From a virus, in IMG/VR virus record IMGVR_UViG_3300027872_000004, positions 1-64,000 of that record: 64,000 nt of DNA; one strand, given 5' to 3'. The position numbers and the translations under genes are program-made. Below, piece by piece: positions 1-64,000 of this stretch. The notes beneath the pieces are model-generated. The model was not told where the DNA came from, did no database searches, and saw only the letters and a program-made list of their open reading frames with translations. Within the stretch, counting starts at the first letter, position 1; each line of letters begins with the position of its first letter.

Positions 1-1821
1 GCTGAGAAAGAATTGTATCCGAGACAGCGTATCCGCCGCGCCCGCAAAGGACTGTCCGACACCGTGCACCACGTTGTTCAGCGCGGTCGTGGCATCCTGG
101 TTACTGACTGCATAGCTGTCACGAACAGTCGCAATGCCTGAATTCAAAACATCGAAAGTGTTGCCGGCGAAGGTGATGTTGCGGAAGTTGTACGTGATCT
201 TCCCTGTCAGTGTCGGCCGAACCTGGATGCCAATATTGCAATTCTGAACCGAGATATCCCTGAAGCTGTCGGTTGCCGGGTCCGCAGAGCCAAGGTCAAT
301 CGCTCCGTTTCTTATGCTGGAAACAGAGGCGATGACATTGCACTTCCTGAACAGGGCGCCATTGCGAATGGTGATCATGTCCATGTTTGTTAGAGCGCAC
401 GAGATCATGTCAGCATTCGCCTGGACCAATTCAACGACACCGCCAATATCTACCCGAACAGATGTTCCGGATGAGCTGATAGTACCTGCCGTAGTGACTG
501 CATCAATCCGGATTCTTACGTGATAATAACTGACACCAGCGTTCACGGAGTTCTTGGCCCAATCGCCAGGGATTTCCCAGGTCGCTTTCTTTACCCCGGT
601 CGTCTGAAAGTCCAGGCTGGCATCATCCAGTTCTGGTACTCCCACCCACGAAGACCCGTTCCAGTACTCGTAGACAACGGTGAAGGTTCCGTTATGAGCA
701 ATGCGAACATCTATCTCGCCATTTGAAAACGGAAAGTCGTGAGCTAAATAGAACGCCTGGTTGACGCTTGCCGGTTGGATGAGGAAATTCGTGGCATTCG
801 GAGTGTTACGAACTGCATCTATTGTCTGATCGCTAAAGACTGTACCGTTATCAAGCAGGACTTCTCGAAAATTCTCCACCATCAAGGCAGGCGGTCCGAG
901 CAAAGAACAGCCATAGAAAGCAACGGCTATATCCGCATCTTCACAAACGACACTGAATGGCACCAGGCCGGCAGAAAGGAAAGTGTTCCCGGAGACACCG
1001 ACAGCAGTAATGCCACTACCTACCAATGTCCCAAAGGTGGCTGCATTCGTTCCTGTACCGCCAATAAATGTCAGTCGATGGAAAGACGCAGACATAGAAC
1101 CAGCCTGGAAAACCCAGACATTGTTACCGTCCTCGAAGGTGCTGTTGGTTGCAGCAGTCACATCTCCGATGACGACATCACCGAGAATGTAGAAGACACC
1201 ATTGATATCAATGAACGTGCCTCGGCCGTTGGTCGCATCGTTGGCTGCAATCTCAGGAGCGCCACGAGGTACAGCAGCACCACCGGTAACCGTGATGCCG
1301 CTCATCACCTTGATCTCATCGATAAAGAACGTGTCACGAGATGACGCTGATTGATGATCCGCTTCAAGCGCGAATGACCTGGCTGTTGCTAACGTAGGCG
1401 GAGCGCCGTTAGCGACTTTATTCACGCCCAACGGATCGACGCAAAAATTAAAGAATCCCTTAAATACACTCCGAACAGTGTCAAGCCCACCAGCCGAGAA
1501 AACAAGGTGAGTACTCAACCCATTGGCTGATGCGGCCCATCGAAGTCGCCACCCATCAGTGACCGCAACCACATCAAGTGATCTCCCCCAGCACATGATG
1601 TGCTTGCCTTCGATGTTGGTAGAGCCACCGAAGTCATCACCAACACCACCGACACCCGTACCAGTAACACGAGCCCGCCATGAAGCAGTTCCTTCCGCGA
1701 AGATCGCGGTGTCGGCCGTGTTCGGATTGTTCACGCCCACACCGATATTGAACCGCGATGCATCCAAGGCATTGCAGCTATTGATCTGCACTTTATTGTT
1801 GTCTGCTACGGAGAGGGCCAT
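1..1821 (-). CDS. Tail fibre-like structural protein (3' end outside window)
   Basis: An open frame of 607 codons starts at ATG 1821 and runs off the left edge. It is rich in Ser, Thr, Asn, Gly and short beta-strand-like stretches, with late segments resembling beta-helix tail fibres. Near residue 382 lies YEYWNGSSWVGV followed by a W-x-IPGDWA stretch, a beta-sandwich module that recurs in the 13293-14438 protein. It is the last visible gene of a close-packed minus-strand tail operon; the stop of the upstream gene is one base from this ATG. The fibre/receptor-binding role is inferred from composition and position; no catalytic motif was seen. Confidence 0.7.
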   Translation of the reverse strand, partial: MALSVADNNKVQINSCNALDASRFNIGVGVNNPNTADTAIFAEGTASWRARVTGTGVGGVGDDFGGSTNIEGKHIMCWGRSLDVVAVTDGWRLRWAASANGLSTHLVFSAGGLDTVRSVFKGFFNFCVDPLGVNKVANGAPPTLATARSFALEADHQSASSRDTFFIDEIKVMSGITVTGGAAVPRGAPEIAANDATNGRGTFIDINGVFYILGDVVIGDVTAATNSTFEDGNNVWVFQAGSMSASFHRLTFIGGTGTNAATFGTLVGSGITAVGVSGNTFLSAGLVPFSVVCEDADIAVAFYGCSLLGPPALMVENFREVLLDNGTVFSDQTIDAVRNTPNATNFLIQPASVNQAFYLAHDFPFSNGEIDVRIAHNGTFTVVYEYWNGSSWVGVPELDDASLDFQTTGVKKATWEIPGDWAKNSVNAGVSYYHVRIRIDAVTTAGTISSSGTSVRVDIGGVVELVQANADMISCALTNMDMITIRNGALFRKCNVIASVSSIRNGAIDLGSADPATDSFRDISVQNCNIGIQVRPTLTGKITYNFRNITFAGNTFDVLNSGIATVRDSYAVSNQDATTALNNVVHGVGQSFAGAADTLSRIQFFLS

Positions 1822-1822
1822 A

Positions 1823-2359
1823 TCACACCGGGTTCAAGTCGGTTAGGACCACAAGAGCCTCCGCAGGCTCACGCAGGTTGAAAGTCAGATCAATAGCATT
1901 TATAGGCAAAACCCCATCGACCACCGCACGATTTCCCGTAACTCGTGTGTCCAGACGGTAGAATCCCCTCACTAACGGCGGATCATTGACAGCCGTGACC
2001 TCGACCAGTTTGCCCATACGCGCATTGCTTAACGCCACCGATGCGGTGCGAAACTCATTGGTCGCAGTATCGAACTCACCGTCAATGCCAGATGCGATAA
2101 TGCTCGCTCCAGCACGAAGTCTTAGCGTGTTGAGTGCACCGGGCCCTTTCGTTGATAGGAACCATCCGATCAGAGGGTCTGGTTCTTCCCTCATCATATG
2201 TTCAAGCCACTGACGCTCTGCGTGTATCTGCTTTCGCGGCCCATACGACAGCATGTCCGAATCGAAATTCGGATACAACGCTATCTCGTTGCTGTCTACG
2301 GTGAACGACAAACCACCCTCATCAGCTCCGTGATTAAAATCAACTCTCCAAGTAGGCAT
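1823..2359 (-). CDS. Tail-region structural protein, unknown
   Basis: A 178-residue protein, mostly beta-strand-like and without Cys, signal peptide or membrane segment. I do not recognise the family. It lies between two small genes and the fibre-like gene, with TGATATG spacing to the next start, so it is probably translated from the same tail transcript. A virion role is inferred only from context. Confidence 0.65.
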   Translation of the reverse strand: MPTWRVDFNHGADEGGLSFTVDSNEIALYPNFDSDMLSYGPRKQIHAERQWLEHMMREEPDPLIGWFLSTKGPGALNTLRLRAGASIIASGIDGEFDTATNEFRTASVALSNARMGKLVEVTAVNDPPLVRGFYRLDTRVTGNRAVVDGVLPINAIDLTFNLREPAEALVVLTDLNPV

Positions 2360-2373
2360 AGTGTCCAGTCCAG

Positions 2374-2655
2374 TTAGAAGCTGTCCTCCTGATTTTCAAT
2401 CGTTGGCGTCACTTCTTCGTCGGTCGGGCCAGCAGTATCCTCGATCTTCAGGATCGCCTCTCCCTTGTCTTTCATAACGTATCCAAGATCAACCGGCTGT
2501 TTCGCCGCCTTCATCGCTCCGCACTTTCGGATCGCATCGACTGCATTCCAGGCGATCACGGTTTCTGTGTGAGTCTTCGGTTTCTTCTTGTTGGGATCTC
2601 CATCATAGACCTCAATTTCCCACAAACGCCTCAGTTCTCTGCCTCTGTAAAACAT
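2374..2655 (-). CDS. Small tail-operon protein, unknown
   Basis: A 93-residue charged protein starting MFYRGRELRRLWEIEV, with a lysine-rich turn (DPNKKKPK) and an acidic C-terminus. The sequence TAIRK-like 'AWNAVDAIRKCG' suggests a compact alpha/beta fold of the type that carries the common phage 'VIAWNAVDAIR' motif, but I cannot name it. It sits in the tail operon with short spacers on both sides. Confidence 0.6.
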   Translation of the reverse strand: MFYRGRELRRLWEIEVYDGDPNKKKPKTHTETVIAWNAVDAIRKCGAMKAAKQPVDLGYVMKDKGEAILKIEDTAGPTDEEVTPTIENQEDSF

Positions 2656-2664
2656 CGCTCTCTC

Positions 2665-3255
2665 CTACGAGTAAACTAACGCCAACCTGTTGTTCCAGAC
2701 ATTATCGAAATTGCTATTGCCATCAGCCCACTCGATTTCCACGTCATCCTCGCCAGGCGTAATGAACGTGATTCTCTGGATTCTCCAGGTTGCATTGCTG
2801 TTCAGTTGGCCTGGTAAGGCTTCACCAAAATAAAAGATGGTCGATGAAGTCGTATCATCGACTCTCTGGGCTAAAGTCGCCACGGTTTCTGACTCCAGTA
2901 TCGTGATTCGTGTCTCATGATCAACAAGCTCTGCTTCATTGTCAGTAACCCGGATATCCAACGCTGCAATGTTGAAAGAATTGCCATCGACGGTTACCTC
3001 CAGCGCATCAAGGGCTGCCTGGTTAGCTTTCGCATCAAGAAGACTTTGTAATGACGAGATCGACGAAATCGGATGAGCATTAGGAGCGCCAAGGCCAGAC
3101 AGATCATTATGCACACCCGTTACCGGTGATCCTCCTCCGGCGCCCGACTCACCGGATTCGACGGTCTCAACCCAACGATTCAGCTCATCAACGAGCTGCC
3201 TCATTTTGTAGGAGTCGTAGTCCCTCTCGAATTGCGGTAATGAAGGTTTAGCCAC
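2665..3255 (-). CDS. Tail-region protein with coiled-coil centre
   Basis: About 196 residues. The chosen start is GTG at 3255 (VAKPSLPQFERDYDSYKM), which has AGGAGG just upstream and overlaps the previous stop by 8 bases; an ATG at 3270 in the same frame is the alternative. The N-terminus is helical, then a Gly/Ser-rich linker, then a heptad-like segment (residues ~70-140) typical of trimeric phage fibre stems. It probably attaches to the hub encoded just upstream. Role inferred. Confidence 0.65.
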   Translation of the reverse strand: MAKPSLPQFERDYDSYKMRQLVDELNRWVETVESGESGAGGGSPVTGVHNDLSGLGAPNAHPISSISSLQSLLDAKANQAALDALEVTVDGNSFNIAALDIRVTDNEAELVDHETRITILESETVATLAQRVDDTTSSTIFYFGEALPGQLNSNATWRIQRITFITPGEDDVEIEWADGNSNFDNVWNNRLALVYS

Positions 3256-5884
3256 CACCCCTCCTTCCATGCGGTTTCACGCCGGCCCGCCAGGTGCCCA
3301 TACGCCAGTCATCACCAAGATCGTTTGACTCGATCCTCAGCGCGACCTGCCTCGCTCGCATGCGTACAGGCTGACGTGTAGTTGTTGGAAGTATGTTGAA
3401 CGGACCTTTGATCTTCTGCGTTGGCGCCTGTGGGTACTGTCGTCCCTTCAGGGTAAAGTCGATGCTTCCAGTCAGTCTCGTAAAATCAGGAATCAGTTCT
3501 CCGATGTGCATGACCCTGTTCCCGGCATCATCGATTTCAGTGTCCCAGGTCTCGATGAATGACAGCATCGGCAACAGGACATTGTTCTCGTCGGTATCAT
3601 CGACGCCAACCTCGTGCTGAAAGATCAGACCACTGAAGGTGGCATACGGCTTCTTATCTAGGAATTGCGAGCTGTCATGGAAAGCTGTGCGCTCGATGGT
3701 TCCGAAGTCCCACACGTTGTCATCGTAGTTATATTTCACGTACCGATCGTTGGTCTCTGACGTGGCGCTCGGGTAGAGCCACCAGATCTCGGTGAATAAT
3801 TTATTGACGCCGGCATAGACCTTCTGTCCCTGAGCCAAGTTGAGGTCATCGAAGATACGATTTCGGACATCGCAATCCATGACTCGCAGGACACCATCGT
3901 AGGTCAGGAAGTCATCGGTGCCCATGAAGTAGACCACACCATTCACATCCACAGCGGCGTTCGCGCCGATGATAGTAACGCTCTGACCCAGGTGCCTGAG
4001 CCCGAAGACCAAAACTCCACCAATGAACTGGAGCGCATGCAGCGACTCATCGGTAAAAACGATAATATCTCCACGAGATTCGACTGCCGTGATGATTTCA
4101 GATCCGACATCGAGGCGTAGATCGCCGGCCGTGTTGATCGTGGTCGGGATCCAGTCGATCGTACTTTCAGAGCTTGCCCACCTGATGAGCAGTTTATCTG
4201 GATCTCCGGGTATCGAGGCTGATCCGGTTCCCGCGCCAAAGGCGACGATATGCCTGGCCTCTGGAGAGATCAGCATCCGCTGGATGGTCTTGGGCGCCTG
4301 CGGAGCAAGTACGGCACGAGTTGATGGACCGTTGGTGCGATCCCAGAAATACAGTTCCTCGCCGTTCGGTGAAGCAAGCAGGTCTTCACCGAAATTATCG
4401 AGCGACCAGGTTCTCAGCGTCTGCAAGATCCCGCCAGCAGGATCTCCCTGGCCGTAAGGTCCGGTTCCATACGTACCGGTGCCATAACCTTGAACCGTGA
4501 TGTTTCCGGCAGCACCAATATCGATCTCGTACTCGAACGTGACAGCGCCACCTCCGGTCGCTGAGGAGGTCGCTGGCGTAGGGTTTCGGATCACATAGGT
4601 ATCTTCATCGGTGACCGTGATCACCTGAAACTCACCGCTGATCGTAATGCCACCGACCGCTATTGCCCCGGTAAAGCGGACGAAGTTTCCGACCTGGACA
4701 CCATGCGCGACATCGGTGACCTGGACGTAAGTGGGATCTCCGGACAAGTTCGGATCAAACGCGCCGGTCACACTGGTCGTAAATGGATCCAGTAATCCGC
4801 CCTGGACTCTGATCGGCGTGATATCGAATAAGGTGTTGTTGTTGACCAGGTACAGCTTCAGGTCAGTTCCAATCGCGGCCCACTTCTGTTGATCGAGACT
4901 GCTCCAATCGATCAGCGCCCGAGAAAATCCTTTGAACCGAGTCTCGTCAAGATCGTTTGCCGGCAGGATCACCAGGCCATCCGGGAAAGGCGTGATCGAG
5001 GTGATGCCAAAAGCAGCCGCAGGAGTAATTACCAGGGCCGTGGTGGCAGTTTGATTGCCATTGCAGGCAGTCGCCTGGAAAGGTCTGACATCCACGTTCA
5101 GCGTGTCTGAATCTTCCGGCAGAGCTTCGGTCAATATCACCTGTGTCGCTGCCGCTACAGCGCCTGCCAGGAACCTGATGACGATACCCTGGGTGTTGGA
5201 TTGGATAAATGAATCGGTCGCATAGACGAATACATTCGGTGTGGCGACCTGCACAGCATCGATCAGAGGGTCTCTCAAGGTCAGCGTGGTCGCCCCAGCG
5301 GTGTGGTTCGCTGCAAGTTCAGTGATCTGCTCACCCGAGTCAGTCAACACCCGAACTTTACTGCCAGCCCGCAGGTACGTGTTGAGCGTGGACGAGATCT
5401 GAATACTGATGGACTCGACGACACCACCGCCGATGACGTTGGCGCCGCCTGCGAACTCCTCCGGGTAATCGATGATGAATGCATCGCCGGCCGAGGCAGT
5501 GATGGCCGCGCTCAAATCGAAAACGAATGCGCCCGCTAATGCGCCCGCATCATTTACGGTACGACCACCAAGACCACCTACCAGGGAATCGTCAAACAGC
5601 CACACCGGATCTGCATCCAGACAGGTCACGGCTGTTGCCAGATTGATCGTGGTCGCAGTCGCGATGTAGGTGCCGCTCGCGATTACGTCCTGGCTGGCTT
5701 CCTCGTCGATGCCAACGACAGTCTGGCCAAGCGAATTGACCACCCAGCCACCCAGCTTCTGGGCCAACAACTGGCTGAAGCGAATCTTGTTGCCATCCTT
5801 GTACCTGCCCTTCGCGCTACGATCGGTAGCTTCAGTCAGGATGCCTGGATTATTGGGGATCTCAACGAGAGGCAGCCTGGACAT
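3248..5884 (-). CDS. Tail hub / packaged-DNA stabilisation-like protein (P22 gp10 type)
   Basis: An 878-residue beta-rich protein. I start it at ATG 5884 (MSRLPLVEIPNNPGI), because this overlaps the upstream stop as TAATG; a longer in-frame extension to 5992 would lie inside the upstream gene. The N-terminal 'GILTEATDRSAKGRY-DGNKIRF' region and later repeated beta-propeller-like blades (for example 'TFNGLIF/FSGLIFQHEVG') resemble the large tail-hub or stabilisation proteins of P22-like short-tailed phages. It sits among tail genes, as expected. The family call rests on size, start and context rather than a search. Confidence 0.6.
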   Translation of the reverse strand: MSRLPLVEIPNNPGILTEATDRSAKGRYKDGNKIRFSQLLAQKLGGWVVNSLGQTVVGIDEEASQDVIASGTYIATATTINLATAVTCLDADPVWLFDDSLVGGLGGRTVNDAGALAGAFVFDLSAAITASAGDAFIIDYPEEFAGGANVIGGGVVESISIQISSTLNTYLRAGSKVRVLTDSGEQITELAANHTAGATTLTLRDPLIDAVQVATPNVFVYATDSFIQSNTQGIVIRFLAGAVAAATQVILTEALPEDSDTLNVDVRPFQATACNGNQTATTALVITPAAAFGITSITPFPDGLVILPANDLDETRFKGFSRALIDWSSLDQQKWAAIGTDLKLYLVNNNTLFDITPIRVQGGLLDPFTTSVTGAFDPNLSGDPTYVQVTDVAHGVQVGNFVRFTGAIAVGGITISGEFQVITVTDEDTYVIRNPTPATSSATGGGAVTFEYEIDIGAAGNITVQGYGTGTYGTGPYGQGDPAGGILQTLRTWSLDNFGEDLLASPNGEELYFWDRTNGPSTRAVLAPQAPKTIQRMLISPEARHIVAFGAGTGSASIPGDPDKLLIRWASSESTIDWIPTTINTAGDLRLDVGSEIITAVESRGDIIVFTDESLHALQFIGGVLVFGLRHLGQSVTIIGANAAVDVNGVVYFMGTDDFLTYDGVLRVMDCDVRNRIFDDLNLAQGQKVYAGVNKLFTEIWWLYPSATSETNDRYVKYNYDDNVWDFGTIERTAFHDSSQFLDKKPYATFSGLIFQHEVGVDDTDENNVLLPMLSFIETWDTEIDDAGNRVMHIGELIPDFTRLTGSIDFTLKGRQYPQAPTQKIKGPFNILPTTTRQPVRMRARQVALRIESNDLGDDWRMGTWRAGVKPHGRRGGG

Positions 5885-6687
5885 TACGAAACGCTCCCGC
5901 TGATTGTTCCGGTAGTAACGAAAGTCGTGGTTCCTGCTGACAGGAGAACAGCCGCGCCTGGATCTCCGCCGTTCCGGCCTGTCGTAATACACTCCTCAGT
6001 TCCACCTGGTCCTGACGGTGTGGTTCCCTTTGATCCGGCAACCGCCCAGTCTCCGCCACCGGCACCGTTACCGCCAAATGAGACCCCGCTTCCGCCCACT
6101 CCTGGTGTGCCAACGGGTCTTACGGAATTGCCTGCTGTGCCATCACCCGCTGTCGCCGGCCCTGTTCCGCCCAATCCTGGATCGCTACCGACACCGCCAC
6201 CACCGCCGCCGCCCCAACCGTTGGCACCAAGCGAATTAGCGGCACAGCCGCCACCGCCGCCACCACCGCCGCCACCACGGATCTCTCCAAGATTATCAAT
6301 CGTAATGGCTCGATCGGCCTGAATGGCATGACCGCCATTTCCGCCAGGTGCAGCACTGCCACAGCTCGATGTGCCATCACCATTATCAATACAAGTCGTT
6401 CCTGCTCCGCCTTGACCGCCATGGCCAAGAACAAGACCGGCTGCCAGTATGTTCAATACAAACGTGCTGTTGGACTCGAAGCTCAAACCGAAATCCAGAG
6501 CTGTCTGAACACCTAAGCTGGTAACTTCTACTCCCGCATTGATTTGAACTGTCAGTGCGGTCGCGCCAGATGGACTGCCTGCCAGGGAAAAGATATCCGG
6601 GTTCTTGACGTTCGCAGAGATCACGACCAGCTTCGGCGTCAGTAACACCGTTTGCTGCTTCGCGACAAATTGCGTCGGGAAAGTCAT
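5884..6687 (-). CDS. Glycine-rich tail adhesin-like protein
   Basis: 267 residues. The first ~100 form a beta-rich attachment domain. Residues ~90-240 are dominated by glycine runs, including ten consecutive glycines near residue 140 and further blocks GWGGGGGGG and GVGGSG. Such glycine-rich repeats form polyglycine-II sandwiches in receptor-binding tips such as the S16/T-even gp38 type; whether this protein folds that way is inference. Two cysteine pairs (CIDNGDGTSSC and later) may add bonds. The start overlaps the upstream stop, so it is co-translated with the tail proteins. Confidence 0.65.
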   Translation of the reverse strand: MTFPTQFVAKQQTVLLTPKLVVISANVKNPDIFSLAGSPSGATALTVQINAGVEVTSLGVQTALDFGLSFESNSTFVLNILAAGLVLGHGGQGGAGTTCIDNGDGTSSCGSAAPGGNGGHAIQADRAITIDNLGEIRGGGGGGGGGGCAANSLGANGWGGGGGGGVGSDPGLGGTGPATAGDGTAGNSVRPVGTPGVGGSGVSFGGNGAGGGDWAVAGSKGTTPSGPGGTEECITTGRNGGDPGAAVLLSAGTTTFVTTGTISGSVS

Positions 6688-7502
6688 TAGCTGACATTCT
6701 CCAGGGCGCTGCCTATCCAGACATCATCGACGTTATCGTACTGAAGACTGATCAACCACTTCTCAGTAGCGACACCAGGGATCACCGGGATCGTTCCGGT
6801 TGTCCACACGTAACCAACACCGAACGTGCCGCCACTGCCTCCGGCAATCTCGATGATGATATTCATCGTCTGACCTGACAATGGATTGACCGGCTTGGCA
6901 AACGTGAATCCTACCGTTGGCCGAAAACTGAAGACGTTACCCAGGGCTGCATCAGGAGTCGGTGTTGGCCCGCTCGCGATCACGATCTCATTCACTGACT
7001 GACCTGCCGTGAACAGGTTGTTTGCCGCCAGACGAGGATACAGCGCGGCCAGGAAGCCACCCAGGGCGAGAGAGTCGGCAACGATCGCGGGTACACCGAC
7101 CGCATCGAAGACATCATTAAGCACCGAATCAACGTACAGGACCGTCCTGTTTCCAGATGGAACGACAATGCCACTGCCGGCAGAGGTCTTTACGGTCACA
7201 TCGAACCCAGGGCTCGTTTCATTCGACACGATGTAGAGCTTCTGCGTACTCGGCACCGTGATGTTCCTGGCCACACCTGGATTGCCGGTGATCTTCAGGA
7301 ACATATTCCTGGCCTGGTCGGACGCACCGTTCGCTGTCGTCAATACCAGATCGGCCGAACTCACATCCGCATCGAATACGCCAGCCAGACCTTCCTCAAG
7401 CAAATTGATGGCACTGGCATTATTGATACCGCCCCAGACGTTGTTGTTGCCGCCAGTCTCCTGGAGGACCAACCTGAGTAATGCTGTAAAGGTGTCTGCC
7501 AT
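6687..7502 (-). CDS. Tail structural protein, unknown
   Basis: 271 residues beginning MADTFTALLRLVLQETGGN, with a 'NNNVWGGINNASAINLLEEGLAG' N-terminal region that is common at the N-terminus of short-tail appendage proteins. The rest is beta-rich with no enzymatic motif. The gene overlaps the polyglycine gene by one base (TAATG). It could be the adaptor that attaches the glycine-rich tip. Role inferred from position. Confidence 0.6.
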   Translation of the reverse strand: MADTFTALLRLVLQETGGNNNVWGGINNASAINLLEEGLAGVFDADVSSADLVLTTANGASDQARNMFLKITGNPGVARNITVPSTQKLYIVSNETSPGFDVTVKTSAGSGIVVPSGNRTVLYVDSVLNDVFDAVGVPAIVADSLALGGFLAALYPRLAANNLFTAGQSVNEIVIASGPTPTPDAALGNVFSFRPTVGFTFAKPVNPLSGQTMNIIIEIAGGSGGTFGVGYVWTTGTIPVIPGVATEKWLISLQYDNVDDVWIGSALENVS

Positions 7503-7513
7503 GATTCTCTCAT

Positions 7514-7978
7514 TTAGCCCGACGACCGCACGATGGCGAGCGCAGGATTGGTTGGATCTGGAAATTTAATCGTCAGCGTTCCACCGTCAACGGCGACCGG
7601 AGATCCGAAGTTGATTATCCACATGATCTTGCTTGCCTGGGCGCCGGCTGTGGTGTTATAGATGACAGCGCCCTGCGCTGCATCGTTGACGATTCCCCAA
7701 ACAGCTCCTGGAATAACAATGTCGGCCAGGTCCATCACCGGCCTGTCTGCGCCACCAGGCGTATAGATGACGGTCTGGGCAAGCAGGAATCCTCCAGCTA
7801 CATAGCCCGAGCCCACCAGTTCGTTCGTCAGCGCCGACTGGAGGTTCGCTGTCTTCACATCGATGTTGGCCAAGGTCGTATACATCGCGAAGCGCAGAGC
7901 ATCGATCTCGACATTGTGGATCCCGTTGAATAGCTGATCCCGAAGGAACTGGAAGTTGGTGCCGGCGATGATGCTCAT
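7514..7978 (-). CDS. Tail structural protein, unknown
   Basis: 154 residues starting MSIIAGTNFQFLRDQLFNG. The N-terminal half is helical, the C-terminal half beta-rich, ending with 'GGTLTIKFPDPTNPALAIVRSSG'. No recognised motif. It overlaps the upstream adaptor gene by 4 bases (ATGA), so the two are translationally coupled, which favours a partner in the same connector or tail substructure. Confidence 0.6.
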   Translation of the reverse strand: MSIIAGTNFQFLRDQLFNGIHNVEIDALRFAMYTTLANIDVKTANLQSALTNELVGSGYVAGGFLLAQTVIYTPGGADRPVMDLADIVIPGAVWGIVNDAAQGAVIYNTTAGAQASKIMWIINFGSPVAVDGGTLTIKFPDPTNPALAIVRSSG

Positions 7979-8649
7979 GCTTTATCTTCCATTGTCCTGG
8001 CCGCATTCTTGACCGGACTGTAATCAGCCCGCCACTGACGCCTGAGTTCGAGCTTCCTGGCCGGCATCTTCTCAGCATAAGTGGTCTTCCAAGCCTCGAC
8101 ATCTATCGGATCGGCTTTCAGGAAATGCTCACTCGCGATCAAGCAGGCATACAGAAGCAGGTCGCCGGCATTCGTGCCAATCCAGGAAGTCTGATTGGCC
8201 ACCGTCAATGCGGTTGGACTTTGTATCTGACGCAACTCGAATCCATGCGCCAATGCTGGAGCTGGCACCACGAACACATCGGTCTCGGTAAACTCAGACC
8301 AATAGATCGGCTCAGCGGTGGCTGACTCATCGGGCTGGAAGTCCAGACAGTACTCGTAGCTCCTGCGTTCCAGGAAGCGCCGCAGTCCGGTCCCACCGAC
8401 ATCCCGTATATGCAGGGATCTGCTGCCCTGCCAGGTTGTTGGTTTGATGGGCTGAATAAACGCACCGACTGTCAGCGGCCCGGTGACGACTCGATCGAAG
8501 ATCTCGAAATTAAGATCCGTGGAAAGACGACTCTCACCAAGCGCAACGATGGTCTGCTGATTGGTAAGGAACTCCGTACTGTCGTCCTCCATCCAGTCTT
8601 GGAGAGCGGCGATCAGTTGGTTGTAGGTGAGCGATAGACTGGTACTCAT
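7975..8649 (-). CDS. Head-tail adaptor (SU10-adaptor-like)
   Basis: 224 residues. The N-terminal 'TYNQLIAALQDWMEDDS' with 'QQTIVALGESRLSTDLNF', then 'YWSEFTETDVFVVPAP', fits the adaptor family named after phage SU10 (short-tailed), which sits below the portal ring. Length is typical. It overlaps both neighbours by 4 bases. No catalytic features. The assignment is pattern recognition, not a profile search. Confidence 0.6.
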   Translation of the reverse strand: MSTSLSLTYNQLIAALQDWMEDDSTEFLTNQQTIVALGESRLSTDLNFEIFDRVVTGPLTVGAFIQPIKPTTWQGSRSLHIRDVGGTGLRRFLERRSYEYCLDFQPDESATAEPIYWSEFTETDVFVVPAPALAHGFELRQIQSPTALTVANQTSWIGTNAGDLLLYACLIASEHFLKADPIDVEAWKTTYAEKMPARKLELRRQWRADYSPVKNAARTMEDKA

Positions 8650-11600
8650 AACGGATTCACCTGTGTCATGTCATCGTAAGCGAAGTATCCCTTGGGAAGT
8701 TTATCAGCATGCAGGAAAGCACTGGCGCCAAAGTTTGCTGTCATCTGAACAGCATCGCCCGACAGCCCCATAGTGACACCCGGCCGCGTCGTGTCTGTTC
8801 CTACCGATCGATACGGGAAGCTCGGGTACGTTCCTGACTGCCCTGGATTGCCATTACCATTCAATCCAAGCTGGTCGGTCATCACACCGTTCTTCATGAA
8901 GGTCACGAACATGCCAACCATGTCGAGCATGACACTGATAACGTCTCCGGTCGTGTACGCAGGCTGGCTGACCAAATTGATCGTGAACGCAGTCCTGGTG
9001 ACGCCATCGGCGTGATACGAAGCGGATCCAGAAGTCTCTCCGACTCGGTTCACAGATTTGATATTGGTGATCAGGCCAAGACCGACAGAGACATCGTTCA
9101 GTAGGCCAGTTCCGATAGCGTCGATGGTGATTTCCCAATACCACCTGCCACGTTTTCGACCAAAACCACTGGCCAGAGCGGGAGCCGGGCCCGAGCCAAG
9201 CAATGTATCGGTCAAGATCAAACCGGTTGCATCAACAGTCAACGCGCTGCCATTGAGTGCGCTGCCGCTGACTGTCGGTGTTCTCTGAGAAAAACCAGAT
9301 CCAGCCACAGTGCCTTCCAACCACTTGGTCGCTGGAGGTAGCGCATACGAGTCGCGGTAACTGGTGAATCCAGAAGGAATAGTGAAGGCGAAGGCTGTCT
9401 CGCCCAGGTTGATCGACATGGCCCCTGCGGTGCCGGTAGTCTCAAACGACACATTGGGAATCCAGGCCATACCCGGATACATATTCGTCAACGAAACATC
9501 AGTTCCCTGGGAGACTCCGTTCTTGAATACTTCAAGCGTCTGACCGTCGATGTCCAGAGCCATACCCATTACATCGCCAGTCGTGAAAGTGGTCGTGATC
9601 CCGCTCAGGCCATGCAAGGCGCCGTTATTCTGAATTGCGAACGCAACCTGGTTGGCAAGACCCTGAGCGCCAATACCGACCTCCACCTGGCCAGTGAATG
9701 CAGAGGTGAAACCGATACGAGACTCGACACCGATCGTGGTGATGGTGACTTCCCAGAAAACTTTGCCAGTGTACCGGCCAATGCCATCGACCAGTGCGTT
9801 GCTCCAGGCGCCAACCGAAGTGGGCCCCTGAGATAAAGACACCAACGATGGCCATTCGGTAAAGACAAAGTTGCTATCTCCCTGGTTGGAATCGTAGTAG
9901 ATGTTCCAGCCATTCACGTTCTCATCGAAAACACCAGGCGTAAATCCTGATGGACCAACATCCCAGGGCAAGAAGCCGCCCTTGAAGATCTCGGTCCTGG
10001 CAAACACGGCCGAGAACTGAGACTCCAGAACTCTGAAGGTGATCTTGGCCGGTCTCGGCGTCTGGTTGTCCCAACTTTTGACGTAGGGCGAGAAGTAGCG
10101 ATTAAGATCAGGGCCGATGGCGACGTTGTTACCACCGCTACCTGCTCTGCCGAACATCAGGTCGCCGGCAAAGACGCCATCGATGTACAACCAGCAGTAG
10201 CCATTATCAAAATCCACCGCCATCGAGTACACGACCTCGGTTCCTGCGACTGGCTGTGAAGTAGGAAACCACGGATCAGACGGTGTGGTATTGATCGTTT
10301 GATCAGTATGCTGCCCATCACTTCGATAGCCCCATGACTGAATTTGTGACCCTGCATCCGCGCCACCAGACCGTACATCGACACCAGTAATCCCGACTGA
10401 TATCAATGGAGGTGTCACGCCTGCCGGCGAAGGATCACCAGCAACACCACCGGCCTCGATGACAATCTCGACGAAGTGCTTGCCGAGACGCTTTGGCTGA
10501 TCCAGCAACACGAAGTTCTCGTCGGTGCCTGTCTGTGCACCGTAGGCTCCTGGGAAATACGCTTCATACGGTGTCGCGAGCGGCGCTGTCATGGTCGGAT
10601 TGGCCGGCGATCCGCTGGAGAACTCAGGCCGATCGGTATCGACAGCTCTATCCAGGAACCGATTGACGCCGACCTGTCGTCTCACCGCGCCAGACACTCC
10701 TTTGAACGACAGCGCAAAGGAGAAATACCCGCGCCCAGCGGCTGGAACAGATAGCAGCTCACTGAAGGTGTTCTCCAGGTCGGTCAGTTGACTGCCCACC
10801 GATGGATCCAGGGTCCTGAGCTTCGCGTCCTGGGTCAAGACCTGGTTGATCACCTGCAATGATTTGTCAGGGCTCACCACCGGTATCGGTGAGTGAGTCA
10901 GCGTTGTTCCAGAGGTGGCAGTCCTGATCTCGAAGGTGTGACTGCCGGTGACGGTCGGCGTGAACCTGCACACCAGGACGCTGGCCTGAAGGATCGCGCT
11001 GTAGGACACGTCACTGAATCCCACACCCACTGTCGCCACTGGCCCACCGGCCACCAGGTTGGCGAAAAGAGTGAACCACTCACCGAATGCAGGATTGGTT
11101 CCATCATCAACTCGAACCAGCACCGACACTGGATTGACTCCGGTGACATCGCTGGTCCTTTTGACCGTCAGCGCGTAAACGTAGGGCACTCCGGCAGTCA
11201 GGTTCACGCTGAAGTCGAAACCATGCTCCTCGACGATGCCGCTCTCCCTGATGGCATCGGTAATCGAGCCGGTACTGTTCCAATCGTGCTGCAAGAACGA
11301 TGACGCAACAGCAGTAAAGAACGCTCCTGCGCCAGTCTCGGTCAGTGTCCGGAATGACATCAGGTTGTTGACCACAGGATCAGCACCCGTTGGCTGAAAC
11401 TGCACAACCACAGTGCCAAACCCGACATCGAGTATCTCTCTGCTGGCTTGCGCTGTCTGACGAGCATCAACGAAGGTCACTACGGTATCGCTCAACCAAC
11501 CCATGATGACGCCGCCATTCGGTATGCCACTGGTTGGCACTGGAGCTGGCATGAGGAAGCTGTGATCACTGCCAGCAACTCCGACCGCAGTGTAATTATC

Positions 11601-12275
11601 GATGAAATTGACGAACACGTTCTCGACCGGATCATCGGTGTTGGCATTCCTGAAGGTCCATATCCAGGCCCTGGTCAGGCCGGCTGGGTTCGAGAAGAAC
11701 CGGATCGTCTTGGTCGCGCCCAGGTCAGCAGCCGTGACCTTCTTCCACATGATCATGCCGCCCATGCTCATTGCAAGACGAGCAGCAGATTGAACATCGA
11801 GGACCCTGATGAAACCTGAACTGTTTGCCTTTGGTTGAATCGGTTGAGCGACATTCTCGGAGAAGACAAACAACACCGCCAGATCACCGGCAACTGTATC
11901 GGTGCCTGGTATATCGACATCAATGATGACTGGATCATCTACCGAGACAACCGGCCCTGATTCGACAAATTCCATCCCGATCTCGATCGAAAATTCCGGC
12001 ATGCCCAGTTCGTAACCGGTATGCATCGCATGCTGCGTTCCCAGTCTTACGGTGGCACCGGATAGATCTCGCTCGGGTGATGGACGATACAGCGCAGTCG
12101 GATCCTTCAGTGAGGGCAGAGACTCCTGCGGATGCTTGGGCTCATACCATTCGGGATCGACGATCAGATTCGGATAGTAGCCATCCGCAATCATGTGCTT
12201 CAGCAGCATCTTCCGACCGGATCTCGCACACTCTCCGAGCGCCCACTTCCCTTTGGCATATGCTTGCTGAGCCAC
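8646..12275 (-). CDS. Large virion protein with three SPRY/concanavalin-like domains
   Basis: 1209 residues. Residues ~1-50 resemble a widespread phage head/neck module: 'ALGECARSGRK', then a helix, then 'DPEWYEPKHPQ'; the usual CxxC zinc pattern is degenerate here. Residues ~80-500 are beta-rich. Three SPRY-like jelly-roll domains follow at about 571-751, 771-978 and 985-1209. Each has a 'G(K/R)-x-(F/Y)WE(V/I)-I' strand and a late 'G(D/T)-V-x-x-(V/M)-x-(L/V)D-x-x-x-x-x-(L/F)-x-KNG' hairpin. SPRY and laminin-G-like folds bind protein or glycan ligands, so surface attachment is a reasonable inference. It lies between the gp4-like and SU10-like adaptor genes. Confidence 0.7.
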   Translation of the reverse strand: MAQQAYAKGKWALGECARSGRKMLLKHMIADGYYPNLIVDPEWYEPKHPQESLPSLKDPTALYRPSPERDLSGATVRLGTQHAMHTGYELGMPEFSIEIGMEFVESGPVVSVDDPVIIDVDIPGTDTVAGDLAVLFVFSENVAQPIQPKANSSGFIRVLDVQSAARLAMSMGGMIMWKKVTAADLGATKTIRFFSNPAGLTRAWIWTFRNANTDDPVENVFVNFIDNYTAVGVAGSDHSFLMPAPVPTSGIPNGGVIMGWLSDTVVTFVDARQTAQASREILDVGFGTVVVQFQPTGADPVVNNLMSFRTLTETGAGAFFTAVASSFLQHDWNSTGSITDAIRESGIVEEHGFDFSVNLTAGVPYVYALTVKRTSDVTGVNPVSVLVRVDDGTNPAFGEWFTLFANLVAGGPVATVGVGFSDVSYSAILQASVLVCRFTPTVTGSHTFEIRTATSGTTLTHSPIPVVSPDKSLQVINQVLTQDAKLRTLDPSVGSQLTDLENTFSELLSVPAAGRGYFSFALSFKGVSGAVRRQVGVNRFLDRAVDTDRPEFSSGSPANPTMTAPLATPYEAYFPGAYGAQTGTDENFVLLDQPKRLGKHFVEIVIEAGGVAGDPSPAGVTPPLISVGITGVDVRSGGADAGSQIQSWGYRSDGQHTDQTINTTPSDPWFPTSQPVAGTEVVYSMAVDFDNGYCWLYIDGVFAGDLMFGRAGSGGNNVAIGPDLNRYFSPYVKSWDNQTPRPAKITFRVLESQFSAVFARTEIFKGGFLPWDVGPSGFTPGVFDENVNGWNIYYDSNQGDSNFVFTEWPSLVSLSQGPTSVGAWSNALVDGIGRYTGKVFWEVTITTIGVESRIGFTSAFTGQVEVGIGAQGLANQVAFAIQNNGALHGLSGITTTFTTGDVMGMALDIDGQTLEVFKNGVSQGTDVSLTNMYPGMAWIPNVSFETTGTAGAMSINLGETAFAFTIPSGFTSYRDSYALPPATKWLEGTVAGSGFSQRTPTVSGSALNGSALTVDATGLILTDTLLGSGPAPALASGFGRKRGRWYWEITIDAIGTGLLNDVSVGLGLITNIKSVNRVGETSGSASYHADGVTRTAFTINLVSQPAYTTGDVISVMLDMVGMFVTFMKNGVMTDQLGLNGNGNPGQSGTYPSFPYRSVGTDTTRPGVTMGLSGDAVQMTANFGASAFLHADKLPKGYFAYDDMTQVNPL

Positions 12276-12277
12276 TG

Positions 12278-12592
12278 CTATCTACCCTGCGGATACCGCG
12301 TTGGGCGCCTGGCCCTACGCAATGTCGGAGCGGTAACAGGATTCGTACCGATGTTACCGCCAACCTGCGGCGTATTCGGTGGCAATGACAATCCACTGCT
12401 CGCTATGGCACCAGGTTGAGCCCCGGTATTCAACACCGGAGTCGGTTTGGTCATCGCGGTCAAACCGCCACTGATGCCTCCTCTGCCTGCCGGCGAGGAC
12501 TTGCCTTGGGATGCGGTCACCTTCGGTGTGAATACTCGATTCAACGTGCCAGAAGGCTTCCCGCGCTCCGATAAACTAGATCTGCTTGCCAC
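12278..12592 (-). CDS. Small basic, low-complexity structural-region protein
   Basis: 104 residues, rich in Gly, Pro, Ser and Arg, predicted to be largely disordered, ending in a basic 'TLRRARRPTRYPQGR' tail. It overlaps the stop of the gp4-like gene by one base and is followed two bases later by the SPRY gene. It may be an internal or accessory virion peptide. Function unknown. Confidence 0.5.
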   Translation of the reverse strand: MASRSSLSERGKPSGTLNRVFTPKVTASQGKSSPAGRGGISGGLTAMTKPTPVLNTGAQPGAIASSGLSLPPNTPQVGGNIGTNPVTAPTLRRARRPTRYPQGR

Positions 12593-13290
12593 TATCGTCT
12601 CCCGTAGAACCGATCGTAGTTGACCGATATAACCATTGGTGCGCTCTCGTGGTCCTCGTCGTCGGCTTCCTTGAACAGCACTTCGGATTCTGTCACCAGA
12701 TCAGAGAATCGCTCTGGCTTGTACTTCTGAGCCAGCTTCGCTGCCAGGGCAGACACGAACGCCTCCTGGAATCTGAAGGGGATGTCGAGCGTGTTTTGCG
12801 CGTTACCTGGATCCTGGATCTGCTTGTAGACGTTGACGATGATCCGGTCAGTGGTGTTCTCACCGCTGAGCCAGTAGAACATCTGCACAGCCAGGGTATC
12901 GGCAGGAGTGTCTCGACGACGATCGATGAAGTATCGATCCGGCCGACCGTTCAAGTTCTTGTCATGGATGATCAGGTAGTCCGACCTGGAGATCGGATAC
13001 ATCTCCGTGTCCACACCATTACGACGCAGCACCACGGTCTGAACATCGATCGTGCCTACCGGTAGATTAAAGAAGTTCTCATCGATAGCAGTTGGGTGAT
13101 CGACCTGTTCAAAGGTCCACTGACGATGGCCCTTGTTGGACCACCTCGACAGGATGAAACCGACCGAACGACGAATCGAGATGAGATGCTGAGACACGAT
13201 CTCTTGAAGATCGAGCCCAGACCTCTCAACTGCCTCGTCAGCATAAGCGGCCAGGTTCGGGTCCGAGATATACGTTCCCGTTGTGGCCAT
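12592..13290 (-). CDS. Tail accessory/adaptor protein, P22 gp4-like
   Basis: 232 residues. The N-terminal block 'AYADEAVERSGLDLQEI' with 'HLISIRRSVGFILSRWSNKG' is characteristic of the P22 gp4-type protein that docks under the portal and plugs packaged DNA in short-tailed phages. The middle has a beta-domain with 'YPISRSDY'; the end is helical. Length is near the family norm for this variant. It lies downstream of capsid genes on the same strand, as expected. Confidence 0.7.
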   Translation of the reverse strand: MATTGTYISDPNLAAYADEAVERSGLDLQEIVSQHLISIRRSVGFILSRWSNKGHRQWTFEQVDHPTAIDENFFNLPVGTIDVQTVVLRRNGVDTEMYPISRSDYLIIHDKNLNGRPDRYFIDRRRDTPADTLAVQMFYWLSGENTTDRIIVNVYKQIQDPGNAQNTLDIPFRFQEAFVSALAAKLAQKYKPERFSDLVTESEVLFKEADDEDHESAPMVISVNYDRFYGRR

Positions 13291-13292
13291 GC

Positions 13293-14438
13293 TTATCTCC
13301 CATAAATGCCCTGGAGGACTTGCAAGCGCAGCAGCTCGCCTGCGCCTATAGCCTCCTGGGACAATGCTCTGACAGCCGTTACCGGTCTTGGCAATTGACC
13401 CTGAAGCGCCGTATCCGTTATCACGGTGGCAGCGCCCAGAACCTCGTTGGTGATGTCATCAATACTGACAATCGGATTCACGATATCGAACACAGAGCCA
13501 TGGTGGCCTCCGCGAATTGGGTCTCTGTTGTTGAATCCCAATTGATCGATGGTAGATTGCAGCAACGCACCAGTCACCACCGTTCCGATAACTTGCAACC
13601 TGATCGTCGCGTTGAAGTCCGGAACGATGTAATTCAAAGGCACCCAGGGAGTAGGGACAGCATCTACCGTGCCAGCGGTGACATCACCGCCCAGGTTGTT
13701 CTCTGGCGTGATCGAGTAGATCTTCGAGAACACACCAGCACTTTCAGCGGTGGTCGCGCCACCAGTGATTGATTCGTAGATCTCGTTACCCTTGTGGCCG
13801 GCACCATGAATCACAAACCGGTTTCCGGTAGCAGCTCCAGCAACGAATGCCTGGGTGCCTACCGGAACAGCCGTGACGGTACCAGCCTGGATCTCGGCCC
13901 GGATATAGAAAAACGGGCCCTGCCCGTTGATGGTGAGTGTCGCCCAATCCGTTGGAATGCCGAACGATACCGTGTTGGTTCCACCGGTCTTGAAGTTCGT
14001 GGTCCCATCTGCAAGTGCGCCAAGTGGGCCCCAGACACTTCCGTTCCAGTACTCCCAGATCACCGTGTAGGTACCAGTGCCTACCGTGCCGACATTGACA
14101 TCGATGCTGGGAAACCGTGCATCAGAACCAAAGTTGTAACGATCGACGCCGGCTACCGGAACGGCCGGGAATAGCGTCATATCGTTGGCTGCTGCACTGT
14201 TGGCCTCAGCAGTCTCGTCAACGAAGGCACCGCCATCTTCCGCGACTGCCGCGCTGAGATTACCGGCCACGAATGTCAGGAGGACAGTTCGAGGAACATC
14301 CTGCAAAAACGGATCATTGACATCACCTGCAACGCCGACCAGGGCCAACGACTGGTTGGCTACTGCCTGTTGTGCGACCGCAATAGCGACCGCATCAGCA
14401 GCCCCGTAGGGCCCCAGCTCGTAAAGGATTGGTCTCAT
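13293..14438 (-). CDS. Structural protein with EYWNGS beta-sandwich domain
   Basis: 381 residues. An N-terminal helix (residues ~10-40, Ala-rich) is followed by beta-rich sequence. Around residues 125-180 it carries 'TYTVIWEYWNGSVWGPLGAL', then 'FKTGGTNTVSFGIPTDWATL' and 'FYIRAEIQAGT'. The same order of motifs occurs in the fibre-like protein at 1-1821. No enzymatic residues stand out. It is encoded between the capsid-region protein and the gp4-like adaptor, so a neck or tail-spike base role is possible. Confidence 0.65.
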   Translation of the reverse strand: MRPILYELGPYGAADAVAIAVAQQAVANQSLALVGVAGDVNDPFLQDVPRTVLLTFVAGNLSAAVAEDGGAFVDETAEANSAAANDMTLFPAVPVAGVDRYNFGSDARFPSIDVNVGTVGTGTYTVIWEYWNGSVWGPLGALADGTTNFKTGGTNTVSFGIPTDWATLTINGQGPFFYIRAEIQAGTVTAVPVGTQAFVAGAATGNRFVIHGAGHKGNEIYESITGGATTAESAGVFSKIYSITPENNLGGDVTAGTVDAVPTPWVPLNYIVPDFNATIRLQVIGTVVTGALLQSTIDQLGFNNRDPIRGGHHGSVFDIVNPIVSIDDITNEVLGAATVITDTALQGQLPRPVTAVRALSQEAIGAGELLRLQVLQGIYGR

Positions 14439-14466
14439 ATCAAACCCTCCTTCGGGTCACCTACGA

Positions 14467-15153
14467 TTAGGCTCTGGCCGAATTGCCATAAGCATCCGAT
14501 GTCATGTCGCCAACGTAAACCAGAACGATGTCTTCAACACCGTCGAGAGCGACAGCAGGATCGTAGGTTCCTCGACGATCACCAGTGGTGTTCGTTACGG
14601 GGAGAGTCTGATCGGCCACAACCAGGGTTCCGGCATCGGCCGCACCCGTTGAACCGACAAGCAGGTGCAGTCTGTCGAAAAGATTCAGCAACCGCACGTC
14701 GAGCCCCAGCACATCGGTCGTGCCGATGGTCAAGTTGCCCGCTGTCACGATGTCGATCGTGATGGTCAAAACCGTCTTGAACGCTTTCAGGCCATTTACA
14801 GCCGTTACGCCGTTCAGTGCGATGTCTTCGGTGATCGCCTGGCCGGCAATGTCAGTACCGGTGAAGGTCACCGTCTGCGTGGTGTCGCCCGCACTTGAGC
14901 TATCGATTACCAGGCCGCGAGCAACGTCGAGAATAGCGGTGCCACCGGAAGCCAGGACACCATCCATGGCAACATCGCCAAGGGCGGCAGCAGTCGCAAT
15001 GACCAAGCCGTTCGGGTCACCGATGATCGCGTTTGCGATAATCAGCCGGTGAAGGAGTTGAACTGAAACGCCGCGCTTTGCATTGTTCAATGCGAACGCT
15101 ACGCCAGCTCCAGAAAAGGTTTCATCTGCATGGGAAATTGTATGTCTGCTCAT
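14467..15153 (-). CDS. Structural protein following capsid, unknown
   Basis: 228 residues, Ala/Thr/Val-rich and strongly beta-like, with repeats of the type 'TVTFTGTDIAGQAITEDIALNG' split into short strands. It is the first gene after the capsid terminator and its ATG 15153 lies 54 bases beyond the hairpin. It may decorate the capsid or form part of the tail. No specific family was recognised. Confidence 0.6.
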   Translation of the reverse strand: MSRHTISHADETFSGAGVAFALNNAKRGVSVQLLHRLIIANAIIGDPNGLVIATAAALGDVAMDGVLASGGTAILDVARGLVIDSSSAGDTTQTVTFTGTDIAGQAITEDIALNGVTAVNGLKAFKTVLTITIDIVTAGNLTIGTTDVLGLDVRLLNLFDRLHLLVGSTGAADAGTLVVADQTLPVTNTTGDRRGTYDPAVALDGVEDIVLVYVGDMTSDAYGNSARA

Positions 15154-15206
15154 TTAACAGCCCTCCAGGGCAGAGGCTTCCATGCCTCGTTAATTTAGCG
15201 GAAAGA

Positions 15207-15230
15207 ACTCCCCGGATAATTCCGGGGAGT
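15207..15230 (-). terminator. Hairpin terminator after capsid gene
   Basis: A perfect 10-bp stem (ACTCCCCGGA with its complement) closed by a 4-base loop TAAT. Read leftward it is followed by TTCTTTCC, a weak U-rich tract. It sits 33 bases beyond the stop of the capsid candidate and probably gives partial termination, raising capsid transcript over the downstream tail genes. Confidence 0.75.
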
Positions 15231-15262
15231 CCTCACGTCCTCAGTCGAGATGACGTGCTGTC

Positions 15263-16174
15263 TTACGCGCCGCCAGGTGTGCCGAAAGCACCGCGCCAGT
15301 CGGACCAGCCGAAGCTGTACCGCTCGCGAGCTTTGTAACGAAGATTCCCGGTCTCGAAGTCGCCTTCGATACCACGAGAGATCTTCTTACGCAGCATGTG
15401 CTTCATGCCATCTGGGCAGTCAGTCTTGAGTGTCCACTGATCCGGATCAGTCAGACGATGATTCACACAGAATCCATCGCCAACCGTGCCGAGCGTGTAG
15501 ATAGCGTTGATGTCGTTATCGCCAGTGTTCGTGCGATACGGCGACATCAAGATCCGCGTTCCTACGAACTGAAGCTCCGTTGGGAGAACCAGTTTCGTGA
15601 TCTGCGCTGCAATCGGGATGCCTCGATCGTCATCGAACTCGGAGATATCAACCGCCGCCTGCTCAAGTGACGCCTCCGCGAGATCGGCAGGTGTGGCCAG
15701 TACGTTCGACTGAACACCACCGCCAAATTGCGGATGGGCTGCTGAGAATAACGGAACACCGTCGCCGCCTTTGAACAAGGCGTCATGTCCGTTGTTGAGA
15801 ATGTTCGCGCCTTTGACTTCCTTGGTGTGCTGGTGCGACCGCGCCAGAGCGCGAGCGTACTTGTTACCAAGCGAGCCGTAGAGTCCATCTTCCTCGGCTT
15901 CCTCAGTGATGGCGAACGCCAGAGCGATCGTCTCATGAGTGTACCGGGCAACGTAACTCTCTGCCCCGCTGTCGTAGGCAATGCCTTCGCCTTCCGGCTT
16001 GACTGGTGCACCATCGAACCCAGCCAGCAACACGTCTTCCTCGAATGCTTTCATCGATCGCTCGATGTCGAAGATTTCGCGCCACTCCTCTGGATATCGC
16101 TTGTACTCCATTCCGAATACGGCGTTCAGCCCTTCTTGGAGCTGCTTGCGAAAGTCGGATCGATTCATAGCCAT
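15263..16174 (-). CDS. Major capsid protein (HK97-fold candidate)
   Basis: 303 residues. Features fitting a phage coat protein are a long N-terminal helix, a loop with 'AFEEDVLLAGFDGAP', 'ETIALAFAITEEAEEDG', and the block 'GVPLFSAAHPQFGGGVQSN'. The last is a recurring pattern of Mu gpT-like and related HK97-fold capsid proteins. It follows a scaffold-like gene and is the only structural gene with its own strong hairpin, consistent with high expression. Length is at the shorter end for coat proteins. I consider this the best capsid candidate in the window. Confidence 0.75.
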   Translation of the reverse strand: MAMNRSDFRKQLQEGLNAVFGMEYKRYPEEWREIFDIERSMKAFEEDVLLAGFDGAPVKPEGEGIAYDSGAESYVARYTHETIALAFAITEEAEEDGLYGSLGNKYARALARSHQHTKEVKGANILNNGHDALFKGGDGVPLFSAAHPQFGGGVQSNVLATPADLAEASLEQAAVDISEFDDDRGIPIAAQITKLVLPTELQFVGTRILMSPYRTNTGDNDINAIYTLGTVGDGFCVNHRLTDPDQWTLKTDCPDGMKHMLRKKISRGIEGDFETGNLRYKARERYSFGWSDWRGAFGTPGGA

Positions 16175-16177
16175 GAT

Positions 16178-16768
16178 TCAAACTCCCGCTGAGGCTAGTT
16201 GGCCGTAGCTGTGGTTATTGATCATGACGCGAGCCTTCGCGAACTGACCATAGCTATTATCGAGCTGCCGAGCGAGACCAAGGATACGAAGCTGCTTGGA
16301 GGCAGTCGCGAGAGTCGTTTGATCTAACTGGAAGGCCGATCGGCCTGTGAATGCGTTCCCCGCACCAGCAACAAAATTGGCCATGTTGCCAACATTCGCT
16401 ACTACCAAGCCGGCTACTGCGCTGACTTGTATGACGAACTCCTGTCCTGGATCGTCATATACGAGGGCTTCAGGATCCTCACCTGTCTGGATCCCTTCTG
16501 CTACGGTGCCGCTCGGCCACCTGGGCCTGAACTGAACTTCCCCGTTAGCATCAACGTATCGAACACCAGCGAAAACCCCGGTTATGAGGTTTGCATCGCC
16601 GGCCGTTGCGATAGTGATACGGCGCCCTGTGCCAATCAGGACAACCGGATCACCTGCAAAGAGATCTTGAGCGAGACCGCTCGCTATCTCATATGCACCG
16701 AATCTGTGGGGAGTTCCGCCTGCACCGTGTCGGGAGGCCAATAGGCCAGCCGGTCGGTCTACGTTCAT
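16178..16768 (-). CDS. Capsid-associated (decoration-like) protein
   Basis: 196 residues starting MNVDRPAGLLASRHGAGG. The pattern 'RP-GL-x-x-RH', then 'AGDPVVLIGTGRRITIATAGD' and 'ITGVFAGVRYVDANGE' is typical of a small beta-barrel protein found just before the coat gene in many podophages. It lies 3 bases upstream of the coat protein start. A capsid-decorating role is inferred from this pattern and position. Confidence 0.65.
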   Translation of the reverse strand: MNVDRPAGLLASRHGAGGTPHRFGAYEIASGLAQDLFAGDPVVLIGTGRRITIATAGDANLITGVFAGVRYVDANGEVQFRPRWPSGTVAEGIQTGEDPEALVYDDPGQEFVIQVSAVAGLVVANVGNMANFVAGAGNAFTGRSAFQLDQTTLATASKQLRILGLARQLDNSYGQFAKARVMINNHSYGQLASAGV

Positions 16769-16779
16769 TCGGATACCTC

Positions 16780-17403
16780 CTAATCATCATCAGCGACCTC
16801 CACTTGTCTTGGTGGTGTCGCTGAAACCTGAGTGCGCCTCGTCTGCTGTATCGGGCCGAAACCTTCAGCATCAGTACGTGACACGTTACGTAGTTGTCGC
16901 TCGATGGCTTGGTTTTGCCTCTGCTTCTTCGCGCCGTAATACTCTTTGCGTTGCAGGTGCAAATCCTCGCGCATCTCGCACAGGATTAAATCCTCTACGC
17001 CGATGACATCTCCAAACTGGTCGATATTGATGGTCGGCAGTGAACGGTCGGTCACGCTTGATGCCTTAACCGGCCTCCATCCTTCTCGAAGTTTATTTCT
17101 CAGATTGGACGTATCCCTCACGGCTCCCAGACGTATCCGAATGAACCGGTTTACATAGCCTGCCCTGGCCGGTGGCGCGTCCAAATCGCTATGTCTGCGC
17201 CACTCCGTTATTTCGTTATCACCCTCCGTGTCGTATAAGTCATCCGTTTCCCGATCTGTGTTCTCCTGTTGAACCTTTTCATCTCCGTGCACCAACTGCT
17301 CGGGCGCGTTTTTAGCAGATCCCTTGCCGGCTTTCTTCCCCTGGCTGCTCTCGACTCGACGCCTCTCGACGTTATCTCTGGCAGCTTGCCTGGAATCGTT
17401 CAT
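16780..17403 (-). CDS. Capsid-operon protein, unknown
   Basis: 207 residues. The first ~70 are highly charged and probably disordered; a folded core follows, with 'DAPPARAGYVNRFIRIRLG' and 'REGWRPVKAS' blocks, then a basic helix 'ERQLRNVSRTDAEG'. The 'PP-ARxGY-x-RFIR...GW-PV' pattern recurs in proteins encoded next to podophage scaffolds. The ATG overlaps the scaffold stop by one base. An assembly role is plausible but unproven. Confidence 0.6.
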   Translation of the reverse strand: MNDSRQAARDNVERRRVESSQGKKAGKGSAKNAPEQLVHGDEKVQQENTDRETDDLYDTEGDNEITEWRRHSDLDAPPARAGYVNRFIRIRLGAVRDTSNLRNKLREGWRPVKASSVTDRSLPTINIDQFGDVIGVEDLILCEMREDLHLQRKEYYGAKKQRQNQAIERQLRNVSRTDAEGFGPIQQTRRTQVSATPPRQVEVADDD

Positions 17404-18470
17404 CAGTCAATTCCTTCTATATACGACTCAACGTGCGATGGGTCTTCAGGATCCATCCCGAAAATCCTCATGTTCGCAATCCTGGCTCTACTGAGTGTCT
17501 TGGTTTTCTTCGCCACTCGCTTCTTCCTTGATCGACCGATCCCAGATTCATCACCGACAGACACCGGACTTCTCCTGCGCCGGCCAGCTTTCTTCTTGCT
17601 CCGTGCGGCCTTTCGACGAGATCTCTTTGATGGAACATCCTCGAACTCACCTTCCTTATCCTCGTCGAGATCTTCTTCCTCCTCCTCGTCAAGATCCTCC
17701 ATGGTCATCTCGACCACACCTGGATACTTCTTCTCCACCAGGGTCTCAAGCTGCTCGTAGAACTCGTCATCAGAGGGGCGATAGCCTTTTTTCTGCAAGG
17801 CCATGTCTGCTCTCCGAACGTATCCCCTGATATGGGCATAGTCCGGGTCGTCCCACCAATCCTGTTCGTCGATCCATTCTTGAGCCCTGGGAATCAGCGT
17901 CACAGGCTGATCATCCAGGTCATCCGGTTCTTCGTGTTGGGCTTCCAGCTCCGAACGCTTGACGCGCTTATCCGCTGTTACTTCGGCAAGCTCGGTCGTG
18001 AGTCTGATAACTTCCTTGCTATCGCCTTTCTCCATCTGCACTTCAATCGCAGCTTCCAGCTCCACGATCTTGTCAGCGAACTCACCTTCGAGTGCATCGG
18101 TCTTTCCAGACCGTTCAAGCTCATCGATGCGCTTCTCCAGCTTGGAGATAGTCGCGCCGGCTTCATCCTTTGCTTCGGCTATTGATCGAGTTGCTTTTCT
18201 CTGAACATCCAACAGGCGCTTCCGCATCGCCCTGGTCATCTTGACCGGATCGTACTCCGTGTCGTCATCGTCCAGATCTTTTCCCAGGATCTCCGTATCG
18301 TCCTGTTCATCATCGGCTTCATTGCCGCTTTTGTCGTCATGACGCTCGCTCTCGGTTAAATCCTCATCTTCGAGCCCGAGCTGACCGAGTATGTTTCCTG
18401 GTACCGGATCTTCATTCCTTCGCAGATCCTCGAAATCATATTCGATCTTATCCTGTTGCTTGTTAGCCAT
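17403..18470 (-). CDS. Scaffolding-like protein
   Basis: 355 residues, very acidic in the first 110 and around residues 250-280, with a long helical segment between ~95 and 180 ('KLEKRIDELERSGKTDALEG') that reads as a coiled coil. A basic C-terminal third contains 'KRSRRKAARSKKKAGRRRR'. Acidic helical proteins with basic tails encoded just before the coat gene act as internal scaffolds that contact the capsid through the tail. No protease motif is visible. The position and composition, not homology, support this call. Confidence 0.6.
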   Translation of the reverse strand: MANKQQDKIEYDFEDLRRNEDPVPGNILGQLGLEDEDLTESERHDDKSGNEADDEQDDTEILGKDLDDDDTEYDPVKMTRAMRKRLLDVQRKATRSIAEAKDEAGATISKLEKRIDELERSGKTDALEGEFADKIVELEAAIEVQMEKGDSKEVIRLTTELAEVTADKRVKRSELEAQHEEPDDLDDQPVTLIPRAQEWIDEQDWWDDPDYAHIRGYVRRADMALQKKGYRPSDDEFYEQLETLVEKKYPGVVEMTMEDLDEEEEEDLDEDKEGEFEDVPSKRSRRKAARSKKKAGRRRRSPVSVGDESGIGRSRKKRVAKKTKTLSRARIANMRIFGMDPEDPSHVESYIEGID

Positions 18471-18545
18471 CCTTCGCTCTCCATAATCCGCAACAGATTT
18501 TCGTCGTTGATTGTACTCGTTAGCCGTTCGTTGGCAATTCCCTCG

Positions 18546-18971
18546 TTACATCCACATGCAGTCGAACACTTCTGGATGTTTGACTACGCCGATGATTTGC
18601 GTGTCGGACAAGACCACCCAGAGAGTGTCATCCATGGTCCGAAACTTTTCACCGTCATGTTTTCCGAACTGAACCCAGTCGCCAACCTTGCACTTCTTCG
18701 CTTTCGACAAGTCAAGTCCGGATCGAGTAACCGCTTGATAACAAAGCGGTCCCATCGCTCTGACCATGCCAATGTAATTCGAGAACTCCTTGTTCTCCCT
18801 ATACTCCTTCGGCATGGCAATGCCGCCCTCTGACATCTCTGGCGGCTCTGGAATCTGCACCGCAATGCGCCACAGATCCACCTCGGTCGGATACTCCTTC
18901 GCTTCAAACCCTTCCAGCAAATTCGGGATCCGTTCCTCGATTTGCGCTACTTCCTGTTCCGCGTCAGTCAT
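18546..18971 (-). CDS. GroES-like co-chaperonin
   Basis: 141 residues. An N-terminal extension of ~30 precedes a Cpn10-like fold. 'WRIAVQIPEPPEMSEGGIAMP' (residues 34-54) matches the first strands and mobile loop of GroES, including the GGI-hydrophobic tripeptide that docks into GroEL. Later 'KVGDWVQFGKH' and 'LSDTQIIGVV' match the 'GD-VLF' and 'D-IL' strands near the family end. The role would be folding of capsid proteins with host GroEL, as with T4 gp31. Its place just upstream of scaffold and capsid genes fits that. Confidence 0.8.
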   Translation of the reverse strand: MTDAEQEVAQIEERIPNLLEGFEAKEYPTEVDLWRIAVQIPEPPEMSEGGIAMPKEYRENKEFSNYIGMVRAMGPLCYQAVTRSGLDLSKAKKCKVGDWVQFGKHDGEKFRTMDDTLWVVLSDTQIIGVVKHPEVFDCMWM

Positions 18972-19164
18972 CTTCCGCTTCCTCTCCTTCGACTTGCTGT
19001 AAAAACTCGCGAGTCAAATCCTGAATCCACCTCAGCTCCTGGTTCTTTCCAACCAGGCGATTGTACTGCTCAATACCAGCACCCTTGTCCATGTGGACGT
19101 GATTTTCAGTAACCCGCGCCTTTGTCCTATTCAGGATCAGTTCTGCCATCCTCAGTGCAGACAT
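18964..19164 (-). CDS. Small helical protein
   Basis: 66 residues (MSALRMAELILNRTKARV...), helical with an acidic end. The stop overlaps the co-chaperonin start by 8 bases, so both are probably co-translated. No recognised family; possibly a partner of the neighbouring assembly proteins. Confidence 0.55.
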   Translation of the reverse strand: MSALRMAELILNRTKARVTENHVHMDKGAGIEQYNRLVGKNQELRWIQDLTREFLQQVEGEEAEDD

Positions 19165-19194
19165 TTCCTTCTCCGCTTTGCGTGGTGTTGTCGG

Positions 19195-19359
19195 TTAGCG
19201 GCCCTCGCCGGTCCCTGTCCGCTGGTGCTTACCCATTGCACCACTGGCTTTCGGGGTTACCTTGCCCATGCCCATGGTGCTTCTAGCAACACCGCCCTTT
19301 TTGTGCGGCTTCTTGGTCATGTGACGCTGGCCGGCAGGTTTTGAGCCTCCGGTATGCAT
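19195..19359 (-). CDS. Small basic protein, paralogue of next gene
   Basis: 54 residues read directly from the sequence: it starts MHTGGSKPAGQRHMTKK and ends with SGAMGKHQRTGTGEGR. The ending repeats the SGAMGKHQ-x-TG motif of the gene immediately upstream, so the two look like a diverged tandem duplication. Its ATG overlaps the preceding stop (TGATG), giving translational coupling. Gly/Lys-rich and probably disordered. Confidence 0.6.
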   Translation of the reverse strand: MHTGGSKPAGQRHMTKKPHKKGGVARSTMGMGKVTPKASGAMGKHQRTGTGEGR

Positions 19360-19532
19360 CAGTAGCTGCCTTTACCGCTCGCACCTTCAGAACCACTACC
19401 GGTGCTTTGGTGCTTGCCCATCGCTCCGGAAACGTGATGCTGCCCCTTCTTACCAGGGCTGCCGACCTTGCTGGCACTTCGACTAGCAGTTTTGTCGGCT
19501 TTAGGTTTCGGCGGTGCTTGGTACGTAGTCAT
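19359..19532 (-). CDS. Small basic protein, SGAMGKHQ motif
   Basis: 57 residues from ATG 19532, chosen because GAGGAG lies 7 bases upstream; an earlier in-frame start at 19547 lacks this. Lys, Ser and Gly dominate (KPKADKTASRSASKVGS) and the motif SGAMGKHQSTGSG is shared with the downstream gene. Possibly a nucleic acid-binding or minor virion peptide; function unknown. Confidence 0.6.
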   Translation of the reverse strand: MTTYQAPPKPKADKTASRSASKVGSPGKKGQHHVSGAMGKHQSTGSGSEGASGKGSY

Positions 19533-19582
19533 GATCGATCTCCTCACACCTGCTCCAGACTTATGGCCCTGGAGCGTAGCCG

Positions 19583-19807
19583 TTACGATTTGTCAGCCTC
19601 GGCCGCGATCACTCGCATACGAAACTGAGATTGTGCTTGTCCGCCCAAGTATAACCGCGAGATCAATCTAAGCAAGGATCGAAATCCCATGTTCAGTTCC
19701 TTCGCTGAGTTGGCAAACTTGCGTGGCGGAATATCACCCGCTTTGACGCCCTGGTTAAACAGGAACGCTCTCGCAGCTCGGACCTCTTTAGGACTTGCTA
19801 CTGGCAC
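19583..19807 (-). CDS. Small protein after portal
   Basis: About 74 residues if started at GTG 19807 (VPVASPKEVRAARAFLF), with AAGAAGAAA as a possible ribosome site. An upstream in-frame start at 19849 would lie deeper in portal. The frame overlaps the last ~20 bases of portal, which suggests coupling. The protein is helical and basic with 'SLLRLISRLYLGGQ'. Unknown function; sequence type is seen near podophage portals. Confidence 0.55.
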   Translation of the reverse strand: MPVASPKEVRAARAFLFNQGVKAGDIPPRKFANSAKELNMGFRSLLRLISRLYLGGQAQSQFRMRVIAAEADKS

Positions 19808-22289
19808 GTTTCTTCTTCCGCTTCTTGCTGCTGGTGCTTGTCGGCACACTCACTGGGCCCTTGCCAAAAGTGGCCTGGGCCCTAGCCTTCCGATCCAGGC
19901 GGCGAACCTCGGCTGTTGATTCTCGATCCTTGCGCTTGTCTTCGAGTTTCGATTCTCGATCCTTGCGCTTTTGCTCTGCCTCTGACTCCTCCTCCTCGCG
20001 CTCGATGCCGGCCGCACTCTCTGCCCGACCGCGTTCAATCTTCGCGATAACCTCAGCATCACGCTCATCGTCCTCGCGTTGCCGCTCATCCTGTTCAGCT
20101 TGTTCTTCAGGGCTCGGGGCTGGCGGTGGCGGAGGTCTGAGCTTCTTGGCCACTGCCTGGCTGATCAGTTGCTCCAGTTCTTCTGGCAGATCCTCGTTGT
20201 CCTCGGGATTGTCCAGGTCAATGTATGGGAGTTGCGTACCCAACTGGGCCTCGATCTGCTGCCGATACAAGTACGCCTTATGCTCCATCATGTGCGCCTG
20301 GATCACTGGTTCCATGGCGGAGAACATCTCGGCATTCTCGCCGGCCATCTGCTGGGCGAAGTTCATATGCACGGCGATGTGAGCTTCGTGTTCCTGGTTC
20401 GGATAGGCGACCGCACCTGCGCCAACCATGAATCCCATGTTCTCGCTCACTGGATCCAGCGGCGCATCTTTCTCATCTGGCATGAGCTGATCGATGTCGG
20501 GGATGCGCAGAGCTTCAAACATTCGACGATGGATCTTCCTGCGCACCTTCTTCGGGTACAGCTCTGGATCGCTAGTGACCATCTCCATAACAGCCTGGTT
20601 CTGCGCGATACGCTGCACACTCGACCAGATGTTCGGATCCGACACCGGGATGATATCGACTCGACCATCGAAGTCCTGCTTGAGAATCTTGCGCTCCTCG
20701 CCCTGGACCTCGTAGGGATACTCGTCCACGTCCATGAACTCGTAGTTCAGCATGGACATCATCTTGAACTCTTGCCTGGCAGCGACGTGCATGCGCTTAT
20801 GGATGCCAGAGAAAACCTTCGAGCCCTGTTCGATCAAGGCCAGTGTCGTACCCACCGGGCCAGTGTTGGAGGCGTCACCGACCATGTTCTCGGTGGTGGT
20901 CGCGAAGCGCCGGCCCTCCTCTACCAAGGTCGTGACCAATGTTGCCAGGGCAGTCGATGGCTCCTTCACTGGCAGGTTGAAGAAAGCCTTCTCCAACTCG
21001 TCGGCCGACATATCGACATCGATCCATTCACCAGGAGTAAAGCGTATCTCCCCGGCGATCTTCGCTTCTTTCGACTTGAACCCACCTTGTAAGTTTGCCA
21101 CTGCTGCGCTGTCGAGTAGGGCACGGATGCCGCCACTGGCTGCTTTCGCTAGTGAGCCAATTATGTGTAGAAGTCCAAAACCGTAAAAGCCAAGGCCAGG
21201 GAGATACTTGTAATGAGTGAACCAGATGCGTTTCTGCATCGTGTCGTCATCGTGTTTCCAGTTGCGCCGTACTGCCATGACCTCGCGAGACTCTGCCTCC
21301 ACCGTGACGATGTACGGAGGCGCGATGTCTGAGTCTTCATCCCAGGGCATGCGGTAATCGATGTGGTATTCCAGCATCGTGTAGATCGTGTCGTCGTAAT
21401 GCTGCTGCGGACTGCGATCGTCGGCCACGTCCTCCATGTCGTATCGGGAGAAACTGACATTCTTATCAACCAGGATCTGTGGTGTCGGCACCAGCCTGGC
21501 ATCCTCAATGAAAGAGCCCGCCACCTGGGCCCGGTAGACATCATTCTCCGGCATCTCGTACTTGTGGCAGTACCGAGGAGCATTCCGCAACGTCCTGGCA
21601 TGGTAAGGAACGATGAAGTCCTCGGCTGTGACGAACCTGCTGGTTGTCATACCGGTGATGGGATCGATATAGACCTTCTTGAAGGCCGAGCCAGACATCG
21701 GCAGGTAGAACAGCATCTGATCCGTGGACCAGAAATACTCCTCGTCTGCCTCAGTCATCTGGTAGTTCATGTAATCGGCTAGGCGCTCGCCTTGTTCTAC
21801 CCTCTCATCGGTCGCCTCTCCCATGATGAATGCCTTCACCGGGCCCTGGGGCGGGAACATTTCTTCGATCGCCCTGGCCTGGAACTGGGTCATGGCCTCG
21901 GCAATTAGTGGGTGCTGGACTGTACTGGCGCCAGCGAATGGTACGTCAGAAGCGGGTGTGTCTCGCAGGCCGAGTAGCTCAAGGCCATCACGGAGACGCT
22001 CGAAGTGTTCCTCACGGACCTGCTCATCGATCTCGTAGTACTCGATCAGCTCATCCGCAATGAGAATGCGTTCTTGTGGAGTCAGTTCTTCGGCTAAGTT
22101 CTCGTTCCAACCTTCAGGAGTCGCATCCTCATGGTCGATGTCCGCGTAGCCTTCCATCTCGTCCTTGGGGATGATCGAGATGGTGCCATCTTCGTTGTGC
22201 CTGATGACGTTCTTCTCGGTAACCTGCTCGGTTTCCGTGAAGGTCGGCATCGGCTTCATCGTGGAAAGTAGATCTGCTCGAACTGCCAT
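19788..22289 (-). CDS. Portal protein
   Basis: 833 residues, the dodecameric ring through which DNA enters and leaves the capsid. Supporting sequence: an acidic N-terminus, 'VPFAGASTVQHPLIAEAMTQ', 'KAFIMGEATDERVEQGERLAD', 'FYLPMSGSAFKKVYIDPITG' and 'EDFIVPYHARTLRNAPRYCH', which together are characteristic of large podophage portals. The last 150 residues form a long charged coiled coil (barrel-like crown) ending in basic 'SSKKRKKKRASSKS'. It lies between terminase and scaffold genes, the normal order. Longer than P22 portal by about 100 residues. Confidence 0.85.
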   Translation of the reverse strand: MAVRADLLSTMKPMPTFTETEQVTEKNVIRHNEDGTISIIPKDEMEGYADIDHEDATPEGWNENLAEELTPQERILIADELIEYYEIDEQVREEHFERLRDGLELLGLRDTPASDVPFAGASTVQHPLIAEAMTQFQARAIEEMFPPQGPVKAFIMGEATDERVEQGERLADYMNYQMTEADEEYFWSTDQMLFYLPMSGSAFKKVYIDPITGMTTSRFVTAEDFIVPYHARTLRNAPRYCHKYEMPENDVYRAQVAGSFIEDARLVPTPQILVDKNVSFSRYDMEDVADDRSPQQHYDDTIYTMLEYHIDYRMPWDEDSDIAPPYIVTVEAESREVMAVRRNWKHDDDTMQKRIWFTHYKYLPGLGFYGFGLLHIIGSLAKAASGGIRALLDSAAVANLQGGFKSKEAKIAGEIRFTPGEWIDVDMSADELEKAFFNLPVKEPSTALATLVTTLVEEGRRFATTTENMVGDASNTGPVGTTLALIEQGSKVFSGIHKRMHVAARQEFKMMSMLNYEFMDVDEYPYEVQGEERKILKQDFDGRVDIIPVSDPNIWSSVQRIAQNQAVMEMVTSDPELYPKKVRRKIHRRMFEALRIPDIDQLMPDEKDAPLDPVSENMGFMVGAGAVAYPNQEHEAHIAVHMNFAQQMAGENAEMFSAMEPVIQAHMMEHKAYLYRQQIEAQLGTQLPYIDLDNPEDNEDLPEELEQLISQAVAKKLRPPPPPAPSPEEQAEQDERQREDDERDAEVIAKIERGRAESAAGIEREEEESEAEQKRKDRESKLEDKRKDRESTAEVRRLDRKARAQATFGKGPVSVPTSTSSKKRKKKRASSKS

Positions 22290-22353
22290 GATGGCCTTAT
22301 CTCCGTGGGCGGCGAAGATGCTGAGAGTCTAATGCGTCGTTACAGCGTTGTCA

Positions 22354-22896
22354 TCACTTCATCCGAAAGACCCAACCGAGCGATGGATAGTCAAGTCCGC
22401 CGTTACTCTCGGAACTGCCTCCGGTGCTGTTGTGTTCCCACAGGATCTGATCGGGCATGAATGCCCACCACCTCTCTGGAGTGTGCACCCCGAGGTGCAA
22501 CGCAAAGGTCAGGTTGCTGTCCCAAGCTGGGCCCTGGTTCTTCCAATAGGCGCCACCAAGACCGATCTCGAACCAGCTCACCTGGATCACACGCTTCACA
22601 TGGATGCCGATGTTGGTCGAGCCGTTACCTCGTGGACAGTCCAACTGATCGCGGCATTGCAACTCAGTGTAGATCCCAATGCCAACATCGTACTTGCCCT
22701 GGAATCGCTCAACCAGTGATAGGGCTGAGCCGTTGTACTTGTTACCGGCGACGAACATGGTCTCCGGCGCCAATCGCATGATGGTCTCTGATGCGCCGGC
22801 ATCTTCGTGCAAGAGCGCCCAGACCCACAACGCGAGAAACGCAAGGATCACCCAGGTCGTTGTCTTCTTCAGATTAACTCCACGCCACTCTTTCAT
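22354..22896 (-). CDS. Exported PagL-like (lipid A deacylase-type) protein
   Basis: 180 residues with a signal/anchor segment at 11-29 (KTTTWVILAFLALWVWALL), alternating beta-strands, and a C-terminal strand ending in an aromatic-rich tail. Near the end, H155-N-S157 followed by a Gly/Ser loop, 'NGGLDYPSLGWVFRM' and D169 at H+14, resembles the PagL signature (His-x-Ser-Asn... with an acid at H+14). PagL is an outer-membrane lipid A 3-O-deacylase. Differences: Thr replaces Asn after Ser, Asp replaces Glu. A phage copy could alter LPS to block superinfection; that is inference. SD is AGAGGA, 8 bases upstream. Confidence 0.55.
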   Translation of the reverse strand: MKEWRGVNLKKTTTWVILAFLALWVWALLHEDAGASETIMRLAPETMFVAGNKYNGSALSLVERFQGKYDVGIGIYTELQCRDQLDCPRGNGSTNIGIHVKRVIQVSWFEIGLGGAYWKNQGPAWDSNLTFALHLGVHTPERWWAFMPDQILWEHNSTGGSSESNGGLDYPSLGWVFRMK

Positions 22897-23018
22897 TTGC
22901 GGTTCCTCTTTCTGGCCTTCCTTGAAAGTTTGTTCCGCTTGCGACTCTGCGACCGCTTTTTCACGAACCAGGGTTCGGGTAATCCGATGTCCCTGGTTCG
23001 TGATCCTTTATTGGACAT
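22893..23018 (-). CDS. Very basic 41-residue peptide
   Basis: Read from the sequence: MSNKGSRTRDIGLPEPWFV followed by a C-terminus of Lys/Arg clusters (KKRSQSRKRNKLSRKARKR). It is coupled on both sides: its ATG overlaps the upstream stop as TGATG, and its own stop overlaps the PagL-like start as ATGA. Probably nucleic acid-binding or membrane-surface binding; function unknown. Confidence 0.5.
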   Translation of the reverse strand: MSNKGSRTRDIGLPEPWFVKKRSQSRKRNKLSRKARKRNRK

Positions 23019-23170
23019 CAGCCGCTGATTTTGTTCTTGGCCCAGGTGTATGAGCCGACCGCTCCCTTGATAATGCCTGCGCCTACTTTGCTCAGGCTCG
23101 GGAACAGATTCACCAGCACCAGTGCTGCGCCAAATCCTACCGATAGATCGTACAGTTCAAGACCAAGCAT
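23018..23170 (-). CDS. Small membrane protein (50 aa)
   Basis: Read from the sequence: MLGLELYDLSVGFGAALVLVN... with one hydrophobic segment at residues ~10-28 and a second weakly hydrophobic stretch (KVGAGIIKGAVGSYTW). GGAG lies 6 bases before the ATG. It resembles small holin-like or membrane-anchored phage peptides but lies in the packaging region rather than the lysis cassette. Function unknown. Confidence 0.5.
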   Translation of the reverse strand: MLGLELYDLSVGFGAALVLVNLFPSLSKVGAGIIKGAVGSYTWAKNKISG

Positions 23171-23208
23171 AATGCTCTCCTCAGAGGCGGCAGCCGAATG
23201 CTACATCA

Positions 23209-23475
23209 TCAGTCATCTCCGTGAAAGTCTCCGAAGTACCGTTTGTTGAGCCAGCTATTGAACCATCGCTGCATCCACAGGATGTCACGCTTCTCCATGT
23301 CCGACCAGGCACAGTCGAGAGTATAGCTGTCTTCTTCCTCGTCGCGATCATTGGTGATGATAATCACGTCAGTAATGTCGCCGCGCTCTGCCATCTGAAG
23401 AACGCGCCTCAATGTCCGCTCGGCGTCGTACTTGCCGGTCGGCAGATCCTTTACGTTGTCAAGGTTACGCGCCAT
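23209..23475 (-). CDS. Small acidic protein after TerL
   Basis: 88 residues from ATG 23475 (MARNLDNVKDLPTGKYDAE). The start is nested in the end of terL (last four TerL codons), a typical coupled arrangement. Contains 'RTLRRVLQMAERGDITDVIII' and a Trp-rich C-terminus (DILWMQRWFNSWLNKRYFGD). Likely alpha/beta. Family not recognised; the coupling to terL suggests a packaging-linked role. Confidence 0.6.
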   Translation of the reverse strand: MARNLDNVKDLPTGKYDAERTLRRVLQMAERGDITDVIIITNDRDEEEDSYTLDCAWSDMEKRDILWMQRWFNSWLNKRYFGDFHGDD

Positions 23476-25060
23476 AGAACTTCCTCGGTGGCAGTTTGAA
23501 TAACGACAGCTCGTCATCCTTTTCGTCGTCTGGTAATTCTATCAATCCCATGCGGCGGATGTAGGCCAGCAGCATCACCACGCAGTCCACCAGGTCATCG
23601 TGATCGCCGGTCGGGAACTTGGCGCACTGATTGATGACCTCGTAGGCCCAGTTCCTGGGGATGTACCAGAGCCGGCCATCCTTCATGATCTGCGCGACCA
23701 TGTGGGCCCTGAAGATCTTGTCCTTGCTGCCTGGATCCACTGCCCTGGTCGAGATGCCGGCCCTGCGAAGCTCCTGTCTCAGTGAGTGCCCGCTGGCCTT
23801 CTTCTCGATCAAGGTCCAGTCAGGATGGTACTCGACGTTATGGCCGATCGCCTCGGTCTTCAGGTCGGGGAACTCCAGGCGCTCATTCATGCGCTCGATC
23901 AGCAGTGCATGAACCTCGGTGTCCTGCTCCCGGCCGCTGGGCGAGTACTCGAACAGGCCGGCTGTGATCCTGGCGGAGAAGTCATGTTCCTCCTCGGTCT
24001 CGAACGCGGTGTCATAGATCGAAATGACCTCGAAGAACTCTGGGTGTGGCATCGGCTTCCCGGCCTGCGGGTGATCCTCGGGGAAACACCACTGGCGCCA
24101 CCACTTCTTCTTCAGGATCAGGCCACCACCTGATGTCGGGTCTTGGTCGAACTGGGCTGAGTAGTCCCGCTTCGCCATGGCCTTAACTTCCGCATCACGC
24201 TCATCCTTGCCGAAGCGTTGCGGGTTCAGCATCTCGCCTTTCTTCTTCCTGGGATCCTCGAATATCGGGCCCTTGTCTACCTGGTGCCCCTTGCCCTTAT
24301 TGAAGAACGTGACGCAGTGCCTGGGTGGATCGTAGGACATCGGCAGCATCAGGACTTCCCACCGCTCGTCCTCGGTAGCGAGGATGTGGCCGAACAGATC
24401 TGCATCGTGAGATCGCTGTCCGATCAAGATCTTCTGCCCGGTGGTTGGGTCATTGAGGCGTGACCGCAGAGAGTTGTCCCAGGCAGATAAGGTCGAGTAT
24501 CGCATCTTATCCGAATACACGTCCTTCATGTTGTGAGGGTCATCTATGCAGAGCTTATCGCCTCCCTCGCCTGTGGCCTTGCCCAGCATCGAGGTCGAGA
24601 TCCGGTGCCCGCCATGGTTGTTTACGTAGCGGTGCTTCCTGTTGTCGGCCGGGTCCAGGTAGAAGGCATCGCCGTATCGCTCGCGGAACCAGGCTGACTC
24701 GATCAGGCGCCTGGACTTGACCGCATCACGTATCGCCAGCTCCTGGGAGTAAGAGGCGCACAGGAACTGCACCGTTGGATCCAGGAGCCACTCCCACACT
24801 GGCCACAGCACACTGCCAACCAGGCTCTTGGTCTGCCTGGGTGGAATGTTGATCATCAGGTTGCGGATGTCACCGAACGTGACGTAGGCCAGGTGATCGC
24901 AGATGGCATCGAGGTGCCAGTTGTTCTTGAATGTCTTGGGCTCGACCAGTGGCCAGCCAGCCTTGACGAACTGCCTCAGATCTCGACGATAGAACTCAGC
25001 CTGTGCCTGGGTGAGCTGCTTCTGGACTGCTTCCTGGACTTGTAAGGCTTCCGCTGCCAC
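23465..25060 (-). CDS. terL: Terminase large subunit
   Basis: 531 residues, the DNA-packaging motor with ATPase and headful or cos nuclease activity. Walker A-like site NIPPRQTKS (71-79), Walker B around 'DKLCIDDPH' (167-175) and the adenine-side 'WHLDAICDHLAYV' precede a nuclease domain. In that domain D349 in 'ISIYDTAFE', 'EKKASGHSLRQELR' (418-431) and 'TGDHDDLVDCVVMLL' (484-497) supply the metal-binding acids. All expected motifs are present and length is normal. It is separated from the small subunit by about 8 kb. Confidence 0.95.
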   Translation of the reverse strand: MAAEALQVQEAVQKQLTQAQAEFYRRDLRQFVKAGWPLVEPKTFKNNWHLDAICDHLAYVTFGDIRNLMINIPPRQTKSLVGSVLWPVWEWLLDPTVQFLCASYSQELAIRDAVKSRRLIESAWFRERYGDAFYLDPADNRKHRYVNNHGGHRISTSMLGKATGEGGDKLCIDDPHNMKDVYSDKMRYSTLSAWDNSLRSRLNDPTTGQKILIGQRSHDADLFGHILATEDERWEVLMLPMSYDPPRHCVTFFNKGKGHQVDKGPIFEDPRKKKGEMLNPQRFGKDERDAEVKAMAKRDYSAQFDQDPTSGGGLILKKKWWRQWCFPEDHPQAGKPMPHPEFFEVISIYDTAFETEEEHDFSARITAGLFEYSPSGREQDTEVHALLIERMNERLEFPDLKTEAIGHNVEYHPDWTLIEKKASGHSLRQELRRAGISTRAVDPGSKDKIFRAHMVAQIMKDGRLWYIPRNWAYEVINQCAKFPTGDHDDLVDCVVMLLAYIRRMGLIELPDDEKDDELSLFKLPPRKFYGA

Positions 25061-25072
25061 GTCATTCGCTCA

Positions 25073-25435
25073 TCACAGATTGCCGGCGCTGAGCCCCTTG
25101 TGCTTTGCCAGCATAGTGTTCCAGCACCACCGCTCGTTGACCAGGACAGCTCGACCTATCTCATCACCGGCAGCGGAGTACAAAATCTCAAAGGTGCCGA
25201 TCTCGACGACCTCATCACCTCCCTTGTTGCCTGTGAAACGCAGTCGATTGATGCTCGGTGGCCATTCAGTGAAGATGACGCCCAGTGGAACCGCTCGTTT
25301 CCCAACACGCAGGTAGACGTATGTATGCGGACGCATGATCGGCGCATGCTGGATGCATGGAGATTGGAAGATCTTCAGGATCGTCTGGCTCGCTTTGATC
25401 ATGTGCAATGCTCGAAGCTGCGGGCTCTCATCCAC
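25073..25435 (-). CDS. Unknown protein upstream of terL
   Basis: 120 residues. Beta-rich with 'YVYLRVGKRAVPLGVIFTEW' and 'DEVVEIGTFEILYSAAGDEI', basic isoelectric character. Its start lies 8 bases inside the end of the preceding small gene. No known family recognised. It is likely co-transcribed with terL. Confidence 0.5.
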   Translation of the reverse strand: MDESPQLRALHMIKASQTILKIFQSPCIQHAPIMRPHTYVYLRVGKRAVPLGVIFTEWPPSINRLRFTGNKGGDEVVEIGTFEILYSAAGDEIGRAVLVNERWCWNTMLAKHKGLSAGNL

Positions 25436-25586
25436 GTTTCTCGTCCTTTCGCCGGCTTACCTTGTGAGTGCCCTTGATGGTGCCCTTGTTCTGACTGGCG
25501 TAGAAGACAGACTCGCCCTTGTCAGAGCCGTACTGCTTCACCATGGCTCGTTTGATCTTCTCGCCCTTTGCTGTCAGTGGCATAGA
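25428..25586 (-). CDS. Small phage protein (MPLTAKGEKIKRAM type)
   Basis: 52 residues from ATG 25586. 'PLTAKGEKIKRAMVKQYGS' plus 'FYASQNKGTIKGTHK' is a pattern I recognise as a short conserved phage protein often encoded near packaging or lysis genes; its function is unknown. The start lies within the 3' end of the upstream gene in another frame, so the two genes overlap by 65 bases. Confidence 0.6.
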   Translation of the reverse strand, partial: SMPLTAKGEKIKRAMVKQYGSDKGESVFYASQNKGTIKGTHKVSRRKDEKRG

Positions 25587-25788
25587 TCTTGTCCCGGTAG
25601 ATAGCGTCACACATCGCGATGTATGCGTTCGCTCGTTGATCCAGACCCAGCTCCAGTCCCAGGGCCTGGTTGGCTTCAACGCACAACTGCTCGCTCGGGT
25701 AGGGGCCACGTCGCTCCAGCGGCTCGGCACAGTGTACTACTTTGTCGGTGACTGTGAACATGCAGATCACCAGGAAGTATTCAAGCAT
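25522..25788 (-). CDS. Exported or membrane-tethered small protein
   Basis: 88 residues from ATG 25788, placed 7 bases after GAGGAG. A short hydrophobic N-terminus (MLEYFLVICMFTVTDKVVHC) looks like a signal or anchor, followed by a helical Cys-containing domain (C-x14-C-x23-C pattern). Unknown family. Overlaps the preceding stop by 8 bases. Confidence 0.5.
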   Translation of the reverse strand: MLEYFLVICMFTVTDKVVHCAEPLERRGPYPSEQLCVEANQALGLELGLDQRANAYIAMCDAIYRDKIYATDSKGREDQTSHGEAVRL

Positions 25789-25954
25789 CAACCTGCTCCT
25801 CGTTAATTTCCGCCAGCAGCTCGTCCCAGGACTTGTCGCCCTTGGTGTGCGGATAGCAGTACTTCGAGTTCAGCAACAGGCAAATACGATTCATGCAACC
25901 AGGTATCGGGCACATCGGCCACTCGTGGTAAGGAATCATATCGTAATCCAGCAT
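25781..25954 (-). CDS. Cys-rich small protein
   Basis: 57 residues read from the sequence: MLDYDMIPYHEWPMCPIPGC then MNRICLLLNSKYCYPHTKGD. Four Cys (C-x4-C, C-x8-C) with His nearby suggest a metal site. The C-terminus SWDELLAEINEEQ is a helix. ATGs and stops overlap neighbours. Family unknown. Confidence 0.5.
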   Translation of the reverse strand: MLDYDMIPYHEWPMCPIPGCMNRICLLLNSKYCYPHTKGDKSWDELLAEINEEQVDA

Positions 25955-25963
25955 CTTTCACTT

Positions 25964-26182
25964 CTACCCTGTGTATGGATACGGCGGCACTCGCTCCCAG
26001 TCCTTGCCCATGGCCTGAGCATAATGACTGATAATCGGCCCACCTCCTCCGCCTTGCTCGTGAACAGTTAAGGAAACCGCTCCGACTGGCTGCCACCCGT
26101 TACCTATTGCTGCATTGACTGCGGCGACGAACACTGCTTTATCATCGGCCGCGACCACATCGTAAGTACTCATCTTGTCCAT
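25964..26182 (-). CDS. DUF1737-like small protein (copy 1)
   Basis: 72 residues from ATG 26182 (MDKMSTYDVVAADDKAVFV). The order 'TYDVV...VNAAIGNGWQPVGAVSL...HYAQAMGKDW' fits the DUF1737 fold: a strand, a helix ending in GWQPVG, and a C-terminal YAQAM helix. A second copy is at 26510-26725. Function of the family is not known. Confidence 0.6.
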   Translation of the reverse strand: MDKMSTYDVVAADDKAVFVAAVNAAIGNGWQPVGAVSLTVHEQGGGGGPIISHYAQAMGKDWERVPPYPYTG

Positions 26183-26213
26183 GTTTCTCACCCCACAGTG
26201 AAGTGCTGACAGC

Positions 26214-26513
26214 TTACTGTTCAAATCCAGGGTTCCAATAAGTAGTTCTCCTCTGACCGTCCCTGCCATCGTGAACCGCCCACTCGTCCTCATCGTAGAG
26301 CCCGTTCACAGCCACACTCAGGCCGAACTTGTTGGCCAAGTCATGCACCTCCTGAACTGGCATGTAATGGCCTGAGCTGATGACCAGCTCCATAGGCAAT
26401 GTGCATAGATTCAGCTTCAGCGCCAACAGAGCCTCACATGCGTCCTCCAGGGCTGCCTCGCCCAGATCTGCTGGAGTGCTGGGCTCGATGACCTTGCCGA
26501 TCGCCGGCTTCAT
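26214..26513 (-). CDS. Unknown helical protein
   Basis: 99 residues (MKPAIGKVIEPSTPADLGEA). An amphipathic helical first half with 'LEDACEALLALKLNL' and a second half containing 'VHDLANKFGLSVAVNGLYDE'. No known family. It lies between the two DUF1737-like copies and overlaps the upstream gene stop by 4 bases. Confidence 0.55.
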   Translation of the reverse strand: MKPAIGKVIEPSTPADLGEAALEDACEALLALKLNLCTLPMELVISSGHYMPVQEVHDLANKFGLSVAVNGLYDEDEWAVHDGRDGQRRTTYWNPGFEQ

Positions 26514-26725
26514 TCTGCGTACCTCACCATGGCCTGAGCGTAATGCTCGAAGTCGTTCGGCAGGTTCTTGTCGTTCGGGCCCAGCTCCCGGTGAATGTTC
26601 CGTTCGTAGACCAGGCAGATGCCGCCGATCGGTTGCCAGCCTTCAGTGATATTCTCGTACACCGCTTCAGCCAGGACTGCGGCGTTGATGGCAGTCACTA
26701 CCAGGTAATCGGTGATCATCCTCAT
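26510..26725 (-). CDS. DUF1737-like small protein (copy 2)
   Basis: 71 residues. 'DYLVVTAINAAVLAEAV...ITEGWQPIGGICLVYE...EHYAQAMVRYAE' has the same motif order as the protein at 25964-26182, with GWQPIG and HYAQAM in matching places. The two are likely paralogues, separated by one unrelated gene. ATG 26725 or 26719 could be the start. Function unknown. Confidence 0.6.
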   Translation of the reverse strand: MRMITDYLVVTAINAAVLAEAVYENITEGWQPIGGICLVYERNIHRELGPNDKNLPNDFEHYAQAMVRYAE

Positions 26726-27023
26726 TCCAATATCTCCTCCGAAGCCAGTTACTGAACAACTGAAGGCGTTCCTGAGATGCCTTCAACGCATCCTTGTCCT
26801 CCTCCACCTCGTTCTGAAGGACGCTGCTCACCTTGGCCACCGCTTCCTCGAAGGTCGGATAGTATGATTCCCAGCTCGACTTGATCTTGGTTCGACGCTC
26901 ACTACCGTCACGGCACTTCAGCCAGATCGTCTTGTCAGTGTGGCGAGTGACCTCGACCGCTATCATGAAGTTATCTTCCATGCCCCAACGCACTCCACCG
27001 TCGAGTCTATACCAGGTTTCCAT
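26667..27023 (-). CDS. Unknown protein (METWYRLDGG)
   Basis: 118 residues from ATG 27023, chosen because it overlaps the HTH gene stop as TAATG. The first half is beta-rich (IAVEVTRHTDKTIWLKCRDG), the second a long helix (VLQNEVEEDKDALKASQERL). The last 20 residues overlap the next gene in a different frame. Family unknown. Confidence 0.5.
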   Translation of the reverse strand: METWYRLDGGVRWGMEDNFMIAVEVTRHTDKTIWLKCRDGSERRTKIKSSWESYYPTFEEAVAKVSSVLQNEVEEDKDALKASQERLQLFSNWLRRRYWNEDDHRLPGSDCHQRRSPG

Positions 27024-27250
27024 TATGTCAGCTCCACCTTGATCGTCAGGCCATCCCGCATCAGCAGGCCAAGCAGATACTCGGTGGACCACTTGGCTTT
27101 CCCTTTGACGATCTCATTGATTGTGGACTGAGGCACACCCCAGGCCCGAGCAGCACTGGATTGGCTCTCGTGCAGCTCTATGCGGCGCTGTACCGCCGTT
27201 TGCAGGTGACCTCTCATCTCCTGCTTAGTATTCGCGATGAAGCTGTTCAT
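27023..27250 (-). CDS. XRE-type helix-turn-helix regulator
   Basis: 75 residues. The HTH core is 'SSAARAWGVPQSTINEIVKG' (residues ~31-50), followed by 'KWSTEYLLGLLMRDGLTIKV', the usual end of HigA-like/XRE small regulators. It probably binds DNA as a dimer. Two direct repeats TTCTAAGTTCC, 20 bp apart, lie within 32 bases upstream of its ATG and are good candidates for an autoregulatory operator. It is the only clear transcription factor in the window apart from the RNA-binding CsrA. Confidence 0.7.
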   Translation of the reverse strand: MNSFIANTKQEMRGHLQTAVQRRIELHESQSSAARAWGVPQSTINEIVKGKAKWSTEYLLGLLMRDGLTIKVELT

Positions 27251-27251
27251 A

Positions 27252-27282
27252 TTCTAAGTTCCCTCACAGTTTTCTAAGTTCC
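27252..27282. promoter_or_regulatory. Candidate operator: direct repeats before HTH gene
   Basis: TTCTAAGTTCC occurs at 27252-27262 and 27272-27282, exactly 20 bp apart (two helical turns), ending 2 bases from the HTH start. The core AACTTA (opposite strand) also occurs upstream at 27426 and 27436, with a near copy at 27416. Identity as the binding site of the adjacent regulator is inference. Confidence 0.45.
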
Positions 27283-27397
27283 GACCTTGGTAGGTGATCC
27301 AGATCCAGTAGAGGCTGAAGCACCTGGGGCAGTGTTTGTATGTCGCATAGTGTCCAGGGCGGTCGTACCACTGCAATCTACACTGGCAGCACTCCAT
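27254..27397 (-). CDS. Small zinc-ribbon-like protein
   Basis: 47 residues read from the sequence: starts MECCQCRLQWYDRPGHYATY, then 'KHCPRCFSLYW', with a final Cys. The CxxC-type pairs (C3/C4/C6 and C23/C26) suggest one zinc ribbon. AGGA lies ~9 bases upstream. The coding end overlaps the candidate operator of the HTH gene, so both are probably one transcriptional unit. Confidence 0.55.
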   Translation of the reverse strand: MECCQCRLQWYDRPGHYATYKHCPRCFSLYWIWITYQGRNLENCEGT

Positions 27398-27412
27398 CAG
27401 GCCCTTCCTCAC

Positions 27413-27442
27413 TCCACCTTACCTCAACTTACCAAAACTTAC
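27413..27442. repeat. Three 10-bp phased repeats
   Basis: Three tandem units ending in CTTAC, each exactly 10 bp: CTCCACCTTA-C, CTCAACTTA-C, CAAAACTTA-C. They lie at the end of the MazG-like gene, upstream of the zinc-ribbon and HTH genes. Spacing of one helical turn would put bound proteins on one DNA face. They share AACTTA with the direct repeats nearer the HTH gene. Confidence 0.5.
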
Positions 27443-27819
27443 GCTTCTTTGGGGTCCTGGACGTTGCAAACACCAGCTTGTTGCTTTCGCTCTGATGCAG
27501 CATCGAAGTGCGATTGTGGTAAGTCATTAACACGAGCCCACTCCAGGCAGCTTTGCCGGTTAAGATCAACACCCAGATGCTCTGCCATTGCCTCCAGGGT
27601 AATCATCACTCCGCCCATTTCCTTTGAGTAGTCGCCTACCGGACGACCGTAAACGTGATGCAAGATCGATACGACATCGGACGAGGTTAAGCCAATCGCC
27701 TGTACCAGCTCGATAGACTCCTCAATGAAACGGAGGGCACGTTCGCGATCATTCAGGAACGACTCACCAAAGGTAGTGCGAACCCACTCAAGTACTTCTT
27801 TCTGTGTGTGATTACTCAT
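27439..27819 (-). CDS. MazG-like NTP pyrophosphohydrolase
   Basis: 126 residues, all-alpha. 'ERALRFIEESIELVQAIGL' gives the ExxE-type metal site (E33, E34, E37), and 'VYGRPVGDYSKEMGGVMITL' the second conserved helix with its acid. Members hydrolyse (d)NTPs to monophosphates. In phages they may adjust nucleotide pools or remove alarmone or modified nucleotides. It sits in the small-gene region upstream of the HTH operon. Confidence 0.7.
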   Translation of the reverse strand: MSNHTQKEVLEWVRTTFGESFLNDRERALRFIEESIELVQAIGLTSSDVVSILHHVYGRPVGDYSKEMGGVMITLEAMAEHLGVDLNRQSCLEWARVNDLPQSHFDAASERKQQAGVCNVQDPKEA

Positions 27820-27828
27820 TGGTTCCTC

Positions 27829-28038
27829 CTATCCATCTGTAACGCTCGCTCTCAGCTTCAGGTTGTCTACCAGGTGTGGCATGGGCGCCTGGCGCCAGAA
27901 TCGTTTCTCGATGACCTCACGAGCCTCAAAGGCATGATAGGACTTGGCCAGGGATCTCATCGTTGACCAGTTTGTGCCTGTCCAGTACTCGATCGCCTTG
28001 GGACCTTGCTTCCTGCGAATAATGTATCGTTCCCTCAT
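27829..28038 (-). CDS. Small basic protein, unknown
   Basis: 69 residues (MRERYIIRRKQGPKAIEYWTG). A short beta hairpin with 'YWTGTNWSTM' then a helix containing 'YHAFEAREVIEKRFW', a layout seen in small phage proteins of unknown role. Its ATG overlaps the stop of the Tat-like gene (ATGA). Confidence 0.5.
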   Translation of the reverse strand: MRERYIIRRKQGPKAIEYWTGTNWSTMRSLAKSYHAFEAREVIEKRFWRQAPMPHLVDNLKLRASVTDG

Positions 28039-28391
28039 TGGATCAATGGATCAACAACCTGCTGGAGATGAACTTGGAGGACATCACTGATGGTGACTGC
28101 CGGCAGTTCAATCTGATGGTAATTTCTATGCCGCGCTCTGATGAGTATCGGCACATCATCCTCATCAGGTAGTTCGACAGTGACAGGACCATGGCCTGCA
28201 ACCTTGCCCAAAAAAAACACATCCATCGTGTCTGCATTGAAAATACCGATAGAAGTGCCAATTACCAAACCATCGATTACTACTTCTCTGGTGTCGTGTT
28301 GGAGAACTGGCAACGGCTCTGTTGGGAGCAGCGGTACTGACGCGAAGGCTCCCGATACTTTCAAAAAGTGCCTTCTATTCATCTCACTCAT
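28035..28391 (-). CDS. Tat-signal-like exported protein A
   Basis: 118 residues from ATG 28391 (MSEMNRRHFLKVSGAFASV). Residues 5-11 NRRHFLK match the twin-arginine export consensus (R-R-x-F-L-K), followed by a short hydrophobic stretch and 'PLLPTE'. The mature part is beta-rich (VTVELPDEDDVPILIRARH), without Cys. Export to the periplasm by the Tat path is inferred. Coupled to both neighbours by TGATG and ATGA overlaps. It is one of three such proteins in 2 kb. Confidence 0.55.
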   Translation of the reverse strand: MSEMNRRHFLKVSGAFASVPLLPTEPLPVLQHDTREVVIDGLVIGTSIGIFNADTMDVFFLGKVAGHGPVTVELPDEDDVPILIRARHRNYHQIELPAVTISDVLQVHLQQVVDPLIQ

Positions 28392-28672
28392 CAGTCTCCC
28401 TCCAGAAAATGACCAACATTGACATCCAGCATGCAGGATGAACAAAAGATTCTGATGTTTTCACAGACCAGTGAGGCCATATCGTCGTCTGGCCCCATCA
28501 CGTTCGCTAGACCAGCGTGACCACCAAGCATCATCTCCAGGCCAGCTTGGCGTTGCACAGCGTTGCAATCAACACCGAACGTCTCGACCTTGACCCGGTA
28601 AAAGATCGGATTGCCCGCATGCATTACCCCTTTACCGCAGTTAGCGCACGGTCGGAGATCTTTATGCTTCAT
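28391..28672 (-). CDS. Zinc-binding-like protein, two CxxC pairs
   Basis: 93 residues. 'PCANCGKGVMHAG' near the N-terminus and 'FCSSCMLDVNVGHF' near the C-terminus make a four-Cys zinc site, with further Cys in between. Unknown family. The start overlaps the stop of the upstream gene by 4 bases and the stop overlaps the Tat-like gene start. Confidence 0.6.
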   Translation of the reverse strand: MKHKDLRPCANCGKGVMHAGNPIFYRVKVETFGVDCNAVQRQAGLEMMLGGHAGLANVMGPDDDMASLVCENIRIFCSSCMLDVNVGHFLEGD

Positions 28673-28896
28673 CCCTCCAGCCTCTCGATACGCGAGCGCA
28701 CTTCCATCAGTATCTCGCTGAAGGCATTGTGGGAGTGGGTCCAGGCTGTGCGTTCGTCGGCTGACTTGGCTGCTGTGATGCAGTTCTGGGCCTGGTGCGC
28801 CTTGTATTTAAGGCGAAGCTCTAGTTCCCTCAGTTCTTTCAATCCGTTATCCATTTTATTGATGTTTCCCTTCTTAGATTTCCGTGTCCTCGTCAT
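28669..28896 (-). CDS. Small helical protein
   Basis: 75 residues from ATG 28896 (AGGGAG 8 bases upstream); a second ATG at 28854 is possible. After a basic N-terminus (MTRTRKSKKGN) it is a long charged helix pair, 'LKELRELELRLKYKAHQAQ' and 'FSEILMEVRSRIERLE', suggesting a coiled-coil dimer. Function unknown. Confidence 0.5.
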   Translation of the reverse strand: MTRTRKSKKGNINKMDNGLKELRELELRLKYKAHQAQNCITAAKSADERTAWTHSHNAFSEILMEVRSRIERLEG

Positions 28897-29248
28897 TGAA
28901 TAACTCCCTCAGATCTCCTGGTTCATTCGCGTATTGATCGCTGAACGCTTTGTTCAAACTGTCGGCCAATATCTTTCTGAACTCAGCTCTGGTAACAATT
29001 GCATTTCCCTTGCGGGCCCCATCGTGAAACACAGGCGCTAACGGTGCATGCAAATCGTCATACAGCATCGCGTTCTTTGCGTCCGCGACCTCGATCCATG
29101 GTCCTGGTGTGAAGTCCATCTCATCGTATGGGATCTTCGAGCCCTCGAACTTGATTGGGGCCAAGTTCGGAGTGTCGGCCACAGCGTTGCCGGCAACTAC
29201 TGCGCCGGCAGCCGCGAACATCCTGCTGATGAATCCTCGTCTATTCAC
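28874..29248 (-). CDS. Tat-signal-like exported protein B
   Basis: 124 residues, GTG start at 29248. The N-terminus MNRRGFISRMFAAAGAVVAG has a twin-arginine pattern (R3-R4-x-F), a hydrophobic core and a likely signal peptidase site AVA-DT. The mature region is acidic with 'DFTPGPWIEVADAKNAMLYD' and a C-terminal helix. The GTG overlaps the stop of the upstream zinc-finger-like gene (GTGA). Similar in layout to proteins A and C; no recognised domain. Confidence 0.55.
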   Translation of the reverse strand: MNRRGFISRMFAAAGAVVAGNAVADTPNLAPIKFEGSKIPYDEMDFTPGPWIEVADAKNAMLYDDLHAPLAPVFHDGARKGNAIVTRAEFRKILADSLNKAFSDQYANEPGDLRELFNDEDTEI

Positions 29249-29433
29249 GCAGCTTGATCGTCCTTCGGGTTCATGAGAGTCAGCAGCTTCTCCTGGTAGG
29301 GCTCGCTGCCATGGATCTCGCCTTCATGATCCTCGTGGGCCAGCTTGTCGTCGCAGATACCACATCGCAATTCCATGCGACTGTGCGCGTTCGATACCAA
29401 CACATCCCTCGGATGTGAACATTTTTCGCTCAT
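29245..29433 (-). CDS. Small zinc-finger-like protein
   Basis: 62 residues. C5-x-H7 and then 'LRCGICDDKLAHEDHEGEIH' supply Cys/His ligands for a single zinc site, typical of small phage transcription or host-takeover factors. Acidic overall. Stop and the next start overlap. Family unknown. Confidence 0.55.
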   Translation of the reverse strand: MSEKCSHPRDVLVSNAHSRMELRCGICDDKLAHEDHEGEIHGSEPYQEKLLTLMNPKDDQAA

Positions 29434-29448
29434 TACTCCAACCCCTGT

Positions 29449-29634
29449 TCATCTGCAAAAGTAGTTCGCCCAAGTCTCGTATTCTTCGTCGCTGACGACC
29501 AGGTATAAACCCCATATTTTGCCATCACTGGAACTGATCACCGCGAACGTGCGACCACCATCGCAGGTGAACAGGAACACTCGCTCGTAAGAGAGAGCCC
29601 GATCATACGTGCAGTGCCCTTCGATCGTCAGCAT
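29449..29634 (-). CDS. Small beta-rich protein
   Basis: 61 residues (MLTIEGHCTYDRALSYERV). Alternating hydrophobic pattern 'RTFAVISSSDGKIWGLYLVV' indicates a small beta-barrel. Ribosome site is weak (GGATGAATCG). No recognised family. Confidence 0.45.
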   Translation of the reverse strand: MLTIEGHCTYDRALSYERVFLFTCDGGRTFAVISSSDGKIWGLYLVVSDEEYETWANYFCR

Positions 29635-29643
29635 CGATTCATC

Positions 29644-30234
29644 CTAACCGTGTTGAAACAGCTCCTCTTTTGTGGTGTGGACTCTCGGCACCCAGTAGAA
29701 ATCTCTCTCAATTTCCTGCATACCTGGATTATTCACATAGGCACCATCGGCCAACGAGCCATGTCCTACTACCTGGTATGCGGCCATACCCTGGCTCATC
29801 GCGATGATCGACAGGGCCTCCATTTCCTCATCGTTGTCCGGATCCACTCCGCATTCCACGAGTGTCTCGTGAGAGATGTAATCAGCGTCAGGCCAGTTCA
29901 GAGTATTGGGCCCACAGATTTTGAATTTCGGTGGCCGACGAGCTATCTCAGTCGCACGAATAATCTTGACCAGCGACTCTGAGGCCCGTTTCCCCAGTTC
30001 TTCAGGAGTGATTTGCATCCATGACTCAGGATCGTGGAAATCAGTCTGCTCGAAGATCTGTACGTTCCAGGGCTCGGCCTTGTCGAGACCATAGAAGTAT
30101 TTCTCGGTCGCCTGCTCATAGCGCCAGGTGCCACCTCGAAGCGAGTCAGGCAGAAACTTCGGCGCCATACGAATCGAGATGGCCACCGTGGCTACGGCAG
30201 CCGCGAGTCCCTGAAAAAACAATCTCCTGTTCAC
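29644..30234 (-). CDS. Tat-signal-like exported protein C
   Basis: 196 residues, GTG start with AAGGA upstream. MNRRLFFQGLAAAVATVAIS has R3-R4-x-F-F and a hydrophobic core; the mature domain begins near 'MAPKFLPDSLRGGTW'. It contains 'PEELGKRASESLVKIIRATE' and 'NWPDADYISHETLVECGVD', suggesting an alpha/beta fold of unknown family. Of the three Tat-like proteins it has the largest mature domain. Whether it is secreted or only membrane-anchored cannot be read from sequence. Confidence 0.55.
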   Translation of the reverse strand: MNRRLFFQGLAAAVATVAISIRMAPKFLPDSLRGGTWRYEQATEKYFYGLDKAEPWNVQIFEQTDFHDPESWMQITPEELGKRASESLVKIIRATEIARRPPKFKICGPNTLNWPDADYISHETLVECGVDPDNDEEMEALSIIAMSQGMAAYQVVGHGSLADGAYVNNPGMQEIERDFYWVPRVHTTKEELFQHG

Positions 30235-30246
30235 GTCAGTCCTTCG

Positions 30247-30342
30247 TCACCAGTACTTACGATTACCAAGCCACGCCATATAGGCAACCCCGACTACGCA
30301 GGTCAGCACGATCAAGACTATTACGGCCGCTTCGCTGCACAT
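30247..30342 (-). CDS. 31-residue single-pass membrane peptide
   Basis: Read from the sequence: MCSEAAVIVLIVLTCVVGV then AYMAWLGNRKYW. One transmembrane helix (residues 5-25) and a basic tail. AGAGGA lies 7 bases before the ATG. It is in the run of Tat-like exported genes and could be a small envelope modifier. Too short for automatic gene callers. Confidence 0.5.
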   Translation of the reverse strand: MCSEAAVIVLIVLTCVVGVAYMAWLGNRKYW

Positions 30343-30352
30343 GGTCAGTCCT

Positions 30353-30565
30353 CTAAACCAGACTGCGTGGAACGTCCGGGTTTTCTACCGGCCGTATACT
30401 GTAGCTGACGCCAGGCTCATAGTTAGTGATGCAAATTTCCTCACCAGGCAACAGTTTCATCGGCGTCTGCGACGGTGAACCTGCCAGTCGGCAACCAGGT
30501 GCCTCCAGATTCAGATGCGACACAAGCTCAAAGTTCTCGGCCCCTATGTTCTTAATCACGATCAT
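30353..30565 (-). CDS. Small beta-rich protein
   Basis: 70 residues. 'MIVIKNIGAENFELVSHLNL' and 'LLPGEEICITNYEPGVSYSI' indicate a small beta-sandwich like phage head-decoration or neck peptides. No signal. Function unknown; it is on the small-gene transcript. Confidence 0.5.
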   Translation of the reverse strand: MIVIKNIGAENFELVSHLNLEAPGCRLAGSPSQTPMKLLPGEEICITNYEPGVSYSIRPVENPDVPRSLV

Positions 30566-30568
30566 CCC

Positions 30569-30904
30569 TTACTCCTTTTCGGGTTCAACACCCTCCGCTT
30601 CATCGATCGCTTTGCCAACGTCAGGGTCGCGAGTCTTGATCGTCTCGTAGGTCGAGCGACCAGGTTTACCGATCGTTCTGATTGGTGTCGGCTTGGGCGA
30701 TCGTGTCTTGGTGTCCGCAGGCTTCTCAGCCCTGGCTGAATCTTCGAGCGCCTTGATCGCTGCCCGGCGTTCGGCCGCTGTCGGCTTCTTGGCCAACCTC
30801 TCTGCTCGCGCCTTGTCACGAGTACTGCTTGGAGCTGGTGTACTGAGCGGTGCGCCATGGCTCACCGGCTTTCCTCGTTGCTCTCTGTTAGATCTGCTTG
30901 GCAT
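30569..30904 (-). CDS. Basic disordered protein
   Basis: 111 residues, Lys/Arg/Pro-rich (STRDKARAERLAKKPTAAER and 'KPTPIRTIGKPGRS'), with no hydrophobic core; likely disordered and nucleic acid-binding. A start at 30858 in another frame (98 codons) is a shadow of this gene. Unknown family. Confidence 0.5.
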   Translation of the reverse strand: MPSRSNREQRGKPVSHGAPLSTPAPSSTRDKARAERLAKKPTAAERRAAIKALEDSARAEKPADTKTRSPKPTPIRTIGKPGRSTYETIKTRDPDVGKAIDEAEGVEPEKE

Positions 30905-30918
30905 GCCTCACTCCAAAA

Positions 30919-31113
30919 TCAGATATCTTTCCGCCTCATCTGTTTGCGAACCTTCTCCGGTACTTTCTCGACGTAGGCCGGCTCTACATTCAACTCCTCA
31001 CCGTAGTAACTTCTCCCGAGCCTGGACTTTTTTTGAAGCCTCTCCTGTGCCTTGCATGCAGTCGAGTCTGGATCCGCACGACACGCACCTTTCGCTGATC
31101 TGCTTCTAGGCAT
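30919..31113 (-). CDS. Small basic protein
   Basis: 64 residues (MPRSRSAKGACRADPDSTAC). Two Cys in the first 20 residues, then a basic helical C-terminus ending 'KVPEKVRKQMRRKDI'. Unknown; resembles the basic small proteins on either side, which together may be a duplicated set. Confidence 0.45.
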   Translation of the reverse strand: MPRSRSAKGACRADPDSTACKAQERLQKKSRLGRSYYGEELNVEPAYVEKVPEKVRKQMRRKDI

Positions 31114-31129
31114 AGCGCCACCTCTTACC

Positions 31130-31312
31130 TCAGTGAGATGGGAACTCTCTGACCTTCTGCGAGCTGGCCGGCGTCGAGCCGCTCAACCGCTTCATCTTGG
31201 TCAGGTGTTTGCCTGGATCTTTTTCGGGAACCTCGCCCATTTCAGTGCAAGGCTCGTAAGCTGGATGCTCGGTCGTTGGCGTTTCAAAGCCTTTGCCCCT
31301 GGTATCACCCAT
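31130..31312 (-). CDS. Small protein, unknown
   Basis: 60 residues from ATG 31312 (MGDTRGKGFETPTTEHPAYE). Overlaps the upstream stop by 8 bases. Charged, Pro-rich, with 'PEKDPGKHLTKMKRLSG'. No recognised family. A longer upstream reading to 31447 lies wholly inside the preceding gene and is unlikely. Confidence 0.45.
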   Translation of the reverse strand: MGDTRGKGFETPTTEHPAYEPCTEMGEVPEKDPGKHLTKMKRLSGSTPASSQKVREFPSH

Positions 31313-31601
31313 TGGATTTCCCCTCAGTCGGTGGCGGCGACTCATCCTCGTCAGGATGTTCGACAGTGTACGTGAAAGGACCAACGAACGGTATCTCACC
31401 CATAAGGGGCATAATCGGCCAGTCAGCTTCCTCGCTCTCCAAGACAATCTGGACTCGATGATTGGCCTGGTCCTCGTCAGTCTGAAATACCTTCACGATC
31501 TTCACGTCATTCGGACAGTCCGTGGTCACGTAATCGTTCTGACCGGCAGTCAGGATCTGTTCCAACAGTTCAGTCGATAGTTCAATTCGGCCGATCTTCA
31601 T
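31305..31601 (-). CDS. Acidic small protein
   Basis: 98 residues (MKIGRIELSTELLEQILTAG). Beta-alpha-beta pattern with 'VKIVKVFQTDEDQANHRVQI' and an acidic tail 'EHPDEDESPPPTEG'. The N-terminal 'MKIGRIELS-ELL' pattern resembles several small phage accessory proteins. Coupled to its neighbours by 4-8 base overlaps. Confidence 0.5.
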   Translation of the reverse strand: MKIGRIELSTELLEQILTAGQNDYVTTDCPNDVKIVKVFQTDEDQANHRVQIVLESEEADWPIMPLMGEIPFVGPFTYTVEHPDEDESPPPTEGKSNG

Positions 31602-31939
31602 CCTGCGCCCTCCGGTGGTAAATTATTGAGAGTCGCGTTGACAAGGTACTGAACATTTTCTGCTTCGTTTGGAGCTATTGACACCGTGACTTCACCTCTC
31701 ATCAGGCCGTTTGTGTGTCTGCCTATCTTGACCATAAAAATAGACGATACCTTGTTGTTTTCAAGATCTTCAACTGCCTGTTTCAACTGACTCAAGGTGA
31801 TCTTCACAATCTGTTCAGGCATAAGATTGTGGCTCACTGGCTCCTGGTCTGCCATCTCCTTCTTCAGTCGCTGGATATCGAGACTAGCGACACCGTTATC
31901 GTCAAGCAGGATTATTTTCTTGTCTTTCAAAGATCTCAT
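31598..31939 (-). CDS. Unknown protein
   Basis: 113 residues. N-terminal 'KKIILLDDNGVASLDIQRLKKE', helical middle 'VKITLSQLKQAVEDLENNKV' and C-terminal strands (MRGEVTVSIAPNE). No recognised family. It overlaps the DUF3820-like gene by 38 bases in another frame, so one of the two starts may be further downstream. Confidence 0.5.
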   Translation of the reverse strand: MRSLKDKKIILLDDNGVASLDIQRLKKEMADQEPVSHNLMPEQIVKITLSQLKQAVEDLENNKVSSIFMVKIGRHTNGLMRGEVTVSIAPNEAENVQYLVNATLNNLPPEGAG

Positions 31940-32111
31940 CCTCCGCCGCGCTCAGCAAGTCCTTCCATTTTTCACGGACCTGTTTTTTCTGAGCATCTGT
32001 CAGGTTGTGAGTTGTCGTTGGTGGCTGGGTTCTTTCAACCAGCCACACCAAATAATCGTCAGGGACATCCTTGAGATCCTTTCCGTTATGCGCCCCGAAC
32101 CAGAGTCTCAC
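31902..32111 (-). CDS. DUF3820-like small protein
   Basis: 69 residues. The opening 'LWFGAHNGKDLKDVPDDYLVWL' is the signature of the DUF3820 family (FGK-x-K/N-GK-x-L-x-DVP-x-DYL-x-WL), also found at the end of exonuclease X-like proteins. The tail is helical. These proteins are of unknown biochemical role, often tied to nucleic acid enzymes. Confidence 0.65.
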   Translation of the reverse strand: MRLWFGAHNGKDLKDVPDDYLVWLVERTQPPTTTHNLTDAQKKQVREKWKDLLSAAEDEIFERQENNPA

Positions 32112-32470
32112 ATTTCTTCCTTGTCGTCTGGGTGCACTTCACCAATCGCAGGTGGTGGCGACGGTTGCGGCAGTCCATCCCTGACCGCTTGCTTCGCTGC
32201 TCGCCCCTCTGCTTCAGCGACTTCGGCTGCTTCCCGAGCCACTCTACGCTCAGTGAGCTTGACGCTCAATGTCTGGTCATCGTAGCCGAGCGCATAACAG
32301 ATCTCAGCCATGATCTTCTTCTCGATCGCCGGCTTCAGCTCCAGAATTGTTCGGAGGCGCTCCGTGCGCCGACGCATCTCGGCTTGATCTTTCGATACCA
32401 GGTTGTAGCTGATCCCGGTCATCATGTTCAGCGATATGGTGAAATCAACACAGTCTTTTGTCATCGGCAT
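32108..32470 (-). CDS. Helical protein with disordered acidic tail
   Basis: 120 residues. After an N-terminal strand region, a long helix 'AEMRRRTERLRTILELKPAI' and 'ERRVAREAAEVAEAEGRAA' lead to a proline-rich acidic tail. A coiled-coil or scaffold-like role is possible; no family was recognised. The start overlaps the upstream gene by 10 bases. Confidence 0.5.
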   Translation of the reverse strand: MPMTKDCVDFTISLNMMTGISYNLVSKDQAEMRRRTERLRTILELKPAIEKKIMAEICYALGYDDQTLSVKLTERRVAREAAEVAEAEGRAAKQAVRDGLPQPSPPPAIGEVHPDDKEEM

Positions 32471-32721
32471 CGTAGTATCTCCCTCAAGTCTTTAAGCGCC
32501 TGGCACGACTGATCATGGACGAGCCAGAATATGTTTTTGATGTGCTGCTCGCAACCAGGACAGACCGTGCAATCCTTACACGAGCCACCTGACCTCACGA
32601 ATGTTTTCCCCAGGTAGCAGGCGCACACCTCTGGAAGTGTTTCCTCGATCATCTTTCTCCGCCAGGCCAGCCACCTTTCGTGGATCTCGTGCGGTGTCTG
32701 CCTGCGCTTAGGACCGGTCAT
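32461..32721 (-). CDS. Cys-rich zinc-binding-like protein
   Basis: 86 residues from ATG 32721 (MTGPKRRQTPHEIHERWLAW). 'EVCACYLGKTFVRSGGSCKD' and 'CTVCPGCEQHIKNIF' contain six Cys in CxC and CxxCxxC spacings, suggesting two metal sites. N-terminal basic helix. Unknown family. Confidence 0.5.
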   Translation of the reverse strand: MTGPKRRQTPHEIHERWLAWRRKMIEETLPEVCACYLGKTFVRSGGSCKDCTVCPGCEQHIKNIFWLVHDQSCQALKDLREILRCR

Positions 32722-33097
32722 AGTTCCTACCGAGGGTGGCGCCACAGTTGACGATCATTTCGTTTTTGCGCGCCTCGCTCACGAGGTACTTGGCTAGGAT
32801 CTCAGCCGCAGCTCGAACAAACGCCAGCCACCAATGATTTGTCACGACCAACAGAAACACCTGAAGCAAGATATTGATATCTCCACCCGCTTTGAGAACG
32901 TGGTTCTTCGGGCTGAGATGGACCAGGAAGCTGTCTTTCAACGAAAACATGCTCAAGGCGACGAGCAGGAATAGATGCGCGATCCACGAAACCAGGTCAG
33001 CTTGCGCTTCGGTACCGGCCGGTGTGTTGGCCGCGTAGATCAGCCAGGTGTACCAGCTCGAAAACGCTACTGCGATCCATTGACTGAATTTACTCAT
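32708..33097 (-). CDS. Integral membrane protein (3 TM), holin-like
   Basis: 129 residues. Hydrophobic segments near residues 8-28, 34-56 and 74-92, with a charged C-terminal helix. The size and layout are those of small phage membrane proteins such as holins or superinfection-exclusion proteins, but the lysis cassette is elsewhere (52-54 kb). GGAGGGTACGG sits 14 bases upstream, giving a strong ribosome site. Role undetermined. Confidence 0.5.
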   Translation of the reverse strand: MSKFSQWIAVAFSSWYTWLIYAANTPAGTEAQADLVSWIAHLFLLVALSMFSLKDSFLVHLSPKNHVLKAGGDINILLQVFLLVVTNHWWLAFVRAAAEILAKYLVSEARKNEMIVNCGATLGRNYDRS

Positions 33098-33101
33098 GAT
33101 G

Positions 33102-33118
33102 ACCGTACCCTCCTATCG
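33102..33118 (-). promoter_or_regulatory. Possible promoter end/strong RBS of GGGTACGG type
   Basis: Read leftward, GATAGGAGGGTACGGTC precedes the ATG at 33097. GGGTAC resembles the start-point box of the promoter set found at 34.2-50.2 kb. TTGAGA and TAGTCT (17 bp apart) lie upstream but the distance to GGGTAC is longer than in the other copies. GGAGG also serves as the ribosome site, so this may be coincidence. Confidence 0.3.
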
Positions 33119-33145
33119 ATAGACTACGATAATGTGACGAAGATC

Positions 33146-33829
33146 TCAATCTATTCTGTGAGATTGACCCTCGATTACCCTGGCCTTGGCTGCCTTCTCC
33201 TGAAACCCCCGAAGCGTCTCGATGACCATTTCCAGGTCGTTCTGTGGCATGGCGCTGAAATCGATCGCATCTGCCTTGTCTCGGCGCATATTGAGATCGA
33301 GCATCAGCTTCTCACTGAACATGCCGAGGTGCTTACCCAGGTTTACCAGGGCGCCGGCTTTGTCGTGAAGCACGTATTGGTAATCGAACTCCTCGCCATC
33401 GTCGGTCTTGATCAGTTGCTTGCTCCAGGACGATACCGCCAGGGCCTGCTGGTTGGTCAGGTCACTGATCGGCTTTCCGATCTCTCGGAGCTTACCGCTG
33501 ATCGTCACGATCCGAACGTAGTCCTTGATATTCTGGAGGCCGATCGCTGACATCTCGCTCAGGATACGGGTGTTGGTGACATCGTAGTGCGCCTCCGCCA
33601 GTTGGTTCTTCTTTTCCTGGAGGAAAACGAAAAACGGCCTCAGCTTCTTCGCAAGTTTGTGCGATTCCACCTTGGCCGTGTTCCTGGTGTAGCCGGCGTT
33701 CATCATCGCCCTGAATGGCGGATAACCAAACTGGACTACCTGAAGGGCGAACTCCAGTTGCTTTTTCGTTCTAGGCCAGCCCCTCGTATTGTGGGGCTCG
33801 AACGAAATTGTCTCTGCTATTGCGCTCAA
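33146..33829 (-). CDS. terS: Terminase small subunit
   Basis: 227 residues (TTG start). 'FRAMMNAGYTRNTAKVESHKL' is the DNA-binding HTH with the typical A-M-x-AGY, then 'NTRILSEMSAIGLQNIKDYV' (oligomerisation helices), 'LHDKAGALVNLGKHLGMFSE' and a charged C-terminus. Pattern and size fit the Terminase_2 family, which recognises packaging sites and loads TerL. It lies ~8 kb upstream of terL, separated by the small-gene cluster, which is unusual because the two usually adjoin. Confidence 0.8.
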   Translation of the reverse strand: MSAIAETISFEPHNTRGWPRTKKQLEFALQVVQFGYPPFRAMMNAGYTRNTAKVESHKLAKKLRPFFVFLQEKKNQLAEAHYDVTNTRILSEMSAIGLQNIKDYVRIVTISGKLREIGKPISDLTNQQALAVSSWSKQLIKTDDGEEFDYQYVLHDKAGALVNLGKHLGMFSEKLMLDLNMRRDKADAIDFSAMPQNDLEMVIETLRGFQEKAAKARVIEGQSHRID

Positions 33830-33938
33830 CTACACGCTCCATTATTTCCCGGCAGCCGCAACCGCGCCACCGAGGGTGCGTCGGATGCGTCATATGATAA
33901 CCGCAAGGGCGGAATACTTTCACGTTTCTCGTGTTCAT
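33771..33938 (-). CDS. Small Cys/His-rich protein
   Basis: 55 residues read from the sequence (MNTRNVKVFRPCGYHMTHPT...). 'CGYHMTHPTHPRWRGCGC' contains three Cys and three His suitable for a zinc site. Its 3' end overlaps the first ~59 bases of terS in another frame; its ATG overlaps the previous stop (ATGA). Moderate support because of the long overlap. Confidence 0.4.
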   Translation of the reverse strand: MNTRNVKVFRPCGYHMTHPTHPRWRGCGCREIMERVVERNSRDNFVRAPQYEGLA

Positions 33939-34144
33939 CTCGCTCTCAATCGGACCTCAATCGCGTTGCCAGCCGGGACGACCTGCATCGATGCCATGTC
34001 ATCAACCTTCAGACCAATGTGCTGGTCGAGTAGTTTCCTGGCTGTCTCTAACCTCGTAATCCCGAAGTCATTGCTGGTGAACATCTCTTTCGGCACCCGA
34101 AATGACATCCACTCTGCAATTATGATCCCTCGAATTGTTTTCAT
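33935..34144 (-). CDS. Small protein, first leftward gene
   Basis: 69 residues (MKTIRGIIIAEWMSFRVPKE). Alternating strand and helix, basic C-terminus 'NAIEVRLRAR'. AAGGAT precedes the ATG. It is the first gene of the leftward small-gene transcript and faces a divergent promoter. Unknown family. Confidence 0.5.
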   Translation of the reverse strand: MKTIRGIIIAEWMSFRVPKEMFTSNDFGITRLETARKLLDQHIGLKVDDMASMQVVPAGNAIEVRLRAR

Positions 34145-34148
34145 ATCC

Positions 34149-34192
34149 TTGCAATGCTGCTGTCAGGAATGTATTGTCTCATCTGGGTACAG
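34149..34192 (+). promoter_or_regulatory. Promoter, copy A
   Basis: TTGCAA (34149-34154), 17-bp spacer, TATTGT (34172-34177), 7 bp, then GGGTACAG (34185-34192). Consensus is shared with copies at 34550, 36580, 42415 and 50186. It drives the two-gene unit at 34214-34493, which ends in a hairpin terminator. A divergent leftward promoter for the 34144 gene may overlap. Confidence 0.7.
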
Positions 34193-34213
34193 TAAATCAA
34201 CCAGGAGAAACCC

Positions 34214-34369
34214 ATGAATGTACTTTGTGCCATAGCTGTGATCTACGTCACTGTCGATCTCGTCGTCTGCGCGTATGTTGTCAATAAGCGCGGCGGCATC
34301 AAGGCCACCGTCCGCGACATCAAGCAGAACCTCGGCCTGGAGGATAACGAGGATGTTTACGATCGCTGA
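34214..34369 (+). CDS. Small membrane protein (51 aa)
   Basis: Read from the sequence: MNVLCAIAVIYVTVDLVVCA then 'YVVNKRGGIKATVRDIKQNL'. One transmembrane segment (3-24), then a cytosolic amphipathic helix. AGGAG sits 6 bases before the ATG. It is the first gene behind promoter A; function unknown. Confidence 0.55.
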   Translation: MNVLCAIAVIYVTVDLVVCAYVVNKRGGIKATVRDIKQNLGLEDNEDVYDR

Positions 34370-34493
34370 TAAGCCGACAGAATACCCGAGCTTGATGCTC
34401 GCAATAGCCGCTGGCCGGGCCCTGTCATTCGAGATCAGAAAGAGTGTGAGAATCCTGAAAAACGGAAAATTTGTCCGACTTTTGCGCTACTAG
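34353..34493 (+). CDS. Small basic protein (46 aa)
   Basis: MFTIADKPTEYPSLMLAIAA then 'GRALSFEIRKSVRILKNGKF'. Start ATG 34353 is preceded by GGAGGATAACGAG; it overlaps the previous gene by 17 bases. C-terminus basic (VRLLRY). Ends 20 bases before the terminator. Unknown function. Confidence 0.5.
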   Translation: MFTIADKPTEYPSLMLAIAAGRALSFEIRKSVRILKNGKFVRLLRY

Positions 34494-34512
34494 ATCTCAG
34501 AAACACCACCCC

Positions 34513-34535
34513 AGGGGCCTTCGGGCCCCTTTTTT
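34513..34535 (+). terminator. Rho-independent terminator, copy 1
   Basis: AGGGGCC stem (7 bp) with UUCG tetraloop, followed by TTTTTATTG. A nearly identical hairpin ends the next unit at 36534-36557. It isolates the two-gene unit from the PP-loop gene. Confidence 0.85.
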
Positions 34536-34549
34536 ATTGCCCGCAATAG

Positions 34550-34594
34550 TTGCAATGCTGTGGTCATTGTGGCCTAATCGTCACTAGGGTACAG
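34550..34594 (+). promoter_or_regulatory. Promoter, copy B
   Basis: TTGCAA (34550-34555), 17-bp spacer, CCTAAT (34573-34578), 8 bp, GGGTACAG (34587-34594). Followed by CGGAG and ATG 34612. It immediately follows terminator copy 1 and drives the PP-loop/DUF932 pair. Confidence 0.7.
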
Positions 34595-34611
34595 TTAGAT
34601 CGGAGTTACAC

Positions 34612-35406
34612 ATGCAAGACCAGATCCAGAATCTCATCGACCGAGGCGCGATCTTCTACGTGTCTCACAGCGCCGGCAAAGACAGCCAGGCTATGTATCT
34701 ACACCTCACTCGCCACACCATGATTCCCGCCGACCAGATCGTCGTGGTCCACGCTGACCTGGGTGAAGTCGAGTGGAAAGGCGTCATCAGCCACATCGAA
34801 GATACGATCGAACCGCGACATCCGTTGAATGTGGTCCGTGCTGGTAAGACGCTCCTGGAGATGGTTGAAAAACGATTCAAGAATCGTCCTGATGCTCCGT
34901 CCTGGCCTTCAGCGGCCTATCGCCAATGCACCAGCGACCTGAAGCGCGACCCCATCCATAAGTTTATCCGCAACGATCTGAAAGCTCGTGGCAAAACCCT
35001 GGCACTCAACTGCACCGGGATCCGCGCCGAGGAGTCTTCAGCTCGCGCCAAGAAAAATCCATTCACTTTGAACAAGCTACTCTCGAAAGCTGGTCGCAAA
35101 GTATATGACTGGATGCCGATTTTCGATTGGACCACCGAGGAGGTTTTCGATCGCATCGATAAGTCACACCAAGCGCCTCACTGGGCCTACCAGGAGAACG
35201 AGCGCCTGAGCTGCGTCTTCTGCATCATGGGATGTGCGAACGACCTCAACCACGGCGCACGACAGCGCCCTGAATTGTTTGCCAAATACGTCGAGATCGA
35301 GAAGCGTACTGGCTACACCATGTTTCAGGGCAAGTCCCTGGAAGAAAAGGCCGGCATCACTGTCGGTGAATTGGCCGGAATCCCGGTCGTAACTCAGTCC
35401 ATATAG
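34612..35406 (+). CDS. PP-loop ATPase, PAPS-reductase/DndC-like
   Basis: 264 residues. The N-terminal PP-loop is HSAGKDS (residues 19-25). A later 'GIRAEESSARAKKN' motif (136-149) and four Cys (C106, C201, C204, C208; CVFCIMGC) match the PAPS-reductase family that adenylates or reduces substrates and in DndC carries an Fe-S cluster. In phages such proteins may serve sulfur or tRNA/DNA modification rather than sulfate assimilation. Substrate unknown. Followed by a DUF932 gene in one unit. Start ATG 34612 with GGAG upstream. Confidence 0.7.
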   Translation: MQDQIQNLIDRGAIFYVSHSAGKDSQAMYLHLTRHTMIPADQIVVVHADLGEVEWKGVISHIEDTIEPRHPLNVVRAGKTLLEMVEKRFKNRPDAPSWPSAAYRQCTSDLKRDPIHKFIRNDLKARGKTLALNCTGIRAEESSARAKKNPFTLNKLLSKAGRKVYDWMPIFDWTTEEVFDRIDKSHQAPHWAYQENERLSCVFCIMGCANDLNHGARQRPELFAKYVEIEKRTGYTMFQGKSLEEKAGITVGELAGIPVVTQSI

Positions 35407-35418
35407 GAGGATTGAATC

Positions 35419-36513
35419 ATGAAAACTGGAAAGTCACTGACTGAACTGGCGCAGGAGATCGAGCGACGTGCTGAGTCCAAGCGAGATTACATCGCACCTG
35501 TGAAGAAGTTGTCTGCTGTCGTTGAGACGGTCGATACGCTTCCGCAGGTTGTGATGAATCTTAAAGGACAAGATTCGTTCCCGATCACTCCTTACGCGCA
35601 CGGTCAAATGGCCAGCTACCTGGAGATCCCGAAGAAGTATTACGATCGCATGCTCGCTGATGCGCCGCATATTCTGATGGACAGCATCAACCGCTGGCTC
35701 CAGGACCACGGCAACGAGTCACGGATGATTCGAGTTCTGGACGACAAGATGCGGGCTCTGCTCTCTGATCGGTTCCGACCGATGGAGAACGAGGATCTCG
35801 CGGAAGCCGTGCTTCCTGTCTTGAACGACCTGGGTGTTATCGTCCTGTCGGCCGACATCACCGATCGCAAATTCTATCTCAAAGCGGTCGATGAGCGAAT
35901 CACGCTCGACATCCCGACCGGGAAGTTCATGGGAGATGGAGGCCACACGATCTTCGATACGGTCTCTCCCGCCATTACCATCTCGAACTCTGAGATCGGC
36001 GCCGGGACCATGCTGATCGAGACCTCGATCTGGACCAAAGCCTGCACCAACCTGGCCACTTTCGGTGCGTCCATGAGGAAGTACCATGCCGGCACACGAG
36101 CTGATGTCTCCGACGAGGTGTATGCCCTGTTGTCTGACAAGACTCGTGAGGTCTCAGATGAGGCGCTGTGGCGGCAAGCCAGGGACATCACCAAGGGTGC
36201 CTTCGAGCAGGCCCGTTTCGAGGCTATCGCCAAGAAATTGGGTGATGCGAGCGAGGACAAGATCGAAGACTCTCCGATTGAGGTCATCGAGCGAGTCCGC
36301 AAACGGTTCTCCTGGACCGATGGCGAGCGTGACTCAGTGCTGAAGCACCTGATCACTGGTGGTGACTTGACGCGCTACGGCTTGCATGCCGCTGTCACTC
36401 GTTCTTCCGAAGACCTGGACGACTACGACCGGGCCTCTGAGTTCGAGCGCCTGGGTGGCGACATCATTGAGCTGCCGAAGGGCGATTGGAAGCGCCTGGC
36501 CGAAGCAGCTTAA
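35419..36513 (+). CDS. DUF932-family protein
   Basis: 364 residues. 'SRMIRVLDDKMRALLSDRFR', 'YLKAVDERITLDIPTGKFMG' and 'PAITISNSEIGAGTMLIETS', followed by 'LWRQARDITKGAFEQARFEA' are the signature blocks of phage/plasmid DUF932 proteins (TIGR03299 type). Their function is not known; they are associated with early plasmid or phage metabolism. AGGAGG lies 8 bases before the ATG. Ends at terminator copy 2. Confidence 0.75.
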   Translation: MKTGKSLTELAQEIERRAESKRDYIAPVKKLSAVVETVDTLPQVVMNLKGQDSFPITPYAHGQMASYLEIPKKYYDRMLADAPHILMDSINRWLQDHGNESRMIRVLDDKMRALLSDRFRPMENEDLAEAVLPVLNDLGVIVLSADITDRKFYLKAVDERITLDIPTGKFMGDGGHTIFDTVSPAITISNSEIGAGTMLIETSIWTKACTNLATFGASMRKYHAGTRADVSDEVYALLSDKTREVSDEALWRQARDITKGAFEQARFEAIAKKLGDASEDKIEDSPIEVIERVRKRFSWTDGERDSVLKHLITGGDLTRYGLHAAVTRSSEDLDDYDRASEFERLGGDIIELPKGDWKRLAEAA

Positions 36514-36533
36514 CTCCGGTGTACCCGCACCAG

Positions 36534-36557
36534 AAGGGGCCTTCGGGCCCCTTTTTT
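36534..36557 (+). terminator. Rho-independent terminator, copy 2
   Basis: AAGGGGCC stem (8 bp) with UUCG loop and a six-T tail. It is almost the same sequence as copy 1, differing by one stem pair. It ends the PP-loop/DUF932 transcript. Confidence 0.85.
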
Positions 36558-36579
36558 CATTTCTGTCATTTATGCTAGA

Positions 36580-36624
36580 TGGCAATCTTGGTGTCAAAAT
36601 GTTAAAATGGTCATTCGGGTGCAG
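36580..36624 (+). promoter_or_regulatory. Promoter, copy E
   Basis: TGGCAA (36580-36585), 17-bp spacer, TAAAAT (36603-36608), 8 bp, GGGTGCAG (36617-36624). Weaker match at -35 and in the start box but the same spacing. Followed by AATAGGAG and ATG 36640; it drives the five-gene mini-A operon. Confidence 0.6.
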
Positions 36625-36639
36625 CAATAGGAGTTGAAA

Positions 36640-36906
36640 ATGGAAACACAAATCGTCTTTTACTCGACGTATTCCGATGTAAAAACGTGCCTGGTCGTTC
36701 CGACTTCACGCAGACTCCACATCGTCATGATCAAGAATCATGGCCTGGTAGAGAGATCCAAACCACTGGACGAGGAACAGTTCATGCGTCCAGCCGGCAT
36801 CACATTGAAGAAAGGTCTCAGTTCGTTCGGCGGTATCGCCAGGCGGAAAGGATCCACCAAGGCAGCCAGAACCTGGTTGGCCAAAGCAAGAGAAGGCGCA
36901 TCATGA
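36640..36906 (+). CDS. Small protein, first gene of mini-A operon
   Basis: 88 residues from ATG 36640 (AGGAG 7 bases upstream). First part beta-like (METQIVFYSTYSDVKTCLVV), then a basic C-terminus 'IARRKGSTKAARTWLAKARE'. Coupled by ATGA to the next gene. Unknown. Confidence 0.6.
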   Translation: METQIVFYSTYSDVKTCLVVPTSRRLHIVMIKNHGLVERSKPLDEEQFMRPAGITLKKGLSSFGGIARRKGSTKAARTWLAKAREGAS

Positions 36907-37082
36907 GATTTAACGTCACGCTGATACACATCGCCACTAGCCAAACACTGAAATGGACCAGCTCCGGCCACGACAGTCGCTACGCCGCTGTCGCTGATGC
37001 CTTCCTTGATCTCGTCGGTATGGAGCAACACGATTGCCTGGATACCTGGAAGGTCTTGGAAGCAAAGGAGATTAAATCATGA
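36903..37082 (+). CDS. Small protein, operon gene 2
   Basis: 59 residues (MRFNVTLIHIATSQTLKWTS). Beta-hairpin then helix 'YAAVADAFLDLVGMEQHDC'. Overlaps both neighbours by 4 bases (ATGA). Possibly a small regulator or accessory for the topoisomerase-like protein; no family recognised. Confidence 0.55.
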   Translation: MRFNVTLIHIATSQTLKWTSSGHDSRYAAVADAFLDLVGMEQHDCLDTWKVLEAKEIKS

Positions 37083-37330
37083 GCGACCATACTTTCTGTC
37101 GTCTCCTTCTGGCAGAGACACGAAGCACTCTAACCACCGAACAGCGCAAGCGCCTGGTCGGATCATGGTCGTATATGTACCGCTGGTCAGGTGCCGCCTT
37201 GTCCGGTGAGTGGCATGGGCCAGATGGATACTACTGGCACGGCTCGACCTGCTGCGCATATCACGCTCGGTCACAAGGCATCTCCGCCTGGCTGACTACC
37301 AACTATCCTGAACAGGAGGAACAATCATGA
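37079..37330 (+). CDS. Small protein, operon gene 3
   Basis: 83 residues. 'SDHTFCRLLLAETRSTLTTE' is helical; 'WHGPDGYYWHGSTCCAYHAR' is His/Trp/Cys-rich and may bind metal. Overlaps the next gene start by 4 bases, so it is probably co-translated with the mini-A-like protein. Unknown family. Confidence 0.55.
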   Translation: MSDHTFCRLLLAETRSTLTTEQRKRLVGSWSYMYRWSGAALSGEWHGPDGYYWHGSTCCAYHARSQGISAWLTTNYPEQEEQS

Positions 37331-38211
37331 AACAACTATTCGTTCCAAAGAACTTCAAGGAAAGCTCGCTCCTGATCATCGAGGAAGCGAACGACATCAT
37401 CAATGAGTACCGAGCCCAGGGTTTCATCCTGACGTTGCGGCAGCTCTACTACCAGTTCGTCGCCAGGGGCCTGATCGAGAACACCATGCGATCCTACAAG
37501 CGCATGGGCTCGATCATCAACGACGCTCGACTCGCTGGCCTGCTGAACTGGGAAGCCATCGAGGATCGCACCAGGAACCTGGAGAAGAACTTCCACTTCG
37601 ACAGCCCGGCCGGCGCCATCGAGGTCATCCGCGATCAGTACGAGATCGATATGTGGGCCAACCAGCCTGAGCGCGTCGAGGTCTGGGTAGAGAAGGAGGC
37701 CCTGGTAGGTGTCATCTCCAAGATCTGCGAGCCTCACGATGTCCCGTACTTCGCCTGTCGTGGCTACGTGTCGCAGTCGGAGCAGTGGCGATCCTATTGT
37801 CGAATACTGGATCACTGGGACAATCGCGATCAGGTGACGACCATCCTGCACCTGGGAGACCATGACCCATCTGGAATCGACATGACTCGCGACAACAAGG
37901 ATCGCCTGGAGATGTTCCTGGGTGACGAAGACCCAGTTAATGTTGAGCGTATCGCCCTGAACATGGACCAGATCGAATCCCAGGAACCTCCGCCCAACCC
38001 GGCCAAGCAGACCGACAGCCGCTTCTCTGGCTACGTCGATTTGTATGGCGAGGAAAGCTGGGAGCTGGACGCACTGGACCCGACCTTCCTGACCAACCTG
38101 ATCAGCGACAAGATCAACGAACACAAGGACTCTGCCCTGTGGCACGAGAAGCGCGAACAGCAAAACGAGGAGATCGAGGAACTCAGCAAAATCATAGGAG
38201 ATTTAACATGA
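37327..38211 (+). CDS. Spo11/TopoVIA-like protein (mini-A type)
   Basis: 294 residues. A winged-helix-like N-terminus holds R38-Q-L-Y41-Y42, matching the (R/K)-x-(I/L)-Y-Y tyrosine motif that in Topo VI A and Spo11 forms the phosphotyrosyl link. A TOPRIM domain follows: E122 or E124 in 'EVWVEKEALVGVI' and D178-H-D180 in 'HLGDHDPSGIDM'. No B subunit (GHKL ATPase) is in the window. Single-subunit, short Topo VI A relatives of mobile elements have been called mini-A. Role is unknown: DNA relaxation, cleavage or replication initiation are possible. Coupled by ATGA to neighbours on both sides. Confidence 0.75.
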   Translation: MKQLFVPKNFKESSLLIIEEANDIINEYRAQGFILTLRQLYYQFVARGLIENTMRSYKRMGSIINDARLAGLLNWEAIEDRTRNLEKNFHFDSPAGAIEVIRDQYEIDMWANQPERVEVWVEKEALVGVISKICEPHDVPYFACRGYVSQSEQWRSYCRILDHWDNRDQVTTILHLGDHDPSGIDMTRDNKDRLEMFLGDEDPVNVERIALNMDQIESQEPPPNPAKQTDSRFSGYVDLYGEESWELDALDPTFLTNLISDKINEHKDSALWHEKREQQNEEIEELSKIIGDLT

Positions 38212-38507
38212 AAATCACAGCCATAGATCCACGACAAACACGCAACACCGCAGGACAGCTCAAAGGCGGCGATATATTCGTTCGCGATGCCGATCGAGTC
38301 CGACCACTGAGCAGTCGATCCACCTATTTAGTGCTATGGAAGCACTCACGACTCGACGACCTCAAGAAGTACAGCTCGACCAGCAAAGAGGTGGTCTGCG
38401 TTCTGATGTCCAACGGAAAATTAACCAGCGTGAACGCTTCACAGCCGATCCTGGAACTCGAAGCTGGTGACCTAGAACTACCCATCAAACCAAACGACGA
38501 CAGCTAA
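38208..38507 (+). CDS. Small protein, last of mini-A operon
   Basis: 99 residues (MKITAIDPRQTRNTAGQLKG). Beta-rich with 'YLVLWKHSRLDDLKKYSSTS' and 'VVCVLMSNGKLTSVNASQP', acidic tail. Start overlaps the stop of the mini-A-like gene (ATGA), so the two may form a functional pair. Family unknown. Confidence 0.6.
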   Translation: MKITAIDPRQTRNTAGQLKGGDIFVRDADRVRPLSSRSTYLVLWKHSRLDDLKKYSSTSKEVVCVLMSNGKLTSVNASQPILELEAGDLELPIKPNDDS

Positions 38508-38524
38508 CGCCGCTGGTAAATAAA

Positions 38525-38549
38525 AAGGGCCCTCGCAATGAGGGCCCTT
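38525..38549 (-). terminator. Terminator for leftward replication operon
   Basis: Perfect 10-bp stem AAGGGCCCTC with loop GCAAT. Read leftward it is followed by a T-rich tail (TTTTTATTT), placing it 140 bp beyond the rusA stop. In the rightward direction there is no T tract, so it mainly terminates the DUF1376-dnaB-rusA transcript. Confidence 0.8.
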
Positions 38550-38592
38550 CGGGTATGGGCGACCGGATGACCATCGAGCGTTTTGGAGAGTT

Positions 38593-38668
38593 GGGTACAG
38601 TCCAGGAGCAGAATGTCCACCGGGTCGCGCCGGGGTTTCTTACCAGAATCTCGTCATTTCTCTGCTCC
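38593..38668 (+). promoter_or_regulatory. GGGTACAG box with RBS-masking hairpin
   Basis: GGGTACAG at 38593-38600 is followed by CCAGGAGCAGAATG. The ribosome site sits in an 8-bp perfect stem, GGAGCAGA (38605-38612) with TCTGCTCC (38661-38668), enclosing a second hairpin near CCGG...CCGG. No clear -35/-10 was found upstream, unlike the other copies. It may control the small ORF at 38613. Confidence 0.35.
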
Positions 38669-38735
38669 GATTAGCGATGGAGGGATACACCGCTACTTTA
38701 CCAGAGGTTCCAGCTCGACCACAACCATTCCTTGA
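38613..38735 (+). CDS. Possible 40-residue peptide
   Basis: Read from the sequence: MSTGSRRGFLPESRHFSAPI then 'SDGGIHRYFTRGSSST'. AGGAG is 4 bases before the ATG, but buried in a stem. The last 43 bases overlap the end of rusA on the other strand. Could be a leader peptide or no gene at all. Confidence 0.3.
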   Translation: MSTGSRRGFLPESRHFSAPISDGGIHRYFTRGSSSTTTIP

Positions 38736-39124
38736 TCGACGACATGAGTTGTTCGCCAGGCATGATGCTCAGCAATCTGGTAGTCGTCCTCGAACACTCC
38801 AGCATTCTGAAGCGCGTCCTCCAGCATCTTGAATAGATTCGACGTATCACGCTTGCGGCGATCAGGTGGATACGTCCAGACCGACAGCTTCAGTGGGCAG
38901 CTCCAATGCTTCGCGGCCCTGTCCCGCATCACAATCGACTGCACGTTGCGGTGATACTCCTTGGCCTTGCCGGTCAGGTACACCTGGACGAACTGCTTCG
39001 GCGCCGTACCGGCAACCCGATGCCCGATGTAGTGATTGGCCGATGGTGGCCAAGGCAGCTCCAGTCTCAAGATAGCAAGCTGGCCGCTCTGACTTCCGGT
39101 AACTTCGAGTTCTCGTTGTTCCAT
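38693..39124 (-). CDS. rusA: RusA-type Holliday junction resolvase
   Basis: 143 residues from ATG 39124. 'LPWPPSANHYIGHRVAG' is the RusA start, and D93 (RRKRDTSN), D103 (MLEDALQNAG) and D113/D114 (FEDDYQI) are the metal-binding acids. RusA cuts four-way junctions formed by recombination. It ends the leftward replication-recombination operon. The upstream extension in the same frame to 39397 lies in other genes and is not needed. Confidence 0.85.
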   Translation of the reverse strand: MEQRELEVTGSQSGQLAILRLELPWPPSANHYIGHRVAGTAPKQFVQVYLTGKAKEYHRNVQSIVMRDRAAKHWSCPLKLSVWTYPPDRRKRDTSNLFKMLEDALQNAGVFEDDYQIAEHHAWRTTHVVDQGMVVVELEPLVK

Positions 39125-39486
39125 AGTATCGCTTGCTCCCAGATGTCGTACTCTAGTTGCCCATTGACTTCGATGAGGAAATCGACCTGTTTGCCGAAAA
39201 TTTCTTCCCACGTCTCTACTCCCATCGATCCATCGATCGCCATGCTTCCGGTGTGATACCTCAGCAACAGCGGGATCTGCAAGAACGGATTGTTCTTCTC
39301 CGCCATCCCTGGGTTCGGGAATCCCGGCCCCAGGTCGAGCATCGATCCACCATGGCAGTGATGCAAGGTGACCGGGTACTGCATGCTCACCACGCACCGC
39401 AGCTCACGCAGGTTTTTCTCGTGCCTGCTGACGCTAATCTTCCTCGGTTCCTCGCCACTCTGAGTATGGTCGTCTGATTCGCTCAT
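39067..39486 (-). CDS. Ref-like HNH nuclease candidate
   Basis: 139 residues from ATG 39486. 'LRCVVSMQYPVTLHHCHGGS', then 'QIPLLLRYHTGSMAIDGSMG' and 'WEEIFGKQVDFLIEVN' follow the order of Ref-type/HNH recombination proteins, with H-H-C-H as the likely zinc/active site. P1 Ref assists RecA recombination. It overlaps rusA by 58 bases in another frame. The exact family should be checked. Confidence 0.6.
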   Translation of the reverse strand: MSESDDHTQSGEEPRKISVSRHEKNLRELRCVVSMQYPVTLHHCHGGSMLDLGPGFPNPGMAEKNNPFLQIPLLLRYHTGSMAIDGSMGVETWEEIFGKQVDFLIEVNGQLEYDIWEQAILWNNENSKLPEVRAASLLS

Positions 39487-40198
39487 GAAATATCTCTCCT
39501 GCTTTTGCGTTGTTGTCCAGGTCGGCTCTCGATTCAATATCGCAGATCCACCGGATCCACCTGGCGACATGATCACCAGAGGACCACCAGGACGCTGGCC
39601 GTAGCTTACGGTCAGGTAGTGGAACCTCCTCGCTCAAGTACTGAAGGAACAGCTTGTCGTGGCTCCTGGTTGCCGCCCAGCGGCATAATGGCCCGCCCTT
39701 CCTGGCGCCGTTGGACCGCTCCAACCTGGCTCGTTTCTCCTGGTTGATCGGCTGGTCGTCGTCATCCAGCTCGACGAACATCGCCTCAAACAGATCACCT
39801 GGTTCATCGCGCCTCCTTCCGGCACAGCCGGCGAATGGATGAGAGGCTTCCTCGTCGTCCATCCAGAACCTGACCCACATCCCCTGGCCCAGTGGATTAC
39901 CTCCACCAGCCAGCATCAGCTCGCCTTTGAAGTACACCACCTCCTCACCAACCCTGGTGATCGCGGCATAGAACCTGGTGCCAACTCGGTTACCTCGGCG
40001 TCGTACAAAATCGGCAAACGGATGCAGAACAAGCGGTGTATCAGACGTGCTGATCAACCGGAACTTGACCGTCCGACCACTGTTCAGCTCCCACTTCGCG
40101 TCGAGCAGTTCGAGACCACCCTTATGCGCGATGATCGGTAGCTTAGAAGTTGTCGAACTCGTCTCTTTTTCTGGAACTACGGCCGTGGTGTCGGTCAT
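39434..40198 (-). CDS. Conserved phage protein in replication operon
   Basis: 254 residues from ATG 40198. 'RGNRVGTRFYAAITRVGEEV', 'FKGELMLAGGGNPLGQGMWV', and 'SHPFAGCAGRRRDEPGD' form a beta-rich domain; 'KLFLQYLSEEVPLPDRKLRP' follows. I recognise this type from other phage replication regions but know no function. It overlaps dnaB and the HNH-like gene by more than 50 bases each. Confidence 0.55.
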   Translation of the reverse strand: MTDTTAVVPEKETSSTTSKLPIIAHKGGLELLDAKWELNSGRTVKFRLISTSDTPLVLHPFADFVRRRGNRVGTRFYAAITRVGEEVVYFKGELMLAGGGNPLGQGMWVRFWMDDEEASHPFAGCAGRRRDEPGDLFEAMFVELDDDDQPINQEKRARLERSNGARKGGPLCRWAATRSHDKLFLQYLSEEVPLPDRKLRPASWWSSGDHVARWIRWICDIESRADLDNNAKAGEIFHERIRRPYSEWRGTEED

Positions 40199-41519
40199 GC
40201 CAGAACTCCTGCTGTGAATCGCCATCCATCTGCCCGAACATCGTGTACTCACCGAAGTAGTACATCAACACGGTGCCGGTGGGCCCGTTGCGCTGTTTGC
40301 CAACGATGATCTCGGCCACCTTCTTGTGCTTGGTGTTCTCGTTGTAAACCACATCCCGGTAGATAAACAGGATCAGGTCAGCGTCCTGCTCGATCGATCC
40401 TGACTCCCGGAGATCCGAAAGCCTGGGATGCTTGTCGTCACGTTTATCCACGTCACGGTTGAGCTGGCTCAGCGCGATCACTGGCAGGTTCAACTCCTTG
40501 GCCAGTGCCTTCAGACCCCTGGTAATGTCAGAGATCTGCTGGGCCCGGTGGATCTTATTGTCTCCGCTCATGAGCTGGATGTAATCGATGATAATCAGCG
40601 CCAGGTCGGATCTCTGTTGTTTCACTCGCCTGGACCTGGAGCGGATCTGCGCCATCATCATGGCCGGCGACTCGTCGATCATAATGTGCTTGTGGAATAC
40701 CTGATTGCATCCATCGGAGGTCTTCCCCCACTGTTCATCATCGAGGTTTCCGGAAAGCAATCTGTCCAGGGGAACCTTCGAGTGCTGCGCGACAGACCTT
40801 GAGATGATCTCCATCGAGGACATCTCCATCGAGAACACCAAGGTCGTCTTAGTTTCACCGACTGAGTTCGCGATGTTCATTGCCAGGGCTGTCTTACCCA
40901 TCGATGGTCGGCCAGCAATGACGATCAGGTTTTGCCTCTGAAGACCGTTGATCTTTTTGTCGATGTCACGGTAGCCAGTCGAGAGACCTGGGATCGACTG
41001 TTTCACGTGGAACATCGAGTCCAGGTTATCCATCCACGCAGGCACCAAATCCTTCACTGGGACCGGGCCCGACTGAAAGGCGTCGTGTCCGATATCCATC
41101 ACCCTGGTCTGCGCGTCGGACAACACCTCATCGATCGGCCTGATGTCTTCAGCAAGCTCACGCATATCGTTCGAGGCTTGCACGAGGGCTCTCCTGGTCG
41201 ATCGCTCTTTCACCATGCCGGCGTAAGATCGGATATTTGCGGATCCAGGTACGTTGATCACCAGGCTGCTGATGTAGTCGGAACCTCCGGCCGCGTCCAA
41301 CAAGCTCATCTTCCGTAGTCGGTCGATCACGGTCACCATATCGATCGGACTGTCGAGTTCGTCGAGTTCGCAGAACACATCCCACATAACTTTGTGATCA
41401 GCCCTGGCGAAGTCTCCTCGGCCAAGGATGTCCTGCACATCCATCATCGCCTTACCACCTGACTGCATGATGCCACCGAGTACAGATTGCTCAGCGTCGA
41501 TCGCTTCGAGCCGACTCAT
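40143..41519 (-). CDS. dnaB: DnaB-type replicative helicase
   Basis: 458 residues. An N-terminal helical domain (1-100) binds primase or loader; the RecA-like core has Walker A GRPSMGKT (203-210), 'DLALIIIDYIQLM' as Walker B, and the C-terminal 'LNRDVDKR' and 'DLILFIYRDVVYNENTKHKK' motifs. It unwinds DNA at the fork. Encoded right after the DUF1376 protein, overlapping it by 4 bases, which fits a loader-helicase pair. Confidence 0.9.
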   Translation of the reverse strand: MSRLEAIDAEQSVLGGIMQSGGKAMMDVQDILGRGDFARADHKVMWDVFCELDELDSPIDMVTVIDRLRKMSLLDAAGGSDYISSLVINVPGSANIRSYAGMVKERSTRRALVQASNDMRELAEDIRPIDEVLSDAQTRVMDIGHDAFQSGPVPVKDLVPAWMDNLDSMFHVKQSIPGLSTGYRDIDKKINGLQRQNLIVIAGRPSMGKTALAMNIANSVGETKTTLVFSMEMSSMEIISRSVAQHSKVPLDRLLSGNLDDEQWGKTSDGCNQVFHKHIMIDESPAMMMAQIRSRSRRVKQQRSDLALIIIDYIQLMSGDNKIHRAQQISDITRGLKALAKELNLPVIALSQLNRDVDKRDDKHPRLSDLRESGSIEQDADLILFIYRDVVYNENTKHKKVAEIIVGKQRNGPTGTVLMYYFGEYTMFGQMDGDSQQEFWHDRHHGRSSRKRDEFDNF

Positions 41520-42343
41520 GATTTCGTTCCCACGTATTTATTTTCCATGATGTTGACCATTCCAGACTCGCGGATTACGAAGTCAAAGTTGGCTACCCAG
41601 CCTCGATCGTTCTTGCCGTTCAGGAAAGGGCACTTCTCGGTGATGAATTTGAAATATCGCTCCCACTGTTCAAGCTCATTGAAGCGGATGTATTCCTTGG
41701 TTCCGGGCCTACCAAATCCTTTCCAGTACTCGAAGGTTTTCCACCTGGATCTGAGCTGAGCTTTTCGCTTGGCACTGAGGACTTTCACTCTGGGTAATTG
41801 CGGGCAGTGTTCGTGGTAGAGATCCACTATTTTCTGGAAGGGTACGTCGCCTCTGGCGACTCTCACCGCAGGTGAGGGTGTTTGTTGGTCTCTTTGTTCT
41901 TGGTTCTTTGTTCGCATAGCGAGCGCATCGCTTTTTTGATGCGGACGCATCTCCCCCGCATGGGGTTCCGCATCTTTTGTCTGTTTATTCCACCGAGTCA
42001 GAGCAGCTTGTCGTGCTTGCTCACCCTTTTTCTCGATGCGAATGCGTTCTCGATGGAGTCTGTTGTTGAATAATTTACCTGGCTCTAGCTCGGTGAATTT
42101 GACTATCAGGTAGTCCTTCCAGATCTCCCTCCATTGCTCTGCATCGAATGAGCCAGCGATCCTGGCCAGCTTCTCCTGGTTCGCCGGAAGGTAGCCTTCT
42201 CGCCACTGATGATTCATCAATCGAATCAAGGCACCGACGACATCGAGCGGCCAAGTCCTGGTATCCAGGTCGAAGTCATCGACATACAGTGGATACCACT
42301 GCATCTTCGGGCGCCCGGCGCCGGCTATTGGTCTGTCGCTCAT
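41516..42343 (-). CDS. DUF1376 replication initiator/loader-like protein
   Basis: 275 residues. 'YPLYVDDFDLDTRTWPLDVVGALIRL'-type N-terminus (given here in part) is the DUF1376 winged-helix domain, found in phage replication proteins that resemble DnaD-type loaders. The linker is basic and Gln-rich, and the C-terminal part has 'ERYFKFITEKCPFLNG'. It begins the leftward operon behind promoter G and overlaps dnaB by 4 bases. Confidence 0.7.
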   Translation of the reverse strand: MSDRPIAGAGRPKMQWYPLYVDDFDLDTRTWPLDVVGALIRLMNHQWREGYLPANQEKLARIAGSFDAEQWREIWKDYLIVKFTELEPGKLFNNRLHRERIRIEKKGEQARQAALTRWNKQTKDAEPHAGEMRPHQKSDALAMRTKNQEQRDQQTPSPAVRVARGDVPFQKIVDLYHEHCPQLPRVKVLSAKRKAQLRSRWKTFEYWKGFGRPGTKEYIRFNELEQWERYFKFITEKCPFLNGKNDRGWVANFDFVIRESGMVNIMENKYVGTKS

Positions 42344-42362
42344 GCGGTCGCATCTCCTGACT

Positions 42363-42408
42363 CTGTACCCTGGATATGCATGTTATCTGGCCTATCGTAT
42401 ATGGTCAA
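42363..42408 (-). promoter_or_regulatory. Promoter, copy G (leftward)
   Basis: Read leftward: TTGACC (42408-42403), 17-bp spacer, TAACAT (42385-42380), then GGGTACAG (42370-42363) and ATG 42343. It has the same start box as the rightward copies. The -35 lies 6 bp from that of copy C, so both promoters are back to back and drive the two arms of the replication region. Confidence 0.65.
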
Positions 42409-42414
42409 ATTTCC

Positions 42415-42459
42415 TTGCAATGATGCTGTCATTACGTCATTATCTGTTATTGGGTACGG
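42415..42459 (+). promoter_or_regulatory. Promoter, copy C
   Basis: TTGCAA (42415-42420), 17-bp spacer, CATTAT (42438-42443), 8 bp, GGGTACGG (42452-42459). Then AAGGAG and ATG 42477. Drives recT and the following run. Paired with leftward copy G. Confidence 0.7.
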
Positions 42460-42476
42460 GCATAAAGGAGCCGAGT

Positions 42477-43535
42477 ATGTCGAATGAAAAGCCACGTCTG
42501 CCAGCAGTCATCCAACAGGCAGTCACATCAGCACGACGCCCCTTCGAGAAGATCTCGAACCAGGGCGGGCACCTGGTTACCTGGGAGAAGGAATCGATGT
42601 TCGCCATGCAGGCGATCGTCAGTAACAGCCTGCTCCAGAAGTGCGAGAAGCACACCATCCGAGATTCGATAATCAACATCGCCTCCATCGGACTGTCACT
42701 CAACCCGGTGCTGAAGCACTGCGCCTTAATCCCCAGGTACAACAAGCAGCTCAAAGTCTACGAGTGCCACTGTGATCCGATGTACCAGGGCCTGATTGCT
42801 ATCGCGACCGATGGCGAGAAGATCTTGAACGTCTGGGCTGAGGTTGTTCGCAAACAGGATCGCGAGGATGGCAACTTCAAATACTTCGCCGGCACCAACC
42901 CGCAAATCGTTCATACACCAGATCCTTTCATGACTGAAACAATGAGAGGCGAGGTCATCGGTGCGTACTGTGTTGCCGAGGTCGCAGGCTCTCTCCATCC
43001 ACACGTTACCTTCGTCTCGATTGAGGATCTGGAACATATCCGTGACAAGTCAGAGCTATGGAAGGCCAAAAAGTCTGGACCATGGAAGGATGACTTCCCT
43101 GAGATGGCAAAAAAATCTGCCATCAAGCGAGCGCAGAAGACCTGGCCGAAGGGCACTGGCCGGCTTGAAAAGGCAGTCCAGTTGGCGCACATCGCTGACG
43201 GTTATGCCGAGCTTGAGAAGAACAAGCCGATCGACGTTACGCCGACTGAACTGATCACAGACGAGCAGGCCAAAGAACTCCGAGCCGCTGCCCGTAAAGC
43301 CAAGCTCAGAGTGGAGCGGATCTACAAGGCATTCAACATTGACAGGATGGAGGAGTTGCCGGCCGACAAGCTGGACACCTGCCGCAAGCGGATCAACACC
43401 GCTGGCCTGATCAACATCCTGAAGACTGCCAAAAGTTCTGATGTCAAGGTCTCAGCGAAAGCCTGGGGCATGAGCTACTCAGATCTGGAAGGGCTCGGCG
43501 CCGAACACAAAACCAAAGCAAGTATCGTGAAATGA
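42477..43535 (+). CDS. recT: RecT-family annealing protein
   Basis: 352 residues. 'NIASIGLSLNPVLKHCALIP' and 'HCDPMYQGLIAIATDGEKIL' with 'WPKGTGRLEKAVQLAHIADG' define the RecT/Redbeta family of single-strand annealing proteins used for recombination and replication. A C-terminal ~100 residues (TPTELITDEQAKELRAAARK) extend the fold, as in many phage RecT. It pairs with the YqaJ exonuclease two genes downstream. Confidence 0.85.
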   Translation: MSNEKPRLPAVIQQAVTSARRPFEKISNQGGHLVTWEKESMFAMQAIVSNSLLQKCEKHTIRDSIINIASIGLSLNPVLKHCALIPRYNKQLKVYECHCDPMYQGLIAIATDGEKILNVWAEVVRKQDREDGNFKYFAGTNPQIVHTPDPFMTETMRGEVIGAYCVAEVAGSLHPHVTFVSIEDLEHIRDKSELWKAKKSGPWKDDFPEMAKKSAIKRAQKTWPKGTGRLEKAVQLAHIADGYAELEKNKPIDVTPTELITDEQAKELRAAARKAKLRVERIYKAFNIDRMEELPADKLDTCRKRINTAGLINILKTAKSSDVKVSAKAWGMSYSDLEGLGAEHKTKASIVK

Positions 43536-43864
43536 GACGATTCGAGGAGTGGGATATTCTTGGAAGGATGGGCGAGAAGATTGTCGCCCAGGTTCAAACA
43601 TACCAGGATCTGAAGTTGGCCCTGGTTCACCGGGAGATTCAGCGTATGGCTGACGACAACGACACGACCATCACATGGGATCGTGACAAGCTCGTGAAGC
43701 TGAAAGAGCAGTGGCAACACGCAGTCGATAACGAGCAGGAATTGTTCACCTTCGAGAACGACGAGAAGGATCACGAGATCCTGGTCACCTACGGCCGCTA
43801 CCTGATCGAGTACCTGGAGTACTTGTTCCCGAAGGAAGGATCAGCGGAGGTCGGACATGGCTGA
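43532..43864 (+). CDS. Unknown protein between recT and exonuclease
   Basis: 110 residues, acidic, helical (MRRFEEWDILGRMGEKIVAQ; 'YGRYLIEYLEYLFPKEGSAE'). Overlaps recT by 4 bases and the exonuclease by 8. By position it may link RecT and the exonuclease, but it resembles no family I know. Confidence 0.55.
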   Translation: MRRFEEWDILGRMGEKIVAQVQTYQDLKLALVHREIQRMADDNDTTITWDRDKLVKLKEQWQHAVDNEQELFTFENDEKDHEILVTYGRYLIEYLEYLFPKEGSAEVGHG

Positions 43865-44549
43865 GCAACGAACATTCAAGTGGTTCTCTGACCGATGGGG
43901 CAAGATCACGATGTCCAAGCGAGTGGATATTCTACTCAACGGGCACGTCCACGATCTGAACAACCTGTTGAAGACCTTGTACTGGGAGAAGCAGGCTTCT
44001 GAGGATCAGATACGTGCAGAGTTCGAGCGTGAAACCAGGATCGGTGACAACAGCTCGGCCATGTCCTGGGGGAAGCGCCACGAGGAGGAGGCCATCACTC
44101 ACTACGAGCTGACCAGGAACATCCAGGTCATCCGCGCCGAGTTCAAGGTACATCATCTCTGGCCTGACCTGGTTGGCGACTCGACCGACTTCCTGGAGAC
44201 CGACGATGGAACGCTCAAGGGAAAGATCCAGTACGCCTGCGAGGTGAAGTGTCCGTTCAACCCAGACAACCACAAGAAAACGATTCGATACGGAATGGCA
44301 CTCTGGCATCACAACCAGACCCAGGGACACATGGAGGTGCACGGTCTGAAGGAAGGTAAGTTCGTCAGCTACGATCCTCGTCACCAGATCGAGGAGCAGC
44401 AGATCTACGTCCAGCCGATCGAGGTCGATCTTGTCTGGCAGCAACAGTTCCGCGAGAAAATGAAGATCTTCAATGATCACTTCCACGCCGGAACCAAATA
44501 CGAACACCAAATGACTGGTGCCACCGATGGCATCCCATCCATGTTCTAG
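43857..44549 (+). CDS. YqaJ-type exonuclease
   Basis: 230 residues. A PD-(D/E)xK fold: 'SSAMSWGKRHEEEAITHYE' (66-84), D108 in 'DLVGDSTDFL', E129-x-K131 in 'ACEVKCPF', and Q156 in 'QTQGHMEV' are the catalytic positions. Members degrade dsDNA 5' to 3' and hand single strands to RecT. Alternatives such as RecE or lambda Exo share these motifs. Ends 9 bases before the next ATG. Confidence 0.8.
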   Translation: MAEQRTFKWFSDRWGKITMSKRVDILLNGHVHDLNNLLKTLYWEKQASEDQIRAEFERETRIGDNSSAMSWGKRHEEEAITHYELTRNIQVIRAEFKVHHLWPDLVGDSTDFLETDDGTLKGKIQYACEVKCPFNPDNHKKTIRYGMALWHHNQTQGHMEVHGLKEGKFVSYDPRHQIEEQQIYVQPIEVDLVWQQQFREKMKIFNDHFHAGTKYEHQMTGATDGIPSMF

Positions 44550-44558
44550 GAGAAAACA

Positions 44559-45287
44559 ATGCGAGCGCAAATTCAAACACCAGCCACACTGCTGACCCAC
44601 TCACAGCCGCTGATCGATAACGCCAACAACCTGACAGAACAAGCCGACAGAGCCCTTGTCACCTGCGCAGAGGAGTTCGCCAGTGCCACCGACTTCGTAA
44701 GGATATGTCAGGGCCAGTACAACTCTGCCGAGGATGCCAGGAAGGCTGTCGTCCAACCGCTGAACGATCATGTAAAGTGGATCAATGATCAATTCCGACC
44801 GATCACCTCATCGCTTATGGCGGCAAAGAAAAAGGTTTCAGACAAGGCCGCTGCCTGGAGAATCGATGAAGACAGGCGGATCCGCGAGGAGGCCGAGGAG
44901 GAACAAAGGAAAGCTGACGAACAGGCCCTGGCAGACGCTGAGGCAGCCACTGAGGCCGGCGACGAGGAACGGGCTGAGGCTATCCTGGATGTGGCAGCAG
45001 AGACACCACCAGCCCCCACAAGAGCCGCACCCATACGTGGCGGTATAACCGGTGCCACAGGGTCCACTCGCACCACCTGGAAGGGCGAGGTGCAGTACGA
45101 GGACATTAAAGCGGTGTGCCAGGGCATCATCGACGACCATCTGCCGACCAACATCATCAAAGACTGGAACAAGACCGTGATGAACGCGGTCGCGAAGCGT
45201 ATCGGGGAAGGCTGGCCGGAAGACCAGGCCACCGGAAAGCACCACGGTCTGACGGTCAATAAGGATGTCGGGATGGTGGTCAGGTGA
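44559..45287 (+). CDS. Coiled-coil recombination-operon protein
   Basis: 242 residues. An N-terminal region, a long charged coiled coil (residues ~90-150: 'DRRIREEAEEEQRKADEQAL'), a Pro/Gly linker and a C-terminal folded domain with 'TTWKGEVQYEDIKAVCQGII' and 'WNKTVMNAVAKRIGEGWPED'. This two-part layout is common in phage operons next to RecT and YqaJ. Function unknown. Confidence 0.6.
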   Translation: MRAQIQTPATLLTHSQPLIDNANNLTEQADRALVTCAEEFASATDFVRICQGQYNSAEDARKAVVQPLNDHVKWINDQFRPITSSLMAAKKKVSDKAAAWRIDEDRRIREEAEEEQRKADEQALADAEAATEAGDEERAEAILDVAAETPPAPTRAAPIRGGITGATGSTRTTWKGEVQYEDIKAVCQGIIDDHLPTNIIKDWNKTVMNAVAKRIGEGWPEDQATGKHHGLTVNKDVGMVVR

Positions 45288-45526
45288 TCAAGTTCACTGC
45301 CAAAACCGCAGACGGAGGAAAGCTGGTCGGGATAGGTCTCAGCCACGAAAACCTGAAACGGCTGAAGGATAACTCGCCAATACGATTCAAGGGTGAAGCG
45401 ATTGGTTTACCGGACCTGGACTTCCTGATCTTCTCTGGCAAGAGCGAAGAAGCGATGGCCAAGTGGCTGGCGCCAGGAATCACTGCGGAGACAATCGTGC
45501 ATGACACGAGTGATCAAGGGCAATGA
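45284..45526 (+). CDS. Small protein, unknown
   Basis: 80 residues (MIKFTAKTADGGKLVGIGLS). A beta-rich start and 'NLKRLKDNSPIRFKGEAIGL', then a helix. Overlaps the upstream and downstream genes by 4 bases each. No recognised family. Confidence 0.55.
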   Translation: MIKFTAKTADGGKLVGIGLSHENLKRLKDNSPIRFKGEAIGLPDLDFLIFSGKSEEAMAKWLAPGITAETIVHDTSDQGQ

Positions 45527-45744
45527 AGATTGAGTTCGACAACAGCACTGGTGTCATTACAGAAGGTTCGTACTTGCGCATTGCCGGTGGTAGCTGGTGG
45601 AAAACACAACTGCTGGTCACGGATGCAAACGCGAATACGCTAACAGTCCAATGGTCCTGGTGGGCTGAGCTGTGGTTCCAGTATCCGATCATCGGATTCA
45701 TATGGGGCGCGGCAATTCAGTTACTGTGGAGATTAGGGCAATGA
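45523..45744 (+). CDS. Small Trp-rich protein, possibly membrane-associated
   Basis: 73 residues. After a beta-rich part ('GSYLRIAGGSWWKTQLLV'), a hydrophobic C-terminus 'FQYPIIGFIWGAAIQLLWRL' could form a membrane helix. Overlaps the ssb start by 4 bases. Unknown family. Confidence 0.55.
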   Translation: MKIEFDNSTGVITEGSYLRIAGGSWWKTQLLVTDANANTLTVQWSWWAELWFQYPIIGFIWGAAIQLLWRLGQ

Positions 45745-46217
45745 ACAAAGCAATGCTAATCGGCAACCTGGGCGCTGACCCAGACACGAGATATCTGGAC
45801 AACGGCGATGCCGTAACCACGATCTCGATTGCCACCAACAAACGCTGGAAGGACAAGACGACCGGCGAGCAGAAGGAACATACCGAGTGGCACCGCTGCA
45901 CAGCGTTCGGCAAACGGGCCGAGACCATGACCCAGTACTTGCGGAAGGGCTCGAAGGTCTTCATTGAAGGAGAATTACGAACCAGGAAGTGGACCGACAA
46001 GGACACGATCGAACGGTACAGCACTGAGATCCGGGTAGACAACTTCGAGTTCCTGGACAAGAAGGAAGCTGGTCCTCCGCATCCGGCCGACTCTCCGAGT
46101 TACAACACCGGAGAAGGCAAGAAGCCGGATACTGACCAGGACGGTCTGCCACCGCAGTCACGGCAAGATGCCGAAGACTCTCATCCGGATGATTTCGATG
46201 ACGATATCCCTTTTTAA
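45741..46217 (+). CDS. ssb: Single-stranded DNA-binding protein
   Basis: 158 residues. An OB-fold (residues 1-110): MNKAMLIGNLGADPDTRYLD, 'ATNKRWKDKTTGEQKEHTEW' and 'YLRKGSKVFIEGELRTRKW' are typical of bacterial-type SSB. The disordered tail ends in DDDIPF, the acidic tip that recruits partner proteins. ATG 45741 overlaps the previous stop (ATGA). Full length for the family. Confidence 0.9.
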   Translation: MNKAMLIGNLGADPDTRYLDNGDAVTTISIATNKRWKDKTTGEQKEHTEWHRCTAFGKRAETMTQYLRKGSKVFIEGELRTRKWTDKDTIERYSTEIRVDNFEFLDKKEAGPPHPADSPSYNTGEGKKPDTDQDGLPPQSRQDAEDSHPDDFDDDIPF

Positions 46218-46389
46218 TAGGCAGGGACCATATCGGAAGGTGTTAAGCGTCCGATTCTGTCAGTCGAAGTACTCTCCACCTGGATCCGGAAGTGCAGAGA
46301 TCTACCTTGACTGTGGCCATACTGAATACAGGAAATGGTCGCAAGCTCCGATGGTCAGGGCTCGATGTTGGGAGTGCAAGGATGGGTAG
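46198..46389 (+). CDS. Zinc-ribbon-like small protein
   Basis: 63 residues from ATG 46198, overlapping the end of ssb by 20 bases. 'YLDCGHTEYRKWSQAPMVRA' followed by RCWECKDG gives CGH...CxxC, typical of one zinc knuckle. Basic N-terminus. Possibly nucleic acid-binding. Start is uncertain because the ribosome site is weak. Confidence 0.5.
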   Translation: MTISLFNRQGPYRKVLSVRFCQSKYSPPGSGSAEIYLDCGHTEYRKWSQAPMVRARCWECKDG

Positions 46390-46708
46390 CGACTACAGAA
46401 TCCCACACGCAAAATTCGATGGCGATGACTATGTTCCGCCTCGCGATGACCCCAGGTTAAGAACGCAGATCCAAAGAATCTTCTCGCTCATGATGGACAG
46501 TAAATGGAGAACGCTGCCAGAGATAGAAGTTGCAACCGGGGATCCTGCTGCATCAATATCCGCTCAGCTCAGACATCTTCGCAAAGACAGATTTGGGTCA
46601 CATACTCTGAATAAGCGACATCGAGGCGAGAAGTCCAGGGGGTATTACGAGTACCAAGTCATCGTGAACGAACCACGTAGAGTCCCAGAACAGGGAAGAT
46701 TATTATGA
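46382..46708 (+). CDS. Winged-helix-like small protein
   Basis: 108 residues from ATG 46382. 'LRTQIQRIFSLMMDSKWRTL' and 'PEIEVATGDPAASISAQLRH' look like a winged-helix DNA-binding domain; the basic segment 'LRKDRFGSHTLNKRHRGEKS' forms the wing. May be a phage transcription regulator. Family not recognised. Confidence 0.55.
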   Translation: MGSDYRIPHAKFDGDDYVPPRDDPRLRTQIQRIFSLMMDSKWRTLPEIEVATGDPAASISAQLRHLRKDRFGSHTLNKRHRGEKSRGYYEYQVIVNEPRRVPEQGRLL

Positions 46709-46914
46709 AAAAATTGATGTCGATCGAGCAGGTAGCGGGAACCTTCAGTGATGATTTGCCAGACTGGCAGTACCAAATAAACCTGGCTTGGTTGAGAAGC
46801 CTGCATAGCCTGATGGCGAACGGCGGCGTATGGGCCTCGCCTGCTCTTGGCACGATATACCGTAAGCGGGGCGATGGATTCATACGTGAACTGGATGATG
46901 ACTCAGCCACTTAA
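46705..46914 (+). CDS. Small protein, unknown
   Basis: 69 residues (MKKLMSIEQVAGTFSDDLPD). Contains 'WQYQINLAWLRSLHSLMANG' (helical). Overlaps neighbours by several bases. Its end overlaps the next gene in another frame. Confidence 0.45.
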   Translation: MKKLMSIEQVAGTFSDDLPDWQYQINLAWLRSLHSLMANGGVWASPALGTIYRKRGDGFIRELDDDSAT

Positions 46915-47860
46915 CTACTGCACCCAGGCCGCTGAGAATATGCGGATCATCAACGAGGATCTGTTCAAGCGAGAAGCGGACCAGAGAACCAACCTGGCAA
47001 TCGCGACATCCGCCAGAGAGGCGATCATCCTGATGCACCTGGCCGAGAAGTTCATCCTGCCGGAGTGGGGCAAGATCTTCGAGAAACATGAGATAGATCT
47101 GATCTCTGATGTGCAGATCCCAACCCGGTTGCCGTACCCGATCGTCGCACTCGAATATCACTGCGACTACAGAGATCCCAGGTGCGAACCGATGATGCCG
47201 CAGGAACTCGAAAGCTCGAAACGCATCGCCTTGTGCGTCGAGACCGAGGCGCTTCACGAACACACCACTCTGTTCGCTCACGTTCACGACAATCACATCG
47301 GATCGACGCCTGGGTACTACGTCTTCCCGGTCTGCTACTCAGATGGAATGAAGTGCTGGACACCACCACCTGCCACGATGTTTTTTCCTCGTGGTGGAAA
47401 CGAGCAGATGCAAGCGATGAAAGACCTTGGCCTGTGTGCGGTGCTGCCTCTCGGATACGTCTGCTACAAGCATTATCCAGAAAGCGAGAGATCTACCAGG
47501 GCAGCAAGAGATGTCGCAGACGAGGTGTTCGCCATGATCCACCTGCTGACTGCCTTGGCAATCGACAAGGGTAAGCACACGCTCCTGCCGGCACCAGTGA
47601 AGCTGAATAAGAAGCGGGCCAAGAAGGGCCGCATCCCGATGTACGAATACAAGATCCTGGACATCGTTGCCGATGTTCTGCAAGCGCCTCAGTCGGCTTC
47701 TAAGCCGCACCAGGGAGGCACCCATGCCAGCCCCAGGATGCACAAGCGTCGTGGCCACGTTCGACGACTCCGCTCCGGTAGGACCACCTGGGTACGCAAC
47801 GCGATCATAGGTAAGCCAGGTCATGGCTCAGTCGAGAAGGAGTACAGCGTTCATGAGTGA
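46874..47860 (+). CDS. Conserved phage protein, unknown
   Basis: About 328 residues from ATG 46874 (another start at 46847 or 46895 is possible). A helical start is followed by an alpha/beta domain, 'YPIVALEYHCDYRDPRCEPM', 'ALHEHTTLFAHVHDNHIGST', and a basic C-terminal tail 'HKRRGHVRRLRSGRTTWVRN'. The tail 'SPRMHKRRGHVRRL-x-G-x-TTWV' is one I recognise from other phages, without known function. Confidence 0.55.
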   Translation: MDSYVNWMMTQPLNYCTQAAENMRIINEDLFKREADQRTNLAIATSAREAIILMHLAEKFILPEWGKIFEKHEIDLISDVQIPTRLPYPIVALEYHCDYRDPRCEPMMPQELESSKRIALCVETEALHEHTTLFAHVHDNHIGSTPGYYVFPVCYSDGMKCWTPPPATMFFPRGGNEQMQAMKDLGLCAVLPLGYVCYKHYPESERSTRAARDVADEVFAMIHLLTALAIDKGKHTLLPAPVKLNKKRAKKGRIPMYEYKILDIVADVLQAPQSASKPHQGGTHASPRMHKRRGHVRRLRSGRTTWVRNAIIGKPGHGSVEKEYSVHE

Positions 47861-48167
47861 TTTGATTGATCGATTGCGAAAAGACTTTCCTATGGATCCA
47901 CGAATAGCTGGTTCTCCTGAGATGGAGTTAAGGTGGAAAGCCGCTAACGAACTCGAACACCAGTCAACATCGATAGATATGCTTCAGGCTGAAATTGCAG
48001 GCTACGAGGAACGCCAACAAGAACTGACCAAGGCCCTTGAAGACCTTGTGACGCTCAAAGATTACAAATGTTGGCATGGCAAGACGCCAGACTACCTTGA
48101 AAAACTACCGATCGTGTGGCAGCAGGCTCGTGATGCGCTGGGGCTCGACAAGCAACCAAGGATATGA
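47853..48167 (+). CDS. Small coiled-coil protein
   Basis: 104 residues from ATG 47853. 'STSIDMLQAEIAGYEERQQE' and 'LTKALEDLVTLKDYKCWHGK' are a coiled coil and a helix ending with WxxA/D motif. Overlaps the upstream stop by 8 bases. Unknown family. Confidence 0.55.
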   Translation: MSDLIDRLRKDFPMDPRIAGSPEMELRWKAANELEHQSTSIDMLQAEIAGYEERQQELTKALEDLVTLKDYKCWHGKTPDYLEKLPIVWQQARDALGLDKQPRI

Positions 48168-48170
48168 ACG

Positions 48171-48416
48171 ATGAGTGACCTCAGTGGAATGGGTATGTTT
48201 GACCAGTCTCCTTTGGACGATCCAAGCTGGCAGGTAATGAAGGTTCCTGGAGGACATATTTTTACGTTGTGGAAAACCCTCGGGAATGACATCTGGGAGC
48301 CAGCAACCAGTACATTTGTTCCTGATCACGTCACCATACGACAGGAAACCCCAGAAGATCGAGCTGTTAAAGCGTTCCATTGGCCAATCTTCAGGCTAAA
48401 AAAAGGGAAAAGATGA
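48171..48416 (+). CDS. Small protein, unknown
   Basis: 81 residues (MSDLSGMGMFDQSPLDDPSW). Beta-rich with 'PGGHIFTLWKTLGNDIWEPA', a basic C-terminus. No family recognised. Confidence 0.5.
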   Translation: MSDLSGMGMFDQSPLDDPSWQVMKVPGGHIFTLWKTLGNDIWEPATSTFVPDHVTIRQETPEDRAVKAFHWPIFRLKKGKR

Positions 48417-48781
48417 ACATCGACAAGCTACCAAAGTGGGCCAGAGTTCACATTGCGAATCTACAACGCGAACGAGACACTGCCGTTAAATACCTGTCGG
48501 AATACTGTGACACCCAAACGACATCACCGTTCTTTACGGAGGATCATGTCTCCGATGGAGAAAAAAACCTCGGGCCAACCCGGCGTCGTCATTACATCCA
48601 AACTCACTCGATAACTGTCGAATGGCAGGACGTTCAACTCAGGGTTCTTCTGAGAAAGGATCACATCGAGATGTCCTGGGACCGCATTGATCAGTGGCTG
48701 GAGGATATCGTCTTCCAACCTGCAACATTCCAGACCGCAAGACTTTTTGTACCGAAGTTAAAGGGAGATACCGATGGGTGA
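48413..48781 (+). CDS. Conserved phage protein (KLPKWARVHI type)
   Basis: 122 residues from ATG 48413 (ATGA overlap). 'MNIDKLPKWARVHIANLQRE' and 'TSPFFTEDHVSDGEKNLGP' and 'VEWQDVQLRVLLRKDHIEMS' recur in phage/prophage proteins of unknown role. The order is a helix, a disordered region, then a beta-rich fold. Confidence 0.6.
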   Translation: MNIDKLPKWARVHIANLQRERDTAVKYLSEYCDTQTTSPFFTEDHVSDGEKNLGPTRRRHYIQTHSITVEWQDVQLRVLLRKDHIEMSWDRIDQWLEDIVFQPATFQTARLFVPKLKGDTDG

Positions 48782-49049
48782 CATCGCAGAGATGATGCTG
48801 GATGGAACCATGTGCGAAGGATGCGGCGAGTTCATGGACATTGGCGGAGAGCCACCAGGCTATCCGGTTCGATGCGCTGCTTGTGGTGAGGAGCCAGACG
48901 ACAGTCAGCCGGTAAACTACAAGTCACCACGCATGATCAACTGCCCGGAATATCCGAAATGTTTCCGACGCTTCCGCACCCGGCAAGCTGCCGGTCAACA
49001 CTGGGTAGACAAGCACGGTCAGCACCTGAAAGAAGGAATAAAAAAATGA
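48774..49049 (+). CDS. Zinc-finger protein
   Basis: 91 residues. 'DGTMCEGCGEFMDIGGEPPG' with 'RCAACGEE' forms one zinc site (CxxC and CxxC). Later 'CPEYPKCFRRFRTRQAAGQH' and 'WVDKHGQH' make a C2H2-like finger. Such two-finger proteins often bind DNA or act as host modulators. Overlaps the upstream stop by 8 bases. Confidence 0.6.
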   Translation: MGDIAEMMLDGTMCEGCGEFMDIGGEPPGYPVRCAACGEEPDDSQPVNYKSPRMINCPEYPKCFRRFRTRQAAGQHWVDKHGQHLKEGIKK

Positions 49050-49414
49050 TCAGCGGCACATACGTACCAGGACACACGACGAACGCAAAGGATAGATCGA
49101 TGGATGATTTCCCTGACGACCTGTTCCCCAAAGCCAGAATCCCACTGAAGGCTCAGATCGAATGTGTCGAGCGCGAGATCAAATTTCGCAGGCGCGTCTA
49201 TGCCAGGCGCGTCTTCAAAGGAACGATGAGTCAGGACTTCTCAAACCAGCAGATCAAGCTGATGGAATCAGTACTACGAACCTTGCAACAGTTGAAAGCG
49301 CATGGAGGTGAGGATTCGGGAGTAGCGCCCCGGAGTACAAATGCCTGTGATCATCCAGTGCACAAAAATCCAGGGCTGATCGTGCCGTGCCCAGAATGTG
49401 GAGAAGACCCTTGA
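49046..49414 (+). CDS. Small protein with C-terminal CxxC
   Basis: 122 residues from ATG 49046 (ATGA overlap). 'LKAQIECVEREIKFRRRVYA' begins a helical core with 'LMESVLRTLQQLKAHGG'. The C-terminus has 'CDHPVHKNPGLIVPCPECGE', a zinc-like site. Unknown. Confidence 0.55.
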   Translation: MISGTYVPGHTTNAKDRSMDDFPDDLFPKARIPLKAQIECVEREIKFRRRVYARRVFKGTMSQDFSNQQIKLMESVLRTLQQLKAHGGEDSGVAPRSTNACDHPVHKNPGLIVPCPECGEDP

Positions 49415-49599
49415 ACACTTATGATGTATCGATGCGATCGAAACCTGGGATGTACGAGCAGTACAATGGCATCGTGACCGTCCAGGCAGAGAACGATGAG
49501 CAGGCCATCGAGGCCGCACTACTCAAACTCAAAAACGGAGTCTTCCCTGACCGCAATCGTGAGATGTGGAAGGTCGAATCTGTCACCAGGAGAATGTAA
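49411..49599 (+). CDS. Small protein, TTG start
   Basis: 62 residues, TTG at 49411 with GGAG 7 bases upstream. 'MNTYDVSMRSKPGMYEQYNG' then 'IVTVQAENDEQAIEAALLKL' forms a small alpha/beta fold. Stop and next start overlap (TAATG). The frame was chosen over an ATG inside because of the ribosome site. Confidence 0.55.
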   Translation: MNTYDVSMRSKPGMYEQYNGIVTVQAENDEQAIEAALLKLKNGVFPDRNREMWKVESVTRRM

Positions 49600-50189
49600 T
49601 GCTGATTTATGACTGCGAGATCGAAAAGCTGATCCCGAACAAGACCTCTCCAAACGAGGAAGGTTTCGAGTACTGCGAAGGCTGGGGCGACAAGAAGGGC
49701 ATGGGCATCTCCGTGATCTCCGTGTTCGATTACGACGCCGGCTTCCCCAGGATCTTCATGAAGGACAATATCGAGGAACTGTGGAAGCTAATGGACAAGA
49801 CCGACATTATCGCCGGCTTCAACAGCGCCCACTTCGACAACCAACTGATCGCCGCTCACGGCTACCAGGTCCCGAAAGAGAAGACCTACGATCTGTTCCT
49901 GGAAATCAAGGAAGCGGCCGGCGCCGGCAAGTACGCCAAAGGCTACAACCTGGAGAACTGCTGCCAGGTAAACCTCGGGTATGGCAAGTCCGGAGATGGT
50001 GAACTCGCGCCAAAACTGTGGCAACAAGGTTATTTTGGCGCGGTCGCTGATTACGCTCTACGTGACATAATGATCTCGAAGGCCCTTCTGGATCTCTGCA
50101 TCGCTCAGCCAATACTGGACCCAGGCAACCCAGGGACTAGGATATTCGTTAAGAATCCGCTAGATACCTTGCAATCAGTGCAATCTTGA
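49599..50189 (+). CDS. DEDD-type 3'-5' exonuclease
   Basis: 196 residues. D5-x-E7 (YDCEIEK), N75...D80 (AGFNSAHFDNQ) and Y152-x3-D156 (DYALRDIMIS) form the DEDDy set of metal-binding residues, suggesting an exonuclease for DNA or RNA. Length is that of a stand-alone DnaQ-like domain. Position next to the DNA metabolism genes fits repair or end processing. Confidence 0.7.
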   Translation: MLIYDCEIEKLIPNKTSPNEEGFEYCEGWGDKKGMGISVISVFDYDAGFPRIFMKDNIEELWKLMDKTDIIAGFNSAHFDNQLIAAHGYQVPKEKTYDLFLEIKEAAGAGKYAKGYNLENCCQVNLGYGKSGDGELAPKLWQQGYFGAVADYALRDIMISKALLDLCIAQPILDPGNPGTRIFVKNPLDTLQSVQS

Positions 50190-50229
50190 GGTCTAATAAC
50201 AAGACGGTATTTAGCGTATAAGGGTACAG
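50186..50229 (+). promoter_or_regulatory. Promoter, copy D
   Basis: TTGAGG (50186-50191), 16-bp spacer, TATTTA (50208-50213), 8 bp, GGGTACAG (50222-50229). A second TTGCAA-type hexamer is at 50169-50174. The next ATG is only 3 bases away (50232), with AAGGG inside the box acting as ribosome site, so the leader is very short. Confidence 0.6.
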
Positions 50230-50231
50230 TT

Positions 50232-50714
50232 ATGAAGCATCTTATTTCCTGTTTTTTGTTGGCCTTGATCGTCCTGACAGCTCTTGCCCAGGAACGTGGA
50301 GTCCAGGCAATCGATATGTCTGGCTTCAGTGGTTACGGCTGGGGCACCAGCTACGAGTTCATCTCCAACGACATGAACGAAGAAGGCTACTCCCTGATAT
50401 CGAGCGGCGATCGTGACCTTTGGTATAGCGGGAAGCTCCTGGACGAAAGCATCAAGGTTGTCTATCTATTTAAGGATGATGTGCTGACAAGCGGCATGTG
50501 GTCCATCGAAGATGTCGATCAGGAATCGTACTGGATCATCAACGGCTTCCTCAGAAAAGAGTACAACGTCAAGGTTAAGCTGAGAGTCAAAGGTGACACG
50601 CTCATCGAAACCACGATGAGGCCACCCGATACTGACGCCGTGATCGTACATAAGCTGGATGTAGCAAATAAGACCCATGTGGTCAGCTACTACTACCAAC
50701 CAGGAGAGGATTGA
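50232..50714 (+). CDS. Exported protein with signal peptide
   Basis: 160 residues. MKHLISCFLLALIVLTALAQ is a signal peptide (cleavage likely after ALA). The mature part is beta-rich: 'GYGWGTSYEFISNDMNEEGY' and 'IKVVYLFKDDVLTSGMWSI'. Possibly a periplasmic protein involved in host envelope changes. Starts 10 bases after the promoter box. Confidence 0.55.
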   Translation: MKHLISCFLLALIVLTALAQERGVQAIDMSGFSGYGWGTSYEFISNDMNEEGYSLISSGDRDLWYSGKLLDESIKVVYLFKDDVLTSGMWSIEDVDQESYWIINGFLRKEYNVKVKLRVKGDTLIETTMRPPDTDAVIVHKLDVANKTHVVSYYYQPGED

Positions 50715-50715
50715 T

Positions 50716-50970
50716 ATGGAAATTAGGATCGAGTCAGGCATCCCGATCCCAAAAGAGCGTCCGCAATTCAAATCTCACATCGAGAAGATGGAGATCGGAG
50801 ATTCATTTCGGGTGCATGTCGAACACTGGACTTCGCTTCGGAACGCAGCAAGCAACATGAACAAACGTACCGCGAAAAAGTTCGTTGTTCAGAAAGTGAA
50901 GGAGCCAATCAATCCTGACAGGAAGACCGGCGAGAAAATTGAGTTCGTCAGGATCTGGCGTAAATTTTAA
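50716..50970 (+). CDS. Small basic protein
   Basis: 84 residues from ATG 50716. 'MEIRIESGIPIPKERPQFKS' and 'RTAKKFVVQKVKEPINPDRK' are basic and beta-rich; the pattern 'GIPIPKERPQFKSHIEKMEIG' is one I recognise from small phage proteins. Ends 4 bases before the ncRNA candidate. Confidence 0.55.
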   Translation: MEIRIESGIPIPKERPQFKSHIEKMEIGDSFRVHVEHWTSLRNAASNMNKRTAKKFVVQKVKEPINPDRKTGEKIEFVRIWRKF

Positions 50971-50974
50971 TTAT

Positions 50975-51152
50975 GGAGCGGTGACGTAGCGGCAACCGTG
51001 CTGGTAGGGAGATTAGAAATCTGGACGTTTTTTTCGTTTTCTTCCAGGTTAGGGGCAGCCCCCCATTACTCCCATCGACCAGTGGACCTCTCGGGCGATG
51101 ACGCATTGCCGGATACGAAGTCCACGCCCAGGTTCAACTCCTGGGACGCTCC
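50975..51152 (+). ncRNA. Large tRNA-like cloverleaf RNA candidate
   Basis: No ORF above 30 codons with a ribosome site was found in 50971-51288. By eye, a five-way cloverleaf forms. P1: GGAGCG (50975) with CGCTCC (51147-51152). D-like arm: ACG/CGT (50984-50999) with loop TAGCGGCAAC. Long arm: CTGGT/ACCAG (51001/51078) continuing as GGGAG/CTCCC (51007/51069), with inner hairpins CTGGA/TCCAG and GGGG/CCCC. Variable arm: TGGAC/GTCCA (51083/51120), containing a 7-bp stem (51094-51110). T-like arm: CCCAGG/CCTGGG (51127-51145) with loop TTCAACT. Positions equivalent to U8, A14, GG18-19, A21, T54, T55, C56 and A58 are present. It is not a normal tRNA: there is no clear anticodon loop or 3' CCA. Confidence 0.5.
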
Positions 51153-51288
51153 CACAGAATTGTCATAAACAACCGCATGGGCCCTGAAGGTCGCGAACAA
51201 GTAGGGGATGTGTCATGTGGAGTGAGGAGGTGGCTCCCAAGGTTGCGAAACTGAACGCCTCCAGATTCACCCACCAGGAGAAGCCACA
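51153..51288 (+). other. Region between RNA candidate and next gene
   Basis: No convincing gene. It contains an open frame of 25 codons (51177-51254), and a GGAGTGAGGAGGTGG stretch resembling a ribosome site without a following gene. It could be a 3' extension of the RNA or the leader of the 51289 gene. CCAGGAGAAG at 51274-51283 is the ribosome site of that gene. Confidence 0.4.
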
Positions 51289-51810
51289 ATGAAGTTTGAT
51301 CTGACCCGTACTACCGCCAAGTTCGGCGTATTCAACCCGCGAGAGGAGAAGAACAAGGGCAACGCATTCGATCTACCGTTCTCGGTGACGCTGGGATCTT
51401 CGATCCTGGCAATGCTCGCACCGACCACCAATGTCGATGGAGATGACCAGGCCCTGGCTGAGCAGTTGTTCTCTGAGGAAGGCCACGTCTGTCGGCCATC
51501 GATCAACCCGATTCACGTCAACAGGAAACCCGAGGGCGCGATCGTCACAATCTGGGACCAGGAAGATTTCGGAGATCCGCTTGAGCTGAAACCCTGCAAC
51601 CTGACTACGCTGAAGGCCGAGCTGCAAACACCCAACCAGGTTGTGCTGACCGGAAAGGTTCAATACTCTCAGTACTCAGATGCTGAGCTGGTCCGCATCA
51701 ATGCGCTCATGAACAAATCGTTCGACCTGCAAATCACCATCGAGCAACCGGATCTATTCGAGCACCCAGAGGGAGAAACCGAGGATAAGGACGAGGATCC
51801 CCAAGAGTAA
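51289..51810 (+). CDS. Unknown protein, possibly DNA-binding
   Basis: 173 residues (MKFDLTRTTAKFGVFNPREE). Beta-rich with 'LPFSVTLGSSILAMLAPTTN' and 'VTIWDQEDFGDPLELKPCNL', and an acidic tail 'EGETEDKDEDPQE'. Acid-tailed beta proteins in this position sometimes bind ssDNA, but an SSB exists elsewhere. SD CCAGGAG. Confidence 0.5.
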   Translation: MKFDLTRTTAKFGVFNPREEKNKGNAFDLPFSVTLGSSILAMLAPTTNVDGDDQALAEQLFSEEGHVCRPSINPIHVNRKPEGAIVTIWDQEDFGDPLELKPCNLTTLKAELQTPNQVVLTGKVQYSQYSDAELVRINALMNKSFDLQITIEQPDLFEHPEGETEDKDEDPQE

Positions 51811-51832
51811 CTCGACCAAGACCCGTTCAATC

Positions 51833-52147
51833 ATGTCAGTATTTCATCCAGCCGCTAGGGCACAAGATCTCATCGATCGGCTAAAGTCTTTGACCAAGCC
51901 GATCGGTGAGGCTGAGATGAAAGATCTGCCGGCAGCATGGGCCGAGCTGGAAGATCTTTTGATCATGATCGCCACGTCACGAAAACCAAGACTGGAACTC
52001 CAGCGAAAAGCTGATACCCTTGACTGCGTTATCGTCGCCATCGATAAACTACGGGACACGGAGAAAAGGGATGCTGATTCTGACCAGAACGCAAGGCGAA
52101 TCAATACAGATCGGGGAAGCAGTGACGGTGACAGTGCTGGGAGTTAG
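51833..52147 (+). CDS. Helical protein, unknown
   Basis: 104 residues. '[20 protein letters not shown]' and '[20 protein letters not shown]' are amphipathic helices. The C-terminus is Asp/Ser-rich. It overlaps csrA by 77 bases in another frame, suggesting co-translation. Confidence 0.5.
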
Positions 52148-52268
52148 AGGTGGGCAGGTGCGAGTAGGCATTGATGCTCCAAAGCAGATCAAGGTTCTCC
52201 GAACGGAACTGCTGGATCGCGCACGTTCAACTCCGAGCAGCGAGTCGTCTGAGTCCGATACCGGCTAA
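52071..52268 (+). CDS. csrA: CsrA/RsmA translational regulator
   Basis: 65 residues from ATG 52071. '[20 protein letters not shown]' and '[20 protein letters not shown]' match CsrA almost end to end: L4, R6, I14, V42 and R44 are kept; T7 replaces the common R7. CsrA dimers bind GGA motifs in RNA leaders to change translation. A phage copy could reprogram host or phage mRNAs. The last 80 bases overlap the outer spanin gene on the other strand. Confidence 0.85.
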
Positions 52269-52521
52269 CAATCGTCACCAGGGCATCCGCCCAGGTGGTG
52301 TACTCCTCGAACGACAACGAGCCCTCAGCAGGCATGACGACCTGTGGCGACACCGAATGCTGTGCAAAGCAATCATTGGGCAACGGAGTCCTGACCGTGA
52401 CAGGCACATCCCGAAGTTCCACGTCAGTTAATACTGTTGGCCCGCTCGCGCATGCTTGAAGCAAGACGAGGGCAAATAGCATTGATGTCCAACTCACCAA
52501 GTTCCTTACACGATGGTTCAC
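52189..52521 (-). CDS. Outer spanin (o-spanin) lipoprotein
   Basis: 110 residues, GTG start at 52521 ([20 protein letters not shown]). A lipobox-like LLQAC follows, with Cys as the lipidated residue. The mature part is Pro-rich at '[16 protein letters not shown]'. It overlaps the i-spanin gene in a different frame, as for lambda Rz/Rz1. Spanins fuse inner and outer membranes at lysis. Confidence 0.7.
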
Positions 52522-52828
52522 GAAAGATCTCCTCTCTTTGGATCCTGACCTCAATATCTCGATTCTCCAGGCCCAGAATGTCCGCTTTCAACGCCGACAC
52601 GACTGCTTCTCCGGCAGTGATATCGACCTCTCGATCTCTGACGCACTTCTCCAGACGATCTCCGAGATCAGCAATGGTCGTCAGGTTGTTCGTGTTCGTC
52701 TGCTTGGCCTGCAAAACAGCAGCTTCAGCCAAGCCGACAGTCTCGTGCAGCTTTCCGTTCTGATTCCACAACAGTCCGATGATGATCACACAAACAGCGA
52801 TCCCTCCACCCAACGCTTTACTCAACAT
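52424..52828 (-). CDS. Inner spanin (i-spanin)
   Basis: 134 residues from ATG 52828. A single N-terminal membrane helix 'KALGGGIAVCVIIIGLLWNQ' is followed by a long coiled coil (AEAAVLQAKQTNTNN, 'IADLGDRLEKCVRDREVDIT'), typical of Rz. It spans the periplasm and contacts the outer spanin. Two Cys near the end may bridge. Confidence 0.75.
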   Translation of the reverse strand: MLSKALGGGIAVCVIIIGLLWNQNGKLHETVGLAEAAVLQAKQTNTNNLTTIADLGDRLEKCVRDREVDITAGEAVVSALKADILGLENRDIEVRIQREEIFREPSCKELGELDINAICPRLASSMRERANSIN

Positions 52829-53231
52829 CGCATAGCTCCTTGTTGGTAATCGACTCATTCAATAAGCATTTCTTTTTATCTTCCAGCGCATACTGTCTTT
52901 CCATAAGATCAGACAATCGACTGGTGGCGATCTCGTTGTTTCCGTTAGCTGCGATCCATAATTGAGTTGCAGTGATCTGATCACCAATCTCCCTGATTTC
53001 CGCGTTGATCTCCTTGATTTCCTGCTTCGAGATGTAGCTGGTGAGGGTCACGTTCAACGTAGTGATCTGCTTCACCATTTCAGTTCCCTCTGCCTCGCTG
53101 ATGAAAAATTCATCGAGTCCTTCGATAGTAAAATCCTTTGCTGACCATCCAGCGTAAAGCAGAAACACCAGCAAGATCGCCGGCACCGTCACCTTCTGCT
53201 GACCAAGTTTTGCAAAACTCAATGCTGACAT
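52818..53231 (-). CDS. Membrane-anchored coiled-coil lysis-region protein
   Basis: 137 residues from ATG 53231 (GGAGG ribosome site). One membrane helix 'VPAILLVFLLYAGWSAKDF' (15-33) and a long coiled coil (KEINAEIREIGDQITATQLW). Encoded between the holin-like gene and i-spanin. It could be an additional spanin-like or antiholin protein; the family is not recognised. Confidence 0.5.
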   Translation of the reverse strand: MSALSFAKLGQQKVTVPAILLVFLLYAGWSAKDFTIEGLDEFFISEAEGTEMVKQITTLNVTLTSYISKQEIKEINAEIREIGDQITATQLWIAANGNNEIATSRLSDLMERQYALEDKKKCLLNESITNKELCDVE

Positions 53232-53232
53232 A

Positions 53233-53421
53233 TCAGCCTCCGTTCTTAGCTTTCTGCCAATCAGTAGCGGACTGGCCCGCAAGGTATGCACCATACAGGG
53301 CGCCGAGCGTCGTCGAGTACGCTCCAAACATATTCTCGTTGCCGGCAAAATATCCAGCCATCAATGCAACAACCACAACCAGGAGACTCACGAATCGCTT
53401 GCCATGATATCGACCATTCAT
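53233..53421 (-). CDS. Holin-like protein
   Basis: 62 residues from ATG 53421. Two hydrophobic segments 'RFVSLLVVVVALMAGYFAGN' and 'STTLGALYGAYLAGQSA' with a basic N-terminus and charged tail fit a class II-type holin. Overlaps the DUF5675 gene stop by 4 bases (ATGA) and is followed by the coiled-coil protein. Confidence 0.6.
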   Translation of the reverse strand: MNGRYHGKRFVSLLVVVVALMAGYFAGNENMFGAYSTTLGALYGAYLAGQSATDWQKAKNGG

Positions 53422-53891
53422 GCGTAATCCTCGATCGTGATCCACACTTCGCCGTTCTCCACCTCGTCGATGATCTCCTGGTACAACCGCGTATAGGCAG
53501 ACACTGAACTCATCACCATGCCATCATCGAGGACGTTCGACTGCGCACCGTCACCGGTCAGAATGCAACCGTCAGTGTCCTTCTCGTAGTTCCCGTAGTG
53601 AATATAGACAAACGTGAAGTTGGGTACGTCCTGCAACCAGAGCATGCCGCGATGCCAGTCGAACTTATCGCTGTAGCGACCATGCATGCCGCCCTCAGTG
53701 CGCAACTTGATCCGGTAGCGCCCGGCCGGAATGCGCGTTTCACCTGGCACCTTCGGCTCGTTCGGCTGGTCCTCCATAGTGAAGTTGCGGAAGCTACGTT
53801 CATCCCCAACCTCGGCATCCCGGTCGATAACGTACATTGCACCGATCGTGCTTTCGTCGCCGGTCGCGATTCGTTTCACCAAAAGTTCCAT
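53418..53891 (-). CDS. DUF5675-family putative endolysin
   Basis: 157 residues. 'PGETRIPAGRYRIKLRTEGG', 'LWLQDVPNFTFVYIHYGNYE' and 'DTDGCILTGDGAQ' are the core of the DUF5675 family. Family members occur in phage lysis cassettes and T6SS loci and have been proposed to cut cell wall peptides; activity here is inferred from context (holin and spanins follow). Overlaps the polyvalent gene stop by one base. Confidence 0.7.
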   Translation of the reverse strand: MELLVKRIATGDESTIGAMYVIDRDAEVGDERSFRNFTMEDQPNEPKVPGETRIPAGRYRIKLRTEGGMHGRYSDKFDWHRGMLWLQDVPNFTFVYIHYGNYEKDTDGCILTGDGAQSNVLDDGMVMSSVSAYTRLYQEIIDEVENGEVWITIEDYA

Positions 53892-56800
53892 TACGATTGC
53901 CCCTCCAACGTCTTAACGAATCCCGCCCGAGGATTCTTTGGTAGCGAGCTGAGCAGCTCGGCCGTGTGATCCAGGCGCTGCTTGGCCAGGTAGTCAGTTC
54001 TTTGTTGTGGCGGCATATCGATCAGTGTTTCCTGAAGCGCCTCGATCTGTATCTCGGCCGCACCTGGTCGCTCCATCCAAGCGTCTTTCGCGTTCTCCAG
54101 TTTTTCACGGTACAGGTCGTTCAACTCACGACTTTTCTGCTCCGGAGTCATATCCTCGTCTTCCCACAGATCGGTCGTGTCCTTACGCAACTTCTTGATC
54201 TCATTGTAACTGGACTCCATTGCCTTGGATGCGTCCAGCACTTCCTGGTTGGTGTAGTTCGGATCGTACTTCGAGCCTTCCTCCATGAACTCATCGATCT
54301 CGTCGTCCATCTCCAGACGTTCCATCTGGTTCACGGCCCGCTCGATCTGCCTGGCGTTGTTCCGCACATCGTACATGATTTCCTCGAAGCTGCTCCTGGC
54401 TGGAACTTCTTCACCACGGTAAAAGCGTCCGACCAGTGGAATCTTACTCCAACGAAGTTCTGGCCTGGCTGGGTAATCGAACTGCTTCCGTACCAGGTCG
54501 TCGGACAGCATCATCACGTAGCCACCCAGGGTCGCCAGGTAACCACGCATCAGGTGTTCCATAAGCAACGGATTGCGCATGATGTCTGGAGAGAAGTTCG
54601 GCATCACTTTGGCCAGCTCCCGCATGCTCGGGCTGGTGCTTGATCGAAACACTAGTTCAGGCTTCACCTCTGCAATGTCCTGCATGTACTCCGGAACGAT
54701 CGGTGCCTGGAAGAAAGCGTTCCAGTTGGTGGTCGCCTCAAACAGCGGTGCAATGAACTGAGGTAAAGGAACGATCGTCTGCGGATTGAAGAAGTTGAAC
54801 ACCTCACCCAGCACGAACCACAGTCTATCGATCGCGACTCTGCCGGCGTCGTCCTCATTGGAGTAGTAGTACTCGAACATTCGCTCGACGCCTACACCAA
54901 AAACCATTCCCACCTCGAACGATTTCGGCAATCGCCAGTGTTTACCGTTCACCTTGAAGTGGACATACATATCCTTTTCTTCTGGTGGCAGAGCTTTGTA
55001 CCACTCCTCGTCCTTGTTCTTCAGCCACACGGCCAAGACCGCCATGGCATACAGCATCGACTTGGTAAAGGTAATGCCTGGCGCCTCCTGGAATCTCTGC
55101 CCGTAGCGAACCAGGCCCTGGATCCTGGCGTTAAGGAACATCACGCTCTGCGCGAAGAACTGCATAATCGCATGATCGCCGTGCTTGGCGAAATTCATGA
55201 TGTCCTTCGACTCCCAGACAGCCTCAGCCTTACCGGCACCAGCCTTGATCGCCGGGATGTAGGCACTACCAATACGATTCGCGTTCTCCGATGCAGCGGC
55301 GATGTCGTTGTAGAAGTGGAAGATCTTCCATGGCGCATCGAGGACTCTGTTCTTGAATCCTGTCTGTCGCAAGGCTCGCTTCATTGCCTTCACGGTCGAG
55401 ATAGGATCGTTGGCGTTGATATAGCCAGAATAGAAAGCGCCACCGGCAGCCATCATGGAAATCATCTCATCGGACTTGGTGAAAGCCTTCCATGCTCCAG
55501 TCGCTGCCGACCAGGGCCTGGGCAACTTCGCATGCCGCGAGTTGACGAATGCCATGAAGATGTCCCGGAACCAGTTCGCCGCCATGAATCCTGGTGTCAG
55601 GGTGATCATTGACGTGCCGAGGCGCTTAAACTTACGTGGAAGCCACATGCCCATGCGGCCCATAAGACTTGCAAATTTCTTCTCGTTGATCGCAGTCAGC
55701 GATCGAAGCAATGTTTCTTCGTGAACCTCGAACCACTTCTTCTTGCCGTTGTAGAGGACCGACATAAAATTATCACCCTGCGGTCTCTGAAGGGTCCACA
55801 TCTTCTGCATGCCGGCCAGTGCTTCGGGAGACATCGCCTCCCAATCAACAGCAGCCTTCCGCAATTTTCGTTTCAGCTCATCCATCGGGATGAACTCCTG
55901 CTTCATGAAATCCTGACCCTTGGCTGGCGTAATCAAACCAGTCTCTTTCAGGTTCTCTACAGCCAGTTGAGAGGCTTTGTTCTTCATCGTGGCTGTCGCG
56001 ATATGCTGGAAATTGATGATGATGTTTTCCAGAATGTCACCTAGCGGATGCTTGGATCCGAGCAGTCGCTTGATCGGCTGTGCCACGTTCGCGATACCTG
56101 GTCCGCCCATGCCGGCCCGCTTCGCAAAAGAGCCACCCATCTCGTCGGACTTGATACGATAGAACGGAACGTAGTCAGCCTGATCCCATAGCGGCCTGGT
56201 GTCCGAATTGAGAACACCAGCCTCCTCGGCCCAGTCCAGGAATTGCGTCTTCCAGTCATTGAAGGCATCGGATACTGTCTGAAATTCCGGGAACCGCTCA
56301 CCCAGTTTCAGAAGCTCATCGATTCGCTCCCTGGTAAATAAAGCCTCACGTCCTTCACGTAACAAACGATCAGCACGAACAGCGGCCTTCCAGTAGCCCC
56401 AGTAGGTGATTTTATCAGCGACAGGTTCCAGCACCTCCAGCAAACCTTTGCTGCCAGGCTTGATCCCAGTGATCGTTCCGGCGCCGACCTTCTCCCAGTA
56501 CGGAACACCGTGCGTCAGGAACACGAACATCTGTGAGTCCATGCTGGTGGTGAAGTGAGCTTGCTTGTAGGCATTGATCTCGGCCGGCAACTCATGACCA
56601 TGCGTCTGTTTGATGGCCCACTTCAGGCCGGAAAACTGATCGACCATGGCCTGTTCAATCTTGACCTGCTTTTCTTCGATCGCGATGACTTCGTTGATGC
56701 GCTGTTGCAACCGTTCGAGTGATCGAGGTCCTTGTGGTCCGATGTTTTTTTCGGCCCAGTTCAGTGCATCGTCGAGACCAGGATCCCCTGTTTTTTTCTT

Positions 56801-59800
56801 GCCGCGCTTATGGAATAACGGAAAACCTGAGCGAGCTGTTTCCTTGAGTTTATCGGTGAACTCGATCTCCCATGCCTCGTACCCCCAGGCCCGCTCTGAA
56901 GCACTCTTTAATGCCTCATCCAAAGCATTCTGAGCATCCTGTCTGTTCTGGTGATAGCCGCCCTGCAATCTGAATACATTCGGATCTTCTTCTGCTGGAA
57001 CCTCCGAGCCCCAAATACCACGATCCTCTGGTGCTATTACCGTATTTCCCCAGGCTTCCTCATACATTTCAGAGTTCACGCCACCACTGATATGTTTGAT
57101 CACTTCATCGGTGGTCAATCGTCTGACTCGTGCCTGCTTCCATCTCTCCCAATGCTTTCCAGGTTTGGTTCTTACCGCGAGCCCTTGTCTTTCAACTTGC
57201 TCACGGACACTTATCGAACCTTCAGATCCTGGGATCCAGGTATCGACAACCTTGGCCTTGAATTTCTTCAGGAACTTGTTGAGCATCTGTGGCGTGATGA
57301 CGTTATAGATCACCCTGGATCCGGTCAACCGCTTGCCACCACCGGAGGTCGGTATGAGAAGTGATTTCAGTCCAACATCTTCACCAGATACAAGTCCAGA
57401 ATCATCTTCATGCTCAAGGATAAACCTGGCTGCTCGATCACCAACGATAGTACGTAGATCCCTGCTGTTGGTTTCAATGACTCGACCACCAGCAGGATTC
57501 ACGAGAATAATTCTGAAGGACCCTCGTTTGATTTCCTTTGGTTTGCCGGTGAACATATCAATGGTCTTGTCGTCCGCCATGAAACCTTCTTTATTGAATC
57601 GAAGCTCATCTACCGTTTCAGCCCCAGACCAGCGAACACCGTGCACCTCTCCCTTCGAGAGATAAATCCGGTCATGGCCGTTCCGAACGGCATCAGCGAT
57701 CAGGCCCTTCATCACCAGAAGTTGCCAGTCCTTCTCGAATGGCGCGAAGGTCATGCCGCTTTTGAATCGTTCGTATCTCTCCTTTGACTCGTGAAATTCA
57801 AGGACCCTTGCACCCATATCTGTATACATCGTCTTATCGATAGAAAATGTAAACGGCTTGACCTCAGCCCTTTCAAAATCCTCTTTATTTACTACGTGTT
57901 CACCTGCCCTCGATTGAGTGGACAGTTTATCCATAACTTCAGACAATCGAATCCACAGCTCAGGAATCCTGCCAGCATAAGCTCCACCCCAGGAACGATC
58001 TTGAGTTTCTTCGTGAATGAGAGCCTTATCCCATAGATCTTTGTTCAGCGTTTTGCTGGTTACTTCACGATATCTTTTTGCTCGCGCTTCCTCGTTGGTT
58101 GGATCTAACAGTTTCTTGGAAGCAGCACTAAGAACCTCCATCTCTATTTCATTGAAGGTTGTCCCAGTCCAATCAGGCAGGTCTCGTGGTTTCCTTTTAG
58201 CGTTCCTGTACTTCCCGACCTTATTGGCGAAATTATCTTCGTATAGATCTTGCATCCATCCGGCTGGATCATCACCTGTCGCGTTAAATTGCTTAACTGA
58301 CACTCCGTTATCCCAAACGAACTCCTTCATCTTCTCGTTGAACTCATCGACACTGATCAACTTCGCATCCAATTGTTGACCTGCCTCGCTCTTGCGCGCT
58401 TTTCGGTAGGCGGCAAAAGATAAATTCTCAATCTCTGTCAGGTCAGCATAAAATCCGTGGCTCTCGTAGATCTCATCTTGAATCTCAACCTGTTGATGTC
58501 CCAGTATCTCCCCACGTTTTGTTCTCGCGCCCGCGATATTCGAGCTGTACGTGCGAAGCATGCTTTGAGCAACACCAGTGTAAGCTCCGGTCACCAACCG
58601 ATCGACGAGCGTTGCCAACGGATCGGACATATAGTATCCCCAAGACCTGATGTCGCTCATCATTTTTTCACGATGATTTCGGAGTTCCTTGTAATCAGCC
58701 TCAGCCTTCTTCTTCCATCGATCTTGTTCAGTAGGATTACTGATCGCCTGATCCCTGGCTTCAATCAACATATCCGCTGGAGATGTTTCGTCCCAGGCAT
58801 CGCCACCACCGATCGTCCCATCAGGATTGACGTAATCTGGATCGTACTCATGCTCAGCATGAACCTCCTCCAGTTTGCTTTTTATGGCATCGCGAATCTC
58901 CTGGTGCCAGTCAGACTGAATCTCGTCAACGTAGTACGCATCTTCTCCGTTTAGATCCTTTCGAGTATCCAACCTGGCATGAGCAACCATGTCTTCCTCC
59001 TCGCCCCAATGCCCGGAACTGCCGTATCCACCTCCTCTTGGATTGGTCCACTTGAACAGCAGTTCCTGATAGTCCTCGCCGGTCGGTTCCAGCATGTACT
59101 CTTTCCAGCGACCACTTGCGCCTTCCTGATTGGCTTCATCTGCCGCTTGAACAGCATCATCAAAATTACTGTAGTAACCGTGGTCGGCACCTTCCTCCAT
59201 ATGGGTAACAACGAAGTCGCCATCAGAATCAGTCTGGATGGAGTAATTGCCTGAGTACCAGCTTTTCTGGGTGTTCTTTTCAACCCACTCGTCACGTTCC
59301 TCCGTATAATAATCTTGCTCAATGTCCTCCCTGGTGCGATCTTCGGCCTCCTCCTTCATGGTTTCTTCAGTGGTTCCATCCCAATTGTCAGTTTCGTAAT
59401 TCAGTTCCTCAAGATCCATATCTGCTTCTTTAGCAATATCTGGATCCGCTTCGAGATCAGGATCCCATCCATGCTCGGAGTGAACCTCGATCAGCATATC
59501 CGGGTAAACACTCCCCCAATGAAACTGCTCGATGGGTTCCCAATGTTCGTACCAGTCATCTTCATCTGGCGCGGTCTGTTCATCCGGACTGTCTTCGTCA
59601 AAATATAGATCTTCTGCTTCGCCACCTGGCTGGTACATCTCGATGCCCACACCATTGCGAGTAATGAACGACAAGATAGTATCCTTCGGAATTTTCTTCG
59701 GACTGGTCCGACCGAACGCTTCCAGCTCACCGTTCATTGATTCGTATATTTCTTCATCAACGGCAAGGTCACGCTGCTCATTGACCGGAAGGAACTGGAG

Positions 59801-62800
59801 ATAGTCGTTATCTTTTATCCATTCATCTTTGATCCTTTTGGCTTTAGCATTGTATTTAGCAGCCAACTCCGCTGTCTCACGATATTCTTGATTGAATGCT
59901 TCAAGTTGAAGTTTTCTCGCTTTTTCCCTAATAGCACCATTCTGTTCACCAAGCCTGCGATGCTGCACAAGCAGGTCGTATTTATCCCTGGGGAAGACAT
60001 CCTTCAAAGCAGAAAATGTTTCGTCATGATGGCCAAAACCACCAGCAGCAGCATAGAAAACATCGTCCCAGGTGATATCTTCCATGAACTCTTTCAGGCC
60101 CATCCAGTCCAGCTCGGACTGTTTCATTTTGCCCTTGTTGATCTGGCCCTTGACGAACTGCATCCAGCCATCGGCTGATGCTGCTTTGGTGTCAGAATCG
60201 TTGAAGGCAGTCCACGCTTGGGAGAAATAATACGGCGACGACATATGACGTAGCCGACCGCGCTGTACCGATCGTTTGTAACCGCTTGCGGACTGCACGA
60301 AGTTGCTCGACTCAGCGATCATCGACATGATCTGCCCATCCGTGAACATCGTCGCCTTGCCTGTCATATAGCGAATGAAGTTCTTCAGGGCCTTGACGAT
60401 CTCATCGAGCAGCTTCCTGGCCTGGCTCTTAACCTTGCGTCCCGCCAGAACTCGCTGAGCGGTATGAGCGATGAACTCCTCGGCGGCTACCCGACGCTCA
60501 TTGATGTTGTTCCAGTCGTGTCCGTACAGTTTTGCTATCTCGCGCACTTCTTTCGGGAATGATTCGGCCACCTTGTCCATGACCGCATCGAACTCCCAAG
60601 GCTTGATCGTTTGCCTGAGCCCGAAGTGACCGATGACCTCGTGCAACATCGTCTCGATTGCCTCAGCCGTATCGGTGACATTGTTCGCGATGATGTAGAT
60701 GTCATCCATGAACGCGCCCTGGTCATAGATCCCGGTGGTATTGCGACGATCCTCCTCGGTCTCCAAGGTTAATCGGAGATGTCTCGGAAGATCCTCGATC
60801 GATTGGACAACTCTGACCGGTGGCACAGTACGGAACATGCTGTAGATCGGACGAAGGACAGCCTGAATTTCATCGACCGTCTTTCCTCTGCCGGCGTTCG
60901 TTCCTCGGAATCGACTCAACTTGTCTGGCCGGCGATGGAAGTAGGTAGTGTTACGATCATGGAAACCAGGCATGCCGGAAAACGCTTGGTCTCTATTCGG
61001 CCCGAGTACAGCATCCAGGGCCCTGATATCTGTGTTGTCACCAAAAGTCAGCGCGTTCTTGGCAGCCTCCTGATCATTGGCAACGACAATCATGGCAGAT
61101 GCATTAGATTTTGAGACCGCCGCTAAAATTCTCCCGGCACCAGAAGTTGAATCTTCAGTACGTAAAAGTTTCCAGTCATCAACAGGAACGATCGCAACAA
61201 CCTGGTGTTTTGTATTCAGCAAAATCGCATGCTCACCAGGAGAGGTTGCCCTGGCAGCAGCTACAGTATCCTTGGGAGATTCGATTCTCCTGCCAGGTTT
61301 GCCAAAGTTCCTGAATCGTCTCTCGACAACGCTGATGTCTTCCGTTCTCGCCAATGGTTGAATGCTGATACTCCGACTTGAAGCAGAATGAGGAGCGAGA
61401 TATGAAGCCTTGCCGCCAGGAGCAACCACGACCGATCCCTTAAAATCTATTCCTGTTTTATCTAATTGCCTGCGAAATTTTGCCGCTAACCTCTCGTCTG
61501 CAAGGCTCTGACTCCCCTCTCCGCTAGGATGGTTGTGCACCATCCACACATTTTTGGCGCCATCAATCGCAAAGACAGATCCCAGGTAGATCGGTATCTG
61601 CGCTGAAGCTGCATCAGTTGCACCAATTGAATGACGAATAACGGACAGCACGTTTTGCTGTTCATCGGTGACCACAGCCATCAGGCTTTCCTGGGCCTCA
61701 CGCCTCAACGGCGCGACCAGGTGAGCAACCTGCGAAGCATCGGTAACCTTCTTCAGCCCAGACCTGAAGATTCCAGTTTCAATCAGCTTGACGTTCGGAC
61801 TGGCAAAATCATTCGGATCTGCTGCCAGGTTTACCGTGTAGACCTGTTGCTCAACCTGATTCGTTCCAGGAACATTCGCCCCCAACTGAGACCTGTGAAT
61901 CTCATAACGAACATCGCCTTCCTCAACGGATTGTGGATGAAGCTCGTCCCTGCTTTCTGGTTTGGCGGTCTCAGATGCCAGGGTCTCAGTGATCTGCACC
62001 TCGTCGATCGAACTGACGTTGCCATCGGTAACCGCCATTCGTTTGGTGTTCGCCGCATCCAGCCACTCGCGAAGTTCCTTGGTGGTCATGGCGACAGCGG
62101 ACCCGAGAAGCGCACCACCGTCATCGTAGTTGCGGCGATACCCTTCCATGGCTTCCTCGGTGGTCCGGTAGCCAAGCATCACCTTATGCTCGTCAAAGTT
62201 GTTCGAGCCGATCGGCCTATCAGGATCCTTCTTCTGGTTGACGATCAGTGCACGGCCGCTGTCCGGGTACTCACCGACAAATACATCCACCTGGTCAAAG
62301 CCGCCTTTGCCATCTCGCTCTTTGCTCTCGGTGCCCTTGATGTAACCGTAGTCATCCTGCATGGTGATGGACCACGGCTTCCCACTTTTATCCACTCCAG
62401 AGCGTTCCATTCCCTTGGCGGTCTCAATCGTGACCGGCAGTGAATCGATCCGCATGTGGGCCTTACGGTAGGTGCCAGCTTCCTTAATGGCCTCGGACTT
62501 CGGCTCCTCTACCCGACGAGTAGCTGCTTTTTGACGAGCCCGAATCGATCGACGTGGCTCATCCTTGTCAGAGCGAAAGGTCTCGGTTGGGCTGATCTCA
62601 TCTTCCTCGGCCGTAATCGCGACTCCTTCGCGCACCATGTCGTACTTCTTAATCAGCGCATCGATGGCCGCAAACATCGCATTGGTGACCTGAATGCCTT
62701 GTGTTTTCCTCCTGGCCTGGATGTTCTGGAACATCGCGCCTATTCCTTCACCCTCCAGAAATGCATTCTCGATCGCCATATTGGTGATCAATGGATAGAC

Positions 62801-64000
62801 GCTCTTAACTCGATCGATGAAATTTTTTGCCCATTCCGCATCGACCATATTTCTGGCTGTAGGCTTTTTCCCTGGAGTTGGTTTCGCTCGCGCATGTCGT
62901 TGCAATGGAGGCATCGAACCAGCCAAATCAGCAATCGACTCAGGGATCTCTAGTTCTGTTTTTGATGAATCGTTTTTCGAGATCTGATCACCGGCATACA
63001 GGCGCACACTCTGCCTTTGCAGTCCTGGCTCTCTCCGCTTGTATGTTTCCTCCTCCCTGCCAGAAGGTGAGACACGCTGATACCTGATAGCATCATCATC
63101 AGGCTCTCCCTGGGCCGCTTGTTGTGCCAGCTCCAGGATCACTTTGAGTTGATCTTCCAGAGACGAGACCTGCTTGTGACCTGCCGGTAATGCTTCGATT
63201 TGATCAGTGATCTCGATAATCTGGTTGTACTGTTCTTCACTGAGGCCAGCCCATCTCTTTGCCAGGCTGTCCTGGATAGCTGGATTCAACTTGGAAAAGC
63301 CAGTTATCTGTTCGACTGGCGGTTTCATGAACTCAGGACGCAAAACCCTGTCGCCTTCCAAGATAATTTCCTCGACCTCCTCATCGACCTCGATGCCAGT
63401 TTCAGCCTGGCGAAGCTGCTCAATCAGTCGCTTACCTTTGGGCAAGATCATGACCCGTTCTTCCTCACCGATGAACCGGCCGTATTTCTCGTTGGTCAGG
63501 GTGAACTGCTCATCGATCGTCAGTGGATCTCCCCTGCCGGCCCGCTCCAGCAGATCCAGATCCACGTCCAATTTATTCAGACCCATAGCCTTGGCTTCAG
63601 CCTCGGAGATCTCGCCGGCCTCCTCAGAGGGCAGGACTGTCTTTCCGCGCTTCGCCTTCTTCGGATCGAGCTTCAGGTCTGCCTGGGTGGTGTCGCGATA
63701 CAGCGGGTGCGTGAGTGATGCCAGGGAGCCGCCAACACCGAACCCGATGATGGCCGAACGCTTCAGCATCTGGAGACCTTCCTTGGTGGTGGTCATCTCC
63801 AGCAGGGCCTCACCGAAGCTCATCTCCTTATCGATGATGCCCTTGGTGTACGCTTCCTGAATAAGCTGCGTAAGCGGCTCCTGGAGAGCCTCAGCGCCGC
63901 CTGCCTTGAGAACCCGCGCCAAGAACCTACCGCCCTCCTTGGTCAGTATGCCCAGTGGTACACGTTCTGAGACGATCTCAGCAGCAGCATTGACTATCCC
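53891..64000 (-). CDS. Giant polyvalent virion protein (5' end outside window)
   Basis: At least 3369 codons, open to the right edge. In order of reading: helical N-terminal part; a PPase-like domain 'MQDDYGYIKGTESKERDGKGG', 'QVDVFVGEYPDSGRALIVN' (about 62,200-62,400); a RadC/JAMM domain 'HNHPSGEGSQSLAD' (61,517-61,555); an HExxH metallopeptidase 'LHEVIGHFGL' (60,626-60,655) beside 'RRVAAEEFIAH'; long charged 'DEIQSDWHQE'-type domains (58,900); and C-terminal LPD38-like helical sequence 'MTPGFMAANWFRDIFMAFVN'. Multi-domain polyvalent proteins of this type are packaged in the head, delivered with the DNA and processed in the cell. It is the largest gene here and directly precedes the lysis cassette. 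Confidence 0.8.
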   Translation of the reverse strand, partial: GIVNAAAEIVSERVPLGILTKEGGRFLARVLKAGGAEALQEPLTQLIQEAYTKGIIDKEMSFGEALLEMTTTKEGLQMLKRSAIIGFGVGGSLASLTHPLYRDTTQADLKLDPKKAKRGKTVLPSEEAGEISEAEAKAMGLNKLDVDLDLLERAGRGDPLTIDEQFTLTNEKYGRFIGEEERVMILPKGKRLIEQLRQAETGIEVDEEVEEIILEGDRVLRPEFMKPPVEQITGFSKLNPAIQDSLAKRWAGLSEEQYNQIIEITDQIEALPAGHKQVSSLEDQLKVILELAQQAAQGEPDDDAIRYQRVSPSGREEETYKRREPGLQRQSVRLYAGDQISKNDSSKTELEIPESIADLAGSMPPLQRHARAKPTPGKKPTARNMVDAEWAKNFIDRVKSVYPLITNMAIENAFLEGEGIGAMFQNIQARRKTQGIQVTNAMFAAIDALIKKYDMVREGVAITAEEDEISPTETFRSDKDEPRRSIRARQKAATRRVEEPKSEAIKEAGTYRKAHMRIDSLPVTIETAKGMERSGVDKSGKPWSITMQDDYGYIKGTESKERDGKGGFDQVDVFVGEYPDSGRALIVNQKKDPDRPIGSNNFDEHKVMLGYRTTEEAMEGYRRNYDDGGALLGSAVAMTTKELREWLDAANTKRMAVTDGNVSSIDEVQITETLASETAKPESRDELHPQSVEEGDVRYEIHRSQLGANVPGTNQVEQQVYTVNLAADPNDFASPNVKLIETGIFRSGLKKVTDASQVAHLVAPLRREAQESLMAVVTDEQQNVLSVIRHSIGATDAASAQIPIYLGSVFAIDGAKNVWMVHNHPSGEGSQSLADERLAAKFRRQLDKTGIDFKGSVVVAPGGKASYLAPHSASSRSISIQPLARTEDISVVERRFRNFGKPGRRIESPKDTVAAARATSPGEHAILLNTKHQVVAIVPVDDWKLLRTEDSTSGAGRILAAVSKSNASAMIVVANDQEAAKNALTFGDNTDIRALDAVLGPNRDQAFSGMPGFHDRNTTYFHRRPDKLSRFRGTNAGRGKTVDEIQAVLRPIYSMFRTVPPVRVVQSIEDLPRHLRLTLETEEDRRNTTGIYDQGAFMDDIYIIANNVTDTAEAIETMLHEVIGHFGLRQTIKPWEFDAVMDKVAESFPKEVREIAKLYGHDWNNINERRVAAEEFIAHTAQRVLAGRKVKSQARKLLDEIVKALKNFIRYMTGKATMFTDGQIMSMIAESSNFVQSASGYKRSVQRGRLRHMSSPYYFSQAWTAFNDSDTKAASADGWMQFVKGQINKGKMKQSELDWMGLKEFMEDITWDDVFYAAAGGFGHHDETFSALKDVFPRDKYDLLVQHRRLGEQNGAIREKARKLQLEAFNQEYRETAELAAKYNAKAKRIKDEWIKDNDYLQFLPVNEQRDLAVDEEIYESMNGELEAFGRTSPKKIPKDTILSFITRNGVGIEMYQPGGEAEDLYFDEDSPDEQTAPDEDDWYEHWEPIEQFHWGSVYPDMLIEVHSEHGWDPDLEADPDIAKEADMDLEELNYETDNWDGTTEETMKEEAEDRTREDIEQDYYTEERDEWVEKNTQKSWYSGNYSIQTDSDGDFVVTHMEEGADHGYYSNFDDAVQAADEANQEGASGRWKEYMLEPTGEDYQELLFKWTNPRGGGYGSSGHWGEEEDMVAHARLDTRKDLNGEDAYYVDEIQSDWHQEIRDAIKSKLEEVHAEHEYDPDYVNPDGTIGGGDAWDETSPADMLIEARDQAISNPTEQDRWKKKAEADYKELRNHREKMMSDIRSWGYYMSDPLATLVDRLVTGAYTGVAQSMLRTYSSNIAGARTKRGEILGHQQVEIQDEIYESHGFYADLTEIENLSFAAYRKARKSEAGQQLDAKLISVDEFNEKMKEFVWDNGVSVKQFNATGDDPAGWMQDLYEDNFANKVGKYRNAKRKPRDLPDWTGTTFNEIEMEVLSAASKKLLDPTNEEARAKRYREVTSKTLNKDLWDKALIHEETQDRSWGGAYAGRIPELWIRLSEVMDKLSTQSRAGEHVVNKEDFERAEVKPFTFSIDKTMYTDMGARVLEFHESKERYERFKSGMTFAPFEKDWQLLVMKGLIADAVRNGHDRIYLSKGEVHGVRWSGAETVDELRFNKEGFMADDKTIDMFTGKPKEIKRGSFRIILVNPAGGRVIETNSRDLRTIVGDRAARFILEHEDDSGLVSGEDVGLKSLLIPTSGGGKRLTGSRVIYNVITPQMLNKFLKKFKAKVVDTWIPGSEGSISVREQVERQGLAVRTKPGKHWERWKQARVRRLTTDEVIKHISGGVNSEMYEEAWGNTVIAPEDRGIWGSEVPAEEDPNVFRLQGGYHQNRQDAQNALDEALKSASERAWGYEAWEIEFTDKLKETARSGFPLFHKRGKKKTGDPGLDDALNWAEKNIGPQGPRSLERLQQRINEVIAIEEKQVKIEQAMVDQFSGLKWAIKQTHGHELPAEINAYKQAHFTTSMDSQMFVFLTHGVPYWEKVGAGTITGIKPGSKGLLEVLEPVADKITYWGYWKAAVRADRLLREGREALFTRERIDELLKLGERFPEFQTVSDAFNDWKTQFLDWAEEAGVLNSDTRPLWDQADYVPFYRIKSDEMGGSFAKRAGMGGPGIANVAQPIKRLLGSKHPLGDILENIIINFQHIATATMKNKASQLAVENLKETGLITPAKGQDFMKQEFIPMDELKRKLRKAAVDWEAMSPEALAGMQKMWTLQRPQGDNFMSVLYNGKKKWFEVHEETLLRSLTAINEKKFASLMGRMGMWLPRKFKRLGTSMITLTPGFMAANWFRDIFMAFVNSRHAKLPRPWSAATGAWKAFTKSDEMISMMAAGGAFYSGYINANDPISTVKAMKRALRQTGFKNRVLDAPWKIFHFYNDIAAASENANRIGSAYIPAIKAGAGKAEAVWESKDIMNFAKHGDHAIMQFFAQSVMFLNARIQGLVRYGQRFQEAPGITFTKSMLYAMAVLAVWLKNKDEEWYKALPPEEKDMYVHFKVNGKHWRLPKSFEVGMVFGVGVERMFEYYYSNEDDAGRVAIDRLWFVLGEVFNFFNPQTIVPLPQFIAPLFEATTNWNAFFQAPIVPEYMQDIAEVKPELVFRSSTSPSMRELAKVMPNFSPDIMRNPLLMEHLMRGYLATLGGYVMMLSDDLVRKQFDYPARPELRWSKIPLVGRFYRGEEVPARSSFEEIMYDVRNNARQIERAVNQMERLEMDDEIDEFMEEGSKYDPNYTNQEVLDASKAMESSYNEIKKLRKDTTDLWEDEDMTPEQKSRELNDLYREKLENAKDAWMERPGAAEIQIEALQETLIDMPPQQRTDYLAKQRLDHTAELLSSLPKNPRAGFVKTLEGQS

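What the first reader, a model, noticed from the sequence alone, without database searches (positions are those of the whole stretch)
50975..51152. tRNA-shaped noncoding RNA with giant anticodon and variable arms
Seen: six nested or adjacent stems in tRNA cloverleaf order (P1 6 bp, D-like arm with A-G-C-GG loop, 80-nt anticodon-position arm, 42-nt variable-position arm, 6-bp T-like stem with TTCAACT loop). Positions corresponding to U8, A14, G18-G19, A21, T54-T55-C56 and A58 hold the conserved bases needed for the tRNA elbow. The 318-nt region has no clear gene. Known: tRNA-like elbows occur in tmRNA and viral RNAs. Inference: this is a functional RNA that mimics a tRNA elbow but lacks a decoding loop or CCA end. 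It might bind tRNA-handling proteins or the ribosome, or, given several GGA motifs, the neighbouring CsrA. I know of no described RNA with this exact layout.
Basis: partly seen in the sequence, partly recalled or inferred. Interest (0 to 1): 0.85.

Follow-up and report, generated by a model that had tools for sequence, protein, structure and literature searches.

The report
Phage tRNA-shaped RNA with folded arms
A small group of uncultured phages carries a conserved RNA gene that keeps the body of a transfer RNA but has its anticodon loop replaced, and its variable arm enlarged, by folded arms that differ from phage to phage, so it cannot decode and probably works by passing for a tRNA.

Summary
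At 50975-51153 (+) lies a tRNA-type cloverleaf: a 6-bp acceptor stem, a D arm with A14-G15...G18-G19, a 5-bp anticodon stem (CTGGT/ACCAG), a long variable arm and a T arm (CCCAGG TTCAACT CCTGGG). A 72-nt folded insert replaces the anticodon loop. ARAGORN and Rfam call nothing. Four distinct copies exist: the window, L001, L002 (identical in L003 and L004) and L005. Each sits 4-5 nt after the same 84-aa gene and upstream of the same 173-aa gene. The tRNA core is almost invariant, while third codon positions of the flanking genes are only 46-79% identical. The anticodon insert (40-74 nt) and variable arm (28-45 nt) differ in sequence and length but keep their stems, with compensatory changes, and look exchangeable. 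The RNA is not a decoding tRNA, tmRNA or Y RNA; a real YrlA with an Ro60 gene in a distant relative shows the contrast. The nearest phage precedent is T4 RNA C, still without a function. Best reading: a non-decoding class II tRNA mimic, cut from mRNA by host tRNA enzymes, that engages a tRNA-body-binding host protein. The structure is secure; the function is inferred.

The parts
50975..51153 (+). whole tRNA-like RNA, acceptor 5' end to the conserved C after the acceptor 3' strand (179 nt)
   Evidence: homologues share both ends of this block; 5' end lies 4-5 nt after a stop codon in all copies
50975..50980 (+). acceptor stem 5' strand GGAGCG (pairs with 51147-51152)
   Evidence: invariant in all copies
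50984..50999 (+). D arm: stem ACG/CGT, loop TAGCGGCAAC with A14 G15 and G18-G19
   Evidence: loop differs at two positions between the window and relatives
51001..51005 (+). anticodon stem 5' strand CTGGT (pairs with ACCAG 51078-51082)
   Evidence: invariant in all copies; adjoining 26-44 pair is G-U or G-C
51006..51077 (+). 72-nt insert in place of the 7-nt anticodon loop
   Evidence: 40, 51 and 74 nt in relatives, different sequence, always folded
51007..51073 (+). insert helix GGGAG 51007-51011 / CTCCC 51069-51073
   Evidence: two compensatory pair changes in L001
51018..51050 (+). insert hairpin 1
   Evidence: predicted fold; a sequence-unrelated hairpin in the same place in L001, L002 and L005
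51052..51064 (+). insert hairpin 2 (GGGG/CCCC)
   Evidence: predicted; counterpart in L005 only
51083..51126 (+). long variable arm, ending in conserved CACG
   Evidence: 28-45 nt in the four copies, two compensatory pair changes; L001 and L005 share one version
51127..51145 (+). T arm CCCAGG TTCAACT CCTGGG
   Evidence: invariant but for R57
51147..51153 (+). acceptor 3' strand CGCTCC plus conserved C at the discriminator position; no encoded CCA
50716..50970 (+). 84-aa ORF directly upstream, weak match to phrog_10287 (unknown function)
   Evidence: 67-69% identical in relatives and syntenic
51289..51810 (+). 173-aa ORF downstream, no known family
   Evidence: 78-83% identical in relatives
52077..52268 (+). 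CsrA homologue, syntenic in all relatives
   Evidence: PF02599 E 9e-20; synteny

Best explanation
A phage RNA gene that makes a non-decoding tRNA mimic with a class II layout (long variable arm). Shown by sequence: a complete tRNA body under strong constraint, an anticodon loop replaced by a folded insert, and a variable arm that changes freely. Inferred: the RNA is cut from the polycistronic transcript by host tRNA-maturing enzymes (RNase P at the 5' end, 4-5 nt after the upstream stop codon) and then modified on its T arm. Also inferred: it acts in trans by occupying a host protein that reads the tRNA body and elbow rather than the anticodon. Candidates are SerRS or another class II synthetase, RNase P, or a tRNA-targeting defence factor. 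The arms keep it off the ribosome and may tune which protein it binds.
For: Core differs at 0-2 of 32 and 0-3 of 34 positions while flanking third codon positions are 46-79% identical. Every helix is kept, with four compensatory pair changes in insert and variable arm. Elbow residues are invariant. The RNA is present once in each of the five related contigs that span the locus and in the window, and no other T arm of this kind occurs in those contigs. No anticodon loop, no ARAGORN call. A precedent for processing: a tRNA acceptor, T and D arms with RNA inserted at the anticodon stem are recognised and processed as tRNA in E. coli (PMC3753655). YrlA, which mimics the same arms, is a substrate of TruB and DusA (PMC8394870). 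Serine identity depends mainly on the variable arm and not on the anticodon (PMC9976931).
Against: No transcript, processing or binding data. The G7.A mismatch, 13-nt acceptor-T stack and C at position 73 are unusual and could hinder tRNA enzymes; E. coli tRNA-Ser has G73. Core helices are nearly invariant, so covariation support comes only from the two variable arms. Only four distinct sequences are available. No target can be named. The cis-acting reading fits the position equally well.
Confidence: 0.45

Rival explanations
1. Cis-acting element: the tRNA-like fold is a processing or translation-control signal in the operon. RNase P and 3' processing would separate the 84-aa and 173-aa messages, or a protein would bind the fold to control the 173-aa gene.
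For: Always lies between the same two genes, 4-5 nt after one stop codon; in L002 and L005 it ends just upstream of the next gene's ribosome-binding site.
Against: The window and L001 have a further ~130-nt element between the RNA and the 173-aa gene, so the spacing is not fixed. Simple processing would not need a conserved D arm and anticodon stem, nor two long folded arms.
Confidence: 0.25
2. Natural tRNA scaffold: the tRNA body protects and displays a payload, and the exchangeable arms carry the activity (base-pairing or protein binding), with different phages carrying different payloads.
For: Arms are wholly different between copies and look swapped: L001 and L005 share a variable arm (26 of 28 nt) but not the insert, while L002 and L005, closer in their genes, have unrelated variable arms. 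Engineered tRNA scaffolds work this way.
Against: No long complementarity of the window's arms to its own phage (best 12 nt, low complexity or near chance). Host unknown, so host targets were not tested. Free variation of spacer arms would look the same.
Confidence: 0.18
3. tRNA gene with an intron, or a decayed tRNA, that once decoded or still decodes after splicing.
For: Anticodon stem, D arm and T arm are in normal order.
Against: Insert is 33-67 nt longer than a loop and varies between phages, too short for the group I introns known from bacterial and phage tRNA genes (own knowledge). ARAGORN finds nothing with introns of 0-200 allowed, nor, at its default threshold, when seven-base loops are substituted. 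A decayed gene would not keep this core unchanged.
Confidence: 0.05
4. CsrA sponge acting on the neighbouring CsrA.
For: A csrA gene is syntenic in all relatives; several GGA triplets in the window.
Against: No GGA is kept in an unpaired loop across the four copies; the shared GGAs are in the acceptor stem and at the T/acceptor junction (own reading).
Confidence: 0.04

Closest known systems
T4 RNA C (species 1 RNA, rnaC) of Tevenvirinae
   Same: Phage stable RNA of similar size with a tRNA-type T arm at the 3' end, a hairpin just before it and a very large arm before that; function unknown.
   Different: Acceptor pairing is only about 3-5 bp, no canonical D arm, the T loop is altered in some relatives, in T4 it lies beside the tRNA cluster, and there is no sequence relation.
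Bacterial Y RNA, YrlA (RF02553)
   Same: Non-decoding RNA with D, T and acceptor arms and a long arm in the anticodon position; found in the distant phage relative L185.
   Different: YrlA is circularly permuted: ends in the long stem, acceptor closed by a loop, T arm before D arm. It partners Ro60/Rsr. Here the ends are at the acceptor, the order is normal, and no TROVE gene is found in seven contigs.
Class II tRNA (Ser/Leu/Tyr) and tRNA-Sec
   Same: Cloverleaf with long variable arm; the 13-nt acceptor-T stack recalls tRNA-Sec (own knowledge); G1-C72 and G2-C71 as in most bacterial tRNA-Ser.
   Different: No anticodon loop, G7.A mismatch, C at position 73, no tRNA-Sec-type long D stem.
tmRNA
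   Same: tRNA-like domain plus extra RNA, not a decoding tRNA.
   Different: No reading frame or tag, no pseudoknots seen; keeps D stem and anticodon stem; ARAGORN's tmRNA search is negative.
Engineered tRNA scaffold
   Same: Acceptor, D and T arms kept, RNA inserted at the anticodon stem.
   Different: This one is natural, also has an enlarged variable arm and differs among phages.

Membership tests
tRNA | cloverleaf with acceptor, D, anticodon and T stems and elbow residues | tested here: met
tRNA | 7-nt anticodon loop | tested here: not met
   40-74 nt insert in all copies; ARAGORN negative
tRNA | CCA end, aminoacylation | not testable with these tools
   CCA not encoded; addition or charging needs experiment
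Y RNA (YrlA, RF02553) | permuted order T arm, closed acceptor, D arm, with ends in the Ro-binding stem | tested here: not met
   order is acceptor-D-anticodon-variable-T; Rfam negative; contrast with L185
Y RNA (YrlA, RF02553) | Ro60/Rsr gene nearby | tested here: not met
   no PF05731 in G000 or G001-G006, though the contigs are fragments
tmRNA | tRNA-like domain with tag-encoding frame | tested here: not met
   ARAGORN tmRNA negative; no frame conserved across copy lengths
T4 RNA C-like stable RNA | sequence or structural homology to rnaC | tested here: not met
   no canonical D arm or long acceptor in rnaC relatives; blastn of the window region against phages finds no T4-type match
T4 RNA C-like stable RNA | accumulates as a discrete stable RNA during infection | not testable with these tools
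   needs northern blot or RNA-seq
CsrB-type CsrA sponge | repeated GGA in hairpin loops | tested here: not met
   GGA not kept in loops across copies (own reading)
intron-bearing tRNA | spliceable intron in the anticodon loop | tested here: inconclusive
   ARAGORN with introns negative; no known intron type recognised by Rfam

The most novel reading that the evidence does not exclude
A new class of phage effector RNA: a natural tRNA scaffold whose anticodon insert and variable arm are exchangeable modules under diversifying pressure, giving each phage a different binding face on one conserved tRNA body.
Probability: 0.17. Interest if true: 0.85.

Novelty: new variant of a known kind. Interest (0 to 1): 0.62.

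Why it matters
tRNA-like phage RNAs without a decoding role have been known for decades from T4 RNA C, whose function is still unknown. A second, unrelated and more canonical example, with clear comparative evidence of what is constrained (body) and what is not (arms), makes the question testable: which host protein is a phage deceiving with a tRNA body that cannot decode? It also shows that ARAGORN and Rfam miss such genes.

Tried and rejected
Rfam at gathering and permissive thresholds: only chance matches. ARAGORN with introns, and on cores with seven-base loops substituted: nothing at its default threshold. Near-exact D-arm/anticodon-stem patterns in 84,980 genomes and in IMG/VR returned many coincidental hits, but none had a T arm or a matching cloverleaf. 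Wider recruitment by the 84-aa and 173-aa proteins gave the same few contigs; the exonuclease gave distant relatives without this RNA. Roseobacter phage CRP-902 (nearest terminase among named phages) has no convincing tRNA-like site in the 50 kb read. The 173-aa neighbour matches no family and its predicted structure is poor (pLDDT 54), so no fold search was run. L006 holds only 104 nt upstream of the 173-aa gene and no T arm there; its contig ends, so presence is undecided. A class II tRNA comparison with an artificial Ser loop gave a short tRNA-Ser match that is partly built in, so I do not use it.

Full report
What is there. The stretch 50975-51153 on the plus strand folds as a tRNA cloverleaf. 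Acceptor GGAGCG/CGCTCC, U8, D stem ACG/CGT around a loop with A14, G15, G18 and G19, then G26, anticodon stem CTGGT/ACCAG, variable arm, and T arm CCCAGG-TTCAACT-CCTGGG. The seven-base anticodon loop is replaced by 72 bases that fold into a further helix (GGGAG/CTCCC) carrying two hairpins, and the variable arm is 44 bases. No CCA is encoded, but a C follows the acceptor in every copy. The acceptor-T stack has 13 bases on its 3' side with a conserved G7.A mismatch. ARAGORN and Rfam call nothing. The unconstrained minimum-energy fold of the window RNA pairs the D region differently; the cloverleaf costs 4.6 kcal/mol more before any tertiary contacts.

Is it more than chance? Yes. The window RNA folds better than shuffles (z -2.5; -2.7), as do L002 (-3.0) and L005 (-4.7); L001 is weak (-1.2). 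A descriptor requiring acceptor, D loop with GG, anticodon stem, T arm and T loop finds one site in the real window and one in 150 shuffled windows. Across 1.4 Mb of held sequence, which includes the copies' own loci, it finds only these RNAs and one site in L066 that looks like an ordinary tRNA.

Homologues. The 173-aa neighbour led to six viral contigs. Five span the locus and all five carry the RNA, in three distinct versions; with the window that makes four distinct copies. L006 begins only 104 bases upstream of the 173-aa gene and shows no T arm there. Gene order around the RNA is the same in all, and the RNA begins 4-5 bases after the stop codon of the 84-aa gene. The first 32 bases differ at 0-2 positions and the last 34 at 0-3, while third codon positions of the two flanking genes are only 46-79% identical. 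The anticodon insert is 72, 40, 51 and 74 bases and the variable region 44, 28, 45 and 28 bases (window, L001, L002, L005). Every helix is kept, with compensatory changes at two pairs of the insert helix and two pairs of the variable arm. The invariant helices add no covariation support. L001 and L005 share a variable arm but have unrelated inserts, while L002 and L005, closest in their genes, have unrelated variable arms. The arms therefore look exchangeable.

What it is not. It cannot decode as it stands. It is not a Y RNA. A real YrlA occurs in a distant relative (L185, RF02553, 39.3 bits, E 2e-7, below the gathering score) next to an Ro60/TROVE gene; there the tRNA-like body is permuted and closed at the acceptor. 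In our phages the order is normal and no TROVE gene is seen in the seven contigs. It is not a tmRNA. A CsrA sponge is unlikely: csrA is always nearby, but GGA is not kept in loops. An intron-bearing tRNA is unlikely.

Nearest precedent. T4 RNA C has a canonical T arm, a hairpin before it, a large arm, and weak acceptor pairing without a D arm. It is described in 2022 as of unknown function (PMC9697503). The resemblance is of kind, not of descent.

How it most likely works. Selection preserves the tRNA body and tolerates very different folded arms in place of the anticodon. That fits an RNA recognised by its tRNA body. Engineered RNAs built this way are processed and protected in E. coli (PMC3753655), and YrlA is modified by TruB and DusA (PMC8394870), so host tRNA enzymes could plausibly mature this one. 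Which protein is engaged is not known. A class II layout with G1-C72 and G2-C71 makes SerRS one candidate, since serine identity depends mainly on the variable arm and not on the anticodon (PMC9976931), but C at position 73 is against it. A cis-acting role between the two genes is the main rival. A payload scaffold is the most novel one.

Limits. Only four distinct sequences, from one small phage clade of unknown host; no expression data; metagenome contigs could not be searched.

Noticed in passing
window 51160-51288; L001 3863-4000: A second noncoding stretch, well conserved between the window and L001 (GTGTCATG...GAGTGAGGAGGTGGCT...GAACGCCTCC, possible 7-bp stem GGAGGTG/CGCCTCC) but absent from L002 and L005. 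Folding alone is not unusual.
   Followed up: partly
L185 7448-8700; L184 7430-7850: Phage-encoded Y RNA (YrlA-like) directly upstream of an Ro60/TROVE gene, about 1 kb downstream of the same exonuclease gene as in our phages; in L184 the Y RNA remains but the TROVE frame breaks off early.
   Followed up: partly
L013 3710-3755: A T arm identical to this RNA's (CCACGCCCAGGTTCGACTCCTGGG) inside a minihelix GCGGC/GCCGC without the other arms, between genes, followed by a long GGC-rich repeat-like stretch.
   Followed up: no
L177, L174, L175, L176 (T4 rnaC and relatives): In T4 RNA C relatives the two hairpin loops TTTTTGACG and GCGTCAAC contain invariant complementary TTGACG/CGTCAA, a possible kissing pair.
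   Followed up: no
window 53891-63922 (-): A 3343-aa ORF, very large for a phage protein, with a stretch MVHNHPSGEGSQSL that recalls RadC/JAB-type metal sites (by eye).
   Followed up: no
L012 4703-5290 (exonuclease gene; also L002 and L009): The exonuclease-like ORF has a stop five codons before the homologous C-terminal end.
   Followed up: no
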